This document shows positions 1 to 64,000 of a DNA stretch of 64,000 bases, in pieces. This DNA is from Sphingopyxis sp. GTDB taxonomy: Bacteria; Pseudomonadota; Alphaproteobacteria; Sphingomonadales; Sphingomonadaceae. The stretch is taken from contig JAEMRT010000002.1 in the NCBI GenBank assembly GCA_016463225.1, positions 1-64,000 on the forward strand. Direction: 5' to 3'. The notes below the pieces were generated by a model. That model was given only the letters and a program-made list of their open reading frames with translations, had not been told where the DNA came from and ran no database searches. The stretch's first letter is position 1. Each line of letters starts with the position of its first letter. Made by a program: the position numbers and the translations under genes.

Positions 1-2
1 AT

Positions 3-2252
3 CTGCAAGGATTAAACGGGCCGCAGCGGCAGGCCGTGCTGACCACGGAAGGCCCGGTGCTGATGCTCGCAGGCGCCGGGACCGGCAAGACCGCGGCGCT
101 CACCGCGCGACTGGGCCACATCATCGCGACGCGGCGCGCCTGGCCGTCCGAAATCCTCGCGGTCACCTTTACCAACAAGGCAGCGCGCGAGATGCGCGAA
201 CGCATCGGCCGGATGATGGGCGACGCGGTCGAGGGCATGGCCTGGCTCGGCACCTTTCACAGCATCGCCGCCAAGATGCTCCGCCGCCATGCCGAGCTCG
301 TCGGCCTGCAAAGCAATTTCACCATCCTCGACACCGACGACCAGCTGCGCGTCCTCAAACAGCTGATCCAGGCCGACGGCCTCGACGAAAAGCGCTGGCC
401 CGCGCGCCAGCTCGCCGGGCTGATCGACAAGTGGAAAAACCGCGGCCTCGTCCCCGCCGACCTCGATGCCGCCGACAAGGAAGCCTACGCCGATGGCAAG
501 GGACAGCATTTCTATGCACTCTATCAGGCGCGGCTGAAGACGCTCAACGCCTGCGATTTCGGCGACCTGCTGCTCCATATGCTGGTGATCCTCAAGAACC
601 ACCGCGATGTGCTGGCGCAGTATCAGGAGCGCTTCAAATATATCCTCGTCGACGAATATCAGGACACCAACGCCAGCCAGTATCTCTGGCTGCGCCTGCT
701 CGCGCAGACGCGCAAGAATATCTGCTGTGTCGGCGACGACGATCAGTCGATCTATAGCTGGCGCGGTGCCGAGGTTGCGAACATCCTGCGCTTCGAAAAG
801 GATTTTCCCGGCGCGACGGTCATTCGCCTCGAACAAAATTACCGCTCGACCCCGCAGATCCTTGCCGCAGCGTCGGCGCTGATCGCGCAGAACAGCGGGC
901 GGCTGGGCAAGACGCTGTGGACCGACCTCGAACCCGGTGACAAGCTGCGCGTCGTCGGGGTGTGGGATGGGCCAGAGGAAGCGCGGCGGATCGGCGAGGA
1001 GCTGGAAGATTTGCAGCGCCGTGACGTGTCGCTCGATCGCGCCGCGATCCTGGTTCGAGCTCAGTTCCAGACAGCCGATTTCGAAGAGCGCTTTACTCGT
1101 ATCGGTATGCCGTATCGCATCCACGGCGGTCGGCGTTTTTGGGATCGCGCTCATACGCGCGACATTACTGCCTATCTGCGAGTCATCGACCAGCCTGCCG
1201 ACGACCTTGCGTTCGAACGCATCGTCAACACGCCTAAGCGCGGTTTGGGCGACAAGAGCATTGCGGCGCTGTCGCAAGTTGCCCGCAGCCAGCGCATTCC
1301 GCTGTCCGCTGCGGCAACCTTTGTCGCTGATACCGACGAATTGCCGCAACGCGCGCGCGCGACGCTGACACGCCTTGCTGGTGACTTCGCGCGCTGGCGC
1401 GAAAAGCGCGATCAGCTTCGTCCAAATGAACTCGTTGAACTGGTCATGGACGAGTCGGGTTACGTTGCAATGCTGCAAGCCGATCGTTCGATCGAGGCCG
1501 CTGGACGGTTGGAAGACCTCCAACAGATACCTCGCCTGATGGAAGAATATGAGACGCTTGAAGCCTTTCTCGAACATATCAGCCTCGTCACCGCGGCTGA
1601 TCAGGAGGGCAATCAGGAACAGGTGACGATCATGACGATCCACGCCGCCAAGGGGCTGGAATTCGACCATGTCTTCCTCGCCGGGTGGGAGGATGGCGTG
1701 TTCCCGTCGCAGCGTTCGATGGACGAAGGCGGCACCGCCAGCCTCGAGGAAGAACGCCGCCTCGCCTATGTCGCGATCACCCGCGCCCGCCAGCGCGCCA
1801 GCATCTATCATGCCGCCAACCGCCGCATCTATGGCCAGTGGATGAGCAGTATCCCCAGCCGCTTCATCGCCGAAATCCCGCCCGAGCATGTCGACAGCGA
1901 AAACAGCTTTGGCGGCGGGCAAAGCCTGTGGCGCGCCAACTGGTCGGCGCAGGGCGATCCGTTCGCGCATGTCGCCGAACGCCAGCCGTCGCGGACGATG
2001 ACGCGCGGCCCGGCGTGGGAGCGCGCGACCGCGCAATCCTCAACGATCACCCGCGCCCCTGCCCCCAGCGAGAAAGGCCCGGCGGCGTCGGTCGGCGCCA
2101 AGCCGCGCGCCGATCTGGCGATCGGCATGCGCGTGTTCCACGAAAAATTCGGCTATGGCGAAATCGCCGACATCGACGGCAACAAGCTGGAGGTCGCGTT
2201 CGAACAGGCCGGCAGCAAGCGGGTTTTGGATAGCTTCGTCAAGTTCGCTTGA
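3..2252 (+). CDS. uvrD: UvrD/PcrA/Rep superfamily I DNA helicase, 5' end outside window
   Basis: ATP-dependent 3'-5' DNA helicase of superfamily I, acting in nucleotide-excision repair, mismatch repair or replication restart. About 749 codons are visible. The reading frame is open from base 3 with family-like sequence (GLNGPQRQAV), so only a few N-terminal residues are missing, and the GTG at 36 is not the true start. Motifs in order: Walker A AGAGTGKT near residues 23-30, VDEYQDTN (motif II) near 216, GDDDQSIYSWRGA near 244, NYRST near 279, TIHAAKGLEF (motif V) and LAYVAITRAR (motif VI). The last 45 residues (VFHEKFGYGEI onward) match the Tudor-like C-terminal domain of PcrA/UvrD that contacts RNA polymerase. 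Whether it is PcrA or UvrD in role cannot be decided from this sequence. Confidence 0.95.
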   Translation: MQGLNGPQRQAVLTTEGPVLMLAGAGTGKTAALTARLGHIIATRRAWPSEILAVTFTNKAAREMRERIGRMMGDAVEGMAWLGTFHSIAAKMLRRHAELVGLQSNFTILDTDDQLRVLKQLIQADGLDEKRWPARQLAGLIDKWKNRGLVPADLDAADKEAYADGKGQHFYALYQARLKTLNACDFGDLLLHMLVILKNHRDVLAQYQERFKYILVDEYQDTNASQYLWLRLLAQTRKNICCVGDDDQSIYSWRGAEVANILRFEKDFPGATVIRLEQNYRSTPQILAAASALIAQNSGRLGKTLWTDLEPGDKLRVVGVWDGPEEARRIGEELEDLQRRDVSLDRAAILVRAQFQTADFEERFTRIGMPYRIHGGRRFWDRAHTRDITAYLRVIDQPADDLAFERIVNTPKRGLGDKSIAALSQVARSQRIPLSAAATFVADTDELPQRARATLTRLAGDFARWREKRDQLRPNELVELVMDESGYVAMLQADRSIEAAGRLEDLQQIPRLMEEYETLEAFLEHISLVTAADQEGNQEQVTIMTIHAAKGLEFDHVFLAGWEDGVFPSQRSMDEGGTASLEEERRLAYVAITRARQRASIYHAANRRIYGQWMSSIPSRFIAEIPPEHVDSENSFGGGQSLWRANWSAQGDPFAHVAERQPSRTMTRGPAWERATAQSSTITRAPAPSEKGPAASVGAKPRADLAIGMRVFHEKFGYGEIADIDGNKLEVAFEQAGSKRVLDSFVKFA

Positions 2253-2326
2253 GCCTATTGTCAACTAGAACAGTTATGATATGCCATCCCATGCGACCGT
2301 CGAGTCGCGTTTTGGGAGAATCTTCA

Positions 2327-3235
2327 ATGAAAATGAAGCTCTTAGCGGGCGTGATGGCGCTCGCCCTGGTCGGCTGTTCGGAACAATCAGCTGAAGAAAC
2401 AAGCGCATCCGTCGCGCCCGATACCGCATCTTCCGCGGCGGCGGAGGAAAGCGCCGATGCCGCCGCAGCCCCCCGCATCGGCATTGAAGCCGCCCCCGGC
2501 GTTGCTTTCGACTATGCCTATACCTTCCGCCTCGTCGACAAACATATCGCCAAGGTGCAGGAGGAACATGCGGCCGCTTGCGAAACGCTGGGCATCCAGC
2601 GTTGCCGCATCGTGGACGTCCGCTACCAGCTGAGCGACGAAAAGCTCGTCGAGGCGCAGACCCAGTTCAAGCTCGACCCCGGCATCGCCCGCAGGTTCGG
2701 CGCCAATGCGATCGCCAGCGTCGAAAAAGCCGAAGGCGTGCTTGCCGACGCCAGCGTGGCCGGCGAAGATGTCGGCACCGAAATCCTCGCATCGCAGCAA
2801 CGCAGCGCCGGGTCCGAAGCCGAGATCGCGCGGCTCGAAGCCCGGCTCAAAGCGGGCGGACTCGACAAACGCGAACGCGCCGAACTGCTCGCGCAGATTG
2901 CCCAGCTGCGTGGACAGCTCGGCGACGAACGCCAGACCCGCCGCGCGGGCGAAGCGCGCATCGCGTGGACCAGCGTCGCGTTCAATTATGTCAGCGACGG
3001 CGGCCTCCCCGGCATCGGCCACGAAAACCCCTTCGCCAACGCCGGCGAAACGCTGATGCGCAGCGGCAGCACCGCGCTGACTTTTGTCCTGACGCTCGGC
3101 GCCGCGCTGCTGCCATGGGGTATCCTGCTCGCGCTGATCGTCGCCTTCTGGCGCAGTCGTTTCGTGAGTGCGGTTCGCCAGCAATTGCGAAGCACGCAAA
3201 AGGCGAATGATCCGGTGATCCCGCCGACCAGCTGA
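2327..3235 (+). CDS. DUF4349-type lipoprotein
   Basis: Predicted envelope lipoprotein of 302 residues with no known reaction. The ATG at 2327 is chosen because it follows a GGGAG Shine-Dalgarno and opens a lipoprotein signal peptide (MKMKLLAGVMALALVGC) with lipobox LVGC and the modified Cys at 17; the frame is open further upstream but without a signal. After an Ala/Ser/Glu-rich linker comes the DUF4349-like body with a coiled-coil stretch (GSEAEIARLEARLKAGG, LAQIAQLRGQL) around residues 165-210. One hydrophobic membrane span lies at about 249-275, followed by a basic tail. The topology therefore combines a lipid anchor and a C-terminal transmembrane helix, usual for this family. It starts 75 bases after the helicase gene and is probably transcribed separately. 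Confidence 0.85.
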   Translation: MKMKLLAGVMALALVGCSEQSAEETSASVAPDTASSAAAEESADAAAAPRIGIEAAPGVAFDYAYTFRLVDKHIAKVQEEHAAACETLGIQRCRIVDVRYQLSDEKLVEAQTQFKLDPGIARRFGANAIASVEKAEGVLADASVAGEDVGTEILASQQRSAGSEAEIARLEARLKAGGLDKRERAELLAQIAQLRGQLGDERQTRRAGEARIAWTSVAFNYVSDGGLPGIGHENPFANAGETLMRSGSTALTFVLTLGAALLPWGILLALIVAFWRSRFVSAVRQQLRSTQKANDPVIPPTS

Positions 3236-3261
3236 GGTCAGCCAGGGCGCCGTTTGCAAAG

Positions 3262-3305
3262 GTCGGTTGCTGCGTTATGGCGTGGACCATGACGCAGCAA
3301 CCGAC
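3262..3305 (+). promoter_or_regulatory. long hairpin enclosing the start codons of the next gene
   Basis: A perfect 14-bp inverted repeat, GTCGGTTGCTGCGT at 3262-3275 and ACGCAGCAACCGAC at 3292-3305, encloses a 16-base loop. The loop has an inner ATGG/CCAT pairing (3277-3280 with 3287-3290). Both candidate ATG starts of the downstream hydroxylase gene (3277 and 3289) lie in this loop, and the right arm is coding sequence. As RNA it would form a very stable stem at the translation start; as DNA it could be an operator. It is directly visible in the sequence; a regulatory role is inference. Confidence 0.6.
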
Positions 3306-4338
3306 ATGGCTGGAGCAGGCACGCGACGCCGAACGCCGCGGTGACGTGGCCGCCGAAACCGCGGTTCTGACCGCCGCAATCCAGGCCGATCGCAGCAATA
3401 TCGCCGCAATCCTCGCGATGGCCGAACTGCAACGCAGCCTGCGCGATGATCGTGCCGCCGGGACCTTCTATCGTCTGGCACTAGGGACCGCGGCCCAAAT
3501 GGGCAACGTCCCGGCCTCGCTCCACCCCGGCCTGCAACGCGCCGAACAATTTCTGGTGGAGTCGGAGCGCTCCTTTGCCGATCATCTGCTCGGTCAGCTC
3601 CACGATGCTGGCATCGATGCGCGCACCGCGACGCCGCGCGTGGCCGAAGCGCTGCGGCTGCTCGCCGGTGAGCAACAGGTCTATCTGCAACAGCCCAGCA
3701 TGTTCTATTTCCCCGGTCTCGCGCAGCGTCCGTTTTTCGATCGCGCGACATTCGACTGGGTACCGGCAATCGAGGCAGCAACCGATGCCATTCGCGCCGA
3801 ATTGCTCGCATTGACCGACACAGCATCGGATCGCTTCGGTCCTTACGTGACCGCCGCGCCCAATCGCCCGCCACCCAATAATCCGCTGCTCGACAAACCC
3901 GACTGGGGTGCGGCCTGGTTGTGGAAAGACGGCGCAATCGCCGATGGCATGGACACGCTGTGCCCCGCCGCTCTGGCGGCGCTCGAAAGCGCCCCGCAGC
4001 CGGTCATTCCGGGCCGCGCGCCCTTGGCCCTATTTTCGCGGTTGACTCCCGGCACCCACATCCAGCCGCATCACGGCTTGCTCAACACACGGCTAATCTG
4101 TCACCTGCCGCTGGTCGTGCCCGACGATTGCGGGCTACGCGTTGGACCGGAAACGCGCAACTGGACCGAAGGCGAATTGCTGATCTTCGACGACAGTTTC
4201 GAACATGAAGCGTGGAACCGCGGCACCAGCGACCGCACCATCCTGCTGTTCGAAATCTGGCGGCCCGACATCGATGCCGACGAGCGCGAGCAGCTGACCC
4301 GCATTTTTTCCGCAATCGACAGCTATTCGGGGCAATGA
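3277..4338 (+). CDS. TPR-containing aspartyl/asparaginyl beta-hydroxylase family dioxygenase
   Basis: Predicted cytoplasmic 2-oxoglutarate/Fe(II) oxygenase of the Asp/Asn hydroxylase (AspH) family; 353 residues from the ATG at 3277, or 349 from the ATG at 3289. The first 75 residues form TPR-like helices (WLEQARDAERRGDVAAET, then a second repeat). The catalytic domain is C-terminal, residues about 240-345: THIQPHHG supplies the first metal His, FEHEAWNRG the second, and the Arg in SDRTILLFEIW is the expected 2-oxoglutarate ligand. The family uses a two-His iron site without a carboxylate, which fits here. The substrate is unknown. The start region is buried in a strong hairpin, so translation may be regulated, and the choice between the two ATGs is open. 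Confidence 0.88.
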   Translation: MAWTMTQQPTWLEQARDAERRGDVAAETAVLTAAIQADRSNIAAILAMAELQRSLRDDRAAGTFYRLALGTAAQMGNVPASLHPGLQRAEQFLVESERSFADHLLGQLHDAGIDARTATPRVAEALRLLAGEQQVYLQQPSMFYFPGLAQRPFFDRATFDWVPAIEAATDAIRAELLALTDTASDRFGPYVTAAPNRPPPNNPLLDKPDWGAAWLWKDGAIADGMDTLCPAALAALESAPQPVIPGRAPLALFSRLTPGTHIQPHHGLLNTRLICHLPLVVPDDCGLRVGPETRNWTEGELLIFDDSFEHEAWNRGTSDRTILLFEIWRPDIDADEREQLTRIFSAIDSYSGQ

Positions 4339-4375
4339 ACGGCAATTTGGTCGAGCGATGATACAGGAGGGTCGC

Positions 4376-4451
4376 TGGTGGAGCCGAGGGGAATCGAACC
4401 CCTGACCTCTGCAGTGCGATTGCAGCGCTCTCCCATCTGAGCTACGGCCCC
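4376..4451 (-). tRNA. tRNA-Ala(CGC)
   Basis: Read on the minus strand this is a complete cloverleaf. The acceptor GGGGCCG pairs with CGGCTCC, the D arm is GCTC...GAGC, and the anticodon stem CTGCA/TGCAG holds loop ATCGCAC, giving anticodon CGC (Ala, codon GCG). The T arm is AGGGG TTCGATT CCCCT, the discriminator is A, and the CCA is encoded (4376-4378). It reads GCG, a very common codon in this GC-rich genome. Confidence 0.96.
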
Positions 4452-4547
4452 GCGACCGCGGCGTAATAAACGCACCGCATTGCAGTGGCAACGGCTTTTC
4501 TGACCACCGCCGTCACCGCCACGCGAAAACAGGGAATGGGGGTTCCG

Positions 4548-5564
4548 ATGAGCAAAGCCTGGCATTTGATCAGCCGTCCGCAAGGGCTGCCGACGATGGA
4601 CAATTTCGCGCTGCGCGATTTGCCTGACGTGCCGCTCGAACCCGATCAGCTCCGCGTCCGCAACCTGTGGCTGTCGGTCGATCCCTATATGCGCGGGCGG
4701 ATGAACGACGCCAAAAGCTATGCCGCGAGTTTCCAGATCGACCAGCCGATGACCGGCGGCGCGATCGGCGAAGTGGTGGAAAGCCGGATGGAGGGCTTTG
4801 CCCCCGGCGACCTGATCCTGCACATGGGCGGATGGCGCGACGGCGGCGTCGTCGGCCTCGACATGATGCCCAACAAGCTGCCCGCCGATGCGCTGGCGGC
4901 GGGGCTGACCCCGCAGACATTCCTGCACAATATGGGTCTGACCGGCGGCACCGCGTGGATCGGTCTGCTCCGCGTCGCCGCGGCCAAGCCCGGCGACACA
5001 ATTTTTGTCTCGGCAGCGGCGGGCGCTGTTGGCTCTGCTGTTGTCCAGATCGCCAAAGCGCGCGAGATGACCGTCATCGGATCGGCTGGCGGCGCCGAAA
5101 AATGTGCGTGGGTCAAGGATCTGGGCGCCGATGCGGTCGTCGACTACAAGGCGGCACCGGTGCTGTCGGGACTGACGCAGGCGCTCGCCGAGCTCGGCAA
5201 ACCCGGGATCGACGTCTATTTCGACAATGTCGGCGGCGAACATCTCGATGCCGCCTTTGCGACCGCCAATGACTTCGCCCGCTTTGCGATCTGCGGGATG
5301 ATCGACGTCTATAACGACGGCAAGGCGCAGGAGATGAAATATCTCATCCGCACGATCCCGGCGCGGATCCGCATGGAAGGCTTTATCTACACCGACCAGT
5401 TCTTCGACTGCATGGAAGAATTTTACGCCGACATGGGCGGCCTGATCGCCAGCGGCGCGGTGACGATGCGCGAAACCGTGCACGACGGGATAGAGTCGGC
5501 GCCCGACGCCTTTCTGGGGCTATTTTCGGGCGCCAATATGGGGAAGATGCTGGTTCGGCTGTAG
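4548..5564 (+). CDS. NADP-dependent MDR oxidoreductase (alkenal/enone reductase type)
   Basis: Zinc-independent medium-chain dehydrogenase/reductase of 338 residues, related to leukotriene-B4 12-hydroxydehydrogenase, CurA and YncB, which reduce alpha,beta-unsaturated carbonyls with NADPH. Family marks are LWLSVDPYMRGRM near residue 45, the nucleotide-binding stretch VSAAAGAVGSAVVQIAK near 152-168, and the GIDVYFDNVGGEHLD segment typical of this subfamily. The ATG at 4548 starts MSKAWHLISRPQG and has a G-rich ribosome site 7 bases upstream; the frame is open 21 codons further upstream but with no family-like sequence. It stands alone between tRNA-Ala and a small lipoprotein. The physiological substrate is unknown. 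Confidence 0.9.
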   Translation: MSKAWHLISRPQGLPTMDNFALRDLPDVPLEPDQLRVRNLWLSVDPYMRGRMNDAKSYAASFQIDQPMTGGAIGEVVESRMEGFAPGDLILHMGGWRDGGVVGLDMMPNKLPADALAAGLTPQTFLHNMGLTGGTAWIGLLRVAAAKPGDTIFVSAAAGAVGSAVVQIAKAREMTVIGSAGGAEKCAWVKDLGADAVVDYKAAPVLSGLTQALAELGKPGIDVYFDNVGGEHLDAAFATANDFARFAICGMIDVYNDGKAQEMKYLIRTIPARIRMEGFIYTDQFFDCMEEFYADMGGLIASGAVTMRETVHDGIESAPDAFLGLFSGANMGKMLVRL

Positions 5565-5621
5565 GCTTGTCGCCGCCGATGACCAGTTGCAGACATTCAG
5601 TTTTGCCAATACCAAAAGTAG

Positions 5622-6008
5622 ATGTTCCCCCGCTTTCTCCTCGTTGCCGTCTTGCTTGTCGGAGGGTGCGGCCCAAGTCATGTCGTGCTGACTGAAGGTT
5701 CATGCGTATCGCCGAAAATCGGAGATACGGTCGAAGGCTCAGCTATATTGAACTCTTATGCGGGAGTGGGGTGCATCGAGTGCGGATCATATCTCACTCA
5801 GACGGGGTGCAAAGGTCGCCTCGGTTTTCGGACCGAAACCCGGGAAGCCTTTCAAGCCTATGATAAAATTACGCAGCGCTTGGCGAGCGAACCATCGATG
5901 GGTCCGATACAACGGAAGGTGTTTGTCGTCGGTGAAGTCATACCGAATGGTGCAAATGGGAAACCTTTGCTGAACGCTACCTCGCTAAGGGGTGTCCAGC
6001 GCCGTTAG
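5622..6008 (+). CDS. small predicted lipoprotein, function unknown
   Basis: 128 residues. The N-terminus MFPRFLLVAVLLVGGC is a lipoprotein signal peptide with lipobox VGGC and Cys16. The mature part carries four more cysteines (GSCVSP, CIECGSY, GCKG), suggesting disulfide bonds in the periplasm, and ends in a beta-rich segment (KVFVVGEVIPNG). I recognise no family. Codon use is less GC-biased at third positions than in neighbouring genes, which could mean recent acquisition or weak expression. It lies 57 bases after the MDR gene and converges on rhlE. Confidence 0.65.
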   Translation: MFPRFLLVAVLLVGGCGPSHVVLTEGSCVSPKIGDTVEGSAILNSYAGVGCIECGSYLTQTGCKGRLGFRTETREAFQAYDKITQRLASEPSMGPIQRKVFVVGEVIPNGANGKPLLNATSLRGVQRR

Positions 6009-6107
6009 CGGCTTTCAGCCTGACAGCTGCCTCTGTTTAAACGTCTGTTCGCAGCCCAACGCCGACGTCGGCTCCCAAGTTCGTCACCTCAAACAGTCAC
6101 AAAATTC

Positions 6108-7517
6108 TCAGCTACCAAAACCGACCGACAGGAAGCCTGGCATCGGACCATTCCAGCCGTCATCGGGGCCATCCTGATCGTCGCGGCGCGGTGCGGGCGC
6201 TGGTTTCGAGGTGGCTGCTGCTTTGCGATCATCGCGCGGCTTGGATGCCCTTGCGGGGGCCACTTTGGGCTCGTCGACCGGTTGCGCAGCAACCTGGTCC
6301 GGCTTCGCTGCGCCGCGGCCACGTCCGCCCCGCTCCGAACGCGCGCGACGGGGCTTTTCTTCGGCTTCGCTGGGCGCTGCGGGGGCGGTTTCGGCCGCCG
6401 TCGCTTCAACGCCATGGACCGGAATCTTGTACCCCGTCAGCTTCTGAATGCTGTCGATCGCCTCGTCATCCGACGGCGTCACCAGCGTGAACGCGCGTCC
6501 CTGTGCGCCAGCACGACCGGTACGCCCGATACGGTGGACATAATCGTCGGGGTGCCAGGGCGCGTCGAAGTTGAACACATGGCTGACGCCCTTGACGTCG
6601 AGTCCGCGTGCCGCGACGTCCGATGCGACCAAAATGTTGATCGCGCCGTTCTTGAACCGATCGAGTTCCGCGGTGCGGCTCGACTGGTCCATGTCGCCCT
6701 GGATCTCACCAGCGCTGTAACCCGACCGCTGGAGCACCTTCGCGAGTTCGCGCACTGTCGTCTTGCGATTGCAAAAGATGATCGCGGTATGGACCTTCTC
6801 GGATTCGATCAGGCTGCGCAGCGTGTCGCGCTTGCCGCGTTCCGATGTCTTGACCAGAAACTGCTCGATATTTTCGTTGCGACTGGCCGGACGCGCGACT
6901 TCGACTGTCTTGGGGTTCGACAGGAACTTATCAGCGAGCCGCTTGATCGGCGCCGGCATCGTCGCCGAAAACAGCAACGTCTGGCGGTTCGCGGGCAGTT
7001 TGGTGCAGATATTCTCGATGTCGGGGATGAAGCCCATGTCGAGCATGCGGTCGGCTTCGTCGATCACCAGCAGGTTGCACCCGGTGAGCAAAATCTTGCC
7101 GCGCTCGAACAGGTCCATCAGGCGGCCCGGGGTCGCGATCAGCACGTCGACGCCCTTTTCGAGCGCCTTGACCTGATCGCCCATCTGGACCCCGCCGATC
7201 AGCAGCGCCATCGACAGCTTGTGATATTTGCCATATTTTTCGAAGTTTTCGGCGACCTGCGCCGCAAGCTCGCGCGTCGGCGCGAGGATCAGCGACCGCG
7301 GCATGCGCGCGCGGGCACGGCCGTGGGCGAGAATGTCGATCATCGGCAGGACGAACGATGCGGTCTTGCCGGTCCCCGTCTGGGCGATGCCGATGATGTC
7401 GCGCATCATCAGGACCGAGGGGATGACACCCGCCTGAATCGGCGTCGCTTCGTCATAGCCCGACTCGTCGATGGCGCGTAAAAGTTCGTCGGAAAGGCCG
7501 ATCTCGGCAAATTTCAT
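6108..7517 (-). CDS. rhlE: DEAD-box ATP-dependent RNA helicase, RhlE type
   Basis: RNA helicase of 469 residues, probably acting in ribosome assembly and RNA turnover. All DEAD-box motifs are present in order: Q motif (GYDEATPIQ), motif I AQTGTGKT, Ia PTRELAAQ, Ib TPGRL, II DEAD, III SAT, IV IIFCNRK, V ARGLDV and VI HRIGRTGRAG. After the second RecA domain (ending near residue 375) comes a low-complexity Arg/Ala/Pro-rich tail of about 95 residues, typical of RhlE and used for RNA binding. The ATG at 7517 starts MKFAEIGLSDELL, the conserved N-terminus. It is transcribed alone, with a 121-base upstream gap. Confidence 0.95.
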   Translation of the reverse strand: MKFAEIGLSDELLRAIDESGYDEATPIQAGVIPSVLMMRDIIGIAQTGTGKTASFVLPMIDILAHGRARARMPRSLILAPTRELAAQVAENFEKYGKYHKLSMALLIGGVQMGDQVKALEKGVDVLIATPGRLMDLFERGKILLTGCNLLVIDEADRMLDMGFIPDIENICTKLPANRQTLLFSATMPAPIKRLADKFLSNPKTVEVARPASRNENIEQFLVKTSERGKRDTLRSLIESEKVHTAIIFCNRKTTVRELAKVLQRSGYSAGEIQGDMDQSSRTAELDRFKNGAINILVASDVAARGLDVKGVSHVFNFDAPWHPDDYVHRIGRTGRAGAQGRAFTLVTPSDDEAIDSIQKLTGYKIPVHGVEATAAETAPAAPSEAEEKPRRARSERGGRGRGAAKPDQVAAQPVDEPKVAPARASKPRDDRKAAATSKPAPAPRRDDQDGPDDGWNGPMPGFLSVGFGS

Positions 7518-7638
7518 AGGATTATCATGTCCGGAAAAAGAGGTGACGCTCAGCCTTCCACGCAGGCGGCGCTGCGCGGGCCTTGGGCAAATAGCGATGA
7601 AAAGTCAAGAAATGGCGACGAAACGCGCGATTAATCGC

Positions 7639-8235
7639 CTAATCGTCGTCGCGCACCGGGACCATCAGCCGGAACTTGTCGATCTCGCACTTGGCACCGG
7701 TGCGCGCGTGGATCTGATCGCGATCCTCACAGAGCCGTCCGTCCTTGCTGCCCTCCATGTAGAAGCCGGCGTAGAAATCGAGCGCCCGGCAGCCGCGATT
7801 GAGCTGCGCGCGCAGCCGCTGCTTCTGCCGCGTGATGATGTCGATGCTGTCGCGCTGGACCGCCTGCATCCCCATGATATTGCGCATCGCCACGCATTTG
7901 GGCGCCTTTTTCTCTTTCCAGACGATCGGAATTTCGGTGGCGCGCCGCGACTGCATTGGCCCGGCGGCAAAATTGTTGAGCTGCGAACGCTGGGCCGGAA
8001 CCCGGATGATCAGCTGCTGCTCGATCACGACCTGCCAGAAGGACGTGATCTGTTCGGGCGTCGGCGCGGTGAGCGCGACCAGCGTTTCGGGCGCCGCAAC
8101 CGGCGGCGGCGCGTCGCCAGCTGGCGCAGCCGCCGCAATCCACAGGGCCGCTGCCGTCAGCACAAGCGCGCTGCCGCTCCTTCGGCATCCTGACAGTAAT
8201 TGCTGCTCACTCGTCGCTCCCGCGCCCAAACCCAC
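7639..8235 (-). CDS. predicted exported protein, function unknown
   Basis: 198 residues from a GTG at 8235, the first start in an open frame; the true start is uncertain. A hydrophobic stretch (ALVLTAAALWIAAAAPAG) near residues 23-40 looks like a signal peptide after an over-long N-region. The mature part is a mixed alpha/beta domain with three conserved-looking cysteines (PKCVAMRN, NRGCRALDFY, LCEDRDQI) and ends in charged residues (VPVRDDD). I do not recognise the family. Frame support is codon bias and a stop just before the rhlE upstream region. It is divergent from the flavoenzyme gene at 8341. Confidence 0.6.
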   Translation of the reverse strand: MGLGAGATSEQQLLSGCRRSGSALVLTAAALWIAAAAPAGDAPPPVAAPETLVALTAPTPEQITSFWQVVIEQQLIIRVPAQRSQLNNFAAGPMQSRRATEIPIVWKEKKAPKCVAMRNIMGMQAVQRDSIDIITRQKQRLRAQLNRGCRALDFYAGFYMEGSKDGRLCEDRDQIHARTGAKCEIDKFRLMVPVRDDD

Positions 8236-8340
8236 TGGACGAAAATCTGATATTCATCCAACGCTCGCTTTAACAGCCATGATTGAACATCAAATGAACT
8301 ATATTCGCTCGCTCACCGCCGCAAGATCGGAAGGCAACGT

Positions 8341-9765
8341 ATGACCCGGGCGCCATCGCGGGCTTTCCTCGATCGTCTGGCCGCGGCGCTGGGGCCAAAG
8401 GGCTATACGACCGACGCCGATACAATGGCGCCGTGGCTGACCGACTGGCGCGGCAAATACACCGGGCGCACCGCGGCGATGCTGTCGCCGGGATCGACCG
8501 AAGAAGTCGCCGCGATCGTCCGCCTATGCATCGAGGAGCAGGTGGCGCTGGTGCCCCAGGGCGGCAACAGCGGCATGGTTGGCGGCGCAACCCCCGACGC
8601 AGGCGGCGATCAGCTGTTGCTCAGCCTGCGCCGCATGAACCGGGTGCGCAGCATTGACACTGCGGCGCGGATCGCAGTGGCCGAGGCAGGAGTAATCCTT
8701 GAAACCTTTCACCATGCCGCGCTGGAACAAGGCCTGCGTTTCCCGCTGACGCTTGGCGGCAAAGGTTCGGCGACGATCGGCGGACTTGTGTCGACCAATG
8801 CCGGCGGCACGCAGGTGCTGCGTCATGGCACGATGCGCGCGCTGGTCGCCGGGATCGAGGCGGTGCTGTCCGACGGCAGCATTTTTGACGGGCTTGCGCC
8901 GCTCAAAAAGGACAACCGCGGCTATGACCTGCGGCATCTTTTGTGCGGGGCCGAGGGGACGCTGGGCATCATCACCGCTGCCACCCTGCATCTCGTTCCC
9001 GCGACGGCGGCGCGGCGCACCGCATGGATCGCGATTGATTCGCCCGACCGCGCGCTGCTGCTGCTCCGCCAGCTTGACGCCAGCATCGGCCGCGAACTCG
9101 AAGGGTTCGAGATCATCCCGCACGCCTGCCTCGATGCGGTGTTGCGGCATATCCCGCAGACCCGGGCCCCGATCGCCGCGCCGCATCCCTGGTATGTGCT
9201 GGCCGAACTGGCGGGTGAAAGCGATCAGGCGCTCGGCGACGCGCTGGAACGCGAACTCGGCGCTGCCCTCGATGCCGGACTGATCCGCGACGTCGTGATC
9301 GCGAAGAACGATCGCGAGAGCGACGATTTCTGGCGCCTGCGCGATTCGATTTCAGAGGCCGAGCGCGCGGAAGGACCCGCGTTGCAGCACGACGTCAGCG
9401 TCCCTGTCGACTTGATGCCGACTTTCATCACAGACAATCCGATGCGGCTGGCCGAGGCTTTCCCCGGAACCCGCGCGCTGTCGTTCGGCCATCTGGGCGA
9501 TGGCAATGTCCATCATCATGTGCAGCCCCCTGTTGGCGTCGACGGTGCGGCGTGGCTCGCAGAGCATGGCGCCGCTGTCAGTCGCCTCGTGTATTTGCAC
9601 GTCATCGAACTCGGCGGGTCGATCTCGGCCGAACATGGCATCGGGCAGATGAAGCGCGATGTCCTCGCGGAGCTCGATAGCCCGGCGCGACTGGCGGCGC
9701 TGCGCGGGATCAAGACCGGTCTCGATCCGGCAGGGATCTTCAATCCCGGCAAGCTGATCGGCTGA
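8341..9765 (+). CDS. FAD-linked oxidase, D-2-hydroxyglutarate dehydrogenase / GlcD type
   Basis: Flavoprotein of 474 residues with the vanillyl-alcohol-oxidase FAD fold. PQGGNSGMVGG near residues 77-87 is the FAD pyrophosphate loop, and LGGKGSATIGGLVSTNAGG near 138-156 is the second FAD segment. The C-terminal FAD-oxidase domain holds FGHLGDGNVHHHVQPP (metal/substrate histidines) and the family end motif SAEHGIGQMKRD near residue 432. These marks are shared by D-2-hydroxyglutarate dehydrogenase, D-lactate dehydrogenase and GlcD; length and motif spacing favour the 2-hydroxyglutarate group. It oxidises a D-2-hydroxyacid, passing electrons to a quinone or ETF. The serine-biosynthesis context that would confirm it is absent here. 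Confidence 0.9.
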   Translation: MTRAPSRAFLDRLAAALGPKGYTTDADTMAPWLTDWRGKYTGRTAAMLSPGSTEEVAAIVRLCIEEQVALVPQGGNSGMVGGATPDAGGDQLLLSLRRMNRVRSIDTAARIAVAEAGVILETFHHAALEQGLRFPLTLGGKGSATIGGLVSTNAGGTQVLRHGTMRALVAGIEAVLSDGSIFDGLAPLKKDNRGYDLRHLLCGAEGTLGIITAATLHLVPATAARRTAWIAIDSPDRALLLLRQLDASIGRELEGFEIIPHACLDAVLRHIPQTRAPIAAPHPWYVLAELAGESDQALGDALERELGAALDAGLIRDVVIAKNDRESDDFWRLRDSISEAERAEGPALQHDVSVPVDLMPTFITDNPMRLAEAFPGTRALSFGHLGDGNVHHHVQPPVGVDGAAWLAEHGAAVSRLVYLHVIELGGSISAEHGIGQMKRDVLAELDSPARLAALRGIKTGLDPAGIFNPGKLIG

Positions 9766-9876
9766 TCCGCTCCCGCCGCGTCGTATCGCCCCCTTGCGCC
9801 ACGCGGCACAGGTCAATAAGGCGCGCTGTTATCTTTTGCGTCCCGGCTGGTCGGGACACCCTACCGGAGTTTTATC

Positions 9877-10656
9877 ATGGCCACTGCGCCCGCCCCTGCC
9901 AACCTGCCGCTATTCTACAAAGATCTGGCGCCGCTTTCGAGTGTCGATCATGCCGATTTCCATGCGCGTCCGCTGGACAAGGCCGATTTCCTGATCAACC
10001 AGCACGCCATTCCGCTGACGTCGGATGAGTTCGTGTCGGCATGCCGCTTTTTCCCGATCGTTTTTTCGGCCGGCGACAACCCCGTGCCGCTGGCGCTGAT
10101 GGGCCTCAACGAAGGCGTGAACACCTTTGTCGACGACGAGGGCAAGCTGATCAATCCGGTCTATGTTCCCGCCTATGTGCGCCGCTACCCGTTTTTGCTG
10201 GCACGGCTGCAACAGGGATCGGAAGAATTGTCGTTGTGCTTTGACCCGACGTCGGGCGCGATCGGCAAGTTTGATGAAGGCGATGCGCTGTTCGAAAATG
10301 GCCAGCCCACCCAGCCTGTCGAGGCGATCCTCGAATTCTGCAAGAATTTCGAAGAAGCGGGTCAGCGCACCGGTCTGTTCATGGAAGAACTGAAAAAGGC
10401 CGACTTGCTGATGGAAGGCGAAGTCAGCATCCAGCAGGACGGCATCGACAAACCCTATATCTATCGCGGCTTCCAGATGGTCGACGAGAACAAGCTGCGC
10501 GAACTGCGCGGCGACGTGCTGCGCAAGCTGATGCAGAACGGCATTCTTGGCCTCATCTTTGCGCACCTGTTCTCGCTGCAGCTGATGCGCGAAGTGTTCG
10601 CCGAACAGGTCAAAGCTGGCAAGGTGCCGGAAATGCAGGAAGTCCCGGCGATCTGA
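9877..10656 (+). CDS. SapC family protein
   Basis: Protein of 259 residues matching the SapC family first noted beside S-layer genes of Campylobacter and frequent in alphaproteobacteria, where its role is unclear. Visible family features are the N-terminal LPLFYKDLAPLSSVDHADF, the FPIVFSAGDNPVPLALMGL strand pair and VYVPAYVRRYPFLLA. No signal peptide or membrane span is seen. It starts at ATG 9877, 6 bases after a GGAG ribosome site; the leader contains a small hairpin (GTCCCG/CGGGAC near 9840-9857). The cytochrome b561 gene follows after 14 bases, so the two are probably co-transcribed. Confidence 0.85.
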   Translation: MATAPAPANLPLFYKDLAPLSSVDHADFHARPLDKADFLINQHAIPLTSDEFVSACRFFPIVFSAGDNPVPLALMGLNEGVNTFVDDEGKLINPVYVPAYVRRYPFLLARLQQGSEELSLCFDPTSGAIGKFDEGDALFENGQPTQPVEAILEFCKNFEEAGQRTGLFMEELKKADLLMEGEVSIQQDGIDKPYIYRGFQMVDENKLRELRGDVLRKLMQNGILGLIFAHLFSLQLMREVFAEQVKAGKVPEMQEVPAI

Positions 10657-10670
10657 GGAGCATAAAACCG

Positions 10671-11225
10671 ATGGCCACCCTGGCAGAAACCACCGGCACC
10701 GCCGGTCCGCGTTATACCAAGGTGGCCATCTGGCTCCACTGGCTGATCGGCTTGGCGGTTATCGCCAATATCGGCCTCGCCATGCTGACCGAGGACATGC
10801 CGCGCGAAACGCATCGCGCCGCGATGGAGGTTCACAAGGCCTTGGGCATCGCGGTCCTGGCATTGACGGTCGTTCGGATCCTATGGCGCTTTGGTCACAG
10901 GCCGCCACCGCTGCCCGCGACAACACCAGTTTGGCAGCGGCCGCTCAGCAAGCTTGTGCATTTTCTCTTCTATGCGCTGCTGATCCTGCTGCCGCTGTCG
11001 GGCTGGGTGTGGATGTCGGCCGCCGATCGGCCCATCAACTTTTTCGGGCTGGCGACGATCCCGATGATGGTTGCGCCGAACGAGGGGCTGGCTGACGTGA
11101 TGCACGACCGGCACGAAATGCTCGGCCTTGCCATGTTGGCGCTGGCGGCGATCCATATCCTCGCGGCGCTGAAGCATCAGTTTGTCGATCGAACGGGGCT
11201 GATCGGACGGATGAACCCCTTTTGA
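10671..11225 (+). CDS. cytochrome b561 family protein
   Basis: Inner-membrane di-heme cytochrome b of 184 residues with four transmembrane helices (about residues 18-38, 55-73, 90-113 and 146-164). Candidate heme ligands are His23 in WLHWLIG, the His in MEVHKALG, LVHFLFYALL and AIHILAALKH. The family moves electrons between quinol or periplasmic donors and oxygen or superoxide. The gene follows sapC by 14 bases with a GAGGAG-like ribosome site. Its stop codon lies inside a strong inverted repeat shared with the convergent SdhAF4-like gene. Confidence 0.92.
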   Translation: MATLAETTGTAGPRYTKVAIWLHWLIGLAVIANIGLAMLTEDMPRETHRAAMEVHKALGIAVLALTVVRILWRFGHRPPPLPATTPVWQRPLSKLVHFLFYALLILLPLSGWVWMSAADRPINFFGLATIPMMVAPNEGLADVMHDRHEMLGLAMLALAAIHILAALKHQFVDRTGLIGRMNPF

Positions 11226-11248
11226 CGCGGGCGCTGGCCGCGTCAAAA
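11220..11248. repeat. 11-bp perfect inverted repeat spanning two convergent stop codons
   Basis: TTTTGACGCGG at 11220-11230 is the exact inverse complement of CCGCGTCAAAA at 11238-11248, with a 7-base loop. It contains the TGA of cytochrome b561 (11223-11225) and the stop of the convergent SdhAF4-like gene (11243-11245). In either direction the T-run is at the 5' arm and the A-run at the 3' arm, so it is not a standard U-tailed terminator, but it could stop or protect both transcripts. Confidence 0.6.
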
Positions 11249-11452
11249 ATCGACGGCAATGCCCTTGAGCTCCCAGTCGCCATAGCGCACCGGATTCCGC
11301 CCGCCCGGCTGGTCTGTGGCCTTTTCCTCGCGGATCGGCGCCGGGGGTGGTACCGGGCTGGTGGTCCAGTCGGCAGGTGCCTTCACATGCGCCGGACGCT
11401 TCGCCGCGCGCGGTGTTCCGCCGATGGTTTCCATTTCGCTGCGTTCGGTCAT
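11243..11452 (-). CDS. DUF1674 / succinate dehydrogenase assembly factor 4-like protein
   Basis: Small protein of 69 residues. Its end, NPVRYGDWELKGIAVDF, is the signature of the DUF1674/SdhAF4 family (consensus P-x-R-Y-G-D-W-E-x-K-G-x-x-x-D-F), which binds the flavinylated SdhA subunit and shields it during complex II assembly. The middle is a Pro-rich disordered linker, and the N-terminus starts MTERSEMETIGG. The ATG at 11452 is chosen because it gives a family-like length; an in-frame ATG further upstream would run into rsmB. It is divergent from rsmB with a gap of 55 bases. No sdh genes are in the window. Confidence 0.85.
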   Translation of the reverse strand: MTERSEMETIGGTPRAAKRPAHVKAPADWTTSPVPPPAPIREEKATDQPGGRNPVRYGDWELKGIAVDF

Positions 11453-11507
11453 AACGCCGACTATATAGGATTTTCCATGCCCCACGCCAGCCTCGCCGAA
11501 CATCGTC

Positions 11508-12809
11508 ATGGTTGATCGCCCGCGGCGCCCCAAGCAACGCGGGCAGAACGAACCCGATCCGGCGGGGACCGCGCCGCGCCGCGCTGCGCTGCGCCTGGTT
11601 GATGCCGTCCTGCGCCGCGGCGATCCGCTCGACATCGCGATGCACGCTGCGGCGCAGGGGCTGACCGGCGCCGACCGCGCCTTTGCGGTGGCGATCGCGT
11701 CCGAAACCTTGCGCTGGATGGTCGACATCGACGCCCTGATCGACAGCGCGACGGCGCAGATCCTGCCCGACGATGTCAAATCGCGCACCGTGCTACGGAT
11801 CGCGCTCGCTCAGCTGCTCGTCCTCAAAAGCCCTGCCCACGCGGTGGTGGCGACCGCGCTGCCGCTCGTTGCGGGCGGACCGCGGCGGCTGGTTCACGCG
11901 ATCCTGTCGCGCGCACAGCAAGACGAATGGCGGCTGCCCGACCGCGCCACCCTGCCCCTGCCCACCGCCGAACGATGGGCCGAACAATGGAGCTTGGCGA
12001 CAGTCGAAGCCGCCGAAGCGGGCTGGAGTGTGCCGCCGCCGATCGACCTCAGCTTCGCCGCCGAACCCGGCGCAGAGGAATGGCCCGATGCGATATCGCT
12101 CGCGCCGCGCCATCGCCGCCTGCCGCGCAGGCAAGCGGTCGAGGCGATGCCGGGTTACAGCGAAGGCGGCTGGTGGATTCAGGATCTGGCGGCGAGCCTG
12201 CCGGCACGGCTGCTCGGGCCGGGTGAAGGGCGCAGCGTGCTCGATCTGTGCGCCGCGCCAGGCGGCAAGACGATGCAGCTCGCGGCCGCGGACTGGAAGG
12301 TCGTCGCGGTCGACTCCAGCGCCAAACGCCTCGAACGGCTCAGCGCCAATATGGCGCGCACCGGGCTGGCCGCCGACATCGTGCAGGCCGACATCCGGTC
12401 ATGGGCACCCGCCGCGCCTGTCGATGCGGTGCTGCTCGACGCGCCCTGTTCGGCCACCGGCATCTTCCGCCGTCACCCCGACGTGCTGCACCGGATCGAG
12501 CCGCGCCAGATCGACGAGATGGCGGTGCTGCAAACCGAATTGCTCGCCCGCGCCGCGCGCTGGGTCAAACCCGGCGGCACCCTGATCTATGCCACCTGTT
12601 CGCTCGAGCGTGCCGAGGGTGAAGATCAGGTCGCGACCCTCCTCGAGAATCATGCCTCATGGCGCGTCGATCCGGTGCGCGCGGACGAACTGCCCGACGC
12701 CATTGCGCCCGATGCGAACGGTTTTGTCCGCACCCTGCCCGGCGTCCTGAGCGACGCTGGCGGCCTCGACGGCTTCTTCGTCGCGCGGCTGCGGGCGCCA
12801 GCGGGCTAA
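11508..12809 (+). CDS. rsmB: 16S rRNA (cytosine-967 C5)-methyltransferase, RsmB family
   Basis: SAM-dependent rRNA methyltransferase of 433 residues. An N-terminal NusB-like RNA-binding domain covers about residues 15-150 (AALRLVDAVLRRG onward), followed by the RsmB/NOL1 catalytic domain. Motif I is LDLCAAPGGKTMQLA near 246-260, motif IV LLDAPCSATG near 310-319 with the release Cys, and motif VI YATCSLERAEGED near 363-375 with the nucleophilic Cys. Both catalytic cysteines are present, so the enzyme should be active. The ATG at 11508 starts MVDRPRRPKQRG. It is a single gene, convergent with the DUF885 lipoprotein. Confidence 0.93.
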   Translation: MVDRPRRPKQRGQNEPDPAGTAPRRAALRLVDAVLRRGDPLDIAMHAAAQGLTGADRAFAVAIASETLRWMVDIDALIDSATAQILPDDVKSRTVLRIALAQLLVLKSPAHAVVATALPLVAGGPRRLVHAILSRAQQDEWRLPDRATLPLPTAERWAEQWSLATVEAAEAGWSVPPPIDLSFAAEPGAEEWPDAISLAPRHRRLPRRQAVEAMPGYSEGGWWIQDLAASLPARLLGPGEGRSVLDLCAAPGGKTMQLAAADWKVVAVDSSAKRLERLSANMARTGLAADIVQADIRSWAPAAPVDAVLLDAPCSATGIFRRHPDVLHRIEPRQIDEMAVLQTELLARAARWVKPGGTLIYATCSLERAEGEDQVATLLENHASWRVDPVRADELPDAIAPDANGFVRTLPGVLSDAGGLDGFFVARLRAPAG

Positions 12810-12832
12810 AGCCCCGCCAGCGCCCGCCACCG

Positions 12833-14557
12833 TCAGAACACCGCCTTCGGCGCGTCTTCCTTCATCATCGCCGCGCGCACCATCGGGATCGGCGGCCCGC
12901 CGTAGGACAGGAACTCGTCGTGGAAGGCTTTCCACTTCGTCCGATCGCCCTTCGTCCAGTCCTCGCGCAGCTTGCGGATCATCAGCTTGCCCATGGTATA
13001 ATTCAGGTAGAGCGGATCATAGGTGCCGCGCGCCGCCTGTTGCCGCGCATTGCCCTCGTCCTGATAGCATTGTTCCTTGAACAGTTTCTCGGAGTCGGCG
13101 ACGGTCATCCCCTTGGTGTGCAGCCCGATCGCCGACAGATAGCGGCAGTTGCGCAGCAGCGCGTTCGACAGCTGGCCGATGTGGGTTTCGGGATCGCCCT
13201 CGCCCAGTCCAGCGTCCCACATCATCTCTTCGGTGTAATGCGCCCAGCCCTCGGCAAAGGCATAGCCGACGAACAGCTTGCCAAAGATGCTCTCCGCCCG
13301 GTTCGAATGAAGGAAATTGAGGAAATGCCCCGGCCACACCTCGTGGACCGAGGTGAACATCAGATCCTTGCGCCCCGGTACAAAATCGGCCTGCGTCTGC
13401 TTGTCCCACGTCGGGTCGGGCGGCGAGATATAATAGACTGACGGCAGGCCTTTTTCATACGGGCCGGGGATGTCGATATAGGCGCTGTTCTGCCGGTTGT
13501 ACGGCGGCGATTCCTCGACCTGTGCCTGTTCGGTACCGGGGATCGTGACCAGATCCTTTTCGATCAGGAAGGCGCGCAGCGTCGGCAACTGGCGCCTCGC
13601 CTCGGCGACCGGGCCGTCGGCGGGCTTGTCGGCGTTCATCTTTTTCATGCAATCGCCGATCGTCATCCCCGCGGCATAGGTCGCGCACGCGGCTTTCAGC
13701 GCGTCCTGATTGCGCTTGAGGTCGGCCTGGCCGATGCGCTCCAGCTCGTCGAGCGTGGTGTCGACCCCCTCGTTGGTCAGGATCATCTTGGCAAATTTGT
13801 TCGCGCCCAGCGCATAGCCATCGGCGGTTCCCGGCTGCGACCCAACATATTTTGCCAGATCGGTCATCGCCGCTCCTGCTTTCACCGCCGCTTCGTCGAA
13901 CTGCTTCTGCAGTGCCTCGTCCTTGACCTCGGCGAACGCCGCCTTGGCATCGCCGGTGTAATAATCGGCAAAGCCGCCGAACCCGGCGGTGCCATATTTG
14001 ACGAAGGTCGCCGGCAGCGGAAGTTTCAGATTGGCCTTGATCTGCGCGGCGGCGGCGGGGACTTTTTCGGCATAGGCGATAAACGCCTTCATCCGCGTCG
14101 TCGCGTCGGCGTAGGGCCGCGCGATATAGACATTGGGATCAAGCGCCCCGGTGTAATAGGACGGGTTTTTCTGCGCAAAGTCGGTATCGCGCAGGAAGAA
14201 CAGCTGCCCCTGCGCGACATGCACCAGATAATCGCGCTCGAACTTTTCGGCCGCGGTCATCTCGCCATCAAAGGCTTTCGCATCGGCAATCGCCTTTTCG
14301 AGGTAAGCCGCCTGTTTCTCGATCCCTGCGGGCGACCAGTCGGGCAATTGCCCGTCAAATTCATGTTTGCCCTGATAGACCGCAAAAGTCGGGTTGAGCG
14401 GGAAATAGCCGGCGAGAAACTGGTCGCGAAACTCGGTCCAGCTTGCCGCGCTCGCGGCGGTGGCCGTGGACTTGTTATCCGATGCGTTGCAGGCGGTCAG
14501 CACCAGCAGCGTCGCGGCCATGGCGGCGCCGCCAAAGCGGGCAAATTTGCGTGTCAT
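12833..14557 (-). CDS. DUF885 family lipoprotein, putative zinc peptidase
   Basis: 574 residues, exported. The ATG at 14557 opens MTRKFARFGGAAMAATLLVLTAC, a lipoprotein signal with lipobox LTAC, and has a GGGAG ribosome site; a longer open frame upstream lacks a signal. The body is DUF885, an all-helical family related to gluzincin metallopeptidases. The zinc motif is HEVWPGHFLNFLH (the family HExxPGH) near residue 405, with the downstream AEGWAHYTEEM supplying the third ligand. A gluzincin-type hydrolysis of peptides in the periplasm is likely, but the substrate is unknown. It is divergent from the MFS transporter with a gap of 129 bases. Confidence 0.87.
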   Translation of the reverse strand: MTRKFARFGGAAMAATLLVLTACNASDNKSTATAASAASWTEFRDQFLAGYFPLNPTFAVYQGKHEFDGQLPDWSPAGIEKQAAYLEKAIADAKAFDGEMTAAEKFERDYLVHVAQGQLFFLRDTDFAQKNPSYYTGALDPNVYIARPYADATTRMKAFIAYAEKVPAAAAQIKANLKLPLPATFVKYGTAGFGGFADYYTGDAKAAFAEVKDEALQKQFDEAAVKAGAAMTDLAKYVGSQPGTADGYALGANKFAKMILTNEGVDTTLDELERIGQADLKRNQDALKAACATYAAGMTIGDCMKKMNADKPADGPVAEARRQLPTLRAFLIEKDLVTIPGTEQAQVEESPPYNRQNSAYIDIPGPYEKGLPSVYYISPPDPTWDKQTQADFVPGRKDLMFTSVHEVWPGHFLNFLHSNRAESIFGKLFVGYAFAEGWAHYTEEMMWDAGLGEGDPETHIGQLSNALLRNCRYLSAIGLHTKGMTVADSEKLFKEQCYQDEGNARQQAARGTYDPLYLNYTMGKLMIRKLREDWTKGDRTKWKAFHDEFLSYGGPPIPMVRAAMMKEDAPKAVF

Positions 14558-14686
14558 TCGGCTATCTCCCTGGATTTCCATGACCCGGCTTCTGCCACCC
14601 GTCCTGACCGATGACATCCGTTAATCGACGAACGGCGCCAGCAACGCCACTGGACAGCGGCAAAAAGCCGTTTAGGGCAAGGGACG

Positions 14687-16000
14687 ATGGCGACAATCCC
14701 TCCCGCAGACGGCGACGAACCGGTGATGCCGGTTCAGGCCGCCCCCGCTCCCTCGCCGCTCAGTTTTCCCGATTACCGCTATTACTGGCTGGCGCGCTTC
14801 ACCGCGGTGATGGCGACGATGGCGATGGTCGTGGTCATCGGGTATCAGCTCTATGACACCGCGCGCACCGACTATGGCATGTCGATCCGCGAGGCGTCGT
14901 TCCAGCTCGGCCTGCTCGGCCTTGTCCAGTTTGTCCCGCTGGCGATCCTGACCCCGGTGGCTGGGTGGGTTGCCGATCGCTTCGAACGGCGCCGGGTCGC
15001 GATCTTTGCCAATATGATCGACCTGGCCATCGCGGTCCTGCTCGGCTGGTTCACCTGGACCGACGCGCTGACGCTGCCATTGCTGTTCGGCCTTGCCGCC
15101 ATGCACGGCGTTGCCCGGGTGTTTGTCGGCCCGGCGATGAGCGCGATAGCACCGAATATCGTCCCGCCCGCCGTTCTGCCCCGCGCGATCGCGATGAGCA
15201 GCATCGCCTGGCAGTCGGCGTCGGTCGTTGGTCCTGCCGCCGGCGGGCTGATCTATGCAGCGCACCCCGCGTCGGTCTATGTCTTCGCGGCGATCCTGCT
15301 CGCGGTCTCGGCGTTCACGATCAGCCGCGTCCGCCCGGTGCTGCCGCCGCCGACCGAGGTGCGCCGTCACCCCCTGCGCGAAATGGCCGACGGGCTGCAA
15401 TTCACCTGGCGCGAACGCTTCCTGCTCGGGACGATCACGCTCGACCTGTTTGCGGTAATCCTGTCGGGCGCAACCGCGCTGCTGCCTGTTTACGCGCGCG
15501 ACATCTTGCAGACGGGTTCGGAAGGCCTCGGCTTTCTGCGTGCCGCCCCGGCGGTCGGCGCGGCGGTCGTCGCGCTCGGGCTTGCCTTCCGCCCGATCGA
15601 ACGCAACGTCGGGGTCAAGATGCTGTGGGCGGTCGCAGTGTTCGCCGCGGGCACGGTGGCCTTTGGCCTGTCGACCAATTTCCTCCTTTCGCTCGGCTTG
15701 CTCGTCATCATGGGCGCGGCGGATATGTTCTCGGTCTTTGTGCGCGGTACGCTGATTCAGCTCAACACCCCCGACCATATGCGCGGCCGCGTCAGCGCGG
15801 TGTCGGGGCTCGCGATTTCGGCCTCGAACGAGCTCGGCGAAATGCGCGCCGGTTCGATGGCGGCGGTTTTCGGGCCGATTCCCGCCGTCGTCTTCGGCGG
15901 GGTTGCGGCGATTGGCGTCACCGCACTCTGGGCGTGGCTGTTTCCCGAATTGCGGCGGGCCAGGACGTTCGAGCCGCAATTCAAACAGCAGCCAGACTAG
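14687..16000 (+). CDS. MFS transporter, MFS_3 / EntS-like
   Basis: Inner-membrane transporter of 437 residues with 10-12 hydrophobic helices. The pattern DRFERRRV (residues about 99-106) after the third helix is the MFS loop 2-3 motif, and a Pro/Arg-rich cytoplasmic linker (RPVLPPPTEVRRHPLREM) separates the two halves near residues 215-235. The arrangement matches MFS_3 exporters such as EntS (enterobactin export), but no siderophore genes are nearby, so the substrate is open. The ATG at 14687 follows a weak GGGA. Confidence 0.88.
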   Translation: MATIPPADGDEPVMPVQAAPAPSPLSFPDYRYYWLARFTAVMATMAMVVVIGYQLYDTARTDYGMSIREASFQLGLLGLVQFVPLAILTPVAGWVADRFERRRVAIFANMIDLAIAVLLGWFTWTDALTLPLLFGLAAMHGVARVFVGPAMSAIAPNIVPPAVLPRAIAMSSIAWQSASVVGPAAGGLIYAAHPASVYVFAAILLAVSAFTISRVRPVLPPPTEVRRHPLREMADGLQFTWRERFLLGTITLDLFAVILSGATALLPVYARDILQTGSEGLGFLRAAPAVGAAVVALGLAFRPIERNVGVKMLWAVAVFAAGTVAFGLSTNFLLSLGLLVIMGAADMFSVFVRGTLIQLNTPDHMRGRVSAVSGLAISASNELGEMRAGSMAAVFGPIPAVVFGGVAAIGVTALWAWLFPELRRARTFEPQFKQQPD

Positions 16001-16125
16001 CCCAAACCATTCACCGCATTTGCCCTTCAATCCGTCTATTGCCTATTGTCAATTTAATTGATTGAGTTATCTGTTTCTCACCCGTCACCGCGGTTCCCTT
16101 CTCTCCTTTCGCCGGAGTGACCGCT

Positions 16126-16794
16126 ATGCATGACCTGACTATCCATCATAAAATCCTGACCATCCCGGGCCTCAACAACAGCGGGCCGACCCATTGGCAA
16201 AGCCTGTGGGAACGCCGCTTCGCCCATTGCGAGCGCGTCGATCTTGGCCAATGGGACGATCCCGACAAAGACGCGTGGGTCGACCGGATCGCCGCGGCGA
16301 TCGACGCCGAGCACGACCCCGTACTGGTCGTCGCGCACAGCCTCGGCTGCCACGCTTTTGCGCACTGGTTCGCCAGCGCCAGCAGCGTCGCCTGCGACCG
16401 GATCGCCGGTGCCCTGCTCGTCGCACCGCCCGATCTGACCCAGCTGCGCGGCAAGCATCGCATCGCCGGCTTTACCGATTCGCCCGCCTTTTCGTCGCAG
16501 ACGCCGATGATCGTCGTCGCCAGCGATGACGATCCCTATGCCAAGACCGCGCATGTCTGGCGCCTGTCGCGGCACTGGGACGCGCGTTTCGTCAACGCCG
16601 GGCCCTTTGGCCATATCAACGCCGACTCGCGGATCGGGGACTGGCCTTATGGACAGTATCTGCTCGCCTCGTTACAACCCGTGACCACGCCGGCGCTGGC
16701 GGACGAGGCACGCTGGCTCCGCGCCGGCGACTGGCCAAATCGCGTCCGCCGCGACCCGCGGTTCGAATTCAACGAAAGAGCGCACCGATCATGA
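16126..16794 (+). CDS. RBBP9/YdeN family alpha/beta hydrolase
   Basis: Serine hydrolase of about 222 residues in the RBBP9/DUF1234 family. Visible features are [20 protein letters not shown] at the N-terminus, the nucleophile elbow [10 protein letters not shown] near residues 71-80, the Asp in VVASDDDPY and the catalytic His in FGHINADS. The ATG at 16126 is preferred to the GTG at 16117 because GGAG at 16113-16116 sits 9 bases from the ATG but touches the GTG. The stop overlaps the cysK start by four bases (ATGA), so the two are translationally coupled. Its link to cysteine synthesis is unknown. Confidence 0.88.
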
Positions 16795-17711
16795 AAGCCA
16801 ATTCGATCCTCGATACCATCGGCAACACGCCGCACATCCGCATGGGCAAGCTGTTTCCCGACGCCGAAGTCTGGGTAAAGTCGGAACGCAGCAACCCCGG
16901 CGGGTCGATCAAGGATCGTATTGGCCTCGCCATGATCGAAGCCGCAGAAAAGGACGGCAGCCTCCAGCCAGGCGGCACCATCGTCGAGCCGACGTCGGGG
17001 AATACCGGCATCGGCCTGGCGATGGCCGCCGCGGTCAAGGGGTACAAACTCGTCCTCGTCATGCCCGAAAGCATGTCGATCGAGCGACGCCGCCTGATGC
17101 TCGCTTACGGCGCGACCTTTGACCTGACGCCGCGCGAAAAGGGCATGAAGGGCGCGATCGAGCGCGCGATCGAGCTGGTCGAAACCACCCCCGGCGCGTG
17201 GATGCCGCAGCAGTTCGAAAATGAAGCCAATATCGACGTCCATGTCCGCACCACCGGCCCCGAAATCCTCGCCGATTTCAAGGATACCCCGATCGACGCG
17301 CTGATCACCGGGGTTGGCACCGGCGGTCACATCACTGGCACCGCGCAGTTCCTGAAACAGCATTGGCCGAACCTCAAGGTGTTCGCGGTCGAGCCCGAAG
17401 CCTCGCCGGTGATCTCGGGCGGCCAGCCCGCGCCGCACCCTATTCAGGGCATCGGGGCCGGCTTCATCCCACGCAACCTGCACACCGACCTGCTCGACGG
17501 GGTGATCAAGGTCGATGCCGCCGATGCCAAGAATTACGCGCGCCGCGCCGCGACCGAGGAAGGCATGCTGGTCGGCATCTCGTCGGGCGCGACGCTTGCC
17601 GCCATCGCGCAGAAACTGGCCGAGCTACCCCCGGGCAGCCGGGTGCTCGGTTTCAACTATGACACGGGCGAGCGTTACCTGTCGGTCCCCGATTTCCTGC
17701 CGGAGATCTGA
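16791..17711 (+). CDS. cysK: cysteine synthase A
   Basis: O-acetylserine sulfhydrylase of 306 residues: O-acetylserine plus sulfide gives cysteine plus acetate, in the cytoplasm. PLP is bound by Lys41 in [11 protein letters not shown], the substrate-binding loop is [11 protein letters not shown] near residues 67-77, and the phosphate loop is [11 protein letters not shown] near 172-182. ISSGAT near residue 264 is also conserved. It begins inside the stop codon of the hydrolase gene, and a cell-wall hydrolase gene follows after 9 bases. It completes the sulfate route started by cysD/cysNC about 5 kb away on the other strand. Confidence 0.95.
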
Positions 17712-17720
17712 GGCCGGACC

Positions 17721-18875
17721 ATGCGCCCCGACGGCGATCAATTGGCGTTGCCTGACGGGCGCGATTGGACCGGCTGGCTGTTTGCGCTTTTGGCCGCGGT
17801 CGCCATTGGGCTCGTGCTCCATGCCAGTGATAGCGGCGCCGATCGCGCTCTGGCCGCACGCCCACACCCGGTCGCGCCGCCTGCAGACGTCGTACCCGAA
17901 GTGCTGCCGATGGAGTTCGCACCGGTTGCCGAAGATGACGCCCGCGCCGCCAATGCGGGGATCGCACTGATCACCAAGGGCTTCGTCGCCGCACGCCCCT
18001 TCATCTATGCCGGAAATGGCGATGCAAAGCTGCGCGCCCGCGACTGCCTCGCCGCCGCGATGATCTACGAAGCGGGCGACGACGCCAAGGGCCAGCAGGC
18101 GGTCGGCCAGGTCATCATCAACCGCGCCCGCCATCCGGCCTTCCCCAAATCGATCTGCGGCGTGGTCTTTCAGGGATCCGAGCGCACCACCGGCTGCCAG
18201 TTCACCTTCACTTGCGATGGCGCGCTCAATCGCCGCTATTCGGACGCGGCGTGGACCCGAGCGCGGGACATCGCGGACATGATGCTGTCCGGCGGTACCT
18301 ATCCGCCCGTCGGGCTCGCGACCCATTACCACACCGACTGGGTCCGCCCCTATTGGAGCGACAGCCTCGAAAAGATCGCGATCGTCGATACTCATCTGTT
18401 CTTCCGCTGGCCCGGCTATTGGGGATCACCGGGCGCGTTCCGCGGTGCCGTATCCGGGGGTGACGGGCCGATCGCAAAACTCGCCGCCATCTCGCCGCTG
18501 CACGCCATGGCGCTGGGCCTGCCGACCGAGCTGGCGACCGGCGTCGATGCCAATGCCGCGGTCGGCGAAGCGCGCGTCGTCGTCGGCGCGGGTGAAGCGA
18601 CAGGCCGCGACACCATCTACACCCAGCTCGACCGCCGCGCCGCGCCCGAGAGTTTCGTCACCACCGCGCTGCGGCTGTGCGGCGACAAACCCTATTGCAA
18701 GTTCATGGGCTGGACCAACCCGATGCTGAAACCCGACAGCGACGCGATGAGCGACACCCAGCGCGCCGCGATGACCTTTTCCTATCTGCGCGATGACAAG
18801 GCCGGGTTCGAAAAGGCGCTGTGGAATTGCAGCGAGTACAAGCGCGACGATGTGCGGCAGTGTATGAAGCGCTAG
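17721..18875 (+). CDS. SleB-type cell wall hydrolase, membrane anchored
   Basis: 384 residues. One N-terminal transmembrane helix (WTGWLFALLAAVAIGLVLHA, about residues 14-33) anchors a periplasmic domain of the SleB/CwlJ hydrolase_2 family. The family core is CLAAAMIYEAGDDAKGQQAV then GQVIINRARHPAFPKSICGV near residues 110-150, with the catalytic Glu in IYEAG, followed by TGCQFTFTCDG. SleB enzymes cleave peptidoglycan glycan strands; in non-sporulating alphaproteobacteria they probably act in wall remodelling. The C-terminal 150 residues are unassigned and contain paired cysteines. It lies 9 bases after cysK and is likely in the same transcript. Confidence 0.88.
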   Translation: MRPDGDQLALPDGRDWTGWLFALLAAVAIGLVLHASDSGADRALAARPHPVAPPADVVPEVLPMEFAPVAEDDARAANAGIALITKGFVAARPFIYAGNGDAKLRARDCLAAAMIYEAGDDAKGQQAVGQVIINRARHPAFPKSICGVVFQGSERTTGCQFTFTCDGALNRRYSDAAWTRARDIADMMLSGGTYPPVGLATHYHTDWVRPYWSDSLEKIAIVDTHLFFRWPGYWGSPGAFRGAVSGGDGPIAKLAAISPLHAMALGLPTELATGVDANAAVGEARVVVGAGEATGRDTIYTQLDRRAAPESFVTTALRLCGDKPYCKFMGWTNPMLKPDSDAMSDTQRAAMTFSYLRDDKAGFEKALWNCSEYKRDDVRQCMKR

Positions 18876-18885
18876 GCTGACCCGC

Positions 18886-19665
18886 CTACAAATTGGGTAG
18901 CCACAGGAACAGCCACGCCATCCCGATCCCCGCACCCATCAGCGTCGAGCAGATGAACAGCGTTGCGGCGACCGACCAACGGACCGCCGGGGTCTTGCTG
19001 CGCTGCGCCCAGCGGTACAATTCGAACAGCATGATCGGGACGATGAACTGGGCATAGTTGAGCCCGACCCCGGCTGGCCCGCCCAGATCCTCGCCCAGCC
19101 CGTCGGGGCCGAACAACAGCACCCACAGCATGATGAACACGCGCAGGAACCAGACCCCGCTCACCGCCAGGAACAGCCGGATCGCCCACGGCTGGTGCCG
19201 CGCAAAATCGCGCGCCATGGCAAAACGGGTAGCAAACCAGGCGCAGACCAGAATGACGACGCCATTGATCGACGTCGCATAGCCCGACCCGATCTCACCC
19301 CGACCCCATGCAACATAAAGGCCGCCGACGCTCATCACCACGGCGGAGAGCATGTACAGCCGCCCGTTCCAGCGGTGGAATCGCGGGTATTTCATGCGCA
19401 CCCTCGGGATGAGCTGGAGCAGGCCGCCAAAGGTGATCAGCGCCCCGAACAGTAGATGGAAAAACAACACGGCATTGCCCGGTCCGTCGCCCGGAATCAT
19501 GCCATCGGGCAGGACGTCATTGGCGGCGCGCCAATCGCCGGTCACGCTGGCGCGGCCATAGAAGATCAAAATATAGAGGGTGAACAGGCTTTGCCCGATA
19601 AAGGTCAGGACGAACCAGTAAATTGCCGCCGCCGAAAGTGGTCGCTGTCGAATGGTCTGAAACAT
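18886..19665 (-). CDS. DUF2306 family membrane protein
   Basis: Integral membrane protein of 259 residues with about seven hydrophobic helices. The segment FFHLLFGALITFGGLLQLIP followed by PRFHRWNGRLYML is the DUF2306 signature; the two conserved histidines (FFHLL and RFHRW) might bind metal or heme. The ATG at 19665 (MFQTIRQRP) is chosen because the longer open frame upstream to 19779 does not resemble the family. It converges on the SleB gene with 10 bases between stops. Function unknown. Confidence 0.82.
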   Translation of the reverse strand: MFQTIRQRPLSAAAIYWFVLTFIGQSLFTLYILIFYGRASVTGDWRAANDVLPDGMIPGDGPGNAVLFFHLLFGALITFGGLLQLIPRVRMKYPRFHRWNGRLYMLSAVVMSVGGLYVAWGRGEIGSGYATSINGVVILVCAWFATRFAMARDFARHQPWAIRLFLAVSGVWFLRVFIMLWVLLFGPDGLGEDLGGPAGVGLNYAQFIVPIMLFELYRWAQRSKTPAVRWSVAATLFICSTLMGAGIGMAWLFLWLPNL

Positions 19666-19817
19666 GATGGCGTGCTGTCCCGCTGTTTTTCCAGGCGGGG
19701 CCGCCAGCAAGAGAATTATCGGCCGCCCCGCAGGCAGCTGTGCTAGGTGAGTAACACACGGCGCACCATGACCGCGCATCCCAAAATATTGACCTCAGGT
19801 TGCATGAGACGACGGCT

Positions 19818-20855
19818 TCAGCCGTCGGCGCCGCCGTCGCGCGTCGTCACGCCCTTCAATGTCGCGCGCGGCGACGTGCCCGTCCACCGCTTGAACGCGC
19901 GCGTGAACGCGCTCGGCGCCGAATAGCCGAGCAGATAGGCGACTTCGTTGACCGACACCTTCCGCTCCTGAAAATAGCTCAGCGCCAGTCGGTGCCGCAA
20001 ATTGTCGAGCAGCTTTTCATAGCTGGTATTTTCGGCCTTCAACCGCCGGAAAATCGTCTGACGGCTGAAGCCCAGCTCATTCGCGACCGTCGCCAGATCA
20101 ATCGCGCCAGTGTGGAGGCGCGGCATGATCACCGCCTCGATCCGGTGCGCGAAGTCGTCGCTGCCCTGCAAATCCTTCAGCAACCGGTCGGCATGCGCGC
20201 TCAGGATGCCGAAGGTGAAGCGCGGCTGTTTCGCGACCCGATAGGTCAGCCACCGTTCGTCGAGCCGCATCGCGTTGCGACCCGCCGCAAACTTCACCGG
20301 CGCCTGAAAGACCGCTTCATACTCACGGGCATAGCGCGGCGCCGAATGGCTGACATGAACCTCAAGCACGAAAGGCGTATCGCCGAACACGCGCGTCCCG
20401 CACACCATGCGCGCGAAGGACATTTCGGTCAGTTCGATAAAGTCATTCGGGTCGGCGCGATGGTCGGTCAGCCAAAGCCCTTCCCCGTCGCGCTCCAGCG
20501 TGAACCGGTTCGGACCGTTCGATGCAACGTCGGTGATCAGGCGCGTGTAGCGATTGATCTGGCCAAAGGCGTCGATCATCGTTTCCGATGCGTGGGTGAT
20601 CAGCCCCAGCACCGAAATTTCCGACACGTCGATCGCTTCGGCATAATGCAGCGCAAACGCCGGATCGTTCGTGAGCCTCGCGCCCGTCTCGATCAGGCGC
20701 CGATACGCCGGCAACGACAGGCGCGCGTCGAAATTGCCCAGCATGCCCTCGGTAATGCCCGCAGCCGCCAGCAAAAGTTCGCGATCGACGCCTTGCCGGA
20801 CCGCAAAATTCGCCATGCCGCGGGCGTCGCCCACCGCGGCCGTCAGTCGTACCAT
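19818..20855 (-). CDS. AraC family transcriptional regulator (OruR-like)
   Basis: 345 residues. The N-terminal 200 residues match the 'arabinose-binding'-type domain of the OruR/ArgR-like AraC subgroup (LSLPAYRRLIETGARLTNDPAF). The C-terminal 100 residues contain two helix-turn-helix motifs: IDLATVANELGFSRQTIFRRL near residue 258 and VSNE-like VNEVAYLLGYSAPSAFTRAFKRWTG near 307. It lies 21 bases downstream of a zinc-type MDR gene on the same strand, so it probably controls that enzyme and is co-transcribed with it. The effector is unknown. Confidence 0.9.
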   Translation of the reverse strand: MVRLTAAVGDARGMANFAVRQGVDRELLLAAAGITEGMLGNFDARLSLPAYRRLIETGARLTNDPAFALHYAEAIDVSEISVLGLITHASETMIDAFGQINRYTRLITDVASNGPNRFTLERDGEGLWLTDHRADPNDFIELTEMSFARMVCGTRVFGDTPFVLEVHVSHSAPRYAREYEAVFQAPVKFAAGRNAMRLDERWLTYRVAKQPRFTFGILSAHADRLLKDLQGSDDFAHRIEAVIMPRLHTGAIDLATVANELGFSRQTIFRRLKAENTSYEKLLDNLRHRLALSYFQERKVSVNEVAYLLGYSAPSAFTRAFKRWTGTSPRATLKGVTTRDGGADG

Positions 20856-20876
20856 ATGCGCCTCGCCGAAAGCTCG

Positions 20877-22007
20877 TCAGGGTCGGATCAGATATTTCTC
20901 TCCGGTCCGCTTGGCGTTGTAGGCATTGGCGACGTCGAGCGATAGCGCTTCGGTGAGCGAGATTTCATGGCTGTAGTGGCTCTTGAACGTCGTCGTCAGC
21001 TCGTCGACGACGCGCTTCCGCAGCCGCAGATTGGTTTCCATTCCCGCCTTCTGCAGGAAGGGCGTCAGCAGGAAGCCCGACAAGGACCAAGTCAGCCCGA
21101 ACGCACGGTTGAGCACCGTCGGCCCCAGGTCGAGCGCGCCATAAATATAGACCTGCTTGAACGTGTCCGAACCATAACGGCTGTACGTCGTCATCCGCTT
21201 CACCGCGGCGACTTCCATCGCCGACAGGATCTGGCCCGACAGCTTGCCGCCGCCGATCGCGTCGAAGCCGATCGTCGCGCCCGTTGCGACGATTGCAGCG
21301 ACCAGCTGGTCGATGAAATCGTCGGCGCTGCTGTTGACGATGTGCGTCGCACCAATGCCTTTCAGGATTTCGACCTGCGCATCGCTGCGCACGATGTTGA
21401 CGAGCGGAATGCCATCCTTGGCGCAAATCTTGACGAGCATCTGGCCCAGGTTCGACGCCGCAGCGGTGTGGACGATCGCGCTATGCCCCTCGGCCTTCAT
21501 CGTTTCGGTGAAGGCAAGGCTGGTCAGCGGATTGACGAAGCACGACGCGCCGTCTTTCGGATCGGTACCGTCGGGCAAGACCATGCACATCTGCGCGGGC
21601 AGGCAGCGATATTCGGCATAGATTTCGCCCCCGATCAGCGCGACGGTCTTGCCGAGCAGCGCCTGCGCCTCGGGCGAATCGCCCGCCGCGACGACGGTAC
21701 CACAGCCTTCGTTGCCGATTGCCAAAGCTTCACCGATACGGCCGCCCATCGCGCGCATGCCGGCGGGGGGAATATCGGCAGTGATCACCGGCAGTCCGTC
21801 GCGGGTCGACGCGCGCGCGGTCGACATGTCGGCACCGCCGAACAACAAGCCCAGATCCGACGGATTGATCGGCGTGGCGAGGATCTTGACCAGCACCTCG
21901 TGCGACTTGGGCGTCGGCATCGGACGCCGTTCGAGCGAAACTTCGAGCTCGCCCTCGGGTTTCACGAGGGTCAGCATGGTCAGGTTGGTGTCAGGCAGGT
22001 CGGTCAT
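20877..22007 (-). CDS. zinc-binding-dehydrogenase family MDR oxidoreductase
   Basis: 376-residue MDR-superfamily enzyme. The N-terminal GroES-like domain (HEVLVKILATPINPSDLG) and the nucleotide-binding domain (HTAAASNLGQMLVKICAKDG, near residues 185-204, and GFDAIGGGKLSGQIL) are clear. The structural zinc-cysteine lobe is absent, pointing to a quinone/enoyl reductase type. The ATG at 22007 follows a GGGAGA ribosome site and gives MTDLPDTNLTML; the open frame upstream enters intergenic repeats. The AraC regulator gene follows after 21 bases. A substrate cannot be named. Confidence 0.85.
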   Translation of the reverse strand: MTDLPDTNLTMLTLVKPEGELEVSLERRPMPTPKSHEVLVKILATPINPSDLGLLFGGADMSTARASTRDGLPVITADIPPAGMRAMGGRIGEALAIGNEGCGTVVAAGDSPEAQALLGKTVALIGGEIYAEYRCLPAQMCMVLPDGTDPKDGASCFVNPLTSLAFTETMKAEGHSAIVHTAAASNLGQMLVKICAKDGIPLVNIVRSDAQVEILKGIGATHIVNSSADDFIDQLVAAIVATGATIGFDAIGGGKLSGQILSAMEVAAVKRMTTYSRYGSDTFKQVYIYGALDLGPTVLNRAFGLTWSLSGFLLTPFLQKAGMETNLRLRKRVVDELTTTFKSHYSHEISLTEALSLDVANAYNAKRTGEKYLIRP

Positions 22008-22081
22008 TGCGCGTCTCCCGTCGCTTTTCGGTTTCTCGATGCAACGGATTAGGGGGTGACGAAGCGGCTGGCAACTACGAA

Positions 22082-22251
22082 CCTTCCCCCTAGATGGGGG
22101 AAGGATACGCAGCCTTATCGCGAAGCGATTAGGCGAAGTTGGATGGGGGTGACGGTGCGTCATGGCACCGTCACCTCAGGCCGAGAGCGCACCCCCACCG
22201 CTGCGGCCAGCAAGCTGGCAAGTCTCGCTGCCTCCCCCATCAAGGGGGAGG
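22082..22251. repeat. cluster of three GC-rich palindromes in an intergenic region
   Basis: Three perfect inverted repeats lie in the 247-base gap between the MDR gene and cysQ. They are CCTTCCCCC/GGGGGAAGG at 22082-22104, GGTGACGGTG/CACCGTCACC at 22148-22175, and CCTCCCCC/GGGGGAGG at 22231-22251. Outer palindromes with a CCCC-TAGAT/ATCAA-GGGG core are a pattern I recognise as dispersed intergenic repeats of sphingomonads and other alphaproteobacteria. The whole 170-base unit is probably one such element. It could also end the MDR and cysQ-side transcripts. Confidence 0.6.
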
Positions 22252-22254
22252 TAT

Positions 22255-22995
22255 TCAATCCGGTGAATATTCCGCAGCCAACCGCAACGCGTCCGCCGCT
22301 AACTCCCGTCGGCAAATCAGCAAATCGGGCAAATAAGTATCCGCCGCATTATACCGGATCGCCGATCCATCGACGCGGCTGACATGCAGCCCCGCCGCCT
22401 GCGCCACCGCGACGGGCGCGCAATTGTCCCATTCATACTGACCGCCGGTGTGCAGATAGATGTCGGCCTCGCCGCGCACCACCGCCATCGCCTTGGCCCC
22501 CGCCGATCCCATCGCGAGCAGCTCGGCGCCGATCCGTTCGGCCACAAAAACGGCCTCGGCCGCGGGGCGTGTGCGGCTGACCAGCATTTTCAGGGGCTTG
22601 TTCGCGGGCTGCAGCGGCATCGGCGCACCCGATGTCAGCGTGATCCCCAGCCCCGGCAGCGCGACCGCGCCAACGGTCGCAACGCCATCGACCGCAAGCG
22701 CGACATGCACCGCCCAATCGTCGCGCCCCTCGCCATATTCGCGCGTGCCGTCGAGCGGATCGATGATCCACACCCGGTTGTACGCCAGCCGCGCGGCGCT
22801 GTCCTTTTCCTCTTCGGACAGGATCGCATCATCGGGGCGCGCTGCGCGCAATTCGCGGCACAGCATCGTGTTGGCGGCTTCGTCGCCCGCCTGCCCCAGC
22901 GCCTTGCCCTCGAGCCCCTCGGCCCGCAGCGCCAGCAGGATCACGCCCGCCGCCGTGGCGAGCCGTTCGGCCAGTTGCTCGTCGGTTTCCACCAT
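22255..22995 (-). CDS. cysQ: 3'(2'),5'-bisphosphate nucleotidase CysQ
   Basis: Inositol-monophosphatase-family enzyme of 246 residues that converts PAP (3'-phosphoadenosine 5'-phosphate) to AMP, preventing build-up of the sulfate-assimilation by-product. Metal-site motifs are SEEEKDS near residue 60, the signature DPLDGTREYGEGRDDWAVHV near 80-99, and the C-terminal WDNCAPVAVAQAAGL near 200. The ATG at 22995 lies one base after the cysNC stop; a TTG at 23004 would add MAD. The gene is the last of the cysD-cysNC-cysQ operon, which supports the assignment to PAP hydrolysis rather than inositol phosphate. Confidence 0.92.
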   Translation of the reverse strand: MVETDEQLAERLATAAGVILLALRAEGLEGKALGQAGDEAANTMLCRELRAARPDDAILSEEEKDSAARLAYNRVWIIDPLDGTREYGEGRDDWAVHVALAVDGVATVGAVALPGLGITLTSGAPMPLQPANKPLKMLVSRTRPAAEAVFVAERIGAELLAMGSAGAKAMAVVRGEADIYLHTGGQYEWDNCAPVAVAQAAGLHVSRVDGSAIRYNAADTYLPDLLICRRELAADALRLAAEYSPD

Positions 22996-22996
22996 G

Positions 22997-24898
22997 TCAG
23001 CCAAGCAGCCGGTCGATGATCAGGTCAGCCGCTTCCTCGGGCGACATCGCGGTGGTGTCGATGCGAATCTCGGGAGCCTCGGGCGCCTCATACGGGCTGT
23101 CGATGCCGGTGAAATTCTTGAGCTGCCCGGCGCGGGCCTTTTTATACAGGCCTTTCACATCGCGGCGCTCGGCTTCGGCCAGCGGCGTATCGATAAATAC
23201 CTCGATAAACTCGCCCTCGGGCAACATCGACCGCACCATGTCACGTTCGACGCGGAACGGCGAGATGAACGCCGTGATGACGATCAACCCGGCGTCGGTC
23301 ATCAGCTTCGCCACCTCGCCAACGCGGCGAATATTTTCGATCCGGTCGGCCTCGGTAAAGCCGAGGTCGCGGTTCAGCCCGTGGCGGACGTTGTCGCCGT
23401 CGAGCAGGAAGCTGTGCCGGTTCATCCGGTGCAGCTTCTTTTCGACCAGATTGGCGATCGTCGATTTGCCCGATCCCGACAGACCGGTGAACCACAGCAG
23501 CGCGGGGCGCTGGTTCTTCAGGTTGGCGCGCATGTCGCGATCGACATCGCTCGCTTGCCAATGGACATTCTGCGCGCGGCGCAGGCTGAAATGCAGCATC
23601 CCCGCCGCGACGGTCGCGTTGGTCAGCTTGTCGATCAGGATGAAGCCGCCCAGCGTGCGATTGTCGGCATAGGCCTCGAACACGATCGGCTTGTCGGTCG
23701 ACAGCTCGACCACCCCGATGCCGTTGAGTTCGAGCGTCTTGGCCGCCAGATGGTCGAGCGTATTGACGTTGATCTCATATTTCGGTTGCTGAATCGTCGC
23801 CGACACCGTCTGCGTCGCGAGCTTCAGCCAATAGGCGCGACCCGCAATCATCGCCTCATCGGCCATCCACACCAGCGTCGCCTCGAACTGGTCGGCCGCC
23901 TCGGGCGGCGCGTCGGCAGCCGCGATCACATCACCGCGCGAGCAGTCGACCTCGTCGGAAAGTGTCAGCGTCACCGACTGGCCGGCGACGGCTTCGTCAA
24001 GGTCGCCATCCAGCGTAACAATGCGGTCAACCGTCGTCGTTTTGCCGCTCGGCAGGATGCGCACCGCGTCACCCGGCCTGACCGACCCGCCCGCAATTTG
24101 CCCCGAAAAGCCCCTGAAATCAAGGTTCGGGCGATTAACCCATTGAACAGGAAGGCGAAAATCGGAATTTATGTCACGCTGCGCGGCAACTTCGACACCT
24201 TCCAGATGCTCGATCAGCGCCGGTCCCTTGAACCACGGCATATTGTCCGACAGCGCGGTGATATTGTCGCCCTTGAACCCCGAAATCGGGATCGCGGTGA
24301 AATGGGTGATGCCGATCTCGCTGGCAAAGGCACGATAGCTCAGCAGAATGCGCTCGAACACGGTCTTGTCATAACCGACAAGGTCCATCTTGTTCACCGC
24401 CAGCACGATATGCTTGATGCCGATCAGGTGCGCGAGGAAGCTGTGGCGGCGGGTCTGGGTGAGCACCCCCTTGCGCGCGTCGATCAGGATAACCGCAAGG
24501 TCGGCGGTCGAGGCGCCGGTAACCATGTTGCGCGTATATTGCTCGTGCCCCGGCGTGTCGGCGACGATGAACTTGCGCTTCTCGGTGGTGAAAAAGCGAT
24601 AGGCGACGTCGATCGTAATCCCCTGCTCGCGCTCGGCGGCAAGGCCGTCGACGAGCAAGGCGAAGTCGATCTCCTGCCCCTGCGTGCCGACGCGCTTGCT
24701 GTCGGCTTCGAGCGCGGCAAGCTGATCCTCAAAGATCATCTTGCTGTCGTAGAGCAGGCGCCCGATCAGCGTCGATTTGCCGTCGTCGACCGACCCGCAG
24801 GTGATGAAACGCAGCAGCGATTTCTGCTGATGCTGTGCCAGATAAGCGTCGATATCCTCGGCGATGAGCGCGTCGGTGATGTAAACAGGGTCGGTCAT
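22997..24898 (-). CDS. cysN: bifunctional sulfate adenylyltransferase GTPase subunit / APS kinase (CysNC fusion)
   Basis: 633 residues combining CysN and CysC. Residues 1-440 are a translation-factor GTPase: G1 GSVDDGKST (35-43), G3 [12 protein letters not shown]4 NKMD, followed by two beta-barrel domains. GTP hydrolysis drives APS formation by CysD. Residues about 455-633 are APS kinase: P-loop GLSGSGKST near 470-478 and [15 protein letters not shown] next to it, making PAPS from APS and ATP. The ATG at 24898 overlaps the cysD stop (TGATG). The fusion is known in many proteobacteria and channels APS to PAPS. The start 54 codons upstream would lie inside cysD and is rejected. Confidence 0.95.
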
Positions 24899-25827
24899 CA
24901 GAAATACCCCTCCTGCTTCTTCTTCTCCATGCTGGCGTCGCCGCCATCCTTGTCGATGATCCGCCCCTGCCGTTCGCTGGTGGTCGTCAGCAGCATTTCC
25001 TGAATGACCTCGGACAGCGTCTTCGCCTCGCTCTCGACCGCGCCTGTGAGCGGGTAACAACCGAGGGTACGGAAACGCACCGAGCGCTCAACCGGTGTCT
25101 CGCCGGGCAGCAATGGGAAGCGGTCGTCGTCAACCATCAGCAGCAAGCCGTCACGCTCGACCGTCGGACGCGGCGCGGCGAAATAGAGCGGGACGATCGG
25201 GATATTTTCGCGCGCAATATATTGCCAGATATCGAGCTCGGTCCAGTTCGAGATCGGGAACACGCGGATGCTCTCGCCCTTCGCCTTCCTGGCATTGTAG
25301 AGGTTCCACAGCTCGGGCCGCTGCTTCTTCGGATCCCAGCCGTGGGTCGCGGTGCGGAACGAAAAGATGCGCTCCTTGGCGCGGCTCTTTTCCTCGTCGC
25401 GGCGGGCGCCGCCAAAGGCGACGTCGAAGCCGTGGAGATCAAGCGCCTGCTTCAGTCCCTCGGTCTTCCACATGTCAGTATGCAGCGGGCCATGGTCGAA
25501 CGGGTTGATCCCGCGCTCCTTGGCTTCGGGGTTTTGATAGACGATGAGCTCCATCCCGCTTTCAGCGGCCATGCGGTCGCGCAGCTCGTACATCGCCCGG
25601 AACTTCCATGTCGTATCGACATGCAGCAGCGGGAACGGCGGCGACGACGGATAGAAGGCCTTGCGCGCGAGGTGCAGCATCACCGCGCTGTCCTTGCCGA
25701 CGCTATATAGCATCACCGGATTGACCGCGTCGGCCATCACTTCGCGCATGATATGGATGCTCTCGGCCTCGAGCCGGTCGAGATGCGTCAATTCCAACGA
25801 CCTTGTCTGTAGATCAGACGACAACAA
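24898..25827 (-). CDS. cysD: sulfate adenylyltransferase subunit 2
   Basis: PP-loop ATP-pyrophosphatase subunit of ATP sulfurylase, about 309 residues: ATP plus sulfate gives APS plus PPi, with CysN. The PP-loop is [14 protein letters not shown], and the family blocks [29 protein letters not shown] and [12 protein letters not shown] follow, with the usual C-terminus GYF. The start is unusual: no ATG exists near the expected N-terminus. A TTG at 25827 (or 25824) is chosen because GAGGAGG (25840-25834) lies 6-9 bases upstream; a TTG at 25860 would also be in frame. A rare start could limit expression. Confidence 0.92.
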
Positions 25828-25889
25828 AATACGCCTCCTCACACTTCCGCCGAGATGCAACGGAATAGGGTATTACCAATCCACCTATA

Positions 25890-25903
25890 CGTCCAAATGG
25901 ACG
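25890..25903. promoter_or_regulatory. palindrome in the lysR-cysD gap, candidate operator
   Basis: CGTCCA-AA-TGGACG is a perfect 6-bp-arm palindrome 63 bases upstream of the cysD TTG, in the 165-base gap after lysR. On the minus strand its right arm supplies TTGGAC, a plausible -35 box, with TAATAC 15 bases further as a possible -10. An operator overlapping a -35 box would be suited to repression. It is seen in the sequence; the role is inference. Confidence 0.35.
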
Positions 25904-25992
25904 AGCTAATGGGCGCCGCCGTAACGCCGCGCGGCGTGAGCAGGCAAACGTTATGGGCTTTCGACGCTGCAAGCCAGACTTGGGGAGCACGG

Positions 25993-26895
25993 TCATGCAG
26001 CGGCGTCGACCTTTACCCGTCGCCATTCGCTGGCCGCTGCGCCGATCGTTTCGATGGCGTGCGTCAGGCGCGGCTCGACCTCTGCCAGCGCACGCCACGC
26101 CGGATCGACGATCAACCCCAGTTCGCGTCGGAAATCATAGCCCGCGACCTTCAGCGGAACGATGCCGTCGATAGCCAGCGACACGGGCGCGGTCGTGATG
26201 CCAATCCCGGCGGCGACCATGCGAAGACAGCGCTCGTCGCTCTCGCTGCGCAAGGCAAAGCGCGGGCGAACGCCGTGGCGCGTGAAGAAGCGGCTCGTCG
26301 CATCGAGGAACTCGCATGAGCGGCGCGCGATCATCGTTTCGGCGGCGAGATCCTGAGTGTCGACCTCAATGCGCCCGGCGAGTGGATGGTCGGAAGCGAT
26401 GAACATCGCGAGCGGCTCTTCATAAAGCGGCAAGATATGGTCGCCGCGCTCGCCCGGACGGAGCGGCGCCAATGCCATGTTGATGCGTCCGCTGCCGAGC
26501 GCGGCGCGCAGTTCAGAATCACTGTTTTCGACAAGCTCGATAGCGAAGCTGGGCCGCAGCGCTGCGACGATTGCCTGCAAAAACTCCCCTGGCGCCGACC
26601 GGATCACCCCCAGCTTGAGTTCGGCCTGTTGCCGGTCGCCGTCGCGCCCGAAATCGTCGGCGACGCGAAATCCGCGCTCCAGATCGCGCGCGATTGGCAG
26701 GAAACGCCCGCCCGCTTCAGTAAGGCGGATCTGGCGGCGGTTGCGGATGAACAGCGGTGTGCCGACCAGCTTTTCCAGCTCGGCGATCCCGCTCGACAGC
26801 GCCGGCTGCGTCACCCGGATCCGCGCCGCCGCTTGGGTAAAACTGCCCGCATCGACGACGGCGAGAAACTGGCGGACATGGGCGCGCTTAATCAT
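25993..26895 (-). CDS. LysR family transcriptional regulator
   Basis: 300 residues. The N-terminal winged HTH is FLAVVDAGSFTQAAARIRVTQPALSSGIAELEKLVG (about residues 9-44), with the LysR mark GTPLFIRNRR just after. The substrate-binding domain runs from about residue 90 (KLGVIRSAPGEFLQ). It is upstream of cysD on the same strand and divergent from the isovaleryl-CoA dehydrogenase gene (101-base gap), so either could be its target. It is not close enough in sequence for me to call it CysB. The LTTR habit of controlling a divergent neighbour favours the leucine operon, while co-orientation favours the cys genes. Confidence 0.88.
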   Translation of the reverse strand: MIKRAHVRQFLAVVDAGSFTQAAARIRVTQPALSSGIAELEKLVGTPLFIRNRRQIRLTEAGGRFLPIARDLERGFRVADDFGRDGDRQQAELKLGVIRSAPGEFLQAIVAALRPSFAIELVENSDSELRAALGSGRINMALAPLRPGERGDHILPLYEEPLAMFIASDHPLAGRIEVDTQDLAAETMIARRSCEFLDATSRFFTRHGVRPRFALRSESDERCLRMVAAGIGITTAPVSLAIDGIVPLKVAGYDFRRELGLIVDPAWRALAEVEPRLTHAIETIGAAASEWRRVKVDAAA

Positions 26896-26996
26896 AGATT
26901 TTTCTTATGCCAAATCCCCTATCGTTTCAATTTCCATATGATCAATTTTTGGGGCAGTATCGCGCCTAGTCCAGCCCTCGATCGATAGGCCCATCC

Positions 26997-28166
26997 ATGC
27001 GCGCAACCCCCGACTTCGATTTCGCGCTCGGCGAAACCGCCGACATGATCCGCGACACCACCGCCCGCTTCGCCGACGAACAGATCGCGCCGCTCGCTGC
27101 AAAAGCCGACGCCGACGACTGGTTCCCGCGCGACGAGCTATGGACGCAGATGGGCGATCTGGGCCTCCACGGCATTACTGTTGAGGAAGAGTTTGGCGGC
27201 CTCGGCCTCGGCTATCTCGAGCATGTCATCGCGGTCGAAGAAGTGAGCCGCGCGAGCGGCGCTATCGGCCTGTCCTACGGCGCGCATTCGAACCTGTGCG
27301 TCAACCAGATCCGCCGCTGGGGCAATGCCGACCAGAAAGCAAAATATCTGCCCAAGCTGATCAGCGGCGACCATGTCGGCAGCCTCGCCATGTCCGAAGC
27401 GGGCGCGGGCAGCGACGTTGTGTCGATGAAGCTGAAGGCCGAGCGCAAGGGCAGCGGCTACGTCCTCAACGGCACCAAATTCTGGATCACCAACGCGACG
27501 CACGCCGACACGCTGGTCGTCTATGCCAAAACCAGCCCCGAGGCCGGATCGCGCGGTATCACCGCTTTCCTGATCGAAAAGGACATGCCGGGGTTCAGCA
27601 TCGGGCAAAAGATCGACAAGGTCGGGATGCGCGGCTCGCCGACCGCCGAACTCGTCTTCAACGATTGTGAAGTCTCCGAAGAACAGGTCATGGGGCCGGA
27701 AAATGGCGGCGTCGGCGTGCTGATGTCGGGGCTCGATTATGAACGCGTCGTGCTCGCCGGGCTCCAGCTCGGTATCATGCAGGCATGCCTCGATACCGTC
27801 ATCCCCTATGTCCGCGATCGCAAGCAGTTTGGCAAGCCGATCGGGTCGTTCCAGCTGATGCAGGCAAAGGTCGCGGACATGTATGTCGCTCTCCAATCGG
27901 CGCGCTCCTATGTCTATAACGTCGCCAAGGCGTGCGACGCCGGGCAGACGACGCGCTTCGATGCTGCGGGCTGTATTTTGCTGGCGAGCGAAAGCGCGGT
28001 GAAGGTGGCGGGCGAAGCAATCCAGGCGCTCGGCGGCGCTGGCTATACCAAAGACTGGCCCGTCGAACGCTATTGGCGCGATGCCAAGCTGCTCGACATC
28101 GGCGCGGGGACCAACGAGATCCGCCGCATGCTGATCGGCCGCGAACTGATCGGCGCCGGCGCGTGA
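26997..28166 (+). CDS. liuA: isovaleryl-CoA dehydrogenase
   Basis: FAD enzyme of 389 residues oxidising isovaleryl-CoA to 3-methylcrotonyl-CoA in leucine degradation, with ETF as acceptor. ACAD signatures are [15 protein letters not shown] near residue 131, [18 protein letters not shown] near 161, and the C-terminal [23 protein letters not shown]. The catalytic Glu249 in GLDYERVVL is at the position characteristic of isovaleryl-CoA dehydrogenase; short- and medium-chain enzymes use a Glu near 370 instead. First gene of a nine-gene run in which starts and stops mostly overlap. The stop overlaps the next start (GTGA). Confidence 0.94.
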
Positions 28167-28513
28167 TCTGGCTCTGGCTGTCGGCGGCCTTTATGGCGAC
28201 GACGGCCCTGGTGCATGGCGCGCTCGGCGAGAAACGATTGATCCAGCCGCTGCTCGCGCTCGATCAGGGGATCATGGCGGTCGATCTGGCGCGCAAGGTG
28301 TTTCGCTTTGCCTGGCACGCGATGTCGGTGTTGATGTTGGTTTCGGCGGCCACGGTCATCTGGCCGGGAACACCGCGCAACCTGATCCTGCTGATCGGTG
28401 CGGCCTGGACGACCGTGGGTCTGGTCGATGGCTTTTACACACGCGGACGTCACATCGGCTGGCCGATCCTCACCGCGTCGGGCGTCTTCGCGATCTTGGG
28501 CGCGGCGGCGTGA
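28163..28513 (+). CDS. small integral membrane protein in the liu operon
   Basis: 116 residues from a GTG at 28163 that overlaps the liuA stop. Four hydrophobic helices: [21 protein letters not shown] (2-22), a loop with [23 protein letters not shown], then [34 protein letters not shown] and [19 protein letters not shown]. Two histidines (VHGALG, WHAMSV) lie at helix ends. I recognise no named family. The longer open frame to 27932 is an overlap with liuA and is rejected. Tight coupling suggests a role in the pathway, perhaps transport or membrane docking. Confidence 0.75.
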
Positions 28514-28803
28514 ACGACACGCTGCTCACCGCCCTGCAATATTATGGCGCGGGCGCCTCGACGCTTGCGGCGTTGATCGTGTCGCTGAACCTCGGCCGTC
28601 GCCGCACCGGCTGGGCCTTTGTCATCTTTGTCACCAGCAGCATCGCACTCATCGCATGGGGCTTTCTGCAACCCGACAGCGAGGGCATCGGTTGGCAGAA
28701 TATCGCGCTGCTGATCATCAACGCGATCGGCGTCTATCGTTACCTGATCCTGAAAGATAACCCGGGCGATCCGGACAAAACGCAGGGAGAGACTGAACAG
28801 TGA
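28510..28803 (+). CDS. small integral membrane protein in the liu operon
   Basis: 97 residues from a GTG at 28510, which overlaps the preceding stop by four bases. Three hydrophobic helices: [46 protein letters not shown], and [22 protein letters not shown], then a charged tail ending GETEQ. The helix pattern with a terminal YRYL resembles short PnuC/SemiSWEET-like halves, but this is only an impression. It also overlaps the liuB start by four bases. Confidence 0.75.
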
Positions 28804-30398
28804 GCGCACCGGTTCTTGGCACCAATGTCGATCCCGACAGCGACGAGTTTCGCACTCGCGCCGCGCACAACCGCGCGCTGAAGGACGAACTGTGGGCACG
28901 CGTCGCCGAAGCAGCGCTCGGCGGTAACGAGAAATCACGCGAGCGGCACACCAGCCGCGGTAAATTGCTACCCCGCGAGCGCGTTGAACGCCTGCTCGAT
29001 CCGGGCTCGCCCTTCCTCGAAATCGGCCAGCTGGCAGCGAACGACCTTTACGATGGCGAAGTCCCCGGCGCCGGGCTGATCTGCGGCATCGGCCGCGTGT
29101 CGGGGCGCCAGTGCATGATTGTGTGCAACGACGCGACGGTAAAGGGTGGGACTTACTACCCGCTGACCGTGAAAAAGCACCTGCGCGCGCAAGAGATTGC
29201 GTTCGAAAACCGCCTGCCGTGTATCTACCTCGTCGACAGCGGCGGCGCCAACCTGCCGCATCAGGACCAGGTGTTCCCCGACCGCGACCATTTCGGGCGC
29301 ATCTTTTTCAATCAGGCCAATATGTCAGCCCGCCGTATCCCGCAGATCGCCTGCGTGATGGGCAGCTGCACGGCGGGCGGCGCCTATGTCCCCGCAATGA
29401 GCGATGAAACCATCATCGTCCGCAATCAGGGCACGATCTTCCTCGCTGGCCCGCCGCTGGTGAAGGCCGCGACAGGCGAGGAAATCAGTGCCGAGGATCT
29501 GGGCGGCGGCGACCTGCACGCCAGAAAATCCGGCGTCGTCGATCATCTGGCGGAGAATGACGAGCATGCGCTGACCATCGTCCGCGACATCATCAGCCAT
29601 CTGGGCGCCGACACCGGGTTCGACGTCGCGCTGAAAGACCCGCGCCCGCCCAAATATGATCCCGAGGAACTTTATGGCGTGGTCCCCGACGACGTCCGCG
29701 CGCCCTACGATGTCCACGAAGCGATCGCGCGCATCGTCGATGCCAGCGAGTTTCATGAATTCAAGGCCAATTACGGCAGCACCTTGGTGTGCGGCTTCGC
29801 GCATATCTGGGGCATCCCCGTCGCGATCCTCGCCAACAATGGCGTGCTGTTCAGCGAGAGCGCGGTCAAGGGCGCGCATTTCATCGAACTCGCGCAGCAA
29901 CGCCGCATCCCCCTGCTCTTCCTCCAGAACATCAGCGGCTTCATGGTCGGCGGCAAATATGAGGCCGAGGGAATCGCCAAGCATGGCGCGAAGCTGGTGA
30001 CCGCGGTCGCGACCGCGACGGTGCCGAAGATCACCGTGTTGATCGGTGGCAGCTTCGGGGCGGGCAACTACGGCATGTGCGGTCGCGCCTATAGCCCACG
30101 TTTCCTGTTCACCTGGCCCAATGCGCGGATCAGCGTGATGGGCGGCGAGCAGGCAGCGTCGGTGCTGGCGACCGTCCACCGCGACGCCGACAAATGGACC
30201 CCCGAGGAAGCCGAAGCCTTCAAGGCACCGATCCGGCAGAAATATGAGGATGAGGGCAATCCCTATCACGCCACCGCGCGCCTGTGGGACGACGGCATCA
30301 TCGACCCCGCGCAGACGCGCGACGTGCTGGGGCTGGCCTTCGCAGCAACGCTGAACGCCCCGGTCGAGGACCGTGGCTTCGGCGTGTTCAGGATGTGA
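28800..30398 (+). CDS. liuB: methylcrotonyl-CoA carboxylase, carboxyltransferase (beta) subunit
   Basis: Carboxyltransferase subunit of 532 residues. It moves CO2 from biotin on LiuD to 3-methylcrotonyl-CoA, giving 3-methylglutaconyl-CoA. It has the two crotonase-like halves of acyl-CoA carboxylases: [20 protein letters not shown] near residue 141 and the [15 protein letters not shown] stretch near 196, then [26 protein letters not shown] near 377 and [16 protein letters not shown] near 416. The [16 protein letters not shown] signature is that of methylcrotonyl- rather than propionyl-CoA carboxylase. It starts with GTG at 28800 overlapping the previous stop. Confidence 0.95.
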
Positions 30399-30718
30399 TG
30401 GCGATGAGCGGCAAACCCGATCGTCTGTTCATTCTCGAGCACGCGTTCGATGATCCGGCTTTTCCGGGTTCGACCTTCTATTGCCGTGATTGCATCCTGA
30501 TCGAAGGCTTGCTTGCCATGTTCCCCGATCGCACCACCAACCTCGAGGTGATCCGCGTGCCCTGGCCGCGCCCGCGCCCGCTGGTCGTCGAGGCCATCGG
30601 CGAAGCGGATCAGAACCTCCCCGCCCTCGTTTTTGCCGACGGTGGGTTCGTCAACGACATCAAGCCGCTGCTCGACGCGCTGCACGTTCGTCACGGCTTT
30701 CCGGAGGCGCATCCATGA
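30398..30718 (+). CDS. DUF3088 family thioredoxin-like protein
   Basis: 106 residues from the ATG at 30398 (overlapping the liuB stop as TGATG), or 104 from 30404. It matches the DUF3088 family: RLFILEHAFDDPAFPGSTFYC, CILIEGLLAMFPD, and IRVPWPRPR. The FYCRDC element (Cys-x-x-Cys near residue 29) followed by a helix and beta strands suggests a glutaredoxin/thioredoxin-type fold, so a redox or metal role is possible. The family function is not established. Its place between the two carboxylase subunits is notable. Confidence 0.82.
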   Translation: MAMSGKPDRLFILEHAFDDPAFPGSTFYCRDCILIEGLLAMFPDRTTNLEVIRVPWPRPRPLVVEAIGEADQNLPALVFADGGFVNDIKPLLDALHVRHGFPEAHP

Positions 30719-31020
30719 TCGCGCGGCGCTGGCACGGCATCGTCCCCAAAGCGAAGGCGGAAGCCTATTTCAAGCTGATGCTCGACGTCGCCATTCCCGA
30801 CTATCGATCGGTTACGGGCAATCGCGGCGCCTGGTGCTTTCAGCGTGGCGAGAACGACGTCGTCCATTTCGAGATGCTCACCTTTTGGGACAATCTCGAG
30901 GCGATCGAGGGTTTTGCGGGGACGGCGGTCGACGCAGCCCGATATTATGATTTCGACGACACGTTCCTCATCGAAAAGGAACTGCATGTCCTGCATTTCG
31001 AAGTGAGCGGAACCCCATGA
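30715..31020 (+). CDS. dimeric alpha-beta barrel (antibiotic-biosynthesis-monooxygenase-like) protein
   Basis: 101 residues, starting in an ATGA overlap. A ferredoxin-like alpha+beta arrangement is visible: strand RRWHGIVPK, helix AEAYFKLMLDVAIPDY, strand GAWCFQRGENDVVHFEMLTFW, helix NLEAIEGFAGTAVDAARYY and strand ELHVLHFEVSG. The WDNLEAIEGFAG segment resembles ABM/DABB domains. Such proteins bind small hydrophobic substrates or act as stress-related oxygenases. The specific function is unknown. It overlaps the liuD start by four bases. Confidence 0.8.
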   Translation: MIARRWHGIVPKAKAEAYFKLMLDVAIPDYRSVTGNRGAWCFQRGENDVVHFEMLTFWDNLEAIEGFAGTAVDAARYYDFDDTFLIEKELHVLHFEVSGTP

Positions 31021-32855
31021 TCCAGTCCCTCCTCATCGCCAATCGCGGCGAGATCGCCTGCCGCATCATCCGCACCGCGCGCGATATGGGCATTCGCACC
31101 ATCGCCGTCTATTCGGACGCCGATGCCAAGGCGCTGCATGTGCGGCAGGCCGACGAGGCAGTGCATATCGGGCCGTCGCCAGCGCGCGAATCCTATCTGG
31201 TCGGCGAAAAGATCATCGCCGCCGCGAAGGCCACCGGCGCCGAGGCCATCCATCCGGGCTACGGCTTCCTGTCCGAAAATGCCGCATTCGCTCAATCGGT
31301 GATCGACGCCGGAATTGTCTGGGTCGGACCCAACCCCTCCTCGATCACCGCGATGGGGCTGAAGGATGCCGCCAAGAAGCTGATGGCCGAGGCGGGTGTG
31401 CCTGTGACCCCCGGCTACATGGGCGAAAATCAGGACCCTGCCTTCCTCGCCGAGCGCGCCGCCGAAATCGGCTATCCCGTCCTCATCAAGGCGGTCGCGG
31501 GTGGCGGCGGCAAGGGGATGCGCAAGGTCGATGCCGCGCCCGACTTCATCGACGCGCTCGCCTCGTGCCAGCGCGAGGCCGCGTCTTCGTTCGGCAACGA
31601 CCATGTGCTGATCGAGAAATATATCCTGACCCCGCGCCATATCGAGGTGCAGGTGTTCGGCGATACCCACGGCAATGTCGTCCACCTGTTCGAACGCGAC
31701 TGCTCGCTGCAACGCCGCCACCAGAAGGTGATCGAGGAAGCCCCCGCCCCTGGCATGGACGAGGTCACCCGCGAAGCCCTGTGCGCCGCTGCGGTGCGCG
31801 CGGCGCAGGCGGTCGACTATGTCGGTGCCGGGACGATCGAATTCATCGCCGACGCCAGCGAAGGCCTGCGCGCCGACCGCATCTGGTTTATGGAAATGAA
31901 CACGCGGTTGCAGGTCGAGCATCCGGTGACCGAGGAAATCACCGGGGTCGATCTGGTTGAGTGGCAGCTGCGCGTGGCGTCGGGCGAGGTATTGCCGCTG
32001 CGACAGGAACAGCTGTCGATCAACGGCTGGGCCATGGAAGCGCGGCTTTATGCAGAAGACCCAGCGAAGGGCTTTCTGCCCTCGATCGGCACGCTCGAGC
32101 TGTTCCAGCTTCCCGAGCACCTCGGCCGCGTCGATACCGGCGTCTATGAAGGCGCCGAAGTCTCACCCTTCTATGACCCGATGATTGCCAAGGTCATTGC
32201 TTATGGCGACGATCGCGAGGAAGCGCGCGAGCTGCTGTCGGAGATGCTGGAGGACAGCGCGATCTGGCCGGTCAAGACCAATTCGGCCTTCCTGATCAAT
32301 GCACTCGCTCATCGTGATTTCGTAGCAGGCACCGTCGATACCGGACTCATCGCCCGCGATGGCGATGCGATGACCGAAGAGCCCGCTCCCACGATCGAAG
32401 CCCTCACCAACGCCGCGATGGCGATAGTCCCGCACTCGCTGCACGCGGGTTTCCGTCTTAACGCGCCCGACGTGCGCTCTGCGGCCTTTCTGCTCGATGG
32501 AAAGCGTGTCGAGGTCGACCTACACGGCCCCGGCACCGACGAGCCAGCACCTGCGATGCTCGTCGCCGAGGGCGGCTCCGTGTGGCAACTCACCCCTTGG
32601 CGCGCCGCGGGCGGCGCGGGCGGAGCAGCAGGCGACGGCGCAATCCTCTCCCCCATGCCGGGTAAGGTCATCGCGGTCGAGGTTGCTGAGGGCGATACGG
32701 TGACGAAGGGCCAGAAGCTTCTGACTCTCGAAGCAATGAAGATGGAGCATAGCCTGACCGCGCCGTTCGACGGTATGGTGGCTGAACTCAATGCTGTCGC
32801 GGGTGCACAGGTGCAGGTCGAAGCGCTGTTGGTGAAAATCGAAAAGCCGGAATGA
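31017..32855 (+). CDS. liuD: methylcrotonyl-CoA carboxylase, biotin carboxylase/BCCP (alpha) subunit
   Basis: 612 residues. Biotin carboxylase domain at 1-450: LIANRGEIACRIIRTAR at the N-terminus, the glycine loop KAVAGGGGKGMR near 160-171, and MEMNTRLQVEHPVTE near 290-304 with the catalytic glutamates. A linker follows, then the biotinyl domain at about 535-612 with biotin-attachment Lys575 in EAMKMEHS. It carboxylates its own biotin with ATP and bicarbonate for LiuB. Gene order liuA-liuB-liuD and the beta-subunit signature support methylcrotonyl-CoA over acetyl- or propionyl-CoA. Confidence 0.95.
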   Translation: MIQSLLIANRGEIACRIIRTARDMGIRTIAVYSDADAKALHVRQADEAVHIGPSPARESYLVGEKIIAAAKATGAEAIHPGYGFLSENAAFAQSVIDAGIVWVGPNPSSITAMGLKDAAKKLMAEAGVPVTPGYMGENQDPAFLAERAAEIGYPVLIKAVAGGGGKGMRKVDAAPDFIDALASCQREAASSFGNDHVLIEKYILTPRHIEVQVFGDTHGNVVHLFERDCSLQRRHQKVIEEAPAPGMDEVTREALCAAAVRAAQAVDYVGAGTIEFIADASEGLRADRIWFMEMNTRLQVEHPVTEEITGVDLVEWQLRVASGEVLPLRQEQLSINGWAMEARLYAEDPAKGFLPSIGTLELFQLPEHLGRVDTGVYEGAEVSPFYDPMIAKVIAYGDDREEARELLSEMLEDSAIWPVKTNSAFLINALAHRDFVAGTVDTGLIARDGDAMTEEPAPTIEALTNAAMAIVPHSLHAGFRLNAPDVRSAAFLLDGKRVEVDLHGPGTDEPAPAMLVAEGGSVWQLTPWRAAGGAGGAAGDGAILSPMPGKVIAVEVAEGDTVTKGQKLLTLEAMKMEHSLTAPFDGMVAELNAVAGAQVQVEALLVKIEKPE

Positions 32856-33316
32856 CGATGCTCGCGATGCGCAAGGCCACGATGTCGGATGTCCCTGCCG
32901 TCGTAGCCATGCTGTTCGACGATCACCTTGGTCGCGAGCGGGAGACAGTCGGCGAGAAGCTGGACCCAGCCTATATTGCAGCGTTTAATGCGATCGATGC
33001 CGATCCCAACCAGCAGCTGGTCGTGGCGGAACTGAACGGAAAGGTCGTCGGAACGATGCAACTCAGCTATCTGCCCGGCATCCAGTTTCGCGGCGGCTGG
33101 CGGCAGCAAGTCGAGGCCGTGCGCATCGCATCCGAACTGCGCGGACAAGGGCTCGGCGAGAAGATGATGATATGGGCCATCGAGCAGGCGCGTCAGCGCG
33201 GCTGCATGCTGGTGCAACTGAGTTCCCACGTCAGTCGCGCTGCGGCACATCGATTTTATCAACGGCTGGGCTTTGACGACCAGCATGTCCAGATGAAGCT
33301 ATATCTGACCGATTGA
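32852..33316 (+). CDS. GNAT family N-acetyltransferase
   Basis: 154 residues with the GNAT acetyl-CoA fold. [20 protein letters not shown] begins the fold, [20 protein letters not shown] forms the central strands, and [20 protein letters not shown] (near 91-110) is motif A with the acetyl-CoA pyrophosphate loop [15 protein letters not shown] is the conserved end motif. ATG overlaps the liuD stop. Acyl acceptors are unknown; in an acyl-CoA operon it may modify a pathway enzyme. Confidence 0.88.
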
Positions 33317-33332
33317 GCAACGAGGAAATATT

Positions 33333-33785
33333 ATGGCTGGCAAATATTTCGACGAATGGGCGATCGGCGACACGCTGACCCACGACATTCGCCGCACGGT
33401 GACCGAGACCGACAATCTGCTGTTCACGGTGATGACGCACAATCCGCAGCCGCTGCATCTCGACGTCGAGGCGGCGAAGGCGTCCGAGTTCGGCCAGATC
33501 CTCGTCAACGGCACCTTCACCTTCAGCCTGATGGTCGGGCTGTCGGTCGGCGACACGACGCTGGGTACCCTCGTCGCCAACCTTGGCTATGACAAGCTGG
33601 TGATGCCCAAGCCGGTGTTCATCGGCGACACCCTCCGCGCGGAGAGCGAAGTGATCGGGCTGAAAGAATCGAAATCGCGCCCGAACGCCGGGATCGTCAC
33701 CTTCCTCCACCGCTGCATCAACCAGCGCGATGAACTTGTGTGCCAGTGCGAGCGTTCTACGCTGGTCCAGCGAAAGGTCAGTTGA
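33333..33785 (+). CDS. MaoC family dehydratase
   Basis: 150-residue hot-dog-fold hydratase. [25 protein letters not shown] and [31 protein letters not shown] hold the MaoC catalytic pattern (Asp/Asn and His in [10 protein letters not shown], near residues 36-45). It hydrates or dehydrates an enoyl-CoA thioester. It is followed directly by a CitE-like lyase (TGATG overlap), a pairing known from mesaconyl-CoA hydratase/methylmalyl-CoA lyase systems. In this operon it could serve as the missing enoyl-CoA hydratase of leucine breakdown; that is inference. Confidence 0.87.
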
Positions 33786-34636
33786 TGCGACTTCGTTCCC
33801 TTCTCTTCGTCCCCGGCGACCGGCCCGAACGCTTTGCCAAGGCCGCGGCATCCGGTGCCGATGCGATCATCCTCGACCTTGAGGATTCGGTATCGCTCGC
33901 GAACAAGGATGCCGCGCGCCACGCGATCGCCGATTATCTGGCGGGTGCGCGCGAGGTCGTGACGCTGGTGCGCGTCAACCCGCTCGACGGGCATCTGACC
34001 GCCGCCGATGTCGCCGCAATCATCGCCGCGCGGCCCGACGCGATCATGCTGCCCAAGGCCGAGGGCGCGCCAAGTATCGCGCAGCTCGACCTCATTTTGC
34101 GCAGCGAAGGCGCGGCCGACGCATCGCTGCCCCCGATCCTGCCGATCGCAACCGAAACCGCCGCAGCGATCTTCACCCTCGGCAGCTATCGCGAGGTGAA
34201 GGACCGCCTGCTTGGGCTGACCTGGGGCGCCGAAGACCTGCCCGCCGCGATCGGTGCGACGACGAGCCGCGAAGCGGACGGCAGCTACACCGCGCCCTAT
34301 GATGTCGCGCGCGCGCTGACGCTGTTTGCGGCCCATGCCGCAGGCGTCGCCGCGATCGACACGGTATTTCCGGCGATCAAGGACGAAGCGGGACTCGCCG
34401 CTTACGCCGCTCGCGCCCGCCGCGACGGCTTTACCGGCATGATGGCGATCCATCCGTCGCAGGTTGAACCGATCAACGCCGCTTTCACGCCCAGCGCCGA
34501 CGAGGTATCGCGCGCACAGGCGATCGTCGATGCCTTCGCCGCCAACCCTGGGGTCGGGGTGCTGCAAGTCGATGGCAAGATGGTCGATGCCCCGCACCTC
34601 AAGCAGGCGAAGCATATTTTGTCATTGGCGGACTGA
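33785..34636 (+). CDS. CoA ester lyase, CitE / HpcH-HpaI family
   Basis: 283 residues with the (beta/alpha)8 fold of CitE, malyl-CoA and citramalyl-CoA lyases. [20 protein letters not shown] holds the conserved GDRPER, AIILDLEDSV carries the catalytic/metal Glu-Asp pair near residue 30, and TWGAEDLPAAIG near 149 is the second metal site. MAIHPSQVEPIN near 221 completes the family pattern. The ATG at 33785 overlaps the MaoC stop; an open frame 15 codons upstream lies within maoC and is rejected. The exact hydroxyacyl-CoA substrate is not determinable. Confidence 0.88.
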   Translation: MRLRSLLFVPGDRPERFAKAAASGADAIILDLEDSVSLANKDAARHAIADYLAGAREVVTLVRVNPLDGHLTAADVAAIIAARPDAIMLPKAEGAPSIAQLDLILRSEGAADASLPPILPIATETAAAIFTLGSYREVKDRLLGLTWGAEDLPAAIGATTSREADGSYTAPYDVARALTLFAAHAAGVAAIDTVFPAIKDEAGLAAYAARARRDGFTGMMAIHPSQVEPINAAFTPSADEVSRAQAIVDAFAANPGVGVLQVDGKMVDAPHLKQAKHILSLAD

Positions 34637-34646
34637 CGGCCTGACG

Positions 34647-36158
34647 CTAACGGGCCTTGCGCCCAAACGGCCGGTGCAGCTTCATCCAGCTTCGCCCGCG
34701 GTGCCAGCTCTTTTTCAGGCCGCGCTCGGTCAGGCTTTCGAACATCGCGTCGGGGCTGGTCGGGTCGAGCACTTCGTTGTTGGCGATGAATTCATCGAAC
34801 GGCCCCGGGGGCACGAGGTCGAGCAGTTCGAGAGAGCGCCCCTCACCGCGCAGTCCTTCAATCGTTTCGATCAACGAACCGGTGCGTTCGAAGGCGGCGG
34901 CGACACCGGCCTCCGCGACGTCGAGGTGCTCGGCGATCAGCGATACGCGCAGGCGCGCGATCACGGGCTCGACGCCATGATTGGCAGGTAACGCCGCGTC
35001 GATTGTCACGTCGCATTCGCTGTCGAGCCCCATCGAGCGGTTGTTCATGTTCGCCGAACCGACGCGCAGCAACCGGTCGTCGACGATCGCGGTCTTGGCA
35101 TGGACATAGATCGGGTCGCCGCGCCTGGTTCGCGGATAATAGACGCGCAGCCGGTCACCGTGCCGCGCCTTGGCGATCGCCCGAACCAATTGCACCCGCG
35201 CGGCATCCATCGCCATCTGTTCGAGCCAGCCGTCGGCGGTCCTAGGCATCACCATCACGAATTCGGGCGGATCATCTTCATTCAAACGTTCGGCGATGGC
35301 GGCGGCGATCTTGCCACTCGTGAAATATTGATTCTCGAAATAGATGAAGCGCTTCGCCGCTGCGATCATGTCGAGATAGAGCTGTTCGATCTCGCGGATT
35401 TCTTCGACATCGTCATATTCGGCGCGCGTTCGCGAAATTGCGACGTCGACATTCTCGAAATCGGGATCGAGGTCGTCAGGCCAGTTCTCGCCATCGCCGT
35501 CGATCTCGCGCAGCGGCTTTTGGGTCGCGCGTTGCCAGCGCTCGTTGCCGAGGTCGGCGAGCGCATTGCCCACCGGCCCGGCAAGGATCATCGTCGAATC
35601 GTGCCACGGCATATAGGCTTTGCCGTCAGGAGCGGTGCGATGCGGGTCGTCGTCCTGATGATCGCGCGTGTCCCAGCGCCGCGCGCCGACATCGATGCCG
35701 CCGCACACCGCGAGATGATCGTCAAACACAGCGACTTTTTGATGATGGCTGCACCCCAGCGGATGCGCGCTGTCGAGACGAAAACTGATAGCGCGGGTCA
35801 GTTTCCAGCGCGCGACCATCGCCAGGATGCGCGGCATTGCGAATTGTTTCAGCCCGCCGAAATTCCAGCGCAAGATGTCGATGTCGCGTTCGGGCTTTTC
35901 CTTCGCCAGCCGCAGCAGATAATCGCCGAGCGGTTCGCCCTTGCCGTCCTTGTCAGGGGTCAGCGAAATGCGCGGATCGAAATCCCATCCGATCAGCAGG
36001 ATGCGCTGCCTGGCGCCTGCCATCAGCTGCTTGAGCAGTTTGAAATAGTCGGCGGCATCGACGATCATCCGCGCCTTGTCGGCACGTTCGATGCGCCAGC
36101 AATTGCGGCCTTCAACGACGATCGGGACCAATGTCCCCTGGCTTGCCGGCGTGCTCAT
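34647..36158 (-). CDS. phospholipase D / cardiolipin synthase-like protein
   Basis: 503 residues with two HKD half-sites: HHQKVAVFDDHLAVCGG near residue 140 and YVHAKTAIVDDRLLRVGSANMNNRS near 345. This is the arrangement of eukaryote-like PLDs and bacterial secreted-type PLD rather than short ClsA. It should hydrolyse or transphosphatidylate phospholipids. No signal peptide or membrane helix is seen. The C-terminal 100 residues are family-variable and end basic (RPFGRKAR). The ATG at 36158 (MSTPASQG) is preferred over a GTG at 36170. It converges on the CitE gene with 10 bases between stops. Confidence 0.88.
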   Translation of the reverse strand: MSTPASQGTLVPIVVEGRNCWRIERADKARMIVDAADYFKLLKQLMAGARQRILLIGWDFDPRISLTPDKDGKGEPLGDYLLRLAKEKPERDIDILRWNFGGLKQFAMPRILAMVARWKLTRAISFRLDSAHPLGCSHHQKVAVFDDHLAVCGGIDVGARRWDTRDHQDDDPHRTAPDGKAYMPWHDSTMILAGPVGNALADLGNERWQRATQKPLREIDGDGENWPDDLDPDFENVDVAISRTRAEYDDVEEIREIEQLYLDMIAAAKRFIYFENQYFTSGKIAAAIAERLNEDDPPEFVMVMPRTADGWLEQMAMDAARVQLVRAIAKARHGDRLRVYYPRTRRGDPIYVHAKTAIVDDRLLRVGSANMNNRSMGLDSECDVTIDAALPANHGVEPVIARLRVSLIAEHLDVAEAGVAAAFERTGSLIETIEGLRGEGRSLELLDLVPPGPFDEFIANNEVLDPTSPDAMFESLTERGLKKSWHRGRSWMKLHRPFGRKAR

Positions 36159-36203
36159 CGCCCACGCCACGCACGGCGCGGGCGATGGTTCCGGCAGGCC
36201 ACA

Positions 36204-38006
36204 TCAGGCGGTGTAAAATTGATCGGGTGTCAGCGCCATCATAGCTTCGCTGCCCGCCTCGATCTTGCGGCGCAGCGATCCGGCGTCGGGCAGGAACCGC
36301 TCGCCGAAATGGCGCATGGTGACCAGCTTGGCTTCGAGGAACGCCTTGTTGCCGCGCCCTTCGGCCAGCGCTTTCTGCGCCGCTTCGGCCATCATCAGCC
36401 ACATCGATCCCAGCGCGACGATCCCCATGATGTGCATATAGTGATGCGCGCCGGCGCCGATGTTGTTCGGGTTCGTCATGCCGTTCTGCATGAACCACAT
36501 CGTCGCGGCCTTGAGCTCGCCATTGGCTTTTTCGAGCCGCCCGGCAAAGTCAGCCAGCGCTTCATTGTCTTTGGCGCGGCCGCATTCTTCGTCGATGATC
36601 GCAAAGAAGGCCTGAATCGCGCGGCCGCCATTCTGCGCCAGCTTGCGACCGACCAGATCCATCGCCTGAACGCCGTTCGCACCTTCGTAGATCATCGTGA
36701 TGCGGGCATCGCGGACATATTGGCTCATGCCATGTTCCTCGATGTAGCCGTGGCCGCCAAACACCTGCTGCGCGTTGGTCGCGACGTCATAGCCCTTGTC
36801 GGTGCCATAGCCCTTGATCACCGGGGTGAGCAGGCTGACGAGGTCGTCGGCCTGCTGGCGTGCTTCCTCCGTTTCGGCGACATGCGCCAGATCGACCTGC
36901 AACGCGCCCCACAGGCACAAAGCGCGAAGCCCTTCGACAGTGGCCTTGGCATCCATCAGCATGCGGCGCACGTCGGGATGGACGAACAGCGGGTCGGCCT
37001 TTTCCTGCGGATCGGCAGGTCCGGTGAGCGCGCGGCCCTGACGGCGGTCCTGCGCATAGGCGACGGCGTTCTGGAACGCGATATCGGCCTGCCCCAACCC
37101 CTGGATACCGACGCCAAGCCGCGCGGCGTTCATCATTACGAACATCGCGGCAAGGCCTTTGTTTTCCTCGCCGACCATCCAACCCTTGGCGCCGTCGTAG
37201 TTCATGACGCAGGTCGAATTGGCGTGGATGCCCATCTTGTGCTCGATCGACCCGCATTGCAGCGTGTTGTGCTCACCCAGCGAGCCATCGTCATTGACGA
37301 GGAACTTTGGCACGATGAACAGCGAGATGCCTTTGACGCTGTCGGGTGCGTCGGGGGTTTTGGCGAGCACCAGATGAATGATGTTCTCGGTCAGGTCATG
37401 TTCGCCCGACGAAATGAAAATCTTGGTGCCGGTGACGTCATAGCTGCCATCGCCGTTCGGGGCCGCGCGGGTGCGGATCAGACCGAGGTCGGTGCCGCAA
37501 TGCGGCTCGGTCAGGTTCATCGTCCCGCCCCATTCGCCCGAGATCATTTTGGGCGCGTACAGCGCCTTCTGTTCGTCCGATCCCTTGACCAGAATTGCCG
37601 CCACTGCGGCCTGGGTCAGCCCCGGATACATCGCAAAGGCCTGGTTTGCCGCCATGCGATATTCCTCGACCGGGAAACCGACGACATGCGGCAGCCCCTG
37701 CCCGCCGAACTCTTCGGGCTGGGTCAGCAGCGTCCAGCCAGCATCGCAATAAGCCTTATAGGCTTCCGGGAACCCCTTGGGCGTGGTCACCGACCCGTCG
37801 TCGTGGCGCGTGCACCCCTCCAGATCGCCCGACTGGTTGATCGGGAACAGCACTTCCTCACAGAATTTGCCGGCCTCAGTCAGCACCGCCTCAATCATGT
37901 CGGGGGTCGCGTTGGCGAAACCGGGCAGATTGGCATAGCGCTCGACCCCGAGCACATCGTTGAGCAGGAAAAGGCTGTCTTGCACAGGCGCGCGATAGAC
38001 GGGCAT
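36204..38006 (-). CDS. acyl-CoA dehydrogenase, 600-residue DmdC/FadE-like class
   Basis: 600-residue flavin acyl-CoA dehydrogenase with N-terminal extension and extra C-terminal domain, the class that includes 3-methylmercaptopropionyl-CoA dehydrogenase DmdC and long-chain enzymes. MNLTEPHCGTDLGLIRTRA near 161 is the FAD loop, and FISSGEHDLTENIIHLVLAK near 195 the second block. QQVFGGHGYIEEHGMSQYVRDARI lies near 413, and the catalytic Glu441 is in MIYEGANGVQ. It should oxidise an acyl-CoA at the alpha-beta bond. It starts 52 bases after the merR stop on the same strand, so it is the likely target of that regulator. Confidence 0.92.
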   Translation of the reverse strand: MPVYRAPVQDSLFLLNDVLGVERYANLPGFANATPDMIEAVLTEAGKFCEEVLFPINQSGDLEGCTRHDDGSVTTPKGFPEAYKAYCDAGWTLLTQPEEFGGQGLPHVVGFPVEEYRMAANQAFAMYPGLTQAAVAAILVKGSDEQKALYAPKMISGEWGGTMNLTEPHCGTDLGLIRTRAAPNGDGSYDVTGTKIFISSGEHDLTENIIHLVLAKTPDAPDSVKGISLFIVPKFLVNDDGSLGEHNTLQCGSIEHKMGIHANSTCVMNYDGAKGWMVGEENKGLAAMFVMMNAARLGVGIQGLGQADIAFQNAVAYAQDRRQGRALTGPADPQEKADPLFVHPDVRRMLMDAKATVEGLRALCLWGALQVDLAHVAETEEARQQADDLVSLLTPVIKGYGTDKGYDVATNAQQVFGGHGYIEEHGMSQYVRDARITMIYEGANGVQAMDLVGRKLAQNGGRAIQAFFAIIDEECGRAKDNEALADFAGRLEKANGELKAATMWFMQNGMTNPNNIGAGAHHYMHIMGIVALGSMWLMMAEAAQKALAEGRGNKAFLEAKLVTMRHFGERFLPDAGSLRRKIEAGSEAMMALTPDQFYTA

Positions 38007-38058
38007 GGGAAATCCTTCTGAAAATCAGCTTCGCAATGTCACTTGCCTGGAGAGAGGC

Positions 38059-38490
38059 TCAACCGACCTTTTGGCCAGCGTCGACTTTCTTCACCATATC
38101 GATGAACCGCGACAATTCTTCGACAGCGCTGTCGATATCGTCGCGCTGCCGTTGCAACAAGCCGATACGCTGTTCGCATTTCTCGATCGTGACCTGACGT
38201 TGCAGCTTGCGGCCGTCGCCCACGTCATAGAGGTCGATCATCTCGCGAATGTCGGCCAGGCTGAACCCTGTGCGCTTGGCGCGCAGGATCCACGCCAGCC
38301 GCGCCCGGTCGCGTTTCGAATAGATGCGCGACAATCCCTTGCGCGACGGGCTGATAAGCCCTTCATCCTCATAGAAACGCAGCGCACGCGCGGTGACGCC
38401 GAACTCGGTCGACAAGTCGGTGATGCTGAATTGTTCGCGCCCCAGATGATCGGGCGTATCGATATGGGCGTGGCCATATGGTTCGGTCAT
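38059..38490 (-). CDS. MerR family regulator, LiuR-like
   Basis: 143 residues from the ATG at 38490 (MTEPYGHAHIDTP). The winged HTH is FSITDLSTEFGVTARALRFYEDEGLI near 21-46, followed by the MerR wing and a long dimerisation helix. It lacks the metal-binding cysteines of MerR/CueR, as in the LiuR/AcnR-type regulators of acyl-CoA metabolism. A 16-bp palindrome lies 20 bases upstream, suggesting autoregulation. The acyl-CoA dehydrogenase gene follows after 52 bases. The same reading frame is open upstream into a lipoprotein ORF with no stop, so an alternative N-terminally extended product exists on paper. Confidence 0.85.
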   Translation of the reverse strand: MTEPYGHAHIDTPDHLGREQFSITDLSTEFGVTARALRFYEDEGLISPSRKGLSRIYSKRDRARLAWILRAKRTGFSLADIREMIDLYDVGDGRKLQRQVTIEKCEQRIGLLQRQRDDIDSAVEELSRFIDMVKKVDAGQKVG

Positions 38491-39099
38491 ACGGATGAAA
38501 CTAGTTTCCGTTGACGTGAACGTCAAGACCGGCAAATCGGGGCGCTTTGAGCTAGCCCAGACCCTGCAAGGTTGCTGCATATTGCCCTGTTGATCGCGGA
38601 TCGGCAAGTCCCGCGCATCATCGGCCGACCAGCTGGCGCGCGGCAACCGCAGACCCGACAGCGAAGCGCGAGCTGGGCACAGCTTGTCGCATTGCGGCGG
38701 CAGGCTTCCGGGGAGGCGCAGCTCGTCCTCATCTTCCCGCACCAGCGCGTCGCAGCCCTCCGCCCCGGCAAAGCGCATGCGCCAGCCATCGCCTTCGCGC
38801 ACCATCGTCCCGCTTGCCGAACAGGATAGCGTCGCCCCGAAAGCGGCGGTCACAGCAAACTGCCACTGCCCCGCGCCGTCGGGAACGACACACATCGCGT
38901 CACGGCCCAGATCGTGCGAGCGTTCGAACACCCCGACCGGCGTTGCGGCGTCCGGGCTCACGACGCCGCGTTCGCGCGCGGCGATTTCCAGCGGATTGTC
39001 GGCGTCGATCCCCTGTCCGCTCCGATCCGGCGCGTGCCGCTCGCACCCGCCGACGAGCACCACGCCCAGCGCCAGGGCAAGCGTAGCACTACGCATCAT
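38491..39099 (-). CDS. predicted lipoprotein ORF without its own stop, in frame with merR
   Basis: The ATG at 39099 opens [19 protein letters not shown], a lipoprotein signal with lipobox VGGC. About 160 residues of exported-looking sequence with paired cysteines follow ([29 protein letters not shown]). The frame has no stop before the MerR start at 38490; the last 30 codons (about [21 protein letters not shown]) coincide with the merR promoter and operator and look non-coding. The natural end is probably near CRVW. The start overlaps the hisI stop by 11 bases. A secreted lipoprotein fused to a cytoplasmic MerR protein makes no sense, so lost-stop or read-through is likely. Confidence 0.5.
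38511..38526. promoter_or_regulatory. palindromic operator upstream of merR
   Basis: TTGACGT-GA-ACGTCAA is a perfect 7-bp-arm palindrome, 20 bases upstream of the merR start. Kazakov et al. described LiuR sites of the type TTTACGTTAACGTAAA in proteobacteria; this site has the same ACGT half-sites and spacing. On the minus strand TTGACG would be the -35 box of the merR promoter. Palindrome seen directly; LiuR binding is inferred from family knowledge. Confidence 0.6.
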
Positions 39100-39463
39100 C
39101 GTCCAGAAATGTCAGAGCTCCGTCCGCCTCGACCCGGCGATAGAAGCACGACCGGCGCCCCGTGTGGCACGCCGGACCGGCGGGCGTTACACGCAGCAGC
39201 AGCGCGTCCTGATCGCAATCGACCCGCATCTCGACCAGCGTCAGCGCGTTGCCCGACGTCTCGCCCTTGCGCCACAGCGCCGACCGCGAGCGCGACCAGA
39301 AATGCGCCTGCCCCGTCACCCGTGTCTGCTCAATCGCCTCGGCATTCATATGCGCCACCATCAGCAGCACGCCGGTGTCGGCATCGGTGACAATCGCGGT
39401 CACCAGCCCGGCGGCGTCAAAACGCGGGAGAAATCGGTCGGTCGTGTCGCGCTGATCGTCCAT
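39089..39463 (-). CDS. hisI: phosphoribosyl-AMP cyclohydrolase
   Basis: Histidine-biosynthesis enzyme of 124 residues opening the purine ring of phosphoribosyl-AMP. Family marks: [40 protein letters not shown] near residue 65, the metal/catalytic CDQDALLL near 83-90, and [14 protein letters not shown] near 96-109 with zinc-binding cysteines. It is the single-domain HisI without a HisE part. It lies apart from other his genes and runs into the lipoprotein ORF by an 11-base overlap. Confidence 0.94.
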
Positions 39464-39605
39464 GACCTGCGCTTTAGAGCAGAAGCCAGACCCCTGTCAT
39501 CCCGTCGTTCGCGCGCGCGATGACAATATCGTGAATATGGGGGGCGACATTTGCGATTACCCTCCCTATATGCGCGCCAGTCACTGCCCTCGCTGCTGGA
39601 CCATC

Positions 39606-41063
39606 ATGCTCACCACAAACCCTTTCGACGACGACAAACTCCGCGAGGAGTGCGGCGTCTTTGGTATTCATGGCGCGGACAGCGCCGCCGCGGTCGTCGC
39701 ACTGGGGCTGCACGCCCTGCAGCACCGCGGACAGGAAGCCGCAGGCATTACCGCCTTTGACGGCAAGGAATTCCACACCCACCGCGCGATGGGCCATGTC
39801 GCGGGCAATTTTGACCGCGACGAGATCATGCGCCAGTTGCAGGGCGGGTCGTCGGTCGGCCATGTCCGCTATTCGACGACCGGCGAGACCGCGCTGCGCA
39901 ACGTCCAGCCGCTGTTCGCCGATCTGTCGACGGGCGGCTTTGCGGTCGCCCATAACGGCAATATTTCCAACGCGACGGCGCTCAAGAAGGTACTCGTCCG
40001 CCGCGGCTCGATCTTTCAGTCGACCAGCGACACCGAGGTAATCATCCATCTGGTCGCGACATCGAGCTATCGCTCGCTGATCGACCGCTTCATCGATGCG
40101 CTGAAACAGGTGGAGGGCGCCTATTCGCTGATCTGCCTCACCGCCGAAGGCATGATCGGCTGCCGCGATCCGCTGGGCATCCGCCCGCTCGTGATCGGCA
40201 AGCTGGGCGACGCGCATATTCTGGCGTCGGAAACCGTGGCACTCGACGTCGTCGGCGCCGAGTTCGTCCGCTCGGTCGAACCCGGCGAACTCGTCATCAT
40301 CCGCGATGGTCAGTTGACCTCGCATCGGCCTTTTGCCTCGCAGTCGGCGCGCCCGTGCATCTTCGAATATGTCTATTTCTCACGCCCCGACTCGATTGTC
40401 GACGGCACCAGCGTCTATTCTGTGCGCAAGGCGATCGGCGCCGAACTGGCGCGCGAAAATCCGGTCGATGCCGACTTGATCATCCCGGTCCCTGATTCGG
40501 GGACGCCAGCGGCAATCGGTTATGCGCAGGAATCGGGCATCCCGTTCGAACTCGGGATCATCCGCTCGCACTATGTCGGCCGCACCTTCATCCAGCCGGG
40601 CGACAAGGTTCGCCACTTGGGCGTCAAGCTCAAGCACAACGCCAACCGGGCGCTGATCGCGGGCAAGCGCATTGTGTTGATCGACGATTCGATCGTGCGC
40701 GGCACGACCAGCCTGAAAATCGTCCAGATGATGCGCGATGCCGGCGCCGCCGAGGTTCATATGCGGATCGCCAGCCCGCCGACCCAGCACAGCTGCTTCT
40801 ACGGCGTCGATACCCCCGAACGCGCCAAGCTGCTCGCAGCGCAGATGACGGTCGGCCAGATGGCGAACTTCATCAATGCCGACAGCCTGTCATTTGTCAC
40901 CATTGACGGTCTTTACCGCGCGCTGGGCGAAGCGAAGCGTACCGACGACGCGCCGCAATATTGCGATGCCTGCTTTACCGGCGACTATCCGACCACGCTG
41001 ACCGATTTCGACGAGCATGGGCTGGAAGATCAATTTTCGCTGCTTGCCGAACGGGTTGTCTGA
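39606..41063 (+). CDS. purF: amidophosphoribosyltransferase
   Basis: 485 residues; first committed step of purine synthesis: PRPP plus glutamine gives phosphoribosylamine. The N-terminal Ntn glutaminase domain becomes active after removal of a 15-residue propeptide, exposing Cys16 in REECGVFGIHG. The PRTase domain holds the PRPP loop IVLIDDSIVRGTTS near residue 355. The ATG at 39606 is chosen because it leaves a normal propeptide; 48 further open codons upstream are rejected. An SDR gene follows after 4 bases. Confidence 0.95.
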   Translation: MLTTNPFDDDKLREECGVFGIHGADSAAAVVALGLHALQHRGQEAAGITAFDGKEFHTHRAMGHVAGNFDRDEIMRQLQGGSSVGHVRYSTTGETALRNVQPLFADLSTGGFAVAHNGNISNATALKKVLVRRGSIFQSTSDTEVIIHLVATSSYRSLIDRFIDALKQVEGAYSLICLTAEGMIGCRDPLGIRPLVIGKLGDAHILASETVALDVVGAEFVRSVEPGELVIIRDGQLTSHRPFASQSARPCIFEYVYFSRPDSIVDGTSVYSVRKAIGAELARENPVDADLIIPVPDSGTPAAIGYAQESGIPFELGIIRSHYVGRTFIQPGDKVRHLGVKLKHNANRALIAGKRIVLIDDSIVRGTTSLKIVQMMRDAGAAEVHMRIASPPTQHSCFYGVDTPERAKLLAAQMTVGQMANFINADSLSFVTIDGLYRALGEAKRTDDAPQYCDACFTGDYPTTLTDFDEHGLEDQFSLLAERVV

Positions 41064-41067
41064 CACC

Positions 41068-41802
41068 ATGACTATCAAGACTGAAGAATTGGCGGGCCAG
41101 GTTGCGCTCGTCACCGGGGCGAGCCGTGGCATCGGCGAAGCGATTGCCGAAGCCTTGGCGGCACGCGGCGCGCATGTTGTGATCACCGCACGCACTGCCG
41201 GCGGGCTCGAAGCGCTCGAGGACCGCATCCACGAAGCCGGCGGCGCCGCGACGATCGCACCGCTCGACCTGGCCGACGGCGACAGCATCGCGCGGCTGGC
41301 CAGCGCGATGGCCGAACGCTGGCAGCAACTCGACATGCTGGTCCTCAACGCTGCGATGCTCGGCACGCTGACCCCGGTTGCGGCGATCGACGGCAAGGAA
41401 TTCAACAAGCTGCTGACGCTGAACCTGATCGCACAGCAGGCGCTGATCGCCAATTTCGATCCGCTGTTGCGCCGTTCGGCGAACGGCCGCCTTCTGGCGC
41501 TGTCGAGCGGCGTCGCCCGTGAACCACGTGCTTATTGGGGCGCCTATGCCGCATCGAAAGCGGCGTTCGAAACGCTGGTGACCAGCTACGGCGCCGAGAT
41601 GCGCAATATTTCGACCGTCCGCACCGCGATCCTCGATCCCGGCGGCACTCGCACCCAGATGCGCGCGCGCGCCTATCCCGGCGAAGACGCAAAGAGCATC
41701 AAGGAACCCGCAGCGGTCGGCGAATTTGTCGCCGGGCTGATGGTCGACGGCTTCGATAGCACGGCATTCCACGCGCTGCCCAAGCTCATGGAAAAGGCTT
41801 AA
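41068..41802 (+). CDS. short-chain dehydrogenase/reductase
   Basis: 244 residues, Rossmann fold. TGASRGIG near residues 15-22 is the dinucleotide loop, VLNAAML near 92 the NAG-equivalent segment, and YAASK near 161 holds catalytic Tyr and Lys, with Ser in LSSGVAR. TDS-like ending after LDPGGTRTQM. The start at ATG 41068 is 4 bases after the purF stop, so translation is coupled. Substrate not determinable; similar purF-linked SDR genes are common in sphingomonads, from general knowledge. Confidence 0.9.
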   Translation: MTIKTEELAGQVALVTGASRGIGEAIAEALAARGAHVVITARTAGGLEALEDRIHEAGGAATIAPLDLADGDSIARLASAMAERWQQLDMLVLNAAMLGTLTPVAAIDGKEFNKLLTLNLIAQQALIANFDPLLRRSANGRLLALSSGVAREPRAYWGAYAASKAAFETLVTSYGAEMRNISTVRTAILDPGGTRTQMRARAYPGEDAKSIKEPAAVGEFVAGLMVDGFDSTAFHALPKLMEKA

Positions 41803-41863
41803 CGCCATCTTTGTTTTCCTGCACTAAGGCAGCCGGACAAGACGGGTTTGCAAGGGCGCTGGA

Positions 41864-42250
41864 ATGACCAAGGATATTTTGCGATCGGCGATAGCGGCCG
41901 TAATCGGCATCGTCGTGGCATTCGGGCTGATCTGGCTGGCGCAATATGCCGGTAGCGAAATCTCTCCCGCCGAATATGATCTCGACACCGGCGAGATCCT
42001 GATCCCGATTGGGTCGACGATCGCGCTGATTGTCGGCTGGTTCGTCGGTACCTTCGCCGGGAGCTGGCTCGCCATGCGGATCTCGGCAGGTACCGGTGCA
42101 GGCTGGATCGTTGCCGGATCGGTGATCGGTGCCGCGCTCTATCGCGCCGTCACGCTTGCCGACACTTGGTGGATCATGGCGCTCGGCGTCGTCGTGCCGC
42201 TCGCCGCGGCGTGGCTAGCCCAGCGCGCGACAGCTATCATCGCCGACTAA
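41864..42250 (+). CDS. small integral membrane protein, unknown
   Basis: 128 residues with four hydrophobic helices: LRSAIAAVIGIVVAFGLIWLAQY (5-27), IPIGSTIALIVGWFVGTFAGSWLAM, GAGWIVAGSVIGAALYRAVTL, and WWIMALGVVVPLAAAWLAQ. A periplasmic loop with acidic residues (SEISPAEYDLDTGEI) joins helices 1 and 2. No family recognised. Start ATG 41864 is 61 bases after the SDR gene. A GC-rich repeat follows the stop. Confidence 0.72.
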   Translation: MTKDILRSAIAAVIGIVVAFGLIWLAQYAGSEISPAEYDLDTGEILIPIGSTIALIVGWFVGTFAGSWLAMRISAGTGAGWIVAGSVIGAALYRAVTLADTWWIMALGVVVPLAAAWLAQRATAIIAD

Positions 42251-42252
42251 AA

Positions 42253-42335
42253 GACCGTCGCCCCCGCGAAGGCGGGGGCCGATGGCAATCTAGCGTATCC
42301 TCGCTAGCGTAACCCCCGTCTTCGCTGGGCGACGC
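42253..42335. repeat. GC-rich palindromic intergenic repeat
   Basis: GCCCCCGC (42260-42267) and GCGGGGGC (42272-42279) form a strong hairpin with loop GAAG. A second small palindrome TAGCG/CGCTA follows at 42291-42306, then a degenerate inverse copy of the first unit (CCCCCGTCTTCGCTGGG). The CCCGCGAAGGCGGGG core is a dispersed intergenic repeat seen in many alphaproteobacterial genomes. It lies between convergent stops and could act as terminator. Confidence 0.6.
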
Positions 42336-43508
42336 CTAGTTCGCCTCCCGATCCACCGCCGCCTGCACGCTCTTGTAAAACGCCTCACGCGCCGCGCCGA
42401 CGCCCTCGGGATCGGTCGCGGTCGGCCAGTTGCCGTTTGACGCGATCACCAGCTTGCGCTTGGGATCGATGAAGATGCCCTGGCCAAAAATGCCCTGCGC
42501 GGCAAAGCTGCCATCGTCGTTGGTCCACCATTGATAGCCATAGCCGCGGCCCGGGATGTCGATCCCCGCCTGTTTTGTCGTCGCCGCAGTCATCCAGTCA
42601 TCGGGGACGACTTTCTGGCCGCCCGCGACGCCGCCGTTCAACATGAACTGGCCGAACCGTGCATAATCCTTGAGGCTCGCCGACATGCAGCAGCCACTGA
42701 TCTCGTGCCCGGTCGCGCCCAGCATCCACACCGCGTCCTGCTCCATCCCGAACGGCTTCCACACCTTTTCGGACAGATATTGCGACAGCGTCTTGCCCGT
42801 CGCGCTCGACACCAGCACGCCGATCAAATTGGTTTCGCCGGTCTTGTACACCCACTTCGATCCAGCAGGCGCTTCGCGCGGCAAGGTCTTCATATAGCTG
42901 ACCGTTATGTCTTCGCCCGCGACGGGTTTTTGCATATTGAACTGCGCGACGTCGGATTTGGGATCGGTATAATCCTCGTTCCATTTGACCCCGGAGGTCA
43001 TCGTCAACAACTGGCGCACCGACACATCGTCATACGCAGAGCCCTTGAGCCCCGGGATATAGACGGTGACCTTGTCGTCTAGACTCTTGATGTAGCCGTC
43101 CTTCACCGCTGCGCCGACGAGGGTCGACGTGAAGCTCTTGGCGACCGAAAAACTGGTCCAGCGTCCCGCGGCGGCATAGCCGAGCGCATATTTCTCCAGC
43201 CGGATCTTGCCGTCCTGAACGATGATCAACCCGGCGTTGCGCTGTTTTGCCATATAGGCGTCAACATCGGCGCCAAGGTCGAGCGGCTGCCCCTGCGGCA
43301 GCGGATAGACGACGTCGCCCGCCTCAACCGTGTTGACAACCACCTTGGGAACGGTCTCCATCGTCCGGAAAGCAGCGTCGCGTTGATCTTGGGTCCAGAA
43401 CAGCACATTCATATCCTTTGGCAGCGTGTCGATGGGAGGAGCGGACGTGGGCGCACTGCACCCCGTCGCCGCGGCGCACAAAAGCGCCGCTGCCAGATAT
43501 CGTCGCAT
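42336..43508 (-). CDS. beta-lactamase-fold serine hydrolase lipoprotein
   Basis: 390 residues, exported: MRRYLAAALLCAAATGCSAP is a lipoprotein signal with Cys17. The class C beta-lactamase/esterase fold is indicated by SFSVAKSFTS (Ser-x-x-Lys, residues about 122-125), the Tyr block WVYKTGETNLIG near 226, and GYGYQWWTNDDGSF near 329 replacing the usual KTG/HTG box. This is closest to NylB-type amide hydrolases and EstB esterases. It probably cleaves an ester or amide in the periplasm. It is followed by cfa on the same strand? No: cfa lies upstream, and 20 bases separate the cfa stop from this start. Confidence 0.87.
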   Translation of the reverse strand: MRRYLAAALLCAAATGCSAPTSAPPIDTLPKDMNVLFWTQDQRDAAFRTMETVPKVVVNTVEAGDVVYPLPQGQPLDLGADVDAYMAKQRNAGLIIVQDGKIRLEKYALGYAAAGRWTSFSVAKSFTSTLVGAAVKDGYIKSLDDKVTVYIPGLKGSAYDDVSVRQLLTMTSGVKWNEDYTDPKSDVAQFNMQKPVAGEDITVSYMKTLPREAPAGSKWVYKTGETNLIGVLVSSATGKTLSQYLSEKVWKPFGMEQDAVWMLGATGHEISGCCMSASLKDYARFGQFMLNGGVAGGQKVVPDDWMTAATTKQAGIDIPGRGYGYQWWTNDDGSFAAQGIFGQGIFIDPKRKLVIASNGNWPTATDPEGVGAAREAFYKSVQAAVDREAN

Positions 43509-43528
43509 AGGCTTCCTCTCCCCTGTTT

Positions 43529-44809
43529 TCAGGCTGTCTTTTCAAGCGTGACTTGCGCGACGTCGATGCCGCCGCCGCGAAACCCGCCTTCGCAATATTG
43601 CAGATAATAGCGCCAGAGCCGCACGAAACGATCGTCGAAGCCCGACGGCAGCTGATCGGCAGCAACCGCCGCATCAAAACGCTCGTGCCACTGGCGCAGC
43701 GTTTCGGCATAATCTTCGCCGAACCGGTGTACATCGCGCCATGCCAGCCCGCGCGCCTCGGCCAGCGCCCGAAACCGGCTTTCAGAGATCAGGCAGCCGC
43801 CTGGAAAGATATAGGCCTGGATAAAGTCGCTGCTCGCCGCATAGCGTTCGAACAGTGCGTCGTTGATCAGGATATATTGAATCGCCGCCTTGCCGCCGGG
43901 GCGCAGCAAGCGCACAATGGTATCGAGATAAGCGGGCCAATAGGCCTCCCCGACCGCTTCGACCATTTCGACGCTGGCGATCGCGTCATATGGCCCCTGC
44001 GCGTCGCGATAGTCGCAAAGCTCGATGCGCGAGCGTCCCGACAGGTCGACCGCCGCGAGCCGCGCGTCGGCGATCTCGGCCTGTGATGGCGACAGCGTGA
44101 TGCCGGTGTAGATGACATCGTGCCGCTCGACGGCGCGCTCGGCCAGCGCGCCCCAGCCACAGCCGATTTCCAGCAAGCGGCTTCCCGATCGCAAGTCGAG
44201 CCGGTCGAGGATGGCATCGACCTTACCCGTCTGCGCCTCCTCCAAGGATTGACCCGGATCGGCGAACAATGCGCTCGAATAATTCATCGCATGGTCGAGC
44301 CACAAGCGATAGAAATCATTGCCCAAATCATAATGGGCATGGACGTTACGCTTCGCTCCACTGCGGTTGTTACGGTTTAGCAGGTGGGCGAGCTTGTTCA
44401 GCCAACGCAACGGGCCACGCGCGCGCGCCACATCACCGAGCGATTCGCCATTGCGCATGAACAGGTCGAACAGCGGCACCGGATCAGGCGATGTCCACTC
44501 GCCCGCGTCCCAAGCGCGATACCAGCCCACCGACCCCGACATCGCCAGCCGCGCCAGCGCGGCCCAGCTATGCAGGTGAACGACCGCCGACGGGCCGTTG
44601 CCGCGCCCGCCCAACAGGCGGACGCTGCCATCGGGCGCATGCGCCTCAATCGTGCCCAGCGCGAGCCCGGCGTCGATGCGGTCGAGCAGGCGGTGAAACA
44701 GCCCCGCAGGCGCCAACGCCAGCAGCCGCGCAAACGCCCCGCCGCTGCGATAGGCGCGATCGGCGCGGAGCAATTGCTTGCCACGGCGCGGGCTGACATG
44801 CGTGTTCAT
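43529..44809 (-). CDS. cfa: cyclopropane-fatty-acyl-phospholipid synthase
   Basis: SAM-dependent enzyme of 426 residues that adds a methylene to cis double bonds of membrane phospholipid acyl chains. An N-terminal lipid-binding region (about 1-130) precedes the methyltransferase domain. HYDLGNDFYRLWLDHAMNYSSALF near 145 and the SAM loop LLEIGCGWGALAERA near 196-210 are typical, with GITLSPSQAEIA soon after and YIFPGGCLIS near 325. The ATG at 44809 is preferred to an upstream in-frame start at 44827. Photolyase lies 35 bases upstream on the same strand. Confidence 0.92.
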   Translation of the reverse strand: MNTHVSPRRGKQLLRADRAYRSGGAFARLLALAPAGLFHRLLDRIDAGLALGTIEAHAPDGSVRLLGGRGNGPSAVVHLHSWAALARLAMSGSVGWYRAWDAGEWTSPDPVPLFDLFMRNGESLGDVARARGPLRWLNKLAHLLNRNNRSGAKRNVHAHYDLGNDFYRLWLDHAMNYSSALFADPGQSLEEAQTGKVDAILDRLDLRSGSRLLEIGCGWGALAERAVERHDVIYTGITLSPSQAEIADARLAAVDLSGRSRIELCDYRDAQGPYDAIASVEMVEAVGEAYWPAYLDTIVRLLRPGGKAAIQYILINDALFERYAASSDFIQAYIFPGGCLISESRFRALAEARGLAWRDVHRFGEDYAETLRQWHERFDAAVAADQLPSGFDDRFVRLWRYYLQYCEGGFRGGGIDVAQVTLEKTA

Positions 44810-44844
44810 CGCGCCTTCCTGCCCCAAAGTCCGGCGCCTGACAA

Positions 44845-46230
44845 TCAGTTGCCGTGCGCCTTCATGACGTCATAGGCGGCCAGCGCGCGTTCGCGGGCCT
44901 CGCGATGACCGATGATCTTTGCCGGATAGCTCTGCGGCCGCTGCCCGAAGGCGTCCGGGTCGTGAATCGCCGGTTCGGTCACGGCGGCAAGTTCGGGTAC
45001 CCATTGGCGGATATAGGCAGCGGCATCGAACTTCTCAGATTGTGTCAGCGGCGCCATGATGCGCGGGAACATGTTGCTATCGACCCCGCTGCCCGCCACC
45101 CACTGCCAGTTTACCGCGTTCGAAGCATAGTCCGCATCGACCAGCGTGTCCCAGAACCATTGCTCGCCGCGGCGCCAGTCGATCAGCAGATGCTTGATCA
45201 GAAAACTCGCGGCAATCATCCGCACCCGGTTGTGCATCCACCCCGTCGTCCACAGCTGCCGCATCCCGGCATCGACGATCGGATAGCCGGTCCGTCCACG
45301 TTGCCAGGCCACGAGATCAGCATCGGCCTCGCTGCCGCCGCGCCAAGGCAAGTTGTCAAACGCCGCGCGCACACTGCGGCTGCCATAGTCAGGAAATTGC
45401 AGGATAATATTCTGGGCATAGTCGCGCCAGCCGATCTCGCCCAGAAACACGTCGACCGAGCCTCCGGCGTTGGCGATCTGGTGCCAAATCGTGGCGGGTG
45501 ACACCTCACCGAAATGCAGATGCGGCGACAGGCGCGAACTGCCCTCTTGTGACGGCAGGTTGCGGCAGCGGCCATATTCCGATGCAGCGTCGACGAAATC
45601 AGCGATCCGTTCGCGCGCGCCCGCTTCGCCCGGCGCCCATTCGGCGGCAAAGCCGTCGGCCCAATCGGGCTTGGTCGGCAACAAATTCCAGTCGGCCAGC
45701 GTATCCGACACCGGCAATCGGTCGGGCACCGCAAGATTTCGCGGGCATTCCGACGGACTTGGGGGTGGCATCCGCTCTTTCAGCGCGCGCCAAAAGGGGG
45801 TGTAAATCTTATAGGGTGTTCCGCCGCCCGTCGTCAGCGACCCCGGCGGGAGCAGGTAATTGCCGTCATGGCAAATCAGGTCGAGCCGCTTCGCCACCGC
45901 CTTTTCAGCGTTGCGCCACCACGGCTCATAATGGCGCAGACAATGAACCGACGCCGCGCCAGTTTCTTCTGCAATCAGAGCAAGTTGCTCTTCGCTCTTC
46001 CCGCGCCGCAGAATCAGTCGCGACCCCTTTTCGCGCAGGTTCGCGTCGAGGCTCGCGAGGCTATGGTGCAGCCACCAACGCAACGCCGCGCCCATGCGGC
46101 GATGCTTCGGCGTTTCATCGTCGAGGATGAAGACGGGGATCACCGGCCCGCTCGCCGCCGCCGCGACGAGCGCCGCCTGATCCGACAACCGCAGATCGCG
46201 GCGGAACCACAAAATGCTCGGCGCGGTCAT
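44845..46230 (-). CDS. phrB: deoxyribodipyrimidine photolyase, class I
   Basis: 461 residues. The N-terminal antenna domain (ILWFRRDLRLSDQAAL onward) precedes the FAD-binding helical domain: LSPHLHFGEVSP near 265, IGWRDYAQNIIL, then GRTGYPIVDAGMRQLWTTGWMHNRVRM near 345-371, and DADYASNAVNWQWVAGSGVD near 395, where the Asn-Trp-Gln-Trp region contacts the cyclobutane dimer. It repairs UV-induced pyrimidine dimers with blue light. The ATG at 46230 overlaps the upstream gene's stop by four bases. Confidence 0.94.
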   Translation of the reverse strand: MTAPSILWFRRDLRLSDQAALVAAAASGPVIPVFILDDETPKHRRMGAALRWWLHHSLASLDANLREKGSRLILRRGKSEEQLALIAEETGAASVHCLRHYEPWWRNAEKAVAKRLDLICHDGNYLLPPGSLTTGGGTPYKIYTPFWRALKERMPPPSPSECPRNLAVPDRLPVSDTLADWNLLPTKPDWADGFAAEWAPGEAGARERIADFVDAASEYGRCRNLPSQEGSSRLSPHLHFGEVSPATIWHQIANAGGSVDVFLGEIGWRDYAQNIILQFPDYGSRSVRAAFDNLPWRGGSEADADLVAWQRGRTGYPIVDAGMRQLWTTGWMHNRVRMIAASFLIKHLLIDWRRGEQWFWDTLVDADYASNAVNWQWVAGSGVDSNMFPRIMAPLTQSEKFDAAAYIRQWVPELAAVTEPAIHDPDAFGQRPQSYPAKIIGHREARERALAAYDVMKAHGN

Positions 46231-47186
46231 TCGTCGTGCGTGGCGGTGTCGGGTGCGGTCAGCCGGACCTGGAACCGGTCCTGCGACAGCGGATGCATGA
46301 AACGCTGGTCGCGCAGCAGGATCGCGTCGCCGTCCTTCTGCGCCACCGGCATCCGCGCCCAGAACAGGAACGCGCGCGCATCGGGGTCGCCCATCAGCCA
46401 TGTTTTCAGGCGCGCGTCGTCCATCCCGGTCGGCTGCCCGCTGATGTCGAGATTACCGCCCACGCCGGGCGTGAAATCACCGCTCCCGTAACGCTCTGCG
46501 GTGCGCCAGAAGATGTCGCGTTGCCAGAAGGCCAGCGGCGGCGGGCTGGCGACAACCAGCGCGTCGCGATGCCCGCTCGCTGCCAGTGCGCTCGCGGTCG
46601 TCCGTTCGGCGGCGCCCGTAATCAGCCCATTGACGAAAATATAGGCGCAAACCGCGGTGAAGCCGGCCCACGCTGGCCGCTGCCAATGCGGCGCCCCGCC
46701 CCGCTCGCGGCGCAGCGATAGCCACACCGACAGACCCAGCGCGATCCATATCCACAGGTCGATGATGAAGATCGTGTCGCCATAAAACCATTGCGACGAA
46801 AAGGGCTCGAGCAGGCGGATGCCGTAATTGTTGAGCCAGTCGAGCGCAGGGTGGCTGAGGCAGCCGATATAGGCGAGTGCAAGCAACCAGCCTTTGTGGA
46901 TCGGAGGCCGTCCCGCCGGGCGCTTGCCGCGCCTCGCCTGCCAGCGATCGCACGCCAGCATCGCCGCCCACAGCAGGATCGGCAGGATGGCGAGTGCGAT
47001 CGGACCATGCGTAATCCCGCGGCGGAAGCCCAGATGCTGAATCCCGTCGAGCCACGCCAGACACGCCACATCGATGTCGGGCAGGTTCGCCGCCAGAATC
47101 AGTGTCGGGATCGCCAGACCGGTCTTTTTCTTGAGCCCCATCTGGCCGAGAACCGCGCCGACGAGGCTATGCGTTAGATTGTCCAT
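46227..47186 (-). CDS. YdjM/DUF457 family membrane-bound metal-dependent hydrolase
   Basis: 319 residues. The N-terminus MDNLTHSLVGAVLG with ANLPDIDVACL, FRRGITHGPIALAIL and GCLSHPALDWLNNYGIR is the DUF457/YdjM pattern. His and Asp residues (THSL, PDID, RGITHG, SHPALDWLN) form the presumed metal site in the membrane. There are about five helices in the first 200 residues, then a 120-residue soluble C-terminal part. Members are LexA-regulated in enterobacteria. The stop overlaps the photolyase start (ATGA), so it belongs with UV repair here. Confidence 0.88.
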   Translation of the reverse strand: MDNLTHSLVGAVLGQMGLKKKTGLAIPTLILAANLPDIDVACLAWLDGIQHLGFRRGITHGPIALAILPILLWAAMLACDRWQARRGKRPAGRPPIHKGWLLALAYIGCLSHPALDWLNNYGIRLLEPFSSQWFYGDTIFIIDLWIWIALGLSVWLSLRRERGGAPHWQRPAWAGFTAVCAYIFVNGLITGAAERTTASALAASGHRDALVVASPPPLAFWQRDIFWRTAERYGSGDFTPGVGGNLDISGQPTGMDDARLKTWLMGDPDARAFLFWARMPVAQKDGDAILLRDQRFMHPLSQDRFQVRLTAPDTATHDE

Positions 47187-47274
47187 CGCCGCTTGGTGGC
47201 GTGGATCAAGCCGCTTTGCAATGCGCTATGCGGACCGGGTCACGATCATCCGGCGAACACCAAGGGCGCGACGA

Positions 47275-48312
47275 TTAGAGTTCGGGTCCGCCTTCAGTCA
47301 CCGTCCACGTCTGGCCCTTTTTTAGTAGGCTTTGCAGATCGGCCGTCTTGCCTTCCGCCGCCGCCGCATTCTGGCGCCAGACATCGGCCTCGAAGGTCGG
47401 GCGCGGATCGTCGTAAAGCACGCCGAGCGCCATCGGGAATTCGCCGAAGCGCATTTCGACCAGCATATGCGCGACGCTGCGGTTGGTGACGTCGTGGACG
47501 ATCACCCCCGCGGCCTGCCAGTCGCCATCGACGACATCGACCACCTTCAGGTGCAGCGCTTCGGCGTCGAGCGCGATGCCCTTGGTCCCTTTGGCATAGA
47601 GCATCGGTTCGCCATTCTCGAGCCAGAGCTGGCGATCCTCGGCGCCCTTCGGCGCCGCGAAATCCTCGAACACGTCTTTGTTATAGACGATACAGTTCTG
47701 GAAAATCTCGATAAAGGCCGCGCCCTTGTGGGCGTGTGCCGCTTTCAAAACCTCGGGCAGCTTTTTCGACACGTCAAATCCGCGCGCCACGAAGCGCGAT
47801 CCGGCGCCCAGCGCAAACGCGGCGGGCTGCGCCGGGCGATCGACTGATCCATAGGGCGTCGACGGGCTGGTCGTGCCAACGCGGCTCGTCGGCGAATATT
47901 GCCCCTTGGTAAGCCCGTAGATTTCGTTGTTGAACAGCATGATCTGACAATCGAGATTGCGGCGGATCAGGTGCATCGTGTGGTTGCCGCCGATCGACAG
48001 TCCGTCGCCGTCGCCGGTGACGATCCACACGTCGAGATTCGGGTTGGCGAGCTTCAGCCCCGTCGCGAACGCGGGTGCGCGGCCGTGAATCGTATGGAAG
48101 CCATAGGTTTCCATATAATAGGGGAAGCGCGACGAGCAGCCGATACCGCTGATGAACACGGTATTTTCGGGCGCCGTGCCGATTTCTGGCATGGTGCGCT
48201 GCACCGCCTTCAGGATCGCATAGTCGCCGCAGCCCGGGCACCAGCGCACTTCCTGATCGGTTTCCCAGTCTTTCAGCGTCGTTGCGCGGGCGATGGGAGT
48301 AATCTGGTTCAT
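47275..48312 (-). CDS. korB: 2-oxoacid:ferredoxin oxidoreductase, beta subunit
   Basis: 345 residues. TPP-binding subunit of 2-oxoglutarate:ferredoxin oxidoreductase. Four Cys ligands for one [4Fe-4S] cluster are visible: WCPGCGDY (two), GIGCSSRFPYYM and FQNCIVY. The TPP/Mg motif is GDGDGLSIGGNH near residue 101 with FNNEIYGLTKGQYSPTS after it. The enzyme converts 2-oxoglutarate to succinyl-CoA and reduced ferredoxin. It is downstream of korA with a four-base overlap. 2-oxoglutarate specificity is inferred from the two-subunit architecture; other 2-oxoacids remain possible. Confidence 0.93.
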   Translation of the reverse strand: MNQITPIARATTLKDWETDQEVRWCPGCGDYAILKAVQRTMPEIGTAPENTVFISGIGCSSRFPYYMETYGFHTIHGRAPAFATGLKLANPNLDVWIVTGDGDGLSIGGNHTMHLIRRNLDCQIMLFNNEIYGLTKGQYSPTSRVGTTSPSTPYGSVDRPAQPAAFALGAGSRFVARGFDVSKKLPEVLKAAHAHKGAAFIEIFQNCIVYNKDVFEDFAAPKGAEDRQLWLENGEPMLYAKGTKGIALDAEALHLKVVDVVDGDWQAAGVIVHDVTNRSVAHMLVEMRFGEFPMALGVLYDDPRPTFEADVWRQNAAAAEGKTADLQSLLKKGQTWTVTEGGPEL

Positions 48313-50171
48313 GCTAGTGCCTCCTCAATGGCGGCTTCGATCTCAGCGATCGTAAACGGCTGGCCCGATACCTTGTTTACGGGTTTGGCGTCGACCAGAT
48401 ATTGGTCGCGCAGCACCGTCTTGAGCTGACCGGTGTTCATTTCGGGCACGATGACCTTGTCATAGCTTTTGAGCAGGTCGCCCAGATTGGTGGGCAGCGG
48501 CCAGATATGGCGGATATGGACGTGGCTGACGTCCGCACCCTCGGCGCGTTTGCGGCGCACCGCCTGATGGATCGGTCCAAAGGTCGAGCCCCAGCCGACC
48601 ACCGCCAGCTTACCACTCTCCGCGCCGAGTTCGACAATCTGGTCGGGCACTTTGATGCCGTCGATCTTGGCCTTGCGAATGTCGGTCATCGCCTGATGGT
48701 TCGACGCCTCATAATTGATGTGGCCGGTATCGAGTTCCTTCTCGATCCCGCCGATACGGTGGAGCAGCCCGGGCGTGCCCGGCTTGACCCACGGACGTTT
48801 GAGATTTTCGTCGCGGCCGTAAGGCTTGAACCCGCCTTCGGGCACTTCGGTCAGGAATTCGACCGGGAAGGCTTCGTAGGTTGTGAGATCAGGCACCGCC
48901 CATGGCTCGGCGGCGTTGGCGATATAGCCGTCGGTGAGCAGGATCACCGGGGTCATATATTGCACCGCGATGCGCACCGCCTCGATCGCACATTCGAACG
49001 CATCGCCGGGCGAGCGCGCCGAAATCACGGGCATCGGCGCATCGCCATTGCGGCCATAAACCGCCTGATACAGATCCGACTGTTCGGTCTTGGTCGGCAG
49101 GCCGGTCGACGGGCCGCCGCGCTGTGAATTGACGATGACGAGTGGCAGCTCGGTCATGATCGCGAGGCCCATTGCCTCGCCTTTCAGCGCGATCCCCGGC
49201 CCCGACGAGCTGGTGACGCCGAGCGAACCGGCATAGCTGGCGCCAATGGCCGAGCAGATCGCAGCGATCTCGTCCTCGGCCTGAAAAGTCGTGACGTCAT
49301 ATTCCTTGAGCCGCGACAGGTGATGGAGAATCGCCGACGCGGGCGTGATCGGATAGCCGCCAAAGAACATCGGCAGCTTCGCCAGTTGCGCGCCCGCGAC
49401 AAGGCCCAGGGCGATGCCCTCAGCGCCGGTCAGCGTGCGATACAACCCCGGCGCGACCGGCGCGGGATCGACATGGTGTTGCTTGAGCGGCCCAGCCAAC
49501 TCGGCGGTCTCGCCATATGCATGACCCGCATTCAGCGCCGCGATATTGGCGGCGGCAAGATCGGGCGCCTTGGCGAATTTCGCGTTGAGCCAGTCAATGA
49601 GCGGCGCGCGATCGCGGTCGAACATCCACAGCGCCAGCCCCAGCGTCCACATATTTTTGCAGCGCAAGGCTTCCTTGTTGCCAAGGCCAAAGGGCTTCAC
49701 CGCATCCATCGTCAGCTGGCTGATGTTGAGCTTGAGAAGCTGCCATTTCGCCAGACTGCCATCGTCGAGCGGGTTGGCGTCATATTTCGCCTTGGCGAGG
49801 TTGCGATCGTTGAACTCGCCCTCGTCAGCGATGATCAGCCCGCCCTGTTTGAGCGAGGGCACATTGGTCTTGAGCGCAGCCGGGTTCATCGCGACGAGGA
49901 CGTCGGGCGCGTCGCCCGCGGTGTCGATCGCCGACGATCCGAAATTGATCTGGAAGGCAGACACCCCGAACAATGTGCCCTGCGGCGCGCGAATCTCGGC
50001 GGGAAAATCGGGGAAGGTCGCAAAGTCGTTGCCCGCGAGCGCCGACGACAGCGTGAACTGACCGCCGGTCAGCTGCATCCCGTCGCCGCTATCACCTGCA
50101 AATCTTACTACCACTGCATCCGAAAGGGGGGACTGCCGCTTGTCGGCTTCGTCCACTACCGCTGTCGCCAT
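48309..50171 (-). CDS. korA: 2-oxoacid:acceptor oxidoreductase, alpha (gamma-alpha fused) subunit
   Basis: 620 residues. The N-terminal 180 residues are the gamma domain (VVRFAGDSGDGMQLTGGQF), and the rest is the alpha pyrimidine-binding domain (FFGGYPITPASAILHHLSRL near 270, SSSGPGIALKGEAMGLAIM near 320, and a C-terminal domain KLAVVGWGSTFGPIHQA). This fused form is the two-subunit KorAB arrangement. Electrons leave via KorB's cluster. ATG at 50171. The 198-base gap to the divergent esterase should contain both promoters. Confidence 0.93.
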   Translation of the reverse strand: MATAVVDEADKRQSPLSDAVVVRFAGDSGDGMQLTGGQFTLSSALAGNDFATFPDFPAEIRAPQGTLFGVSAFQINFGSSAIDTAGDAPDVLVAMNPAALKTNVPSLKQGGLIIADEGEFNDRNLAKAKYDANPLDDGSLAKWQLLKLNISQLTMDAVKPFGLGNKEALRCKNMWTLGLALWMFDRDRAPLIDWLNAKFAKAPDLAAANIAALNAGHAYGETAELAGPLKQHHVDPAPVAPGLYRTLTGAEGIALGLVAGAQLAKLPMFFGGYPITPASAILHHLSRLKEYDVTTFQAEDEIAAICSAIGASYAGSLGVTSSSGPGIALKGEAMGLAIMTELPLVIVNSQRGGPSTGLPTKTEQSDLYQAVYGRNGDAPMPVISARSPGDAFECAIEAVRIAVQYMTPVILLTDGYIANAAEPWAVPDLTTYEAFPVEFLTEVPEGGFKPYGRDENLKRPWVKPGTPGLLHRIGGIEKELDTGHINYEASNHQAMTDIRKAKIDGIKVPDQIVELGAESGKLAVVGWGSTFGPIHQAVRRKRAEGADVSHVHIRHIWPLPTNLGDLLKSYDKVIVPEMNTGQLKTVLRDQYLVDAKPVNKVSGQPFTIAEIEAAIEEALA

Positions 50172-50369
50172 TTTATCTTCTGCCTTGAATCTTGCGAACC
50201 TGTGACGCTGGCCTAGGCCTGTGGGCGCGATGCCGCAATTCAGAAAAAATTGTCCGCCGCAAACTTCAAACGTCCGAATGGGTTGCCAATTGCCATTGAA
50301 TTATCCGCCGCGATGCCGAATAGCTGCGCGAACGACAGGCCGCACAAGCGGAACGAGGGGATCATCAGG

Positions 50370-51317
50370 ATGACCGACGGCACCACCCATTATACGCGCC
50401 CCGACGTGGCGATGTTCCTCGCTTTCCTCAATGCGCAGGAAGGCCCCAAGATGGAAGAGTTGCCGCCTGCCGAGGCGCGCGAGATGTTCCGCATGATGGC
50501 CCAGATGGCCGACGGGCCGCGCGGCGAGATTGCGAAGGTCGAGGATCGGGCAATTCCCGGCCCCGCGGGCGAGATTCCGATCCGCATCTATGACAATCGT
50601 CCCGATCGCGAACCCGGCCCCGTGATGGTCTTTTATCACGGCGGCGGCTGGGTGATCGGCGACCTCGACACCCACGACGCCTATTGTGCCGAAGCCGCGC
50701 GCCTGCTCGACATGCCGGTGATCGCGGTCGATTATCGCCTCGCGCCCGAACACCCCTTCCCTGCCGCGCCCAACGATTGCGAAGCGGCGACGCGCTGGGT
50801 CGCGGATCATTTCCCTTGCACCGGACTGGTCCTGTCGGGCGAAAGCGCTGGCGGCAATCTGACGATAGCGACGGCACTCACGTTGCGCGACAAGCCCGCC
50901 GCCAAGCCAGTGATCGCCATCCACCCCATTTACCCAGCGGTCACGACGCACGACGACTGGCAAAGCTATCGTGATTTCGGCGAAGGCCATTTGCTGACGA
51001 CCGGCAGCATGACGTATTTCGGCAATCATTATGCCGCGGACCCCGCCGACTATCGTGCATCGCCGCTCGATTTCCCCGCCGCGGGTCTGCCGCCGACGCT
51101 GCTCACCACCGCAGGTCTCGATCCGCTACGCGATCAGGGCCGCGCTTACGCCGCCAAGCTGATCGAGGCCGGTGTACCAACAACCTATCGCGAAGCGACG
51201 GGCAGCATTCACGGCTACATCAATCTGGCGCAAGGCATCCCGAGCGCCAAGGGCGACATCAGCGGCGCGTTGACGGTCTTGAAAGCGATCGTCGCTGAAG
51301 CTAGCGGGACGTCATGA
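50370..51317 (+). CDS. alpha/beta hydrolase, hormone-sensitive-lipase family esterase
   Basis: 315 residues. Oxyanion-hole motif HGGGW starts near residue 90, nucleophile Ser159 is in GESAGG, the acid is in LDPLRDQ near 257, and the catalytic His is in SIHGY near 286. The chemistry is hydrolysis of short acyl esters. The ATG at 50370 is used because the 40 open codons before it (from a TTG at 50250) show no hydrolase-like sequence; GAGGGG lies 9-14 bases upstream. The stop overlaps the rppH start (ATGA). Confidence 0.9.
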   Translation: MTDGTTHYTRPDVAMFLAFLNAQEGPKMEELPPAEAREMFRMMAQMADGPRGEIAKVEDRAIPGPAGEIPIRIYDNRPDREPGPVMVFYHGGGWVIGDLDTHDAYCAEAARLLDMPVIAVDYRLAPEHPFPAAPNDCEAATRWVADHFPCTGLVLSGESAGGNLTIATALTLRDKPAAKPVIAIHPIYPAVTTHDDWQSYRDFGEGHLLTTGSMTYFGNHYAADPADYRASPLDFPAAGLPPTLLTTAGLDPLRDQGRAYAAKLIEAGVPTTYREATGSIHGYINLAQGIPSAKGDISGALTVLKAIVAEASGTS

Positions 51318-51790
51318 TCGATCCCAGCACGCTTCCCTACCGCCCCTGCGCCGGCGTCATGCTCGCCAACCGCGACGGCCGTGTCTTCGTCGGCCAGCGG
51401 CTCGATACTTCCAGCGAGGCGTGGCAGATGCCGCAAGGCGGGATCGACCCCGGCGAAGATGCCGAAATGGCCGCGATCCGCGAGCTGGGCGAGGAAACCG
51501 GCGTCCATGGCGGACTGGTTGAGATCATCGCGCGCAGCCGCGAGGAATATTTCTATGACCTGCCCGACGAATTGATCGGCAAGATGTGGGGCGGAAAATA
51601 TCGCGGTCAGCGCCAGCACTGGTTTCTGATGCGCTTCATGGGCGAGGATGGCGACGTCAACATCGCCACCAAGCATCAGGAATTTCGCGCCTGGAAATGG
51701 GCGGAGCTGAACGAGATCGAAAAGCTCATCGTGCCCTTCAAGCGGGTACTTTACCGCGGACTGGTCGAGGAGTTCGGCCCACTCGTCTGA
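51314..51790 (+). CDS. rppH: RNA pyrophosphohydrolase
   Basis: Nudix hydrolase of 158 residues that removes pyrophosphate from 5'-triphosphate RNA and so triggers decay. The Nudix box GX5EX7REUXEEXGU is complete at residues 42-64 (GGIDPGEDAEMAA, then IRELGEETGV). LPYRPCAGVMLANRDGRVFVGQR is the RppH/IalA N-terminus. It is translationally coupled to the esterase. Its last 40 bases overlap the convergent UDG gene, so the two mRNAs could pair. Confidence 0.93.
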   Translation: MIDPSTLPYRPCAGVMLANRDGRVFVGQRLDTSSEAWQMPQGGIDPGEDAEMAAIRELGEETGVHGGLVEIIARSREEYFYDLPDELIGKMWGGKYRGQRQHWFLMRFMGEDGDVNIATKHQEFRAWKWAELNEIEKLIVPFKRVLYRGLVEEFGPLV

Positions 51791-52440
51791 TCCCGCAGCG
51801 CCAGCGCTATCCGGAATACATCGCCGAACATCTGTGGTGTCAGGCGCCCGGTGTTCGTGTTGTAGCGCGAGCAATGATAGCTATCGACCAAGCGCCTCCC
51901 ATCCGCGAGCAGATGAATGGCCCCATGACCAAAAGGATGCGCCGCTAGGCGCGCGCCTGCTGCCCTTAGCACGGCATCATGCGCGATCCGTCCGAGGGCG
52001 ATGATGACGCGGACCCGCGGCAAGGCGGCCAGTTGTTGCTCAAAAAACGGTCGGCAGCTCGCAATCTCCGCCGGCGTCGGCTTGTTCTGCGGCGGCAGGC
52101 ATTTGACGCTGTTGACGATGATTGCGCCGTCCAGCGTCAGCCCATCGTTGATCCGCGCGTCGTATCGGCCGTTACTCAGCCCGAACTCGGCAAGCGTCGC
52201 GAACAGCAGGTCGCCCGCATAGTCGCCGGTGAACGGCCGCCCCGTCCGGTTCGCGCCATGCTTGCCCGGCGCCAGTCCCGCAAAGGCCAGCCAGGCGTCG
52301 GGATCGCCGAACGCATGTACCGGCGCGTTCCACCAATCGGGATGCCCGGCCTTACATTCCTGCCGAAAGGCGACGAGCCGCGGGCATCGCCGGCAGTCGC
52401 GCGGCGGCTCGGTTCCGGGCAATGGGCTGTCAATTTCCAC
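51751..52440 (-). CDS. uracil-DNA glycosylase, family 5 (UDGb-like)
   Basis: 229 residues. The motif GLAPGKHGANRTGRPFTGDYAG (55-76, given in parts: GLAPGKHGANR, TGRPFTGDYAG) is diagnostic of family 5 UDGs, which remove uracil and related bases without the Asp catalytic residue of family 1. Cysteines at 16, 19 and 29 (CRRC, EC) and VNSVKC near 117 fit the [4Fe-4S] ligands of thermophilic-type UDGs. The leucine-loop region is SYHCSRYN rather than the common HPS. The 3' end overlaps rppH by 40 bases. Confidence 0.9.
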   Translation of the reverse strand: MEIDSPLPGTEPPRDCRRCPRLVAFRQECKAGHPDWWNAPVHAFGDPDAWLAFAGLAPGKHGANRTGRPFTGDYAGDLLFATLAEFGLSNGRYDARINDGLTLDGAIIVNSVKCLPPQNKPTPAEIASCRPFFEQQLAALPRVRVIIALGRIAHDAVLRAAGARLAAHPFGHGAIHLLADGRRLVDSYHCSRYNTNTGRLTPQMFGDVFRIALALRDQTSGPNSSTSPR

Positions 52441-52463
52441 GCATCTGCGATAGGCGCGGGTTC

Positions 52464-52985
52464 ATGAGCAACGCAATGCCGCTTCCTCTTTATGCCATCG
52501 GCCTGGGGTCGAACCGACGCCATGTGCGCTTCGGCGATCCGCGCGCGGTGCTGCTCGCCGCGCTCGCCGCGCTCGAAAGCGACGACATTGAGGCCGTCGA
52601 TGCCAGCCCGATCATCGCCAGCGACCCGCTCGGCCCCTCGCGCCGCCGTTATGCCAATGCGGTCGCACTGGTCGCGTCGGCGCTGAGCCCGCCCGAAATG
52701 CTCGAAAGACTGCACGCGATCGAAACCACCTTCGGCCGCCGCACCGGGCAGCGGTGGAGTGCGCGAACGCTCGACCTCGACATTCTCCTCTGGTCGGGCG
52801 GCATCTGGTCCGACAGCGCGCTGACCATTCCCCACCCGTCTATCGAACAACGCGCCTTCGTCCTCGGCCCGCTGCGCGCCATCGTTCCCGAATGGCAGCA
52901 CCCGCTCCACGGCCGCAGCGTCCGCCAACTCGCCGCGCGCCTTGCACGTCCAAAGCCGGTTGACCGGGGCGCAGCGGCGCACTAG
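52464..52985 (+). CDS. folK: 2-amino-4-hydroxy-6-hydroxymethyldihydropteridine pyrophosphokinase
   Basis: HPPK of 173 residues, transferring pyrophosphate from ATP to hydroxymethyl-dihydropterin in folate synthesis. Family marks: YAIGLGSNRRH at residues 9-19, the pterin-contact YANAVALV near 64, FGRR near 89, and RTLDLDILLW near 101-110 carrying the two Mg-binding Asp residues, then IPHPSIEQRAFVLGPL. It is the last core gene before tRNA-Lys, with 42 bases between. ATG 52464 is preferred over the open frame upstream, which overlaps the UDG start. Confidence 0.93.
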   Translation: MSNAMPLPLYAIGLGSNRRHVRFGDPRAVLLAALAALESDDIEAVDASPIIASDPLGPSRRRYANAVALVASALSPPEMLERLHAIETTFGRRTGQRWSARTLDLDILLWSGGIWSDSALTIPHPSIEQRAFVLGPLRAIVPEWQHPLHGRSVRQLAARLARPKPVDRGAAAH

Positions 52986-53027
52986 GGCGACGGCTCACTT
53001 CGCACGCCGCCTTTGCAGCGCCGCGAT

Positions 53028-53103
53028 GGGCCCTTAGCTCAGTCGGTAGAGCAACTGACTTTTAATCAGTAGGTCGCTGGTTCGAACCCAGCAGGGCTCA
53101 CCA
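53028..53103 (+). tRNA. tRNA-Lys(TTT)
   Basis: Acceptor GGGCCCT/AGGGCTC with one G-U pair. The D arm is GCTC...GAGC, the anticodon stem ACTGA/TCAGT holds loop CTTTTAA with anticodon TTT, and the T arm is GCTGG TTCGAAC CCAGC. The CCA at 53101-53103 is encoded. Gene content changes from core to mobile directly after it, so its 3' end is the likely attachment site of the element to the right. Confidence 0.97.
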
Positions 53104-53348
53104 TATTTTATGTTACAATTCAATTAGTTAGGTTCATCAAAACATCGAGAGTCTAGCTGATTATGGAAATGAGTACCGAACAAGCACCGAACAGCAGCTC
53201 GGTTCGTCGCGAAAGGCTGTGAACGGGAGAATGCGGCTGTTCGCAAATCCATCGGGCATTGTTACAGTGAAGAGCAAGCGAAGGGGCTGTTTCGATCCGA
53301 CGAACGCGTTACCCGCGCCGATACTGAATAGACGGGACGGGTAATCTA

Positions 53349-54413
53349 GTGGCTGGACGATCAAAGAAAAAGCTGACCAATGAGCCGGACGTGGGCGGCA
53401 GCGCACCCGATCTCATCTACGAAACTAACCTCGGCAAGATGTATTGCGGCGACACGCTCAAGCTCTTGGCCGGCCCCGAAGGACAGGCGCTTGGCGGCAA
53501 AGCCCAGCTTGTATTCACGTCCCCACCGTTCCCCCTGAATATGAAGAAAAAATACGGGAACCTCCAAGGCGAGGAATATATCGAATGGTTTGCAGGGTTC
53601 GCTCCTAAGCTCAAAGATTTGCTCACCCCTGACGGTTCTATCGTGATTGAGATTGGAAATGCTTGGGAACCAGGGCGTCCTGTGATGTCCACGGTCGTTC
53701 TCAAAGCATTGCTTCGCTTCCTTGAGGCGGGCAACCTGCACCTGTGCCAAGAGTTTGTCTGGTATAACCCCGCCCGACTGCCCTCCCCCGTCCAGTGGGT
53801 CAACGTCGAGCGTATCCGCGTCAAGGACGCATTCAGCAAGATTTGGTGGATGTCGCCGGTCGATAGACCGAAGGCCGACAACCGCCGCATCCTAAAAGAA
53901 TACAGCGCCAGCATGAAGCGGCTGATCGAGACGGGGAAATACAACAGTGGGAAACGTCCCTCCGAGCACAACATCGGCAAAGAGAGCTTCAAGACCAACA
54001 ACGCAGGGGCCATCCCGCCAAACGTTCTCGACGGTGACGATGCGCCCAGCCTAGGAACTCTTCTCAAGGGAACGAATACCCGTTCACATGAGAAGTATCA
54101 GACGTTCTGTCGCGAGCGGGACATACCCTTGCACCCCGCGCGGATGCCGAAAGAGTTGGTCGAGTTCTTCGTCAAATTCCTGACCGATGAGGGCGACCTT
54201 GTGTTCGACCCCTTCGGCGGCAGCAACACGACAGGCGCAGTCAGTGAGGAATTCAATCGCGCCTGGGTGAGCTGCGAGGCGAACCTGCCCTACGTTACCT
54301 CTTCAATCGGTCGCTTCGACAGCGAGGATCTGCGGATTGTCGGCAACGTCGATCTGCCAGCCGCGACGGGAGACACGGATGGTGCGGAGAGGTTGGCGCA
54401 AGAAGCCACCTAG
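53349..54413 (+). CDS. DNA N4-cytosine methyltransferase, M.PvuII-like
   Basis: 354 residues from a GTG at 53349. The beta-class order is visible: motif IV TSPPF at 57-61 first, then motif I DPFGGSNTTG near 287-296. SPPF is typical of N4-cytosine enzymes. The stretches SPPFPLNMKKKYGN, VWYNPARLPSP, EWVN-like QWVNVERIRVKDAFSKIWW, RPSEHNIGKESF and HPARMPKELVEFFVKFLT resemble M.PvuII (CAGCTG, from memory of that protein) throughout. It modifies DNA probably for self-protection. Its stop overlaps the convergent ATPase stop as CTAG. A PvuII-type endonuclease is not next to it. Confidence 0.92.
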   Translation: MAGRSKKKLTNEPDVGGSAPDLIYETNLGKMYCGDTLKLLAGPEGQALGGKAQLVFTSPPFPLNMKKKYGNLQGEEYIEWFAGFAPKLKDLLTPDGSIVIEIGNAWEPGRPVMSTVVLKALLRFLEAGNLHLCQEFVWYNPARLPSPVQWVNVERIRVKDAFSKIWWMSPVDRPKADNRRILKEYSASMKRLIETGKYNSGKRPSEHNIGKESFKTNNAGAIPPNVLDGDDAPSLGTLLKGTNTRSHEKYQTFCRERDIPLHPARMPKELVEFFVKFLTDEGDLVFDPFGGSNTTGAVSEEFNRAWVSCEANLPYVTSSIGRFDSEDLRIVGNVDLPAATGDTDGAERLAQEAT

Positions 54414-56701
54414 GCTGCCTCGTCGGCCTCTTCTAGCGTCGATCCCGACCTCACTTCTTGCGAGGCAACCATGGCGGCGATTGAAGCAAGACGGCACCTC
54501 TCCTGGCGTGAGAACTCCGCGACTGCCTCCTCGTCCATGTCGACCACATCCTGCTCGCCTTCGTGCGCCAGCAGCGCGTGCACTGCTAGCCATAGCTCGT
54601 AACGGCGGATGAAGGACGCCAGAAGCGCGGGGTTCTGGCTCGCGATCCTCTGGCACTCGCCCGCAAAGCGTGAGAACTTGGTCGAATAATAGATGTAGAG
54701 AGTCCCCTCATTCATCTGAGCAGCGCTTGCGTGCCGCTTCACCGTGCCATCCTCGTCGCCCGCAGTGACAAGTTCCCAGTTCTCGTCCTCTGTCACGTCA
54801 ACGGGAATCACCTCGAACTGCGGGAAACCAGACTGTGAATCTCCTTCCTTTGGAGTCGGCGGATCGACAATCAACGTGTCGCGCTCATCGCTCAGGGCAG
54901 AGTGACCTGGCCGGTAGAGCTCGATGCGCACGCTTCCTTTGCTACCGAGTGCGATGTCGGCCTTGGCCAAAACTCCAATCCGCATTCGCCCGCCCTGGAG
55001 AGGGCTGGTACCGAAGACCTCGAGGTCGTCCGCAACGGCGATGTTAATCCGGGACTTCGCGGCGTCGTCCGGGTCGTGGTAGGACGAGTTGGCATCTGTC
55101 TCGATGCGGATATATCGGCGCTGTCCGGCGAAGAAGGTGATTGCCTCGTCCTGGTCCGCCACGATCCGGATGAAGGTCGGGGGATCGACGGTGTCAATCG
55201 GCTCAGGCTTCTGGCGGGGTTTGGGCGTCGGTTTGTCTACGCCGTCTTCGCTTTTCTTGTCGCCCTTAACTTCGACCAAAGCCGGACCGACGAGGCGAAG
55301 CAGCTTGGCAACCTGCCGCTGCATCTGCTTCTGCGCGTCGTCGTCTTTCTCCTTGAGGCTCTTTTCGCGGGCCTCTTCGTTCAGTCGCTTGAGTTCGTCA
55401 TCCGACTTGAGGAGGCTGATCACTTCCTGCTGAATGGTGGTTTGGACGTAGCCTTCCCGGGCCTGCTCGCGGGTCGAGGAAAAAAGCTGTCGTTTGGCGG
55501 TAGGTGACAGCCGGTCGCAACTGACGTGGACGATCAGCCGACCCTGCGTTTGAAGGAACGGAAGGTCAGCCTCTTTGCTGATGAGACGGCCGGAAAATTC
55601 TCCTTGGTTCTGGCCGTTATGAGAAAGCACGATTGGCTTCGCATCATCGACGAAGTTGCGTGACGGTTTGCTCGGCTTTTTTCCCTTGGCGACTTCAGGC
55701 CTCTTAAGCACCCAGTACTCGATCCCGATGTCGCCATGGTCGCCAAGTGACACGTTAAACATGGGCAGATGGTAATCGAGATCGGGCCCTTTTCCACCCT
55801 CATCTCCCGCGTCCAAGGCGCCGTTCAACGCGTTACGGGCTCCTTTGATTGTGCGATTCCAACCGGCCACGATGTTCTCGAAGCGCAGCGGGGCAACGGG
55901 ATCGAACATAATCCGCTGCAAGGCGCCATAAAGGCTGCGAGTGCCGAGAGATGACGTGTAACTTGTCAGATCATAGCCGAAGTGCCGGATCACCGTGCCG
56001 TTCTCGAAATCCCCGTCCTGAGCCTGGGTTGTGAGTACGTCACCTTCTTGAACCAAGTACACATAGCGCCCAGTTTTGTAGTCCTCTGCGGGGAGGTCCT
56101 GATAGCGGACAACCGTAAACGCAATGACATCCGTACCCTCCATCCTAGACGCGATGAAAACATATTTCGAGAACGCTAGGGTGCTTGAGCCTCCTTGGCC
56201 GTAGGTCCCTGCCAGGTAATGCTTCTGGATCTTGTTGCTCTCGTTGAGGCTGAGGATAGTGTCCTTCATGCGCATCGGCTCAATTCCGGTGCCGCGATCA
56301 ACAACCGTCAAAATCCGCGACTGCCAGCCCTCGCCAGGTTCCAACCGGACAACCGTCCTCTCTGCAAGCCCTTGACGCTCCTTCGGCGTCAAGCCGGCGA
56401 GGCCGGTCTTCGCGGGGACGCCCAGCCAAGCCTCAGCAGCCTCCCGCGGAGTGCGGCATTCCGGTACGCCCTTGTGGTGGCCGTGCTCGAGTTCCAGCAG
56501 CGCGTCATGTCCGTTTGTTACACGCTCAATGAGCGAGCGGGCTGGATCGGCAGCAACCTCGATGGCGCCACGGTTGTTTGCCCGCCCGCCAAACGGGACT
56601 TCATTAGCCCCGGCCACTTCGAGAAACTTTGCGTGCGCGGCTCGCACATCTTCCACTTTCTCGGCTTTGAGCAGGGTATTGAACAGGTCGCGCACCAACA
56701 T
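54410..56701 (-). CDS. GHKL-superfamily ATPase, large protein of a defence-like module
   Basis: 763 residues. N-terminal Bergerat ATP-binding fold: E59 and N63-G64-x-D66 in IERVTNGHDALL (N box), VDRGTGI at 134-140 (G1), and GTYGQGGSST at 165-174 (G2 lid). It then has an S5/transducer-like region with PTAKRQLFSSTREQAREGYV near 415, a coiled coil around 450-490 (EEAREKSLKEKDDDAQKQMQ) and a beta-rich C-terminal third. This resembles MutL/MORC-like GHKL ATPases that Iyer, Abhiman and Aravind linked to restriction-modification operons. ATP-dependent clamping of DNA or scaffolding of effectors is likely. A 79-residue gene lies 12 bases upstream on the same strand. Confidence 0.85.
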   Translation of the reverse strand: MLVRDLFNTLLKAEKVEDVRAAHAKFLEVAGANEVPFGGRANNRGAIEVAADPARSLIERVTNGHDALLELEHGHHKGVPECRTPREAAEAWLGVPAKTGLAGLTPKERQGLAERTVVRLEPGEGWQSRILTVVDRGTGIEPMRMKDTILSLNESNKIQKHYLAGTYGQGGSSTLAFSKYVFIASRMEGTDVIAFTVVRYQDLPAEDYKTGRYVYLVQEGDVLTTQAQDGDFENGTVIRHFGYDLTSYTSSLGTRSLYGALQRIMFDPVAPLRFENIVAGWNRTIKGARNALNGALDAGDEGGKGPDLDYHLPMFNVSLGDHGDIGIEYWVLKRPEVAKGKKPSKPSRNFVDDAKPIVLSHNGQNQGEFSGRLISKEADLPFLQTQGRLIVHVSCDRLSPTAKRQLFSSTREQAREGYVQTTIQQEVISLLKSDDELKRLNEEAREKSLKEKDDDAQKQMQRQVAKLLRLVGPALVEVKGDKKSEDGVDKPTPKPRQKPEPIDTVDPPTFIRIVADQDEAITFFAGQRRYIRIETDANSSYHDPDDAAKSRINIAVADDLEVFGTSPLQGGRMRIGVLAKADIALGSKGSVRIELYRPGHSALSDERDTLIVDPPTPKEGDSQSGFPQFEVIPVDVTEDENWELVTAGDEDGTVKRHASAAQMNEGTLYIYYSTKFSRFAGECQRIASQNPALLASFIRRYELWLAVHALLAHEGEQDVVDMDEEAVAEFSRQERCRLASIAAMVASQEVRSGSTLEEADEAA

Positions 56702-56713
56702 GAGTCTGTCTCC

Positions 56714-56953
56714 TTAAAGGGTGAACCCACCGCTCCGCTTCGTCTTGGGCGAAGCAAAGCGCTGCTCAACATCCGTGACGCTGTCCCGGAGTGCCTTCAC
56801 GATCTTCTTAACCTCGGTATCCTCCCACTCATAGAGCTGCTTGTTGGAGAGGTTTCCTAAGCGGGCGATAGCCTCGATTGCCCGATTCGTTCGGGCCTCC
56901 GCTAGCTCACGAAACTTGCCCCGCTTCGACAGTTCTTCCTGAATTTTTGCCAC
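56714..56953 (-). CDS. small helical protein paired with the GHKL ATPase
   Basis: 79 residues from a GTG at 56953, chosen because a GGGAGA ribosome site lies 6 bases upstream and coding-like sequence begins there. It is charged and helical: RGKFRELAEARTNRAIEAIARLGNLSNKQLYEWEDTEVKKIVKALRDS, ending in KTKRSGGFTL. No family recognised. It is separated by 12 bases from the ATPase start and should be co-translated, so a regulatory or complex subunit is inferred. Confidence 0.7.
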   Translation of the reverse strand: MAKIQEELSKRGKFRELAEARTNRAIEAIARLGNLSNKQLYEWEDTEVKKIVKALRDSVTDVEQRFASPKTKRSGGFTL

Positions 56954-57010
56954 TGAATTTCTCCCGCATATTTTTAAAACTGTGCGTGATATATCGTAGA
57001 GATTATTCTG

Positions 57011-57051
57011 CGTGTCAAGATGCAGGCATATTTGATGAAATATACGACACG
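57011..57051. promoter_or_regulatory. nested inverted repeats upstream of the ATPase operon
   Basis: CGTGTC (57011-57016) and GACACG (57046-57051) enclose a second palindrome, ATATTT-GATG-AAATAT (57028-57043), in an AT-rich stretch 58-98 bases upstream of the small-protein GTG. This is a plausible operator/promoter for the ATPase operon. Seen directly; function inferred. Confidence 0.35.
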
Positions 57052-57152
57052 TTTTTGATGCTGCACGGCGCGATTTTGAGCGCTTGCAGACTCCGGAAGT
57101 TTGCAAGTGCGGCGCCTGAGGTGCCGCCGCGCGATCATAGGATGTCGGCACT

Positions 57153-57453
57153 GTGGCAGTTGCCACGGTTGGGCGAGCAGGTTCGGGATTTGAGGCGCTG
57201 CTAGACAAGCTAAGCGATGGAGACCTCGTGCGCGTGACGGGTAAACGCGCCCCTCCCCACATTGGGCGAGGTTCCTGCCCTAACGCTACGTGAGCGCCTA
57301 TTTCCAGAGCGAGCCCCTGCAACCGCGGGATATGACCAGGTTGCGAGAGAAGTAGGCTTTGTCTTCTCGGACGACACCGACTGCGAAGTTTTCCTTACAA
57401 ACTACAAGGATTTCTACCGCTTCTACCCGGCGCTTTTATCGGCCGAGCTATAG
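57153..57453 (+). pseudogene. possible frameshifted short gene
   Basis: Two overlapping open segments in different frames look coding. GTG 57153 to TGA 57293 gives TVGRAGSGFEALLDKLSDGDLVRV and so on; from 57262 the +1 frame gives GEVPALTLRERLFPERAPAT and continues with FVFSDDTDCEVFLTNYKDFYRFYP to the stop at 57453. A single indel near 57262-57290 would make one protein of about 100 residues. The end overlaps the convergent XRE gene. No family recognised. The alternative is two unrelated chance ORFs. Confidence 0.3.
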
Positions 57454-57668
57454 GTTTGCGGGACGGGAGCAAGCAGGTCTCCCGGCAGAACTTCCAATGC
57501 GCGTGCCAACCGCCCCAGCACGCTGACAGAGGGATTGCGACGACCGCGTTCAATGCCGCCCATATAGGTCAGATCGATTTCGGCATCATGGGCAAGCTGC
57601 TCCTGCGTCAGCTTCCGCTCAACCCGCAGCCGCCTCACATTTGCGCCGACGATCTTGTTCCAGTCCAT
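57423..57668 (-). CDS. XRE-family regulator, controller (C) protein-like
   Basis: 81 residues, one cro/C1-type HTH. IVGANVRRLRVERKLTQEQLAH and then IDLTYMGGIERGRRNPSVSV; the GGIERGxRNPS block is typical of restriction-modification controller proteins such as C.PvuII. The ATG at 57668 (MDWNKIVG) is preferred over the open frame to 57698. An 18-bp palindrome lies 35 bases upstream in the gap to the divergent nuclease-like gene, so it likely controls both itself and that gene. Confidence 0.87.
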   Translation of the reverse strand: MDWNKIVGANVRRLRVERKLTQEQLAHDAEIDLTYMGGIERGRRNPSVSVLGRLARALEVLPGDLLAPVPQTYSSADKSAG

Positions 57669-57702
57669 CGGCCAGACTGATGCCGCGCCGCGCAACATTC
57701 AC

Positions 57703-57720
57703 TAGGGACTATAGTCCCTA
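57703..57720. promoter_or_regulatory. perfect 18-bp palindrome resembling a C box
   Basis: TAGGGACTATAGTCCCTA is a perfect palindrome between divergent genes: 34 bases upstream of the XRE start and 39 upstream of the nuclease-like start. Its GACT..AGTC core matches the general form of C-protein boxes. TATAGT inside may also form a -10 element. Binding by the adjacent XRE protein is inference. Confidence 0.65.
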
Positions 57721-57759
57721 TTTGATTGACAGCGCCGATTAGCGCGGCAGAGTCGCGCC

Positions 57760-58272
57760 ATGTTCGATCTGTGGGCCCCTGAGCACTCGGTGCTGCGCGA
57801 GAAGGTAATCGAACACATATTCCTCGCCGAGCTGTCCCGGCACCTCCTGCTCGATCTGGGTCAGCCGTTCGAAGTACTGCGGCCTGAGTACGACGCATTC
57901 GGTTACGACGTCGTGGTCCAGGTCGGCGCCGCGATGCGGCACATCCAACTCAAAGCCACAACGGCGAGCGGCGCCCGTGCGCACGTCGATGTCCAGCTCG
58001 CCTTGGCGCAGAAGCCGGGCGGATGCGTCGTGTGGATGTTCGTCGATCCAACCACCCTCGCCCTCGGCCCATTTCTCTGGTTCGGCGGTGCAGTTGGGCA
58101 GCCGCTACCACCGCTCGGCGATCGGGCCGTGCGCCATACCCGCGGCGATGCCGATGGCGTGAAGAAAGTCCGAAGCGGGCTGCGGCGGCTGCCACGTGGC
58201 GAGTTCGTACGGTTTGAGACTATCGGTGATCTGGCCATGGCCATGTTCTCGGACGCCGGCCCGCCGTCATAG
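57760..58272 (+). CDS. predicted PD-(D/E)xK-like nuclease, possible restriction component
   Basis: 170 residues. A helix REKVIEHIFLAELSRHLLLDLG with Glu18, then FEVLRPEYDAFGYDVVVQV and RHIQLKATTA, gives the order Glu, Asp50, Gln63-x-Lys65. That is the PD-(D/Q)xK core seen in many endonuclease-like domains where Gln replaces Glu. The strand VDVQLALAQKPGGCVVWMFVD follows as expected for the fold. I recall proteins like this as common unnamed neighbours of XRE genes in alphaproteobacteria. A DNA-cutting role is inference. It is divergent from the C-like regulator. Confidence 0.68.
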   Translation: MFDLWAPEHSVLREKVIEHIFLAELSRHLLLDLGQPFEVLRPEYDAFGYDVVVQVGAAMRHIQLKATTASGARAHVDVQLALAQKPGGCVVWMFVDPTTLALGPFLWFGGAVGQPLPPLGDRAVRHTRGDADGVKKVRSGLRRLPRGEFVRFETIGDLAMAMFSDAGPPS

Positions 58273-58335
58273 TGCAGGTTCGCTTACCCGCTCCCGTGGC
58301 GCTTTGTTCCCGGACACTATCGAAGGGAAAGCAGC

Positions 58336-58734
58336 GTGGCAGCATCCGCAAGCAAATCGACAATGACCCGAAGCGACAAGGGACCGGTCGCGAGATATGA
58401 GGTACATCGGCAACGGGAACCGGTCGCGCGCGGGGTTCAACGGTCGCCGGTCGTAGAGGAATTCCAAGCTCTCGATCGCGCTCGGCTCAGGGCCCTCGGC
58501 TATGCGCTCGACGGCCCCACGTCGTCCGGCGAGCGGTTCACCGGCACCGTGTCCGTGGTGCGGGTTCTTTGGAGCGGCGACCGGCGCGCCACGACCGATC
58601 TCATCGACGTAATCGACGAGCGCGTGGCGTTCCGGCTACTCAACGAGGTCCGCCTGCCACGCCCGCAAGATCTGGCGGTGTCGCTAGATCGCATCCAGTC
58701 AGAAATCGACGCAATCGCTCATATCGGCGTTTAA
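58336..58734 (+). CDS. hypothetical protein
   Basis: 132 residues from a GTG at 58336. No signal peptide or membrane span. The N-terminal 30 residues are basic and low-complexity; the rest (RARLRALGYALDGP, FTGTVSVVRVLWSGDRRATTDLID, QSEIDAIAHIGV) is a small alpha/beta domain. No family recognised. It follows the nuclease-like gene by 63 bases on the same strand and may belong to that unit. Confidence 0.5.
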   Translation: MAASASKSTMTRSDKGPVARYEVHRQREPVARGVQRSPVVEEFQALDRARLRALGYALDGPTSSGERFTGTVSVVRVLWSGDRRATTDLIDVIDERVAFRLLNEVRLPRPQDLAVSLDRIQSEIDAIAHIGV

Positions 58735-58823
58735 CGGTGCCCACTTCGGTGCTTCCATGGCGAGCGACCGCGGAAAGCGCGAATAGCTAACGCGTTCTGT
58801 GCGGCGACACTCGAATTGAATAT

Positions 58824-58859
58824 CAGAAGGCCCCGAGACTGAAATCTCGGAGCCTTCTG
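58824..58859. terminator. hairpin between convergent genes
   Basis: CAGAAGG (58824-58830) pairs with CCTTCTG (58853-58859), and inside it CCGAGA (58833-58838) pairs with TCTCGG (58845-58850) around loop CTGAAA, with one mismatch. It lies between the stops of the convergent genes at 58734 and 58862. There is no T-run, so it may work as a bidirectional, non-classical terminator. Confidence 0.5.
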
Positions 58860-58861
58860 CG

Positions 58862-59149
58862 TCAGAATCGCTCGTAGGTTTCGGTCTTGCCGCAGCGGAT
58901 CACGTCCACGTCGACCGGCCATGGGTCCCTGACCCACATGAGTTGCCCTTCGTCCGATCCCGACTTAATCATAAACGTCTCCCGGTAGCCGAAGCCGCGC
59001 AAGATGCTACACAGCCCCTTCCTCGCTCGCATAGGCATGAGGTCGGGGTCTCCCCTGCCTGCGATCAGCAGCCGGAACGCTTCGTTCAGGCTGATCGCCT
59101 GATAACCGGCGAGCTTGCGGATCGAGGACAATACTGGATTGCGCGCCAC
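58862..59149 (-). CDS. hypothetical protein, third gene of an orphan cassette
   Basis: 95 residues from a GTG at 59149, one base after the stop of the upstream gene. Sequence: an N-terminal helix-rich half (NPVLSSIRKLAGYQAISLNEAFRLLIA) and a beta-rich half with GLCSILRGFGYRETFMIKSG and MWVRDPWPVDVDVIR. No family recognised. Close spacing with the two genes before it suggests one product complex or assembly line. Confidence 0.62.
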   Translation of the reverse strand: MARNPVLSSIRKLAGYQAISLNEAFRLLIAGRGDPDLMPMRARKGLCSILRGFGYRETFMIKSGSDEGQLMWVRDPWPVDVDVIRCGKTETYERF

Positions 59150-59150
59150 G

Positions 59151-59420
59151 TCACGCCGCCGGATTGAGGAAGTTGCCGCCGCGCGTCAGCTTCGGCCAGG
59201 TGGAGCGGTTCGGTGCACCGACGGGAAGTCCCTGCACGGCGACGGCATCAATGCCCGCGCCGACGACAACGGCGGTGAATTTTTCGATCGACGGACCACC
59301 GGCCAACGTTTGAGCAACGGTGCGGGCGGCCGCGACGTCTGCGCCCTCAGCTATGATGAAGCCGATACCGTCAGGACGGCGGAGGTTTTCGGCGGCGGAA
59401 AAGAAGGCAAATACGGCCAT
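59151..59420 (-). CDS. hypothetical protein, second gene of an orphan cassette
   Basis: 89 residues from an ATG at 59420 with an AAAGGA ribosome site. Hydrophobic beta-like stretches (MAVFAFFSAAENLRRPDGIG, FIIAEGADVAAARTVAQTL, FTAVVVGAGIDAVAVQGLPV) and a Pro/Arg-rich end (PKLTRGGNFLNPAA). No signal peptide. Could be a small structural or partner protein; no family recognised. Confidence 0.62.
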   Translation of the reverse strand: MAVFAFFSAAENLRRPDGIGFIIAEGADVAAARTVAQTLAGGPSIEKFTAVVVGAGIDAVAVQGLPVGAPNRSTWPKLTRGGNFLNPAA

Positions 59421-59465
59421 GTGAAATTCCTTTTTGGTTGGTGCTGCGGCTTTGTGGCGGACGGA

Positions 59466-60215
59466 TCAGGCCGCTTCGGCGGGCTGCTCGGCGTCTTCCT
59501 CATCGTCGGTATAGGCCCCGATTTCCTGCTCGCGCTTGCGGAGCATTGCGATCTGGAGTGCGCGCTGGGGGTTGGGCTTGCCTGTCTCGAACTCGGCGTC
59601 CTCATTGAGCGCTTCGAGTACGCGCCGCTCGGCCTCGACGAGCGCCTGGCTCATCTCCCGGTGCAGGTCACCGATAAGCACGTCGGCCAGTTCGGAGGCT
59701 GAGAACGGACGGTCAGTGCGTGGCAGGTCGGAGATCCGACTGCACAGTGCCGCCGCGAGCTCCTTGTCCTTGGTGGCCGCCGCGAACTCCGCCAAGCTGG
59801 CGATCTCCACCGGGCCAGACCCCGCGATCTGCTGCATGATCCTGCTGCGCCGTTCTGATCCGAGGGTCTCGCGCATGAGCATCTGGATTGGGCTGCGGTA
59901 GTGCACGGCAGCAGCACTCAGCTTTCCAGCGAGGCCGCCCAACTCGCGAGTGTGGGCACGTCGCTGGTCAGCGCTATCGCGGACGAGCTCACCGCGAAAT
60001 CCGCTGATCGACTTCGCGACAACCGAGGGGCGATCCTTCGCATCGAGGGTACGAAGAGAGCTTGCGACCTGCTCGCCGTGGCGCTCGACGCGACCGGACA
60101 AGTTGCACAATAGGTTGGTGTGGGCGGTGCGGCCGGCATGAATGCGGGTGATCATGGATCGTATGTCGGTCGGGCTCAGCCATTGCGCTCCGAGCGTGGC
60201 TTTGGGTGCGGGCAT
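59466..60215 (-). CDS. hypothetical helical protein, first gene of an orphan cassette
   Basis: 249 residues from an ATG at 60215 with a perfect AAGGAG ribosome site, the best in this region. It is mostly helical and highly charged: THTNLL-like AHTNLLCNLSGRVERHGEQV, VVAKSISGFRGELVRDSADQRR, LCSRISDLPRTDRPFSASELADVLIGDL, and an acidic end EEDAEQPAEAA. It may be a coiled-coil or capsid-scaffold-like protein, but I recognise no family. It leads the three-gene minus-strand cassette. Confidence 0.68.
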   Translation of the reverse strand: MPAPKATLGAQWLSPTDIRSMITRIHAGRTAHTNLLCNLSGRVERHGEQVASSLRTLDAKDRPSVVAKSISGFRGELVRDSADQRRAHTRELGGLAGKLSAAAVHYRSPIQMLMRETLGSERRSRIMQQIAGSGPVEIASLAEFAAATKDKELAAALCSRISDLPRTDRPFSASELADVLIGDLHREMSQALVEAERRVLEALNEDAEFETGKPNPQRALQIAMLRKREQEIGAYTDDEEDAEQPAEAA

Positions 60216-60468
60216 GTTCTTCTCCTTGAAGGTCCTCGCGTCTCGCTAGGGGCTTCATGATCCGACCATGCCCGGGCTCAGCCCAGGTGATGCCCGCCAT
60301 CGCGGGCATGGCCGAGACGCAATTGCCTCGAACGACACACGATTATTGGATGCGCTTGCAAAGACGCGATCTGGACCATTACTGATCGCGAATGGCCAAA
60401 TCGGATGGCCGCCGCCGCGTTCTGAGAACACGGCGGCGGCCGAATGGACGAATTAGCGCAGCCGAATG
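60216..60468. other. gene-free stretch with one palindrome
   Basis: 253 bases without a convincing gene between two minus-strand genes. ATGCCCGC (60290-60297) and GCGGGCAT (60302-60309) form a perfect 8-bp-arm hairpin; a smaller GGGCT/AGCCC hairpin precedes it. These could end the transcript of the 81-residue gene before the orphan cassette begins. Confidence 0.45.
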
Positions 60469-60714
60469 TTAAGCCGCCTTCATGACTTTCTGCGCCCACT
60501 TGCGCTGCATCTTCGGATCGACCCCAGCGAGGAGCACTCTCATAGCGATGAGTCCTGGTCCGCAACGCTTATGCACTTCACGCGCGGCAGCGTGCGCCAC
60601 GGCACCGTATTCGACCACCTCTGCCGACGCTTCCGGATTACGGGAACGCATCATGGCAAAGTCGCTGCTCAACACTTCGATGACGCGCTTATCGATGGTG
60701 ACTATCTTTCCCAT
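60469..60714 (-). CDS. hypothetical protein
   Basis: 81 residues from ATG 60714 (MGKIVTIDKRVIEVLSSDFA), chosen over 60726 because GGAGG (60724-60720) lies 5 bases upstream. Helical with a basic C-terminus (RVLLAGVDPKMQRKWAQKVMKAA). No family recognised. The ribosome site and codon pattern make it a real gene. Confidence 0.62.
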   Translation of the reverse strand: MGKIVTIDKRVIEVLSSDFAMMRSRNPEASAEVVEYGAVAHAAAREVHKRCGPGLIAMRVLLAGVDPKMQRKWAQKVMKAA

Positions 60715-61033
60715 ATAAACCTCCAATTGTTGCGCACGAGGTTTCGTGCGGGAGATCCAATCAGGGATTCAAACCGCCGCTGCTATCAACGTTTGGGTTA
60801 AAATCGGATTCATAACTTGCGCTGGCAAATCGCGAGAGTTTCAAGTTTTGGCCGACCAAGATCGCATTCGTAGGCGCAGCTCGGTATTCTGCACGGTATT
60901 TCTTCGACAGTCAGGCTAAAAACCCAACAATTCCAAAGCTCTTACCGCGTTGTCTCACTGATCGACGATCAGAGCTGTTGACCCGCAAACAAGATTGCGA
61001 CCACAATTCCTCTATATCGCCAGGAGGGGGAGA
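60715..61033. other. 319-base gap between divergent small genes
   Basis: No convincing ORF. It contains a 7-bp hairpin CGCACGA/TCGTGCG (60733-60750) next to the start of the minus-strand gene and a 15-base palindrome CTGATCG-A-CGATCAG (60958-60972) 62 bases before the plus-strand gene. The base composition is more AT-rich than the core chromosome. It probably holds two divergent promoters. Confidence 0.5.
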
Positions 61034-61402
61034 ATGGTGAAGATAGCCGATACAATTTTCAAACGAGTGCCGCCGGCAAACTTTGCCGAAAAGATAGGAA
61101 TTCCTGTCGGATGGGTTGTCATTCGACATAGCCATGTCGCCACGAAACTAGCTCGCAGGAAAACGCACGGCAGATGGGTATCTATCAAGTGCGGAAATGA
61201 GAAAATCTATCGAATTCTTCGATACTCGGCCAAGCTTCCAGCCGATCAAATTGTTATCGATTGGGCGGGTTGGATCGATCTTCAAGGCCGCACAGATGAC
61301 GAGTCGGAAATACTCCAGCTAGAGATCGACAACGCTAGCTTTCGGGAATTGCTTACGATCCCATTCAAGCACGTTGATCCAGGATTTCGGCTTTCGGCGT
61401 GA
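61034..61402 (+). CDS. hypothetical protein
   Basis: 122 residues from ATG 61034, preceded by a strong AGGAGGGGGAG ribosome site. No signal peptide. MVKIADTIFKRVPPANFAEK, then RWVSIKCGNEKIYRILRYSAK and IVIDWAGWIDLQGRTDDE; beta-rich, perhaps a SH3-like or barrel fold. No family recognised. Codon use is visibly less GC-rich than elsewhere, pointing to transfer from another host. Confidence 0.65.
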   Translation: MVKIADTIFKRVPPANFAEKIGIPVGWVVIRHSHVATKLARRKTHGRWVSIKCGNEKIYRILRYSAKLPADQIVIDWAGWIDLQGRTDDESEILQLEIDNASFRELLTIPFKHVDPGFRLSA

Positions 61403-61456
61403 CTTGGCCTAATCTCCGTGGGGTTGGGTGTCCTGTCCGTGATATTATCGATCACT

Positions 61457-62005
61457 CTAGCTCCCTGACAACTCATTCGAAGCTGTGTCCGGTAGGCGCT
61501 CTCGATATCTCGCCTGCTGGAGCGCCGCGGCGGCGCTCCACTGCTCAATGGGCAGTGTGCCAGGAACGACGAGTACGCCGCCGCCGCCCGTGTCTACGCT
61601 GAGCTTTCCATCATCGCGATCGCGCCAGCCGTGGCGGGCTTTGGCGAGAAAAATTGCCGCCACGGTGTCACCCTTGCGGGCAAGTTCCATCAGGATGTCG
61701 CGTAGTTCGGTTTCCTCAAACGCACGCTGCGCCTCAACTTGGGCCAGAAGGTCTGGGTCATCCTGCATCAGTCGGTCGAAGGTCTTCACAGCGATAGACA
61801 GAGCCCTGGCGATTGCGTTCTTAGGATAGCCATCGAAGAGCGCCGCCATGACACGCTCGCGGTTGTTGGCGGACAACCGGACCTTGTTGTGTGGCTCAAA
61901 GCCTTCGAGCTTCGCCCGCGGGGGCGCTACCGACGAGCCGGGCGCGGGTTCGTCGAGCGGGTCGATGCCGAGACGGCGGGCGCGCTTTCGAGGTGATCCT
62001 GCCAT
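61457..62005 (-). CDS. HTH protein resembling a phage terminase small subunit
   Basis: 182 residues. A basic N-terminus (MAGSPRKRARRLG), then a helix-turn-helix-like block RERVMAALFDGYPKNAIARALSIAVKTFDRLMQDD near 50-84, and a helical region ending in AIFLAKARHGWRDRDDGKL near 118-136. The 'no-target recruiting HTH plus AxFLAKxRxGW' pattern is common in terminase small subunits of small phage-like elements. No large subunit is in the window, so this is inference. Confidence 0.55.
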   Translation of the reverse strand: MAGSPRKRARRLGIDPLDEPAPGSSVAPPRAKLEGFEPHNKVRLSANNRERVMAALFDGYPKNAIARALSIAVKTFDRLMQDDPDLLAQVEAQRAFEETELRDILMELARKGDTVAAIFLAKARHGWRDRDDGKLSVDTGGGGVLVVPGTLPIEQWSAAAALQQARYRERLPDTASNELSGS

Positions 62006-62055
62006 GCCGGCGACAGTGCCGCGGGTGTGGGCGCGCAGGGACCAATGCTATTTGT

Positions 62056-62427
62056 TCAGTTGGCTGGGTACTTCGGCGAACCCTGATCACGCCACTCCAT
62101 ACTAACCTGCAGGTCGGTTGTCGTGGCTACGTAGCTTCCCCGCCATAGCTCTAGAATTACGGCGGGCCTCCCGTCGATCTTGCCTGATCGCCAGAGGCCG
62201 TTGCGACGATCCGAGCCCTGATCGATAACGACAGTCCTACCGCCAAATCGAAACGTATGGCGCAACCCGGTCGGCGTCGAGACATACCGCAAGGTGCAAT
62301 ATACCTCGGTGGCCCCGTCCTCGTCGGATTCGGTAACGTTCTGATAGGTGCAGCTTTGTGGAAATGGCCCATCCTGTGCGGCGGCCGATGAGGTAAAAAG
62401 CGCGAGCGCTGAGATCAGTTCGAGCAT
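62056..62427 (-). CDS. small secreted protein
   Basis: 123 residues. The ATG at 62427 (MLELISALALFTSSAAAQ) opens a Sec signal peptide with AAA-Q cleavage near residue 17, and GGGGGA lies just upstream. The mature part is beta-rich with two cysteines (QSCTYQN, VYCTLRYV) that may form a disulfide. No family recognised. Upstream in-frame ATG at 62499 is rejected as lacking a signal. Confidence 0.62.
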   Translation of the reverse strand: MLELISALALFTSSAAAQDGPFPQSCTYQNVTESDEDGATEVYCTLRYVSTPTGLRHTFRFGGRTVVIDQGSDRRNGLWRSGKIDGRPAVILELWRGSYVATTTDLQVSMEWRDQGSPKYPAN

Positions 62428-62605
62428 GCATCCCCCGTGTTCCAATCTTGATACCGAGAGCCGCGATCGGTGTCGAGCGCGGTGCTTCGGCCGGACCACG
62501 ATAGCCTAAGTATTGTAGATCAATGCCTTGCGGGCAGTCGCCCCCTAATTTCTACTTAGATGCTCACCTTTACCAGTCGAGCCGGATCGAAGGATGTCTC
62601 ATCGC

Positions 62606-63214
62606 CTACTTGTTGCCCTGCCTATTCCACTCAGGCTTGATGAGACGGATAAGTCCCGTCTCCAGTCCTGGTGCGCCATCCACCGGCAAACCGTTCCATT
62701 CGAAGCTAGGCGGGGTCGCTACGAGAACTTGGACGCGTGCTCCTGCCCGAAGCGTCTCCAAGATGCGACCTTTGATGTGCGCGGAGGTTTTTTGGCCTTT
62801 GTGGCCGCGGATGTAATGGCCAAGCCGCGTCCGAAGAGCATTACGGGTCAATCCGACGTATTTGATCCAGCCATCGACCGCGAACGCATATACCCCTGCT
62901 TCGGAAGGCGTCGCCGCGCTGTAGCCGAAGCTGTCGTCGTCGGTAAGCGAGCAGTCGCAGAGCAGGACGAACTGGGCTTCAATAAGTTTCTCGATTGGCC
63001 AAGGCTCAATCGGAATGGAAGCCCTTTTCGCTGTACGGTCCGAAGGCGTCCGCGCTTCACGAGGCATTCCCCTAATGAGCGTATTGCGGACATGCTGAGG
63101 CCGAATATCCAAGAAATGAGCAATCTCGGTGCGAGAGAAACCGGCAAGATCTAATGCCCTAATTTTATCCGCCTTCGTTGTCAGGCCTTCGACGATTTTC
63201 TGCGGTAGCGGCAT
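62606..63214 (-). CDS. HTH / GIY-YIG nuclease domain fusion
   Basis: 202 residues. Residues 14-48 form a helix-turn-helix (KADKIRALDLAGFSRTEIAH, FLDIRPQHVRNTLIRG). Residues about 105-190 are a GIY-YIG domain: AGVYAFAV, then WIKYVGLTRNALRTRLGHYI with the catalytic Tyr pair and Arg, and ending in GLETGLIRLIKPEWN with the metal-binding Glu and Asn. A site-specific nuclease with its own DNA-binding head is likely: homing-type or anti-phage. Start ATG 63214. Confidence 0.78.
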   Translation of the reverse strand: MPLPQKIVEGLTTKADKIRALDLAGFSRTEIAHFLDIRPQHVRNTLIRGMPREARTPSDRTAKRASIPIEPWPIEKLIEAQFVLLCDCSLTDDDSFGYSAATPSEAGVYAFAVDGWIKYVGLTRNALRTRLGHYIRGHKGQKTSAHIKGRILETLRAGARVQVLVATPPSFEWNGLPVDGAPGLETGLIRLIKPEWNRQGNK

Positions 63215-63576
63215 TTATGAAGACTGGGGGATAAGACCAAAGGCTGCAAGGCAGATTTCTAGAACGCGGGCCATGTGCACCAGTGCTTGAAGCAGTATCA
63301 ATTTGTGAGCGACGGTTTCAAGCGTGAATCCCTCTACGCACGCGCGCGCGCGTTTTGCCAATGGACGGCAAGGCAAGTGAGTATCCGGGGACAGGTAGAC
63401 AAGCACGCTTCGGCTCACCCGGATTGCTCTCACTCGTCCAGTGGCGACACGATAGTCGTAATAAATTCATTTATCAGAATAGTGCTTGTCTACCTGTCTA
63501 CAGCGTCGAAAACATATGAAAATAAAGGATTTGGCGGTGGACGACATGCGCCGTCCACCGCCGGTCCATACGCGCC
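63215..63576. other. 362-base gap with a long inverted repeat
   Basis: No convincing gene. The stretch holds the 17-bp inverted repeat described separately at 63390-63498, an AT-rich core (near 63459-63482) and a further CTGTCTACA copy at 63581 just inside the next gene's end. The layout could be an origin or a regulatory region for the downstream phage-type genes. Confidence 0.45.
63390..63498. repeat. 17-bp perfect inverted repeat around an AT-rich core
   Basis: GACAGGTAGACAAGCAC at 63390-63406 is the exact inverse complement of GTGCTTGTCTACCTGTC at 63482-63498, 75 bases apart. The spacer's right half is AT-rich (AATAAATTCATTTATC). CTGTCTAC recurs beside the right arm (63495 and 63581). 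Iteron-like sites next to replication genes have this look. Confidence 0.65.
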
Positions 63577-64000
63577 TTAGCTGTCTACATCGTCGCCATG
63601 GCGGCGCTGATACGACTCCGCACGTGCTGCGGCACCTGCTCCTGCCCATTCATCGTGGTTGCGGATGGACCATAGCTGACACGACGGGCGAGCATCGTCG
63701 TCGCCCTTCGTATAACGGGTGTGTTTGACTGCGCCGACCTCGTCTTTCAGCCATCCAGCGACCTTCGTGCGAACGTTGCGCGTGTGCCGCTTGAGATCCG
63801 TCGGCACACAGGCAACGAGTTCCTCCAGCCGCACCAGATCGAAGGCAAACGGCCCCTCATGGCCTTCCAGTAGCTCGGCAAGATACTGCTCGGCTTCCGA
63901 AAGGGATCGTCGGCGCATTTCCTGCTTGCCGCTGGTCGTCGGTGCCATGCCCTTCGGATTGAGCACCACCTTGCGCTGCATCAGATAGTGTTTCACCGCA
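63577..64000 (-). CDS. C-terminal part of a probable phage-type primase/helicase, runs off the window
   Basis: About 141 residues visible; the frame is open to base 64000, so the GTG at 63996 is not a reliable start. Visible: KVVLNPKGMAPTTSGKQEMRRR, SEAEQYLAELLEGHEGPF, KVAGWLKDEVGAVKHTRYTKGDDDARPSCQLWSIRN. The WLxxxxG..HTRY.. ending resembles the winged-helix tail of DUF5906/P4-type primase-helicases, which bind origin DNA. The ATPase part is beyond the edge, so the call is tentative. Confidence 0.5.
   Translation of the reverse strand, partial: AVKHYLMQRKVVLNPKGMAPTTSGKQEMRRRSLSEAEQYLAELLEGHEGPFAFDLVRLEELVACVPTDLKRHTRNVRTKVAGWLKDEVGAVKHTRYTKGDDDARPSCQLWSIRNHDEWAGAGAAARAESYQRRHGDDVDS

Follow-up and report, generated by a model that had tools for sequence, protein, structure and literature searches.

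Genes and features of the tRNA-Lys island

The window, by which we mean the whole 64,000-nucleotide stretch of DNA analysed here, contains five genes of interest next to a tRNA-Lys gene, arranged as follows:

53028..53103, + strand: tRNA-Lys(TTT), located by ARAGORN; integration site; its 3' part (from 53058) makes up the left repeat
53349..54413, + strand: PvuII-type N4-cytosine DNA methyltransferase, 354 aa
54410..56701, - strand: 763-aa GHKL (Bergerat-fold) ATPase from an unnamed family of ~800-aa proteins
56714..56953, - strand: p79, small partner protein, 79 aa, GTG start
57423..57668, - strand: XRE controller-type regulator (unit B), 81 aa counted from its ATG
57703..57720, no strand: C-box-like 18-bp perfect palindrome TAGGGACTATAGTCCCTA, between the XRE and p170 genes
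57760..58272, + strand: p170, predicted PD-(D/E)xK-fold nuclease, 170 aa (unit B)
58336..64000, no strand: remainder of the island inside the window, with small phage-like genes

An ORF check of the window confirmed all five reading frames at their expected coordinates, and the genes and the tRNA lie where the preliminary description had put them. Their location at the border of a mobile element, also proposed there, agrees with the finding that the 3' part of the tRNA-Lys gene is present as an exact 48-bp repeat at contig positions 53058 and 67591, at the two ends of a 14.5-kb island that stops at contig position 67638; a third copy, at contig 74335, has 51 bp in common with the first. The island also carries prim-pol, HTH_17 and integrase genes, together with a phage-like block (for example, a 249-aa gene at 59466-60215 and a 182-aa gene at 61457-62005), relatives of which accompany the XRE-p170 pair in loci L084-L086.

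What had been read as one five-gene system is two separable units, perhaps with one methyltransferase in common: unit A (53349-56953), made up of the methyltransferase, the GHKL ATPase and p79, and unit B (57423-58272), in which the XRE and p170 genes diverge around the C-box. A single fixed operon was rejected because each unit recurs without the other. The ATPase and p79 are in fact absent from all ten of the wider p170 neighbourhoods, and neither p170 nor XRE was found in L001 or L027, where the ATPase and methyltransferase genes occur as a pair; the nuclease therefore does not regularly accompany the ATPase.

Unit A: methyltransferase, ATPase family and DNA modification

The assignment of the first gene to the PvuII type stands, based on a match to Pfam N6_N4_Mtase (5.8e-31) and on M.PvuII as the best solved relative (1boo, E 2.1e-75); the protein is 43.7% identical to the product of a gene on the 4,675-bp Proteus vulgaris plasmid NC_002632. 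The enzyme probably makes N4-methylcytosine, at a PvuII-like site. Its gene lies tail to tail with that of the ATPase, with an overlap of 4 nt, and the same convergent, overlapping pair is found in L001 and L027, where the ATPases are 69% and 61% identical to that of the window, which brings to three the lineages with this pairing. A tail-to-tail arrangement of the ATPase with a distantly related N6_N4_Mtase-domain enzyme is also seen in L037, L038, L039 and L053 (coordinate gaps of -3, 10, 6 and -49, respectively). Alternatively, the window methyltransferase may serve p170, or be solitary.

The ATPase is a member of the GHKL superfamily, as originally described, with the Bergerat-fold motifs (N box, DxGxG, G2 box) and a fold to match. 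Residues E59, N63, D66, A67, D135, G137, G139, G165 and G170 are invariant in 19 family members, as is the D-x-G-x-G motif, and a GxYGxGG/GxYNMGG-like box is in register. Foldseek searches with the ATPase model retrieved Hsp90, MutL, SMCHD1, GyrB, topoisomerase II and MORC, with E values of 1e-9 to 4e-5 among the 50 matches listed and query-length TM-scores of only 0.18-0.29. HATPase_c_3 is matched by 6/19 members, and the window protein has no useful match in Pfam (Ermin at 0.06 only), PADLOC or NCBIfam. That the locus belongs to no class that could be named is in keeping with the PADLOC (2023) models, which matched none of the 19 members at E 0.01.

Identity as a MORC proper was rejected, as the S5 motif (GhXhhpXXRhl) is absent in all 19 members. 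The ExxxH of paraMORC2 (the C-terminal part of S5), sought within residues 300-470, occurs in one member alone (L001, residue 307), the TIR domain of paraMORC4 in none at 0.01, and the HxH of paraMORC5 at scattered positions in 10/19, with no histidine column reaching 80%. No Pfam nuclease match at 0.01 was seen in the 19 members that would correspond to the C-terminal RE-fold nuclease (E-D-ExK) of paraMORC3/Shedu-like proteins; beyond residue 470, the only polar positions with conservation of at least 60% are R529, T535, D536, N675, D677, H708 and E729, and the C-terminal part of the ATPase model is of low confidence.

The proposed tie between this family and DNA modification was upheld by the gene neighbourhoods, as a modification gene lies in the fetched stretch of 18/23 family loci, window included (domains were checked for 11 of the 18). 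Three loci carry a PvuII-type enzyme, four the second type, three a C5 methylase, seven a PAPS reductase and one DndB. The remaining five (L005, L007, L032, L034 and L040) have none in view, two of them (L032 and L040) lying at the end of a contig and a third (L034) being a fragment of 407 aa; rows of this kind do not group as a single branch on the ATPase tree. Control stretches from the same genomes (348 kb) gave 0/20 at E 1e-5 and 1/20 at 1e-2, compared to 13/16 for the ATPase loci in genomes (293 kb), a low control count that is favoured by the control queries having been drawn mostly from ATPase loci. Furthermore, because a methyltransferase-type gene is found in 5/10 of the p170 loci, which represent another set of mobile genes, part of the enrichment may reflect the richness of islands in such genes. 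Two weak ATPase matches, G579 (L023, for which no wider stretch was fetched) and G886 (L057), are not counted among the 23 loci. On the ATPase tree, built on 20 rows (the fragmentary L034, L037 and L040 were left out), modification type needs five changes, the minimum for six labels, and none of 200 shuffles reached so few. Each of four groups (PvuII, second-type, C5 and PAPS) is a single branch with support of 100/99 or better; that of the PvuII group is long and holds three rows.

The p79 and ATPase genes form an operon in which the putative ribosome-binding site of the ATPase gene shares bases with the p79 stop codon (TAAGGAG..ATG), and the small protein may bind the ATPase. It is found in 9/23 ATPase loci and recurs directly 5' of ATPase-family genes at eight other places; it was not detected in the nearest relatives, L001 and L027. 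On plasmids, p79 precedes other GHKL-like proteins (a set of 14 records; H15, which has no annotation, and the near-duplicates H8, H10 and H17 were not fetched). Profile comparison of the p79-linked GHKL families was not significant, with two of the three best stretches aligning at GHKL boxes. Searches of p79 against Pfam, NCBIfam and PDB profiles yielded only weak, scattered matches; no literature was found for DUF6339, and that on DUF4007 among the matches listed was unrelated.

Unit B and a PvuII-like alternative

Both the controller box and the nuclease candidate of the preliminary description withstood analysis. The 16-bp core of the palindrome is identical in L084 and L085, and no such palindrome was seen in the other four loci compared (half-sites by eye). 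The fold matches of p170 are weak but consistent and predict a PD-(D/E)xK fold with conserved E14, E43, D45, D50, Q63 and K65; they include PvuII endonuclease (1ni0, E 0.039), which was not retrieved when the p170 profile was run against PDB sequences at E 1. XRE accompanies p170 in 7/13 loci, and a methyltransferase-type gene is present in 5/6 of the XRE-bearing p170 neighbourhoods, compared to 0/4 of those that lack XRE. These genes encode an N6_N4_Mtase in L084 (2.5e-50), a C5 methylase in L086 (3e-48), an N6_N4_Mtase with ParB_N in L089 (9.6e-32), an enzyme in L087 with 62% identity to the latter, and in L090 a protein with 52% identity to that of L089 and ParB_N as its only Pfam match. 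Unit B therefore looks like a set of R-M genes itself, and it could use the methyltransferase of unit A, on which it may depend.

Taken further, the methyltransferase, the XRE controller and p170 could constitute a C-R-M type II system, to which the ATPase and p79 would be separate or accessory, in overlapping arrangement. It resembles PvuII in that an M.PvuII-family enzyme has nearby a C-type regulator with its C-box and a PD-(D/E)xK-fold protein, and the methyltransferases that go with XRE-p170 elsewhere speak for it as well. However, the conserved neighbour of the methyltransferase is the GHKL ATPase, which it accompanies without p170 in L001 and L027, while XRE and p170 are separable from it. 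No close PvuII-type enzyme was found near p170 in ten loci, where the window methyltransferase as a tblastn query gave weak matches only, in L084, and the methyltransferase genes near p170 may instead be part of the phage-like block. We consider this explanation somewhat unlikely.

A proposed modification-guided GHKL module

We tentatively favour, at a little less than even chances, a role of unit A in defence, as a mobile GHKL module guided by DNA modification. Our best reading is that it is akin to the MORC/paraMORC-linked R-M systems known since 2008, yet its ATPase lacks the hallmarks of MORC and of paraMORC2, 4 and 5; its outcome would be restriction or silencing. With prokaryotic MORC/paraMORC (PMC2292703) it shares an N-terminal GHKL module, linkage to DNA methyltransferases and lateral mobility, but its family is without the MORC S5 motif, TIR, conserved HxH or ExxxH, and neither a recurrent small partner nor one branch per modification was found described in the part of PMC2292703 available to us. 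The preliminary description was correct that Z1 helicase is absent from the island, but overstated the case in saying that GHKL-linked systems usually carry it, since in the account of Iyer, Abhiman and Aravind (2008) about 70% are associated with SFII helicases and a helicase-free minority, like the module seen here, is described (PMC2292703). Unlike in MORC/Z1-helicase R-M operons, no SFII or Z1 helicase gene was found on the island; leaving aside the VapE-like/DUF5906 part of the primase-polymerase, no helicase was matched among nine window and eight further island proteins.

Other GHKL systems show partial resemblance. As here, GHKL proteins adjoin methyltransferases in the HEF_HK/Response_reg_2 R-M genes, going by what Bellieny-Rabelo et al. 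(2021, PMC8011034) describe, but no HEF_HK match was obtained in the window proteins scanned, and the ATPase of the window belongs to another family. Relatives of the ATPase do adjoin a gene of HEF_HK kind in L006 (HEF_HK 7.2e-5, just under the Pfam cut-off, with HATPase_c_3), homologues of which lie beside ATPase relatives in L004, L029 and L030, that of L029 having no HEF_HK match at 0.01. VcSduA, the GHKL-Shedu of Vibrio cholerae formerly annotated as paraMORC3, is an anti-phage GHKL ATPase with its own DUF4263 nuclease domain, as reported in PMC12137116; none is recognised in the window ATPase. Similarly, the paraMORC-Ymh (HEPN) fusions, as presented in PMC3710099, are GHKL ATPases embedded among R-M genes, but no HEPN/Ymh domain is recognised in our protein.

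Under the modification-guided reading of unit A, the methyltransferase would mark host DNA by N4-methylation of cytosine at a PvuII-like site, and the GHKL ATPase, aided by p79, might be an ATP-driven clamp on DNA that acts where the mark is missing or wrong. The mark would thus instruct the ATPase, with restriction as the presumed outcome. Such DNA might be stopped either by MORC-like blocking or compaction, or via a recruited nuclease from outside the fixed module; since no nuclease or helicase gene was found to travel with the methyltransferase and ATPase, cutting is unproven. XRE and p170 would be a second unit on the same island that may share the methyltransferase.

The absence of a nuclease from the module would also suit a role in the island's own epigenetic regulation or maintenance (gene regulation, stability, DNA repair) in place of defence. 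GHKL proteins do include MutL and topoisomerases, which are among the fold matches, and mismatch-repair roles were suggested, in the passages of PMC2292703 that concern them, for GHKL versions outside R-M contexts. Coupling to several modification types is nonetheless more usual for defence, and so are a patchy distribution (5/396 genomes of the order, 11/385 of the class and 4/398 of the phylum, each count including the genome of the window itself) and six plasmid locations, which makes this role improbable in our opinion. The idea of a phage gene is not supported, as the ATPase was matched by none of 50,697 phage records at 1e-5, nor by viral_contigs in a search of the kind that finds close relatives only, and p79 and p170 have no phage match either. 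Least probable, and by a wide measure doubtful, is an abortive version in which ATPase and p79 become toxic to the cell once infection disturbs the mark, with the methyltransferase as antidote. The overlap of the two convergent genes, and the match between ATPase branch and modification type, would fit addiction-like coupling, but no toxic domain was recognised in the 19 family members.

Eukaryotic MORC-type ATPases silence DNA according to chemical marks. A role with DNA methylation has been predicted for their bacterial kin since 2008, as set out in PMC2292703, and a functional test of bacterial GHKL relatives was found, in the literature searched, for VcSduA only (PMC12137116). The occurrence of related ATPases each tied to one DNA mark suggests an unstudied modification-guided defence system, and a compact natural set with one ATPase branch for one modification type would make mark-reading by a GHKL clamp directly testable with two or three genes in a laboratory strain. 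A bolder version, which we regard as rather unlikely, is that of a novel immunity class where one GHKL clamp family was coupled at least four times to different marks (PvuII-type N4C, another N6_N4 type, 5mC and a PAPS-reductase type linked to sulphur), where p79 is an exchangeable adaptor for several GHKL families that show no detectable sequence likeness, and where the clamp, with no intrinsic nuclease, stops unmarked DNA. The p79 family, in turn, offers a way into what may be a general cofactor of such ATPases. In the one case compared, p79 was seen to follow host family more than ATPase lineage.

Modification genes paired with the ATPase

All five genes of the preliminary description proved to be present as it had stated when their reading frames were checked. 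To judge from its sequence, the window methyltransferase (METHYLTRANSFERASE) is PvuII-type: it matches Pfam N6_N4_Mtase and the PADLOC type II methyltransferase model (1e-83), and its closest solved relative is M.PvuII (E 2.1e-75), with the SPPF and FGGSNTTG stretches aligned. This enzyme family is common, as relatives (E 1e-20 or better, identity below 60% in all) were found in 2,181 plasmid records.

For the ATPase, a useful library match was not found. Among 19 members of its family, six matched HATPase_c_3 in Pfam, one weakly matched topoisomerase VI-B in NCBIfam, and none was matched in PADLOC; the GHKL box residues, the NGQ motif (N362-G363-Q364) and R411 are invariant in all 19. The predicted structure (mean pLDDT 71.1, pTM 0.56, poor in its C-terminal part) resembles those of Hsp90, MutL, SMCHD1, GyrB, topoisomerase II and MORC (E 1e-9 to 4e-5) at TM-scores of 0.18-0.29 by query length, a likeness that suffices for the GHKL class, not for details. 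Searches with a single sequence found the family in at least 5 of 396 order-level and 11 of 385 class-level genomes, and a profile search found it in at least 4 of 398 genomes from the phylum; each count includes the window's own genome and is a lower bound because few candidates were scored per genome. At 1e-5, relatives were present in 6 of 72,556 plasmid records and in none of 50,697 phage records.

Methyltransferase-linked GHKL ATPases are a known theme (PMC2292703, PMC8011034, PMC12137116, PMC3710099). No description of this ATPase family or of its small partner p79 was found in the titles and abstract openings of the literature searched.

A DNA-modification gene lies within the fetched stretch in 18 of 23 ATPase loci (the window, L001, L003-L008, L027-L040 and L053).

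Modification genes in the fetched ATPase loci
PvuII-type methyltransferase: window, L001, L027
Second N6_N4_Mtase-domain type: L037, L038, L039, L053 (Pfam 1.2e-15 to 6.9e-12)
C5 methylase: L033, L035, L036 (Pfam 4e-43 to 4e-37)
PAPS reductase: L003, L004, L006, L028-L031 (domain checked in L003, L028, L031)
DndB: L008 (Pfam 1.9e-29)
None in the fetched stretch: L005, L007, L032, L034, L040

Genes of both N6_N4 types directly adjoin the ATPase gene or run into it, tail to tail in all seven loci (coordinate gaps -57 to 10), and in the window the two are convergent with a 4-nt overlap; C5 genes lie at most 0.72 kb away and PAPS reductases 0.3 to more than 7 kb. At 1e-5 the same queries, drawn mostly from ATPase loci, gave matches in 4 of the 6 loci on plasmids and in 13 of the 16 in genomes (293 kb); none of 20 control stretches of those genomes (348 kb in total, three stretches under 9 kb) was matched, these controls being ordinary chromosome, not islands. 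With three more methyltransferases as queries the controls gave 0/20 at 1e-5 and 1/20 at 1e-2, the sole match being a 25% PAPS reductase match (L101). In a comparison set of mobile genes, the p170 loci, a methyltransferase-type gene was present in 5 of 10.

In a tree of 20 ATPases, the four larger modification groups each form one branch (support 100/100 or 100/99). The six modification labels need five changes, the minimum possible and a value reached by none of 200 label shuffles, a clustering that is helped by near-copies; the rows without a modification gene need two changes. The lone DndB row groups with the PvuII branch through a long branch, a placement not to be trusted. In the PAPS reductase loci this ATPase family is also accompanied by a large protein, ATP-binding or hypothetical, and in some by DUF4007 and histidine-kinase-like genes (HEF_HK in L006); these sets are possibly a phosphorothioation-like system.

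The small partner p79

Relatives of p79 lie directly upstream of the ATPase-family gene in L032, L034, L035, L036, L038, L039 and L040, and an eighth was found in L053, so that with the window p79 is present in 9 of 23 loci; in L001 and L027 neither tblastn at E 1 nor inspection of the upstream frames revealed it. F14, A18, R21, N37, Y41, I51, F77 and L79 are invariant in eight sequences, in an alignment where some start codons were assigned in frame by hand. In the window, the stop codon of p79 shares nucleotides with TAAGGAG, the putative ribosome-binding site of the ATPase gene. Between the window and L038, p79 is 59% identical and the ATPases 27%, whereas L038 shares 37% ATPase identity with L039 and L053 and p79 identities of 36% and 39%, respectively. 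These contrasting identities indicate that the two genes differ in history in the case of L038, acquisition from a same-family donor being one explanation.

A plasmid search from p79 alone returned 14 records, and in 7 of the 10 stretches fetched the gene directly downstream encodes about 615-640 aa, in which motifs resembling the N box and G2 box were read by eye.

What follows p79 in the plasmid stretches
L059, L060, L067, L062-L065: ~615-640-aa protein (L065 from an open frame)
L058: 802-aa protein with a GNGGK-type box
L061: 121-aa protein, no likeness seen
L068: cut short ahead of an IS3 transposase gene

In Pfam, two of the eight large proteins, those of L059 (0.0012) and L060 (0.0031), matched HATPase_c_3 below the curated cut-off and the other six had no match at 0.01; profile comparisons between the p79-linked GHKL families were not significant, so calling them GHKL depends mainly on motif reading. 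L058 (NZ_CP118613.1:48000-68000), on a conjugative Ensifer plasmid, brings together a PvuII-type methyltransferase (47%), an AAA_5 ATPase, p79 and the 802-aa candidate GHKL protein, and is thus a variant that differs in its large protein. In L062, L063 and L064, on Bacillota and Actinomycetota plasmids, p79 recurs next to Dcm, Vsr or restriction genes together with DUF6339 (no mention of which was found in the literature searched) and two further proteins, one of ~285 aa and one of ~630 aa with GHKL motifs.

Possible mechanism and the XRE-p170 pair

Because the ATPase branch pairs with the type of modification, the best explanation is that the ATPase, or its complex with the methyltransferase, would discriminate DNA by its paired mark. 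GHKL proteins are ATP-driven dimer clamps. The ATPase might block DNA or recruit other factors, not cut; we favour this with low confidence, since across the three PvuII-type loci it has no recurrent neighbour recognised as a nuclease gene (for L001 and L027, the adjacent frames were inspected visually and compared with the window genes by BLAST). DNA looping was proposed for GHKL proteins by Iyer et al. 2008 (PMC2292703).

Alternatively, the methyltransferase may mainly protect against p170, and methyltransferase, XRE and p170 could form a PvuII-like restriction-modification system. The p170 model (mean pLDDT 87.9) resembles PD-(D/E)xK proteins, namely SPARDA effectors (from 5.4e-4), DpnI (3.2e-3) and Hjc resolvases (from 4.7e-3), at TM-scores mostly of 0.3-0.45 by query length, and its profile retrieves I-Ssp6803I (0.0033). 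Of 249 genomes in the family, 12 hold relatives of p170, among them the window's own, which has a second copy on another contig; a divergent XRE relative is found at 7 of 13 p170 loci (L070-L082). In ten wider p170 neighbourhoods the ATPase and p79 were absent (0/10) and XRE was present in six (L084-L087, L089, L090). A methyltransferase-type gene accompanies five of these six, in support of the PvuII-like system, and none of the four without XRE: N6_N4_Mtase in L084, a C5 methylase in L086, ParB_N plus N6_N4_Mtase in L089, and genes at 62% (L087) and 52% (L090; in Pfam only ParB_N) to that of L089. This points to XRE-p170 as a possible restriction-modification-like family with a changeable methyltransferase (N6_N4, C5 or ParB-linked), and in that way favours the PvuII-like system. 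L084-L086 also carry relatives of the window's phage-like 249-aa (41-61%) and 182-aa (34-48%) genes, placing XRE-p170 in a shared phage-like block. The 18-bp palindrome around which XRE and p170 diverge (57703-57720) has a 16-bp core identical in L084 and L085; in L086, L087, L089 and L090 a palindrome of this kind was absent and half-sites alone could be made out by eye.

Tandem islands at tRNA-Lys

The contig carrying the window is bacterial (158,655 bases), and the 3' part of its tRNA-Lys is repeated exactly at 53058, 67591 and 74335 (48-51 bp), the first repeat-bounded interval being 14.5 kb.

66246-67439: tyrosine integrase, end of the first interval
with it: HTH_17 protein (presumably AlpA-type) and Prim-Pol/DUF5906 replication protein
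72823-74184: the second interval's own tyrosine integrase

The methyltransferase-ATPase-p79 unit adjoins the tRNA end. At 62606-63214, a 202-aa protein ends in a GIY-YIG-like stretch by eye, with no Pfam match at 0.01. The two intervals are tandem islands at one tRNA. The second (67591-74335, beyond the window) is adjacent, is bounded by the same tRNA-Lys repeat and encodes two proteins that look secreted by eye.
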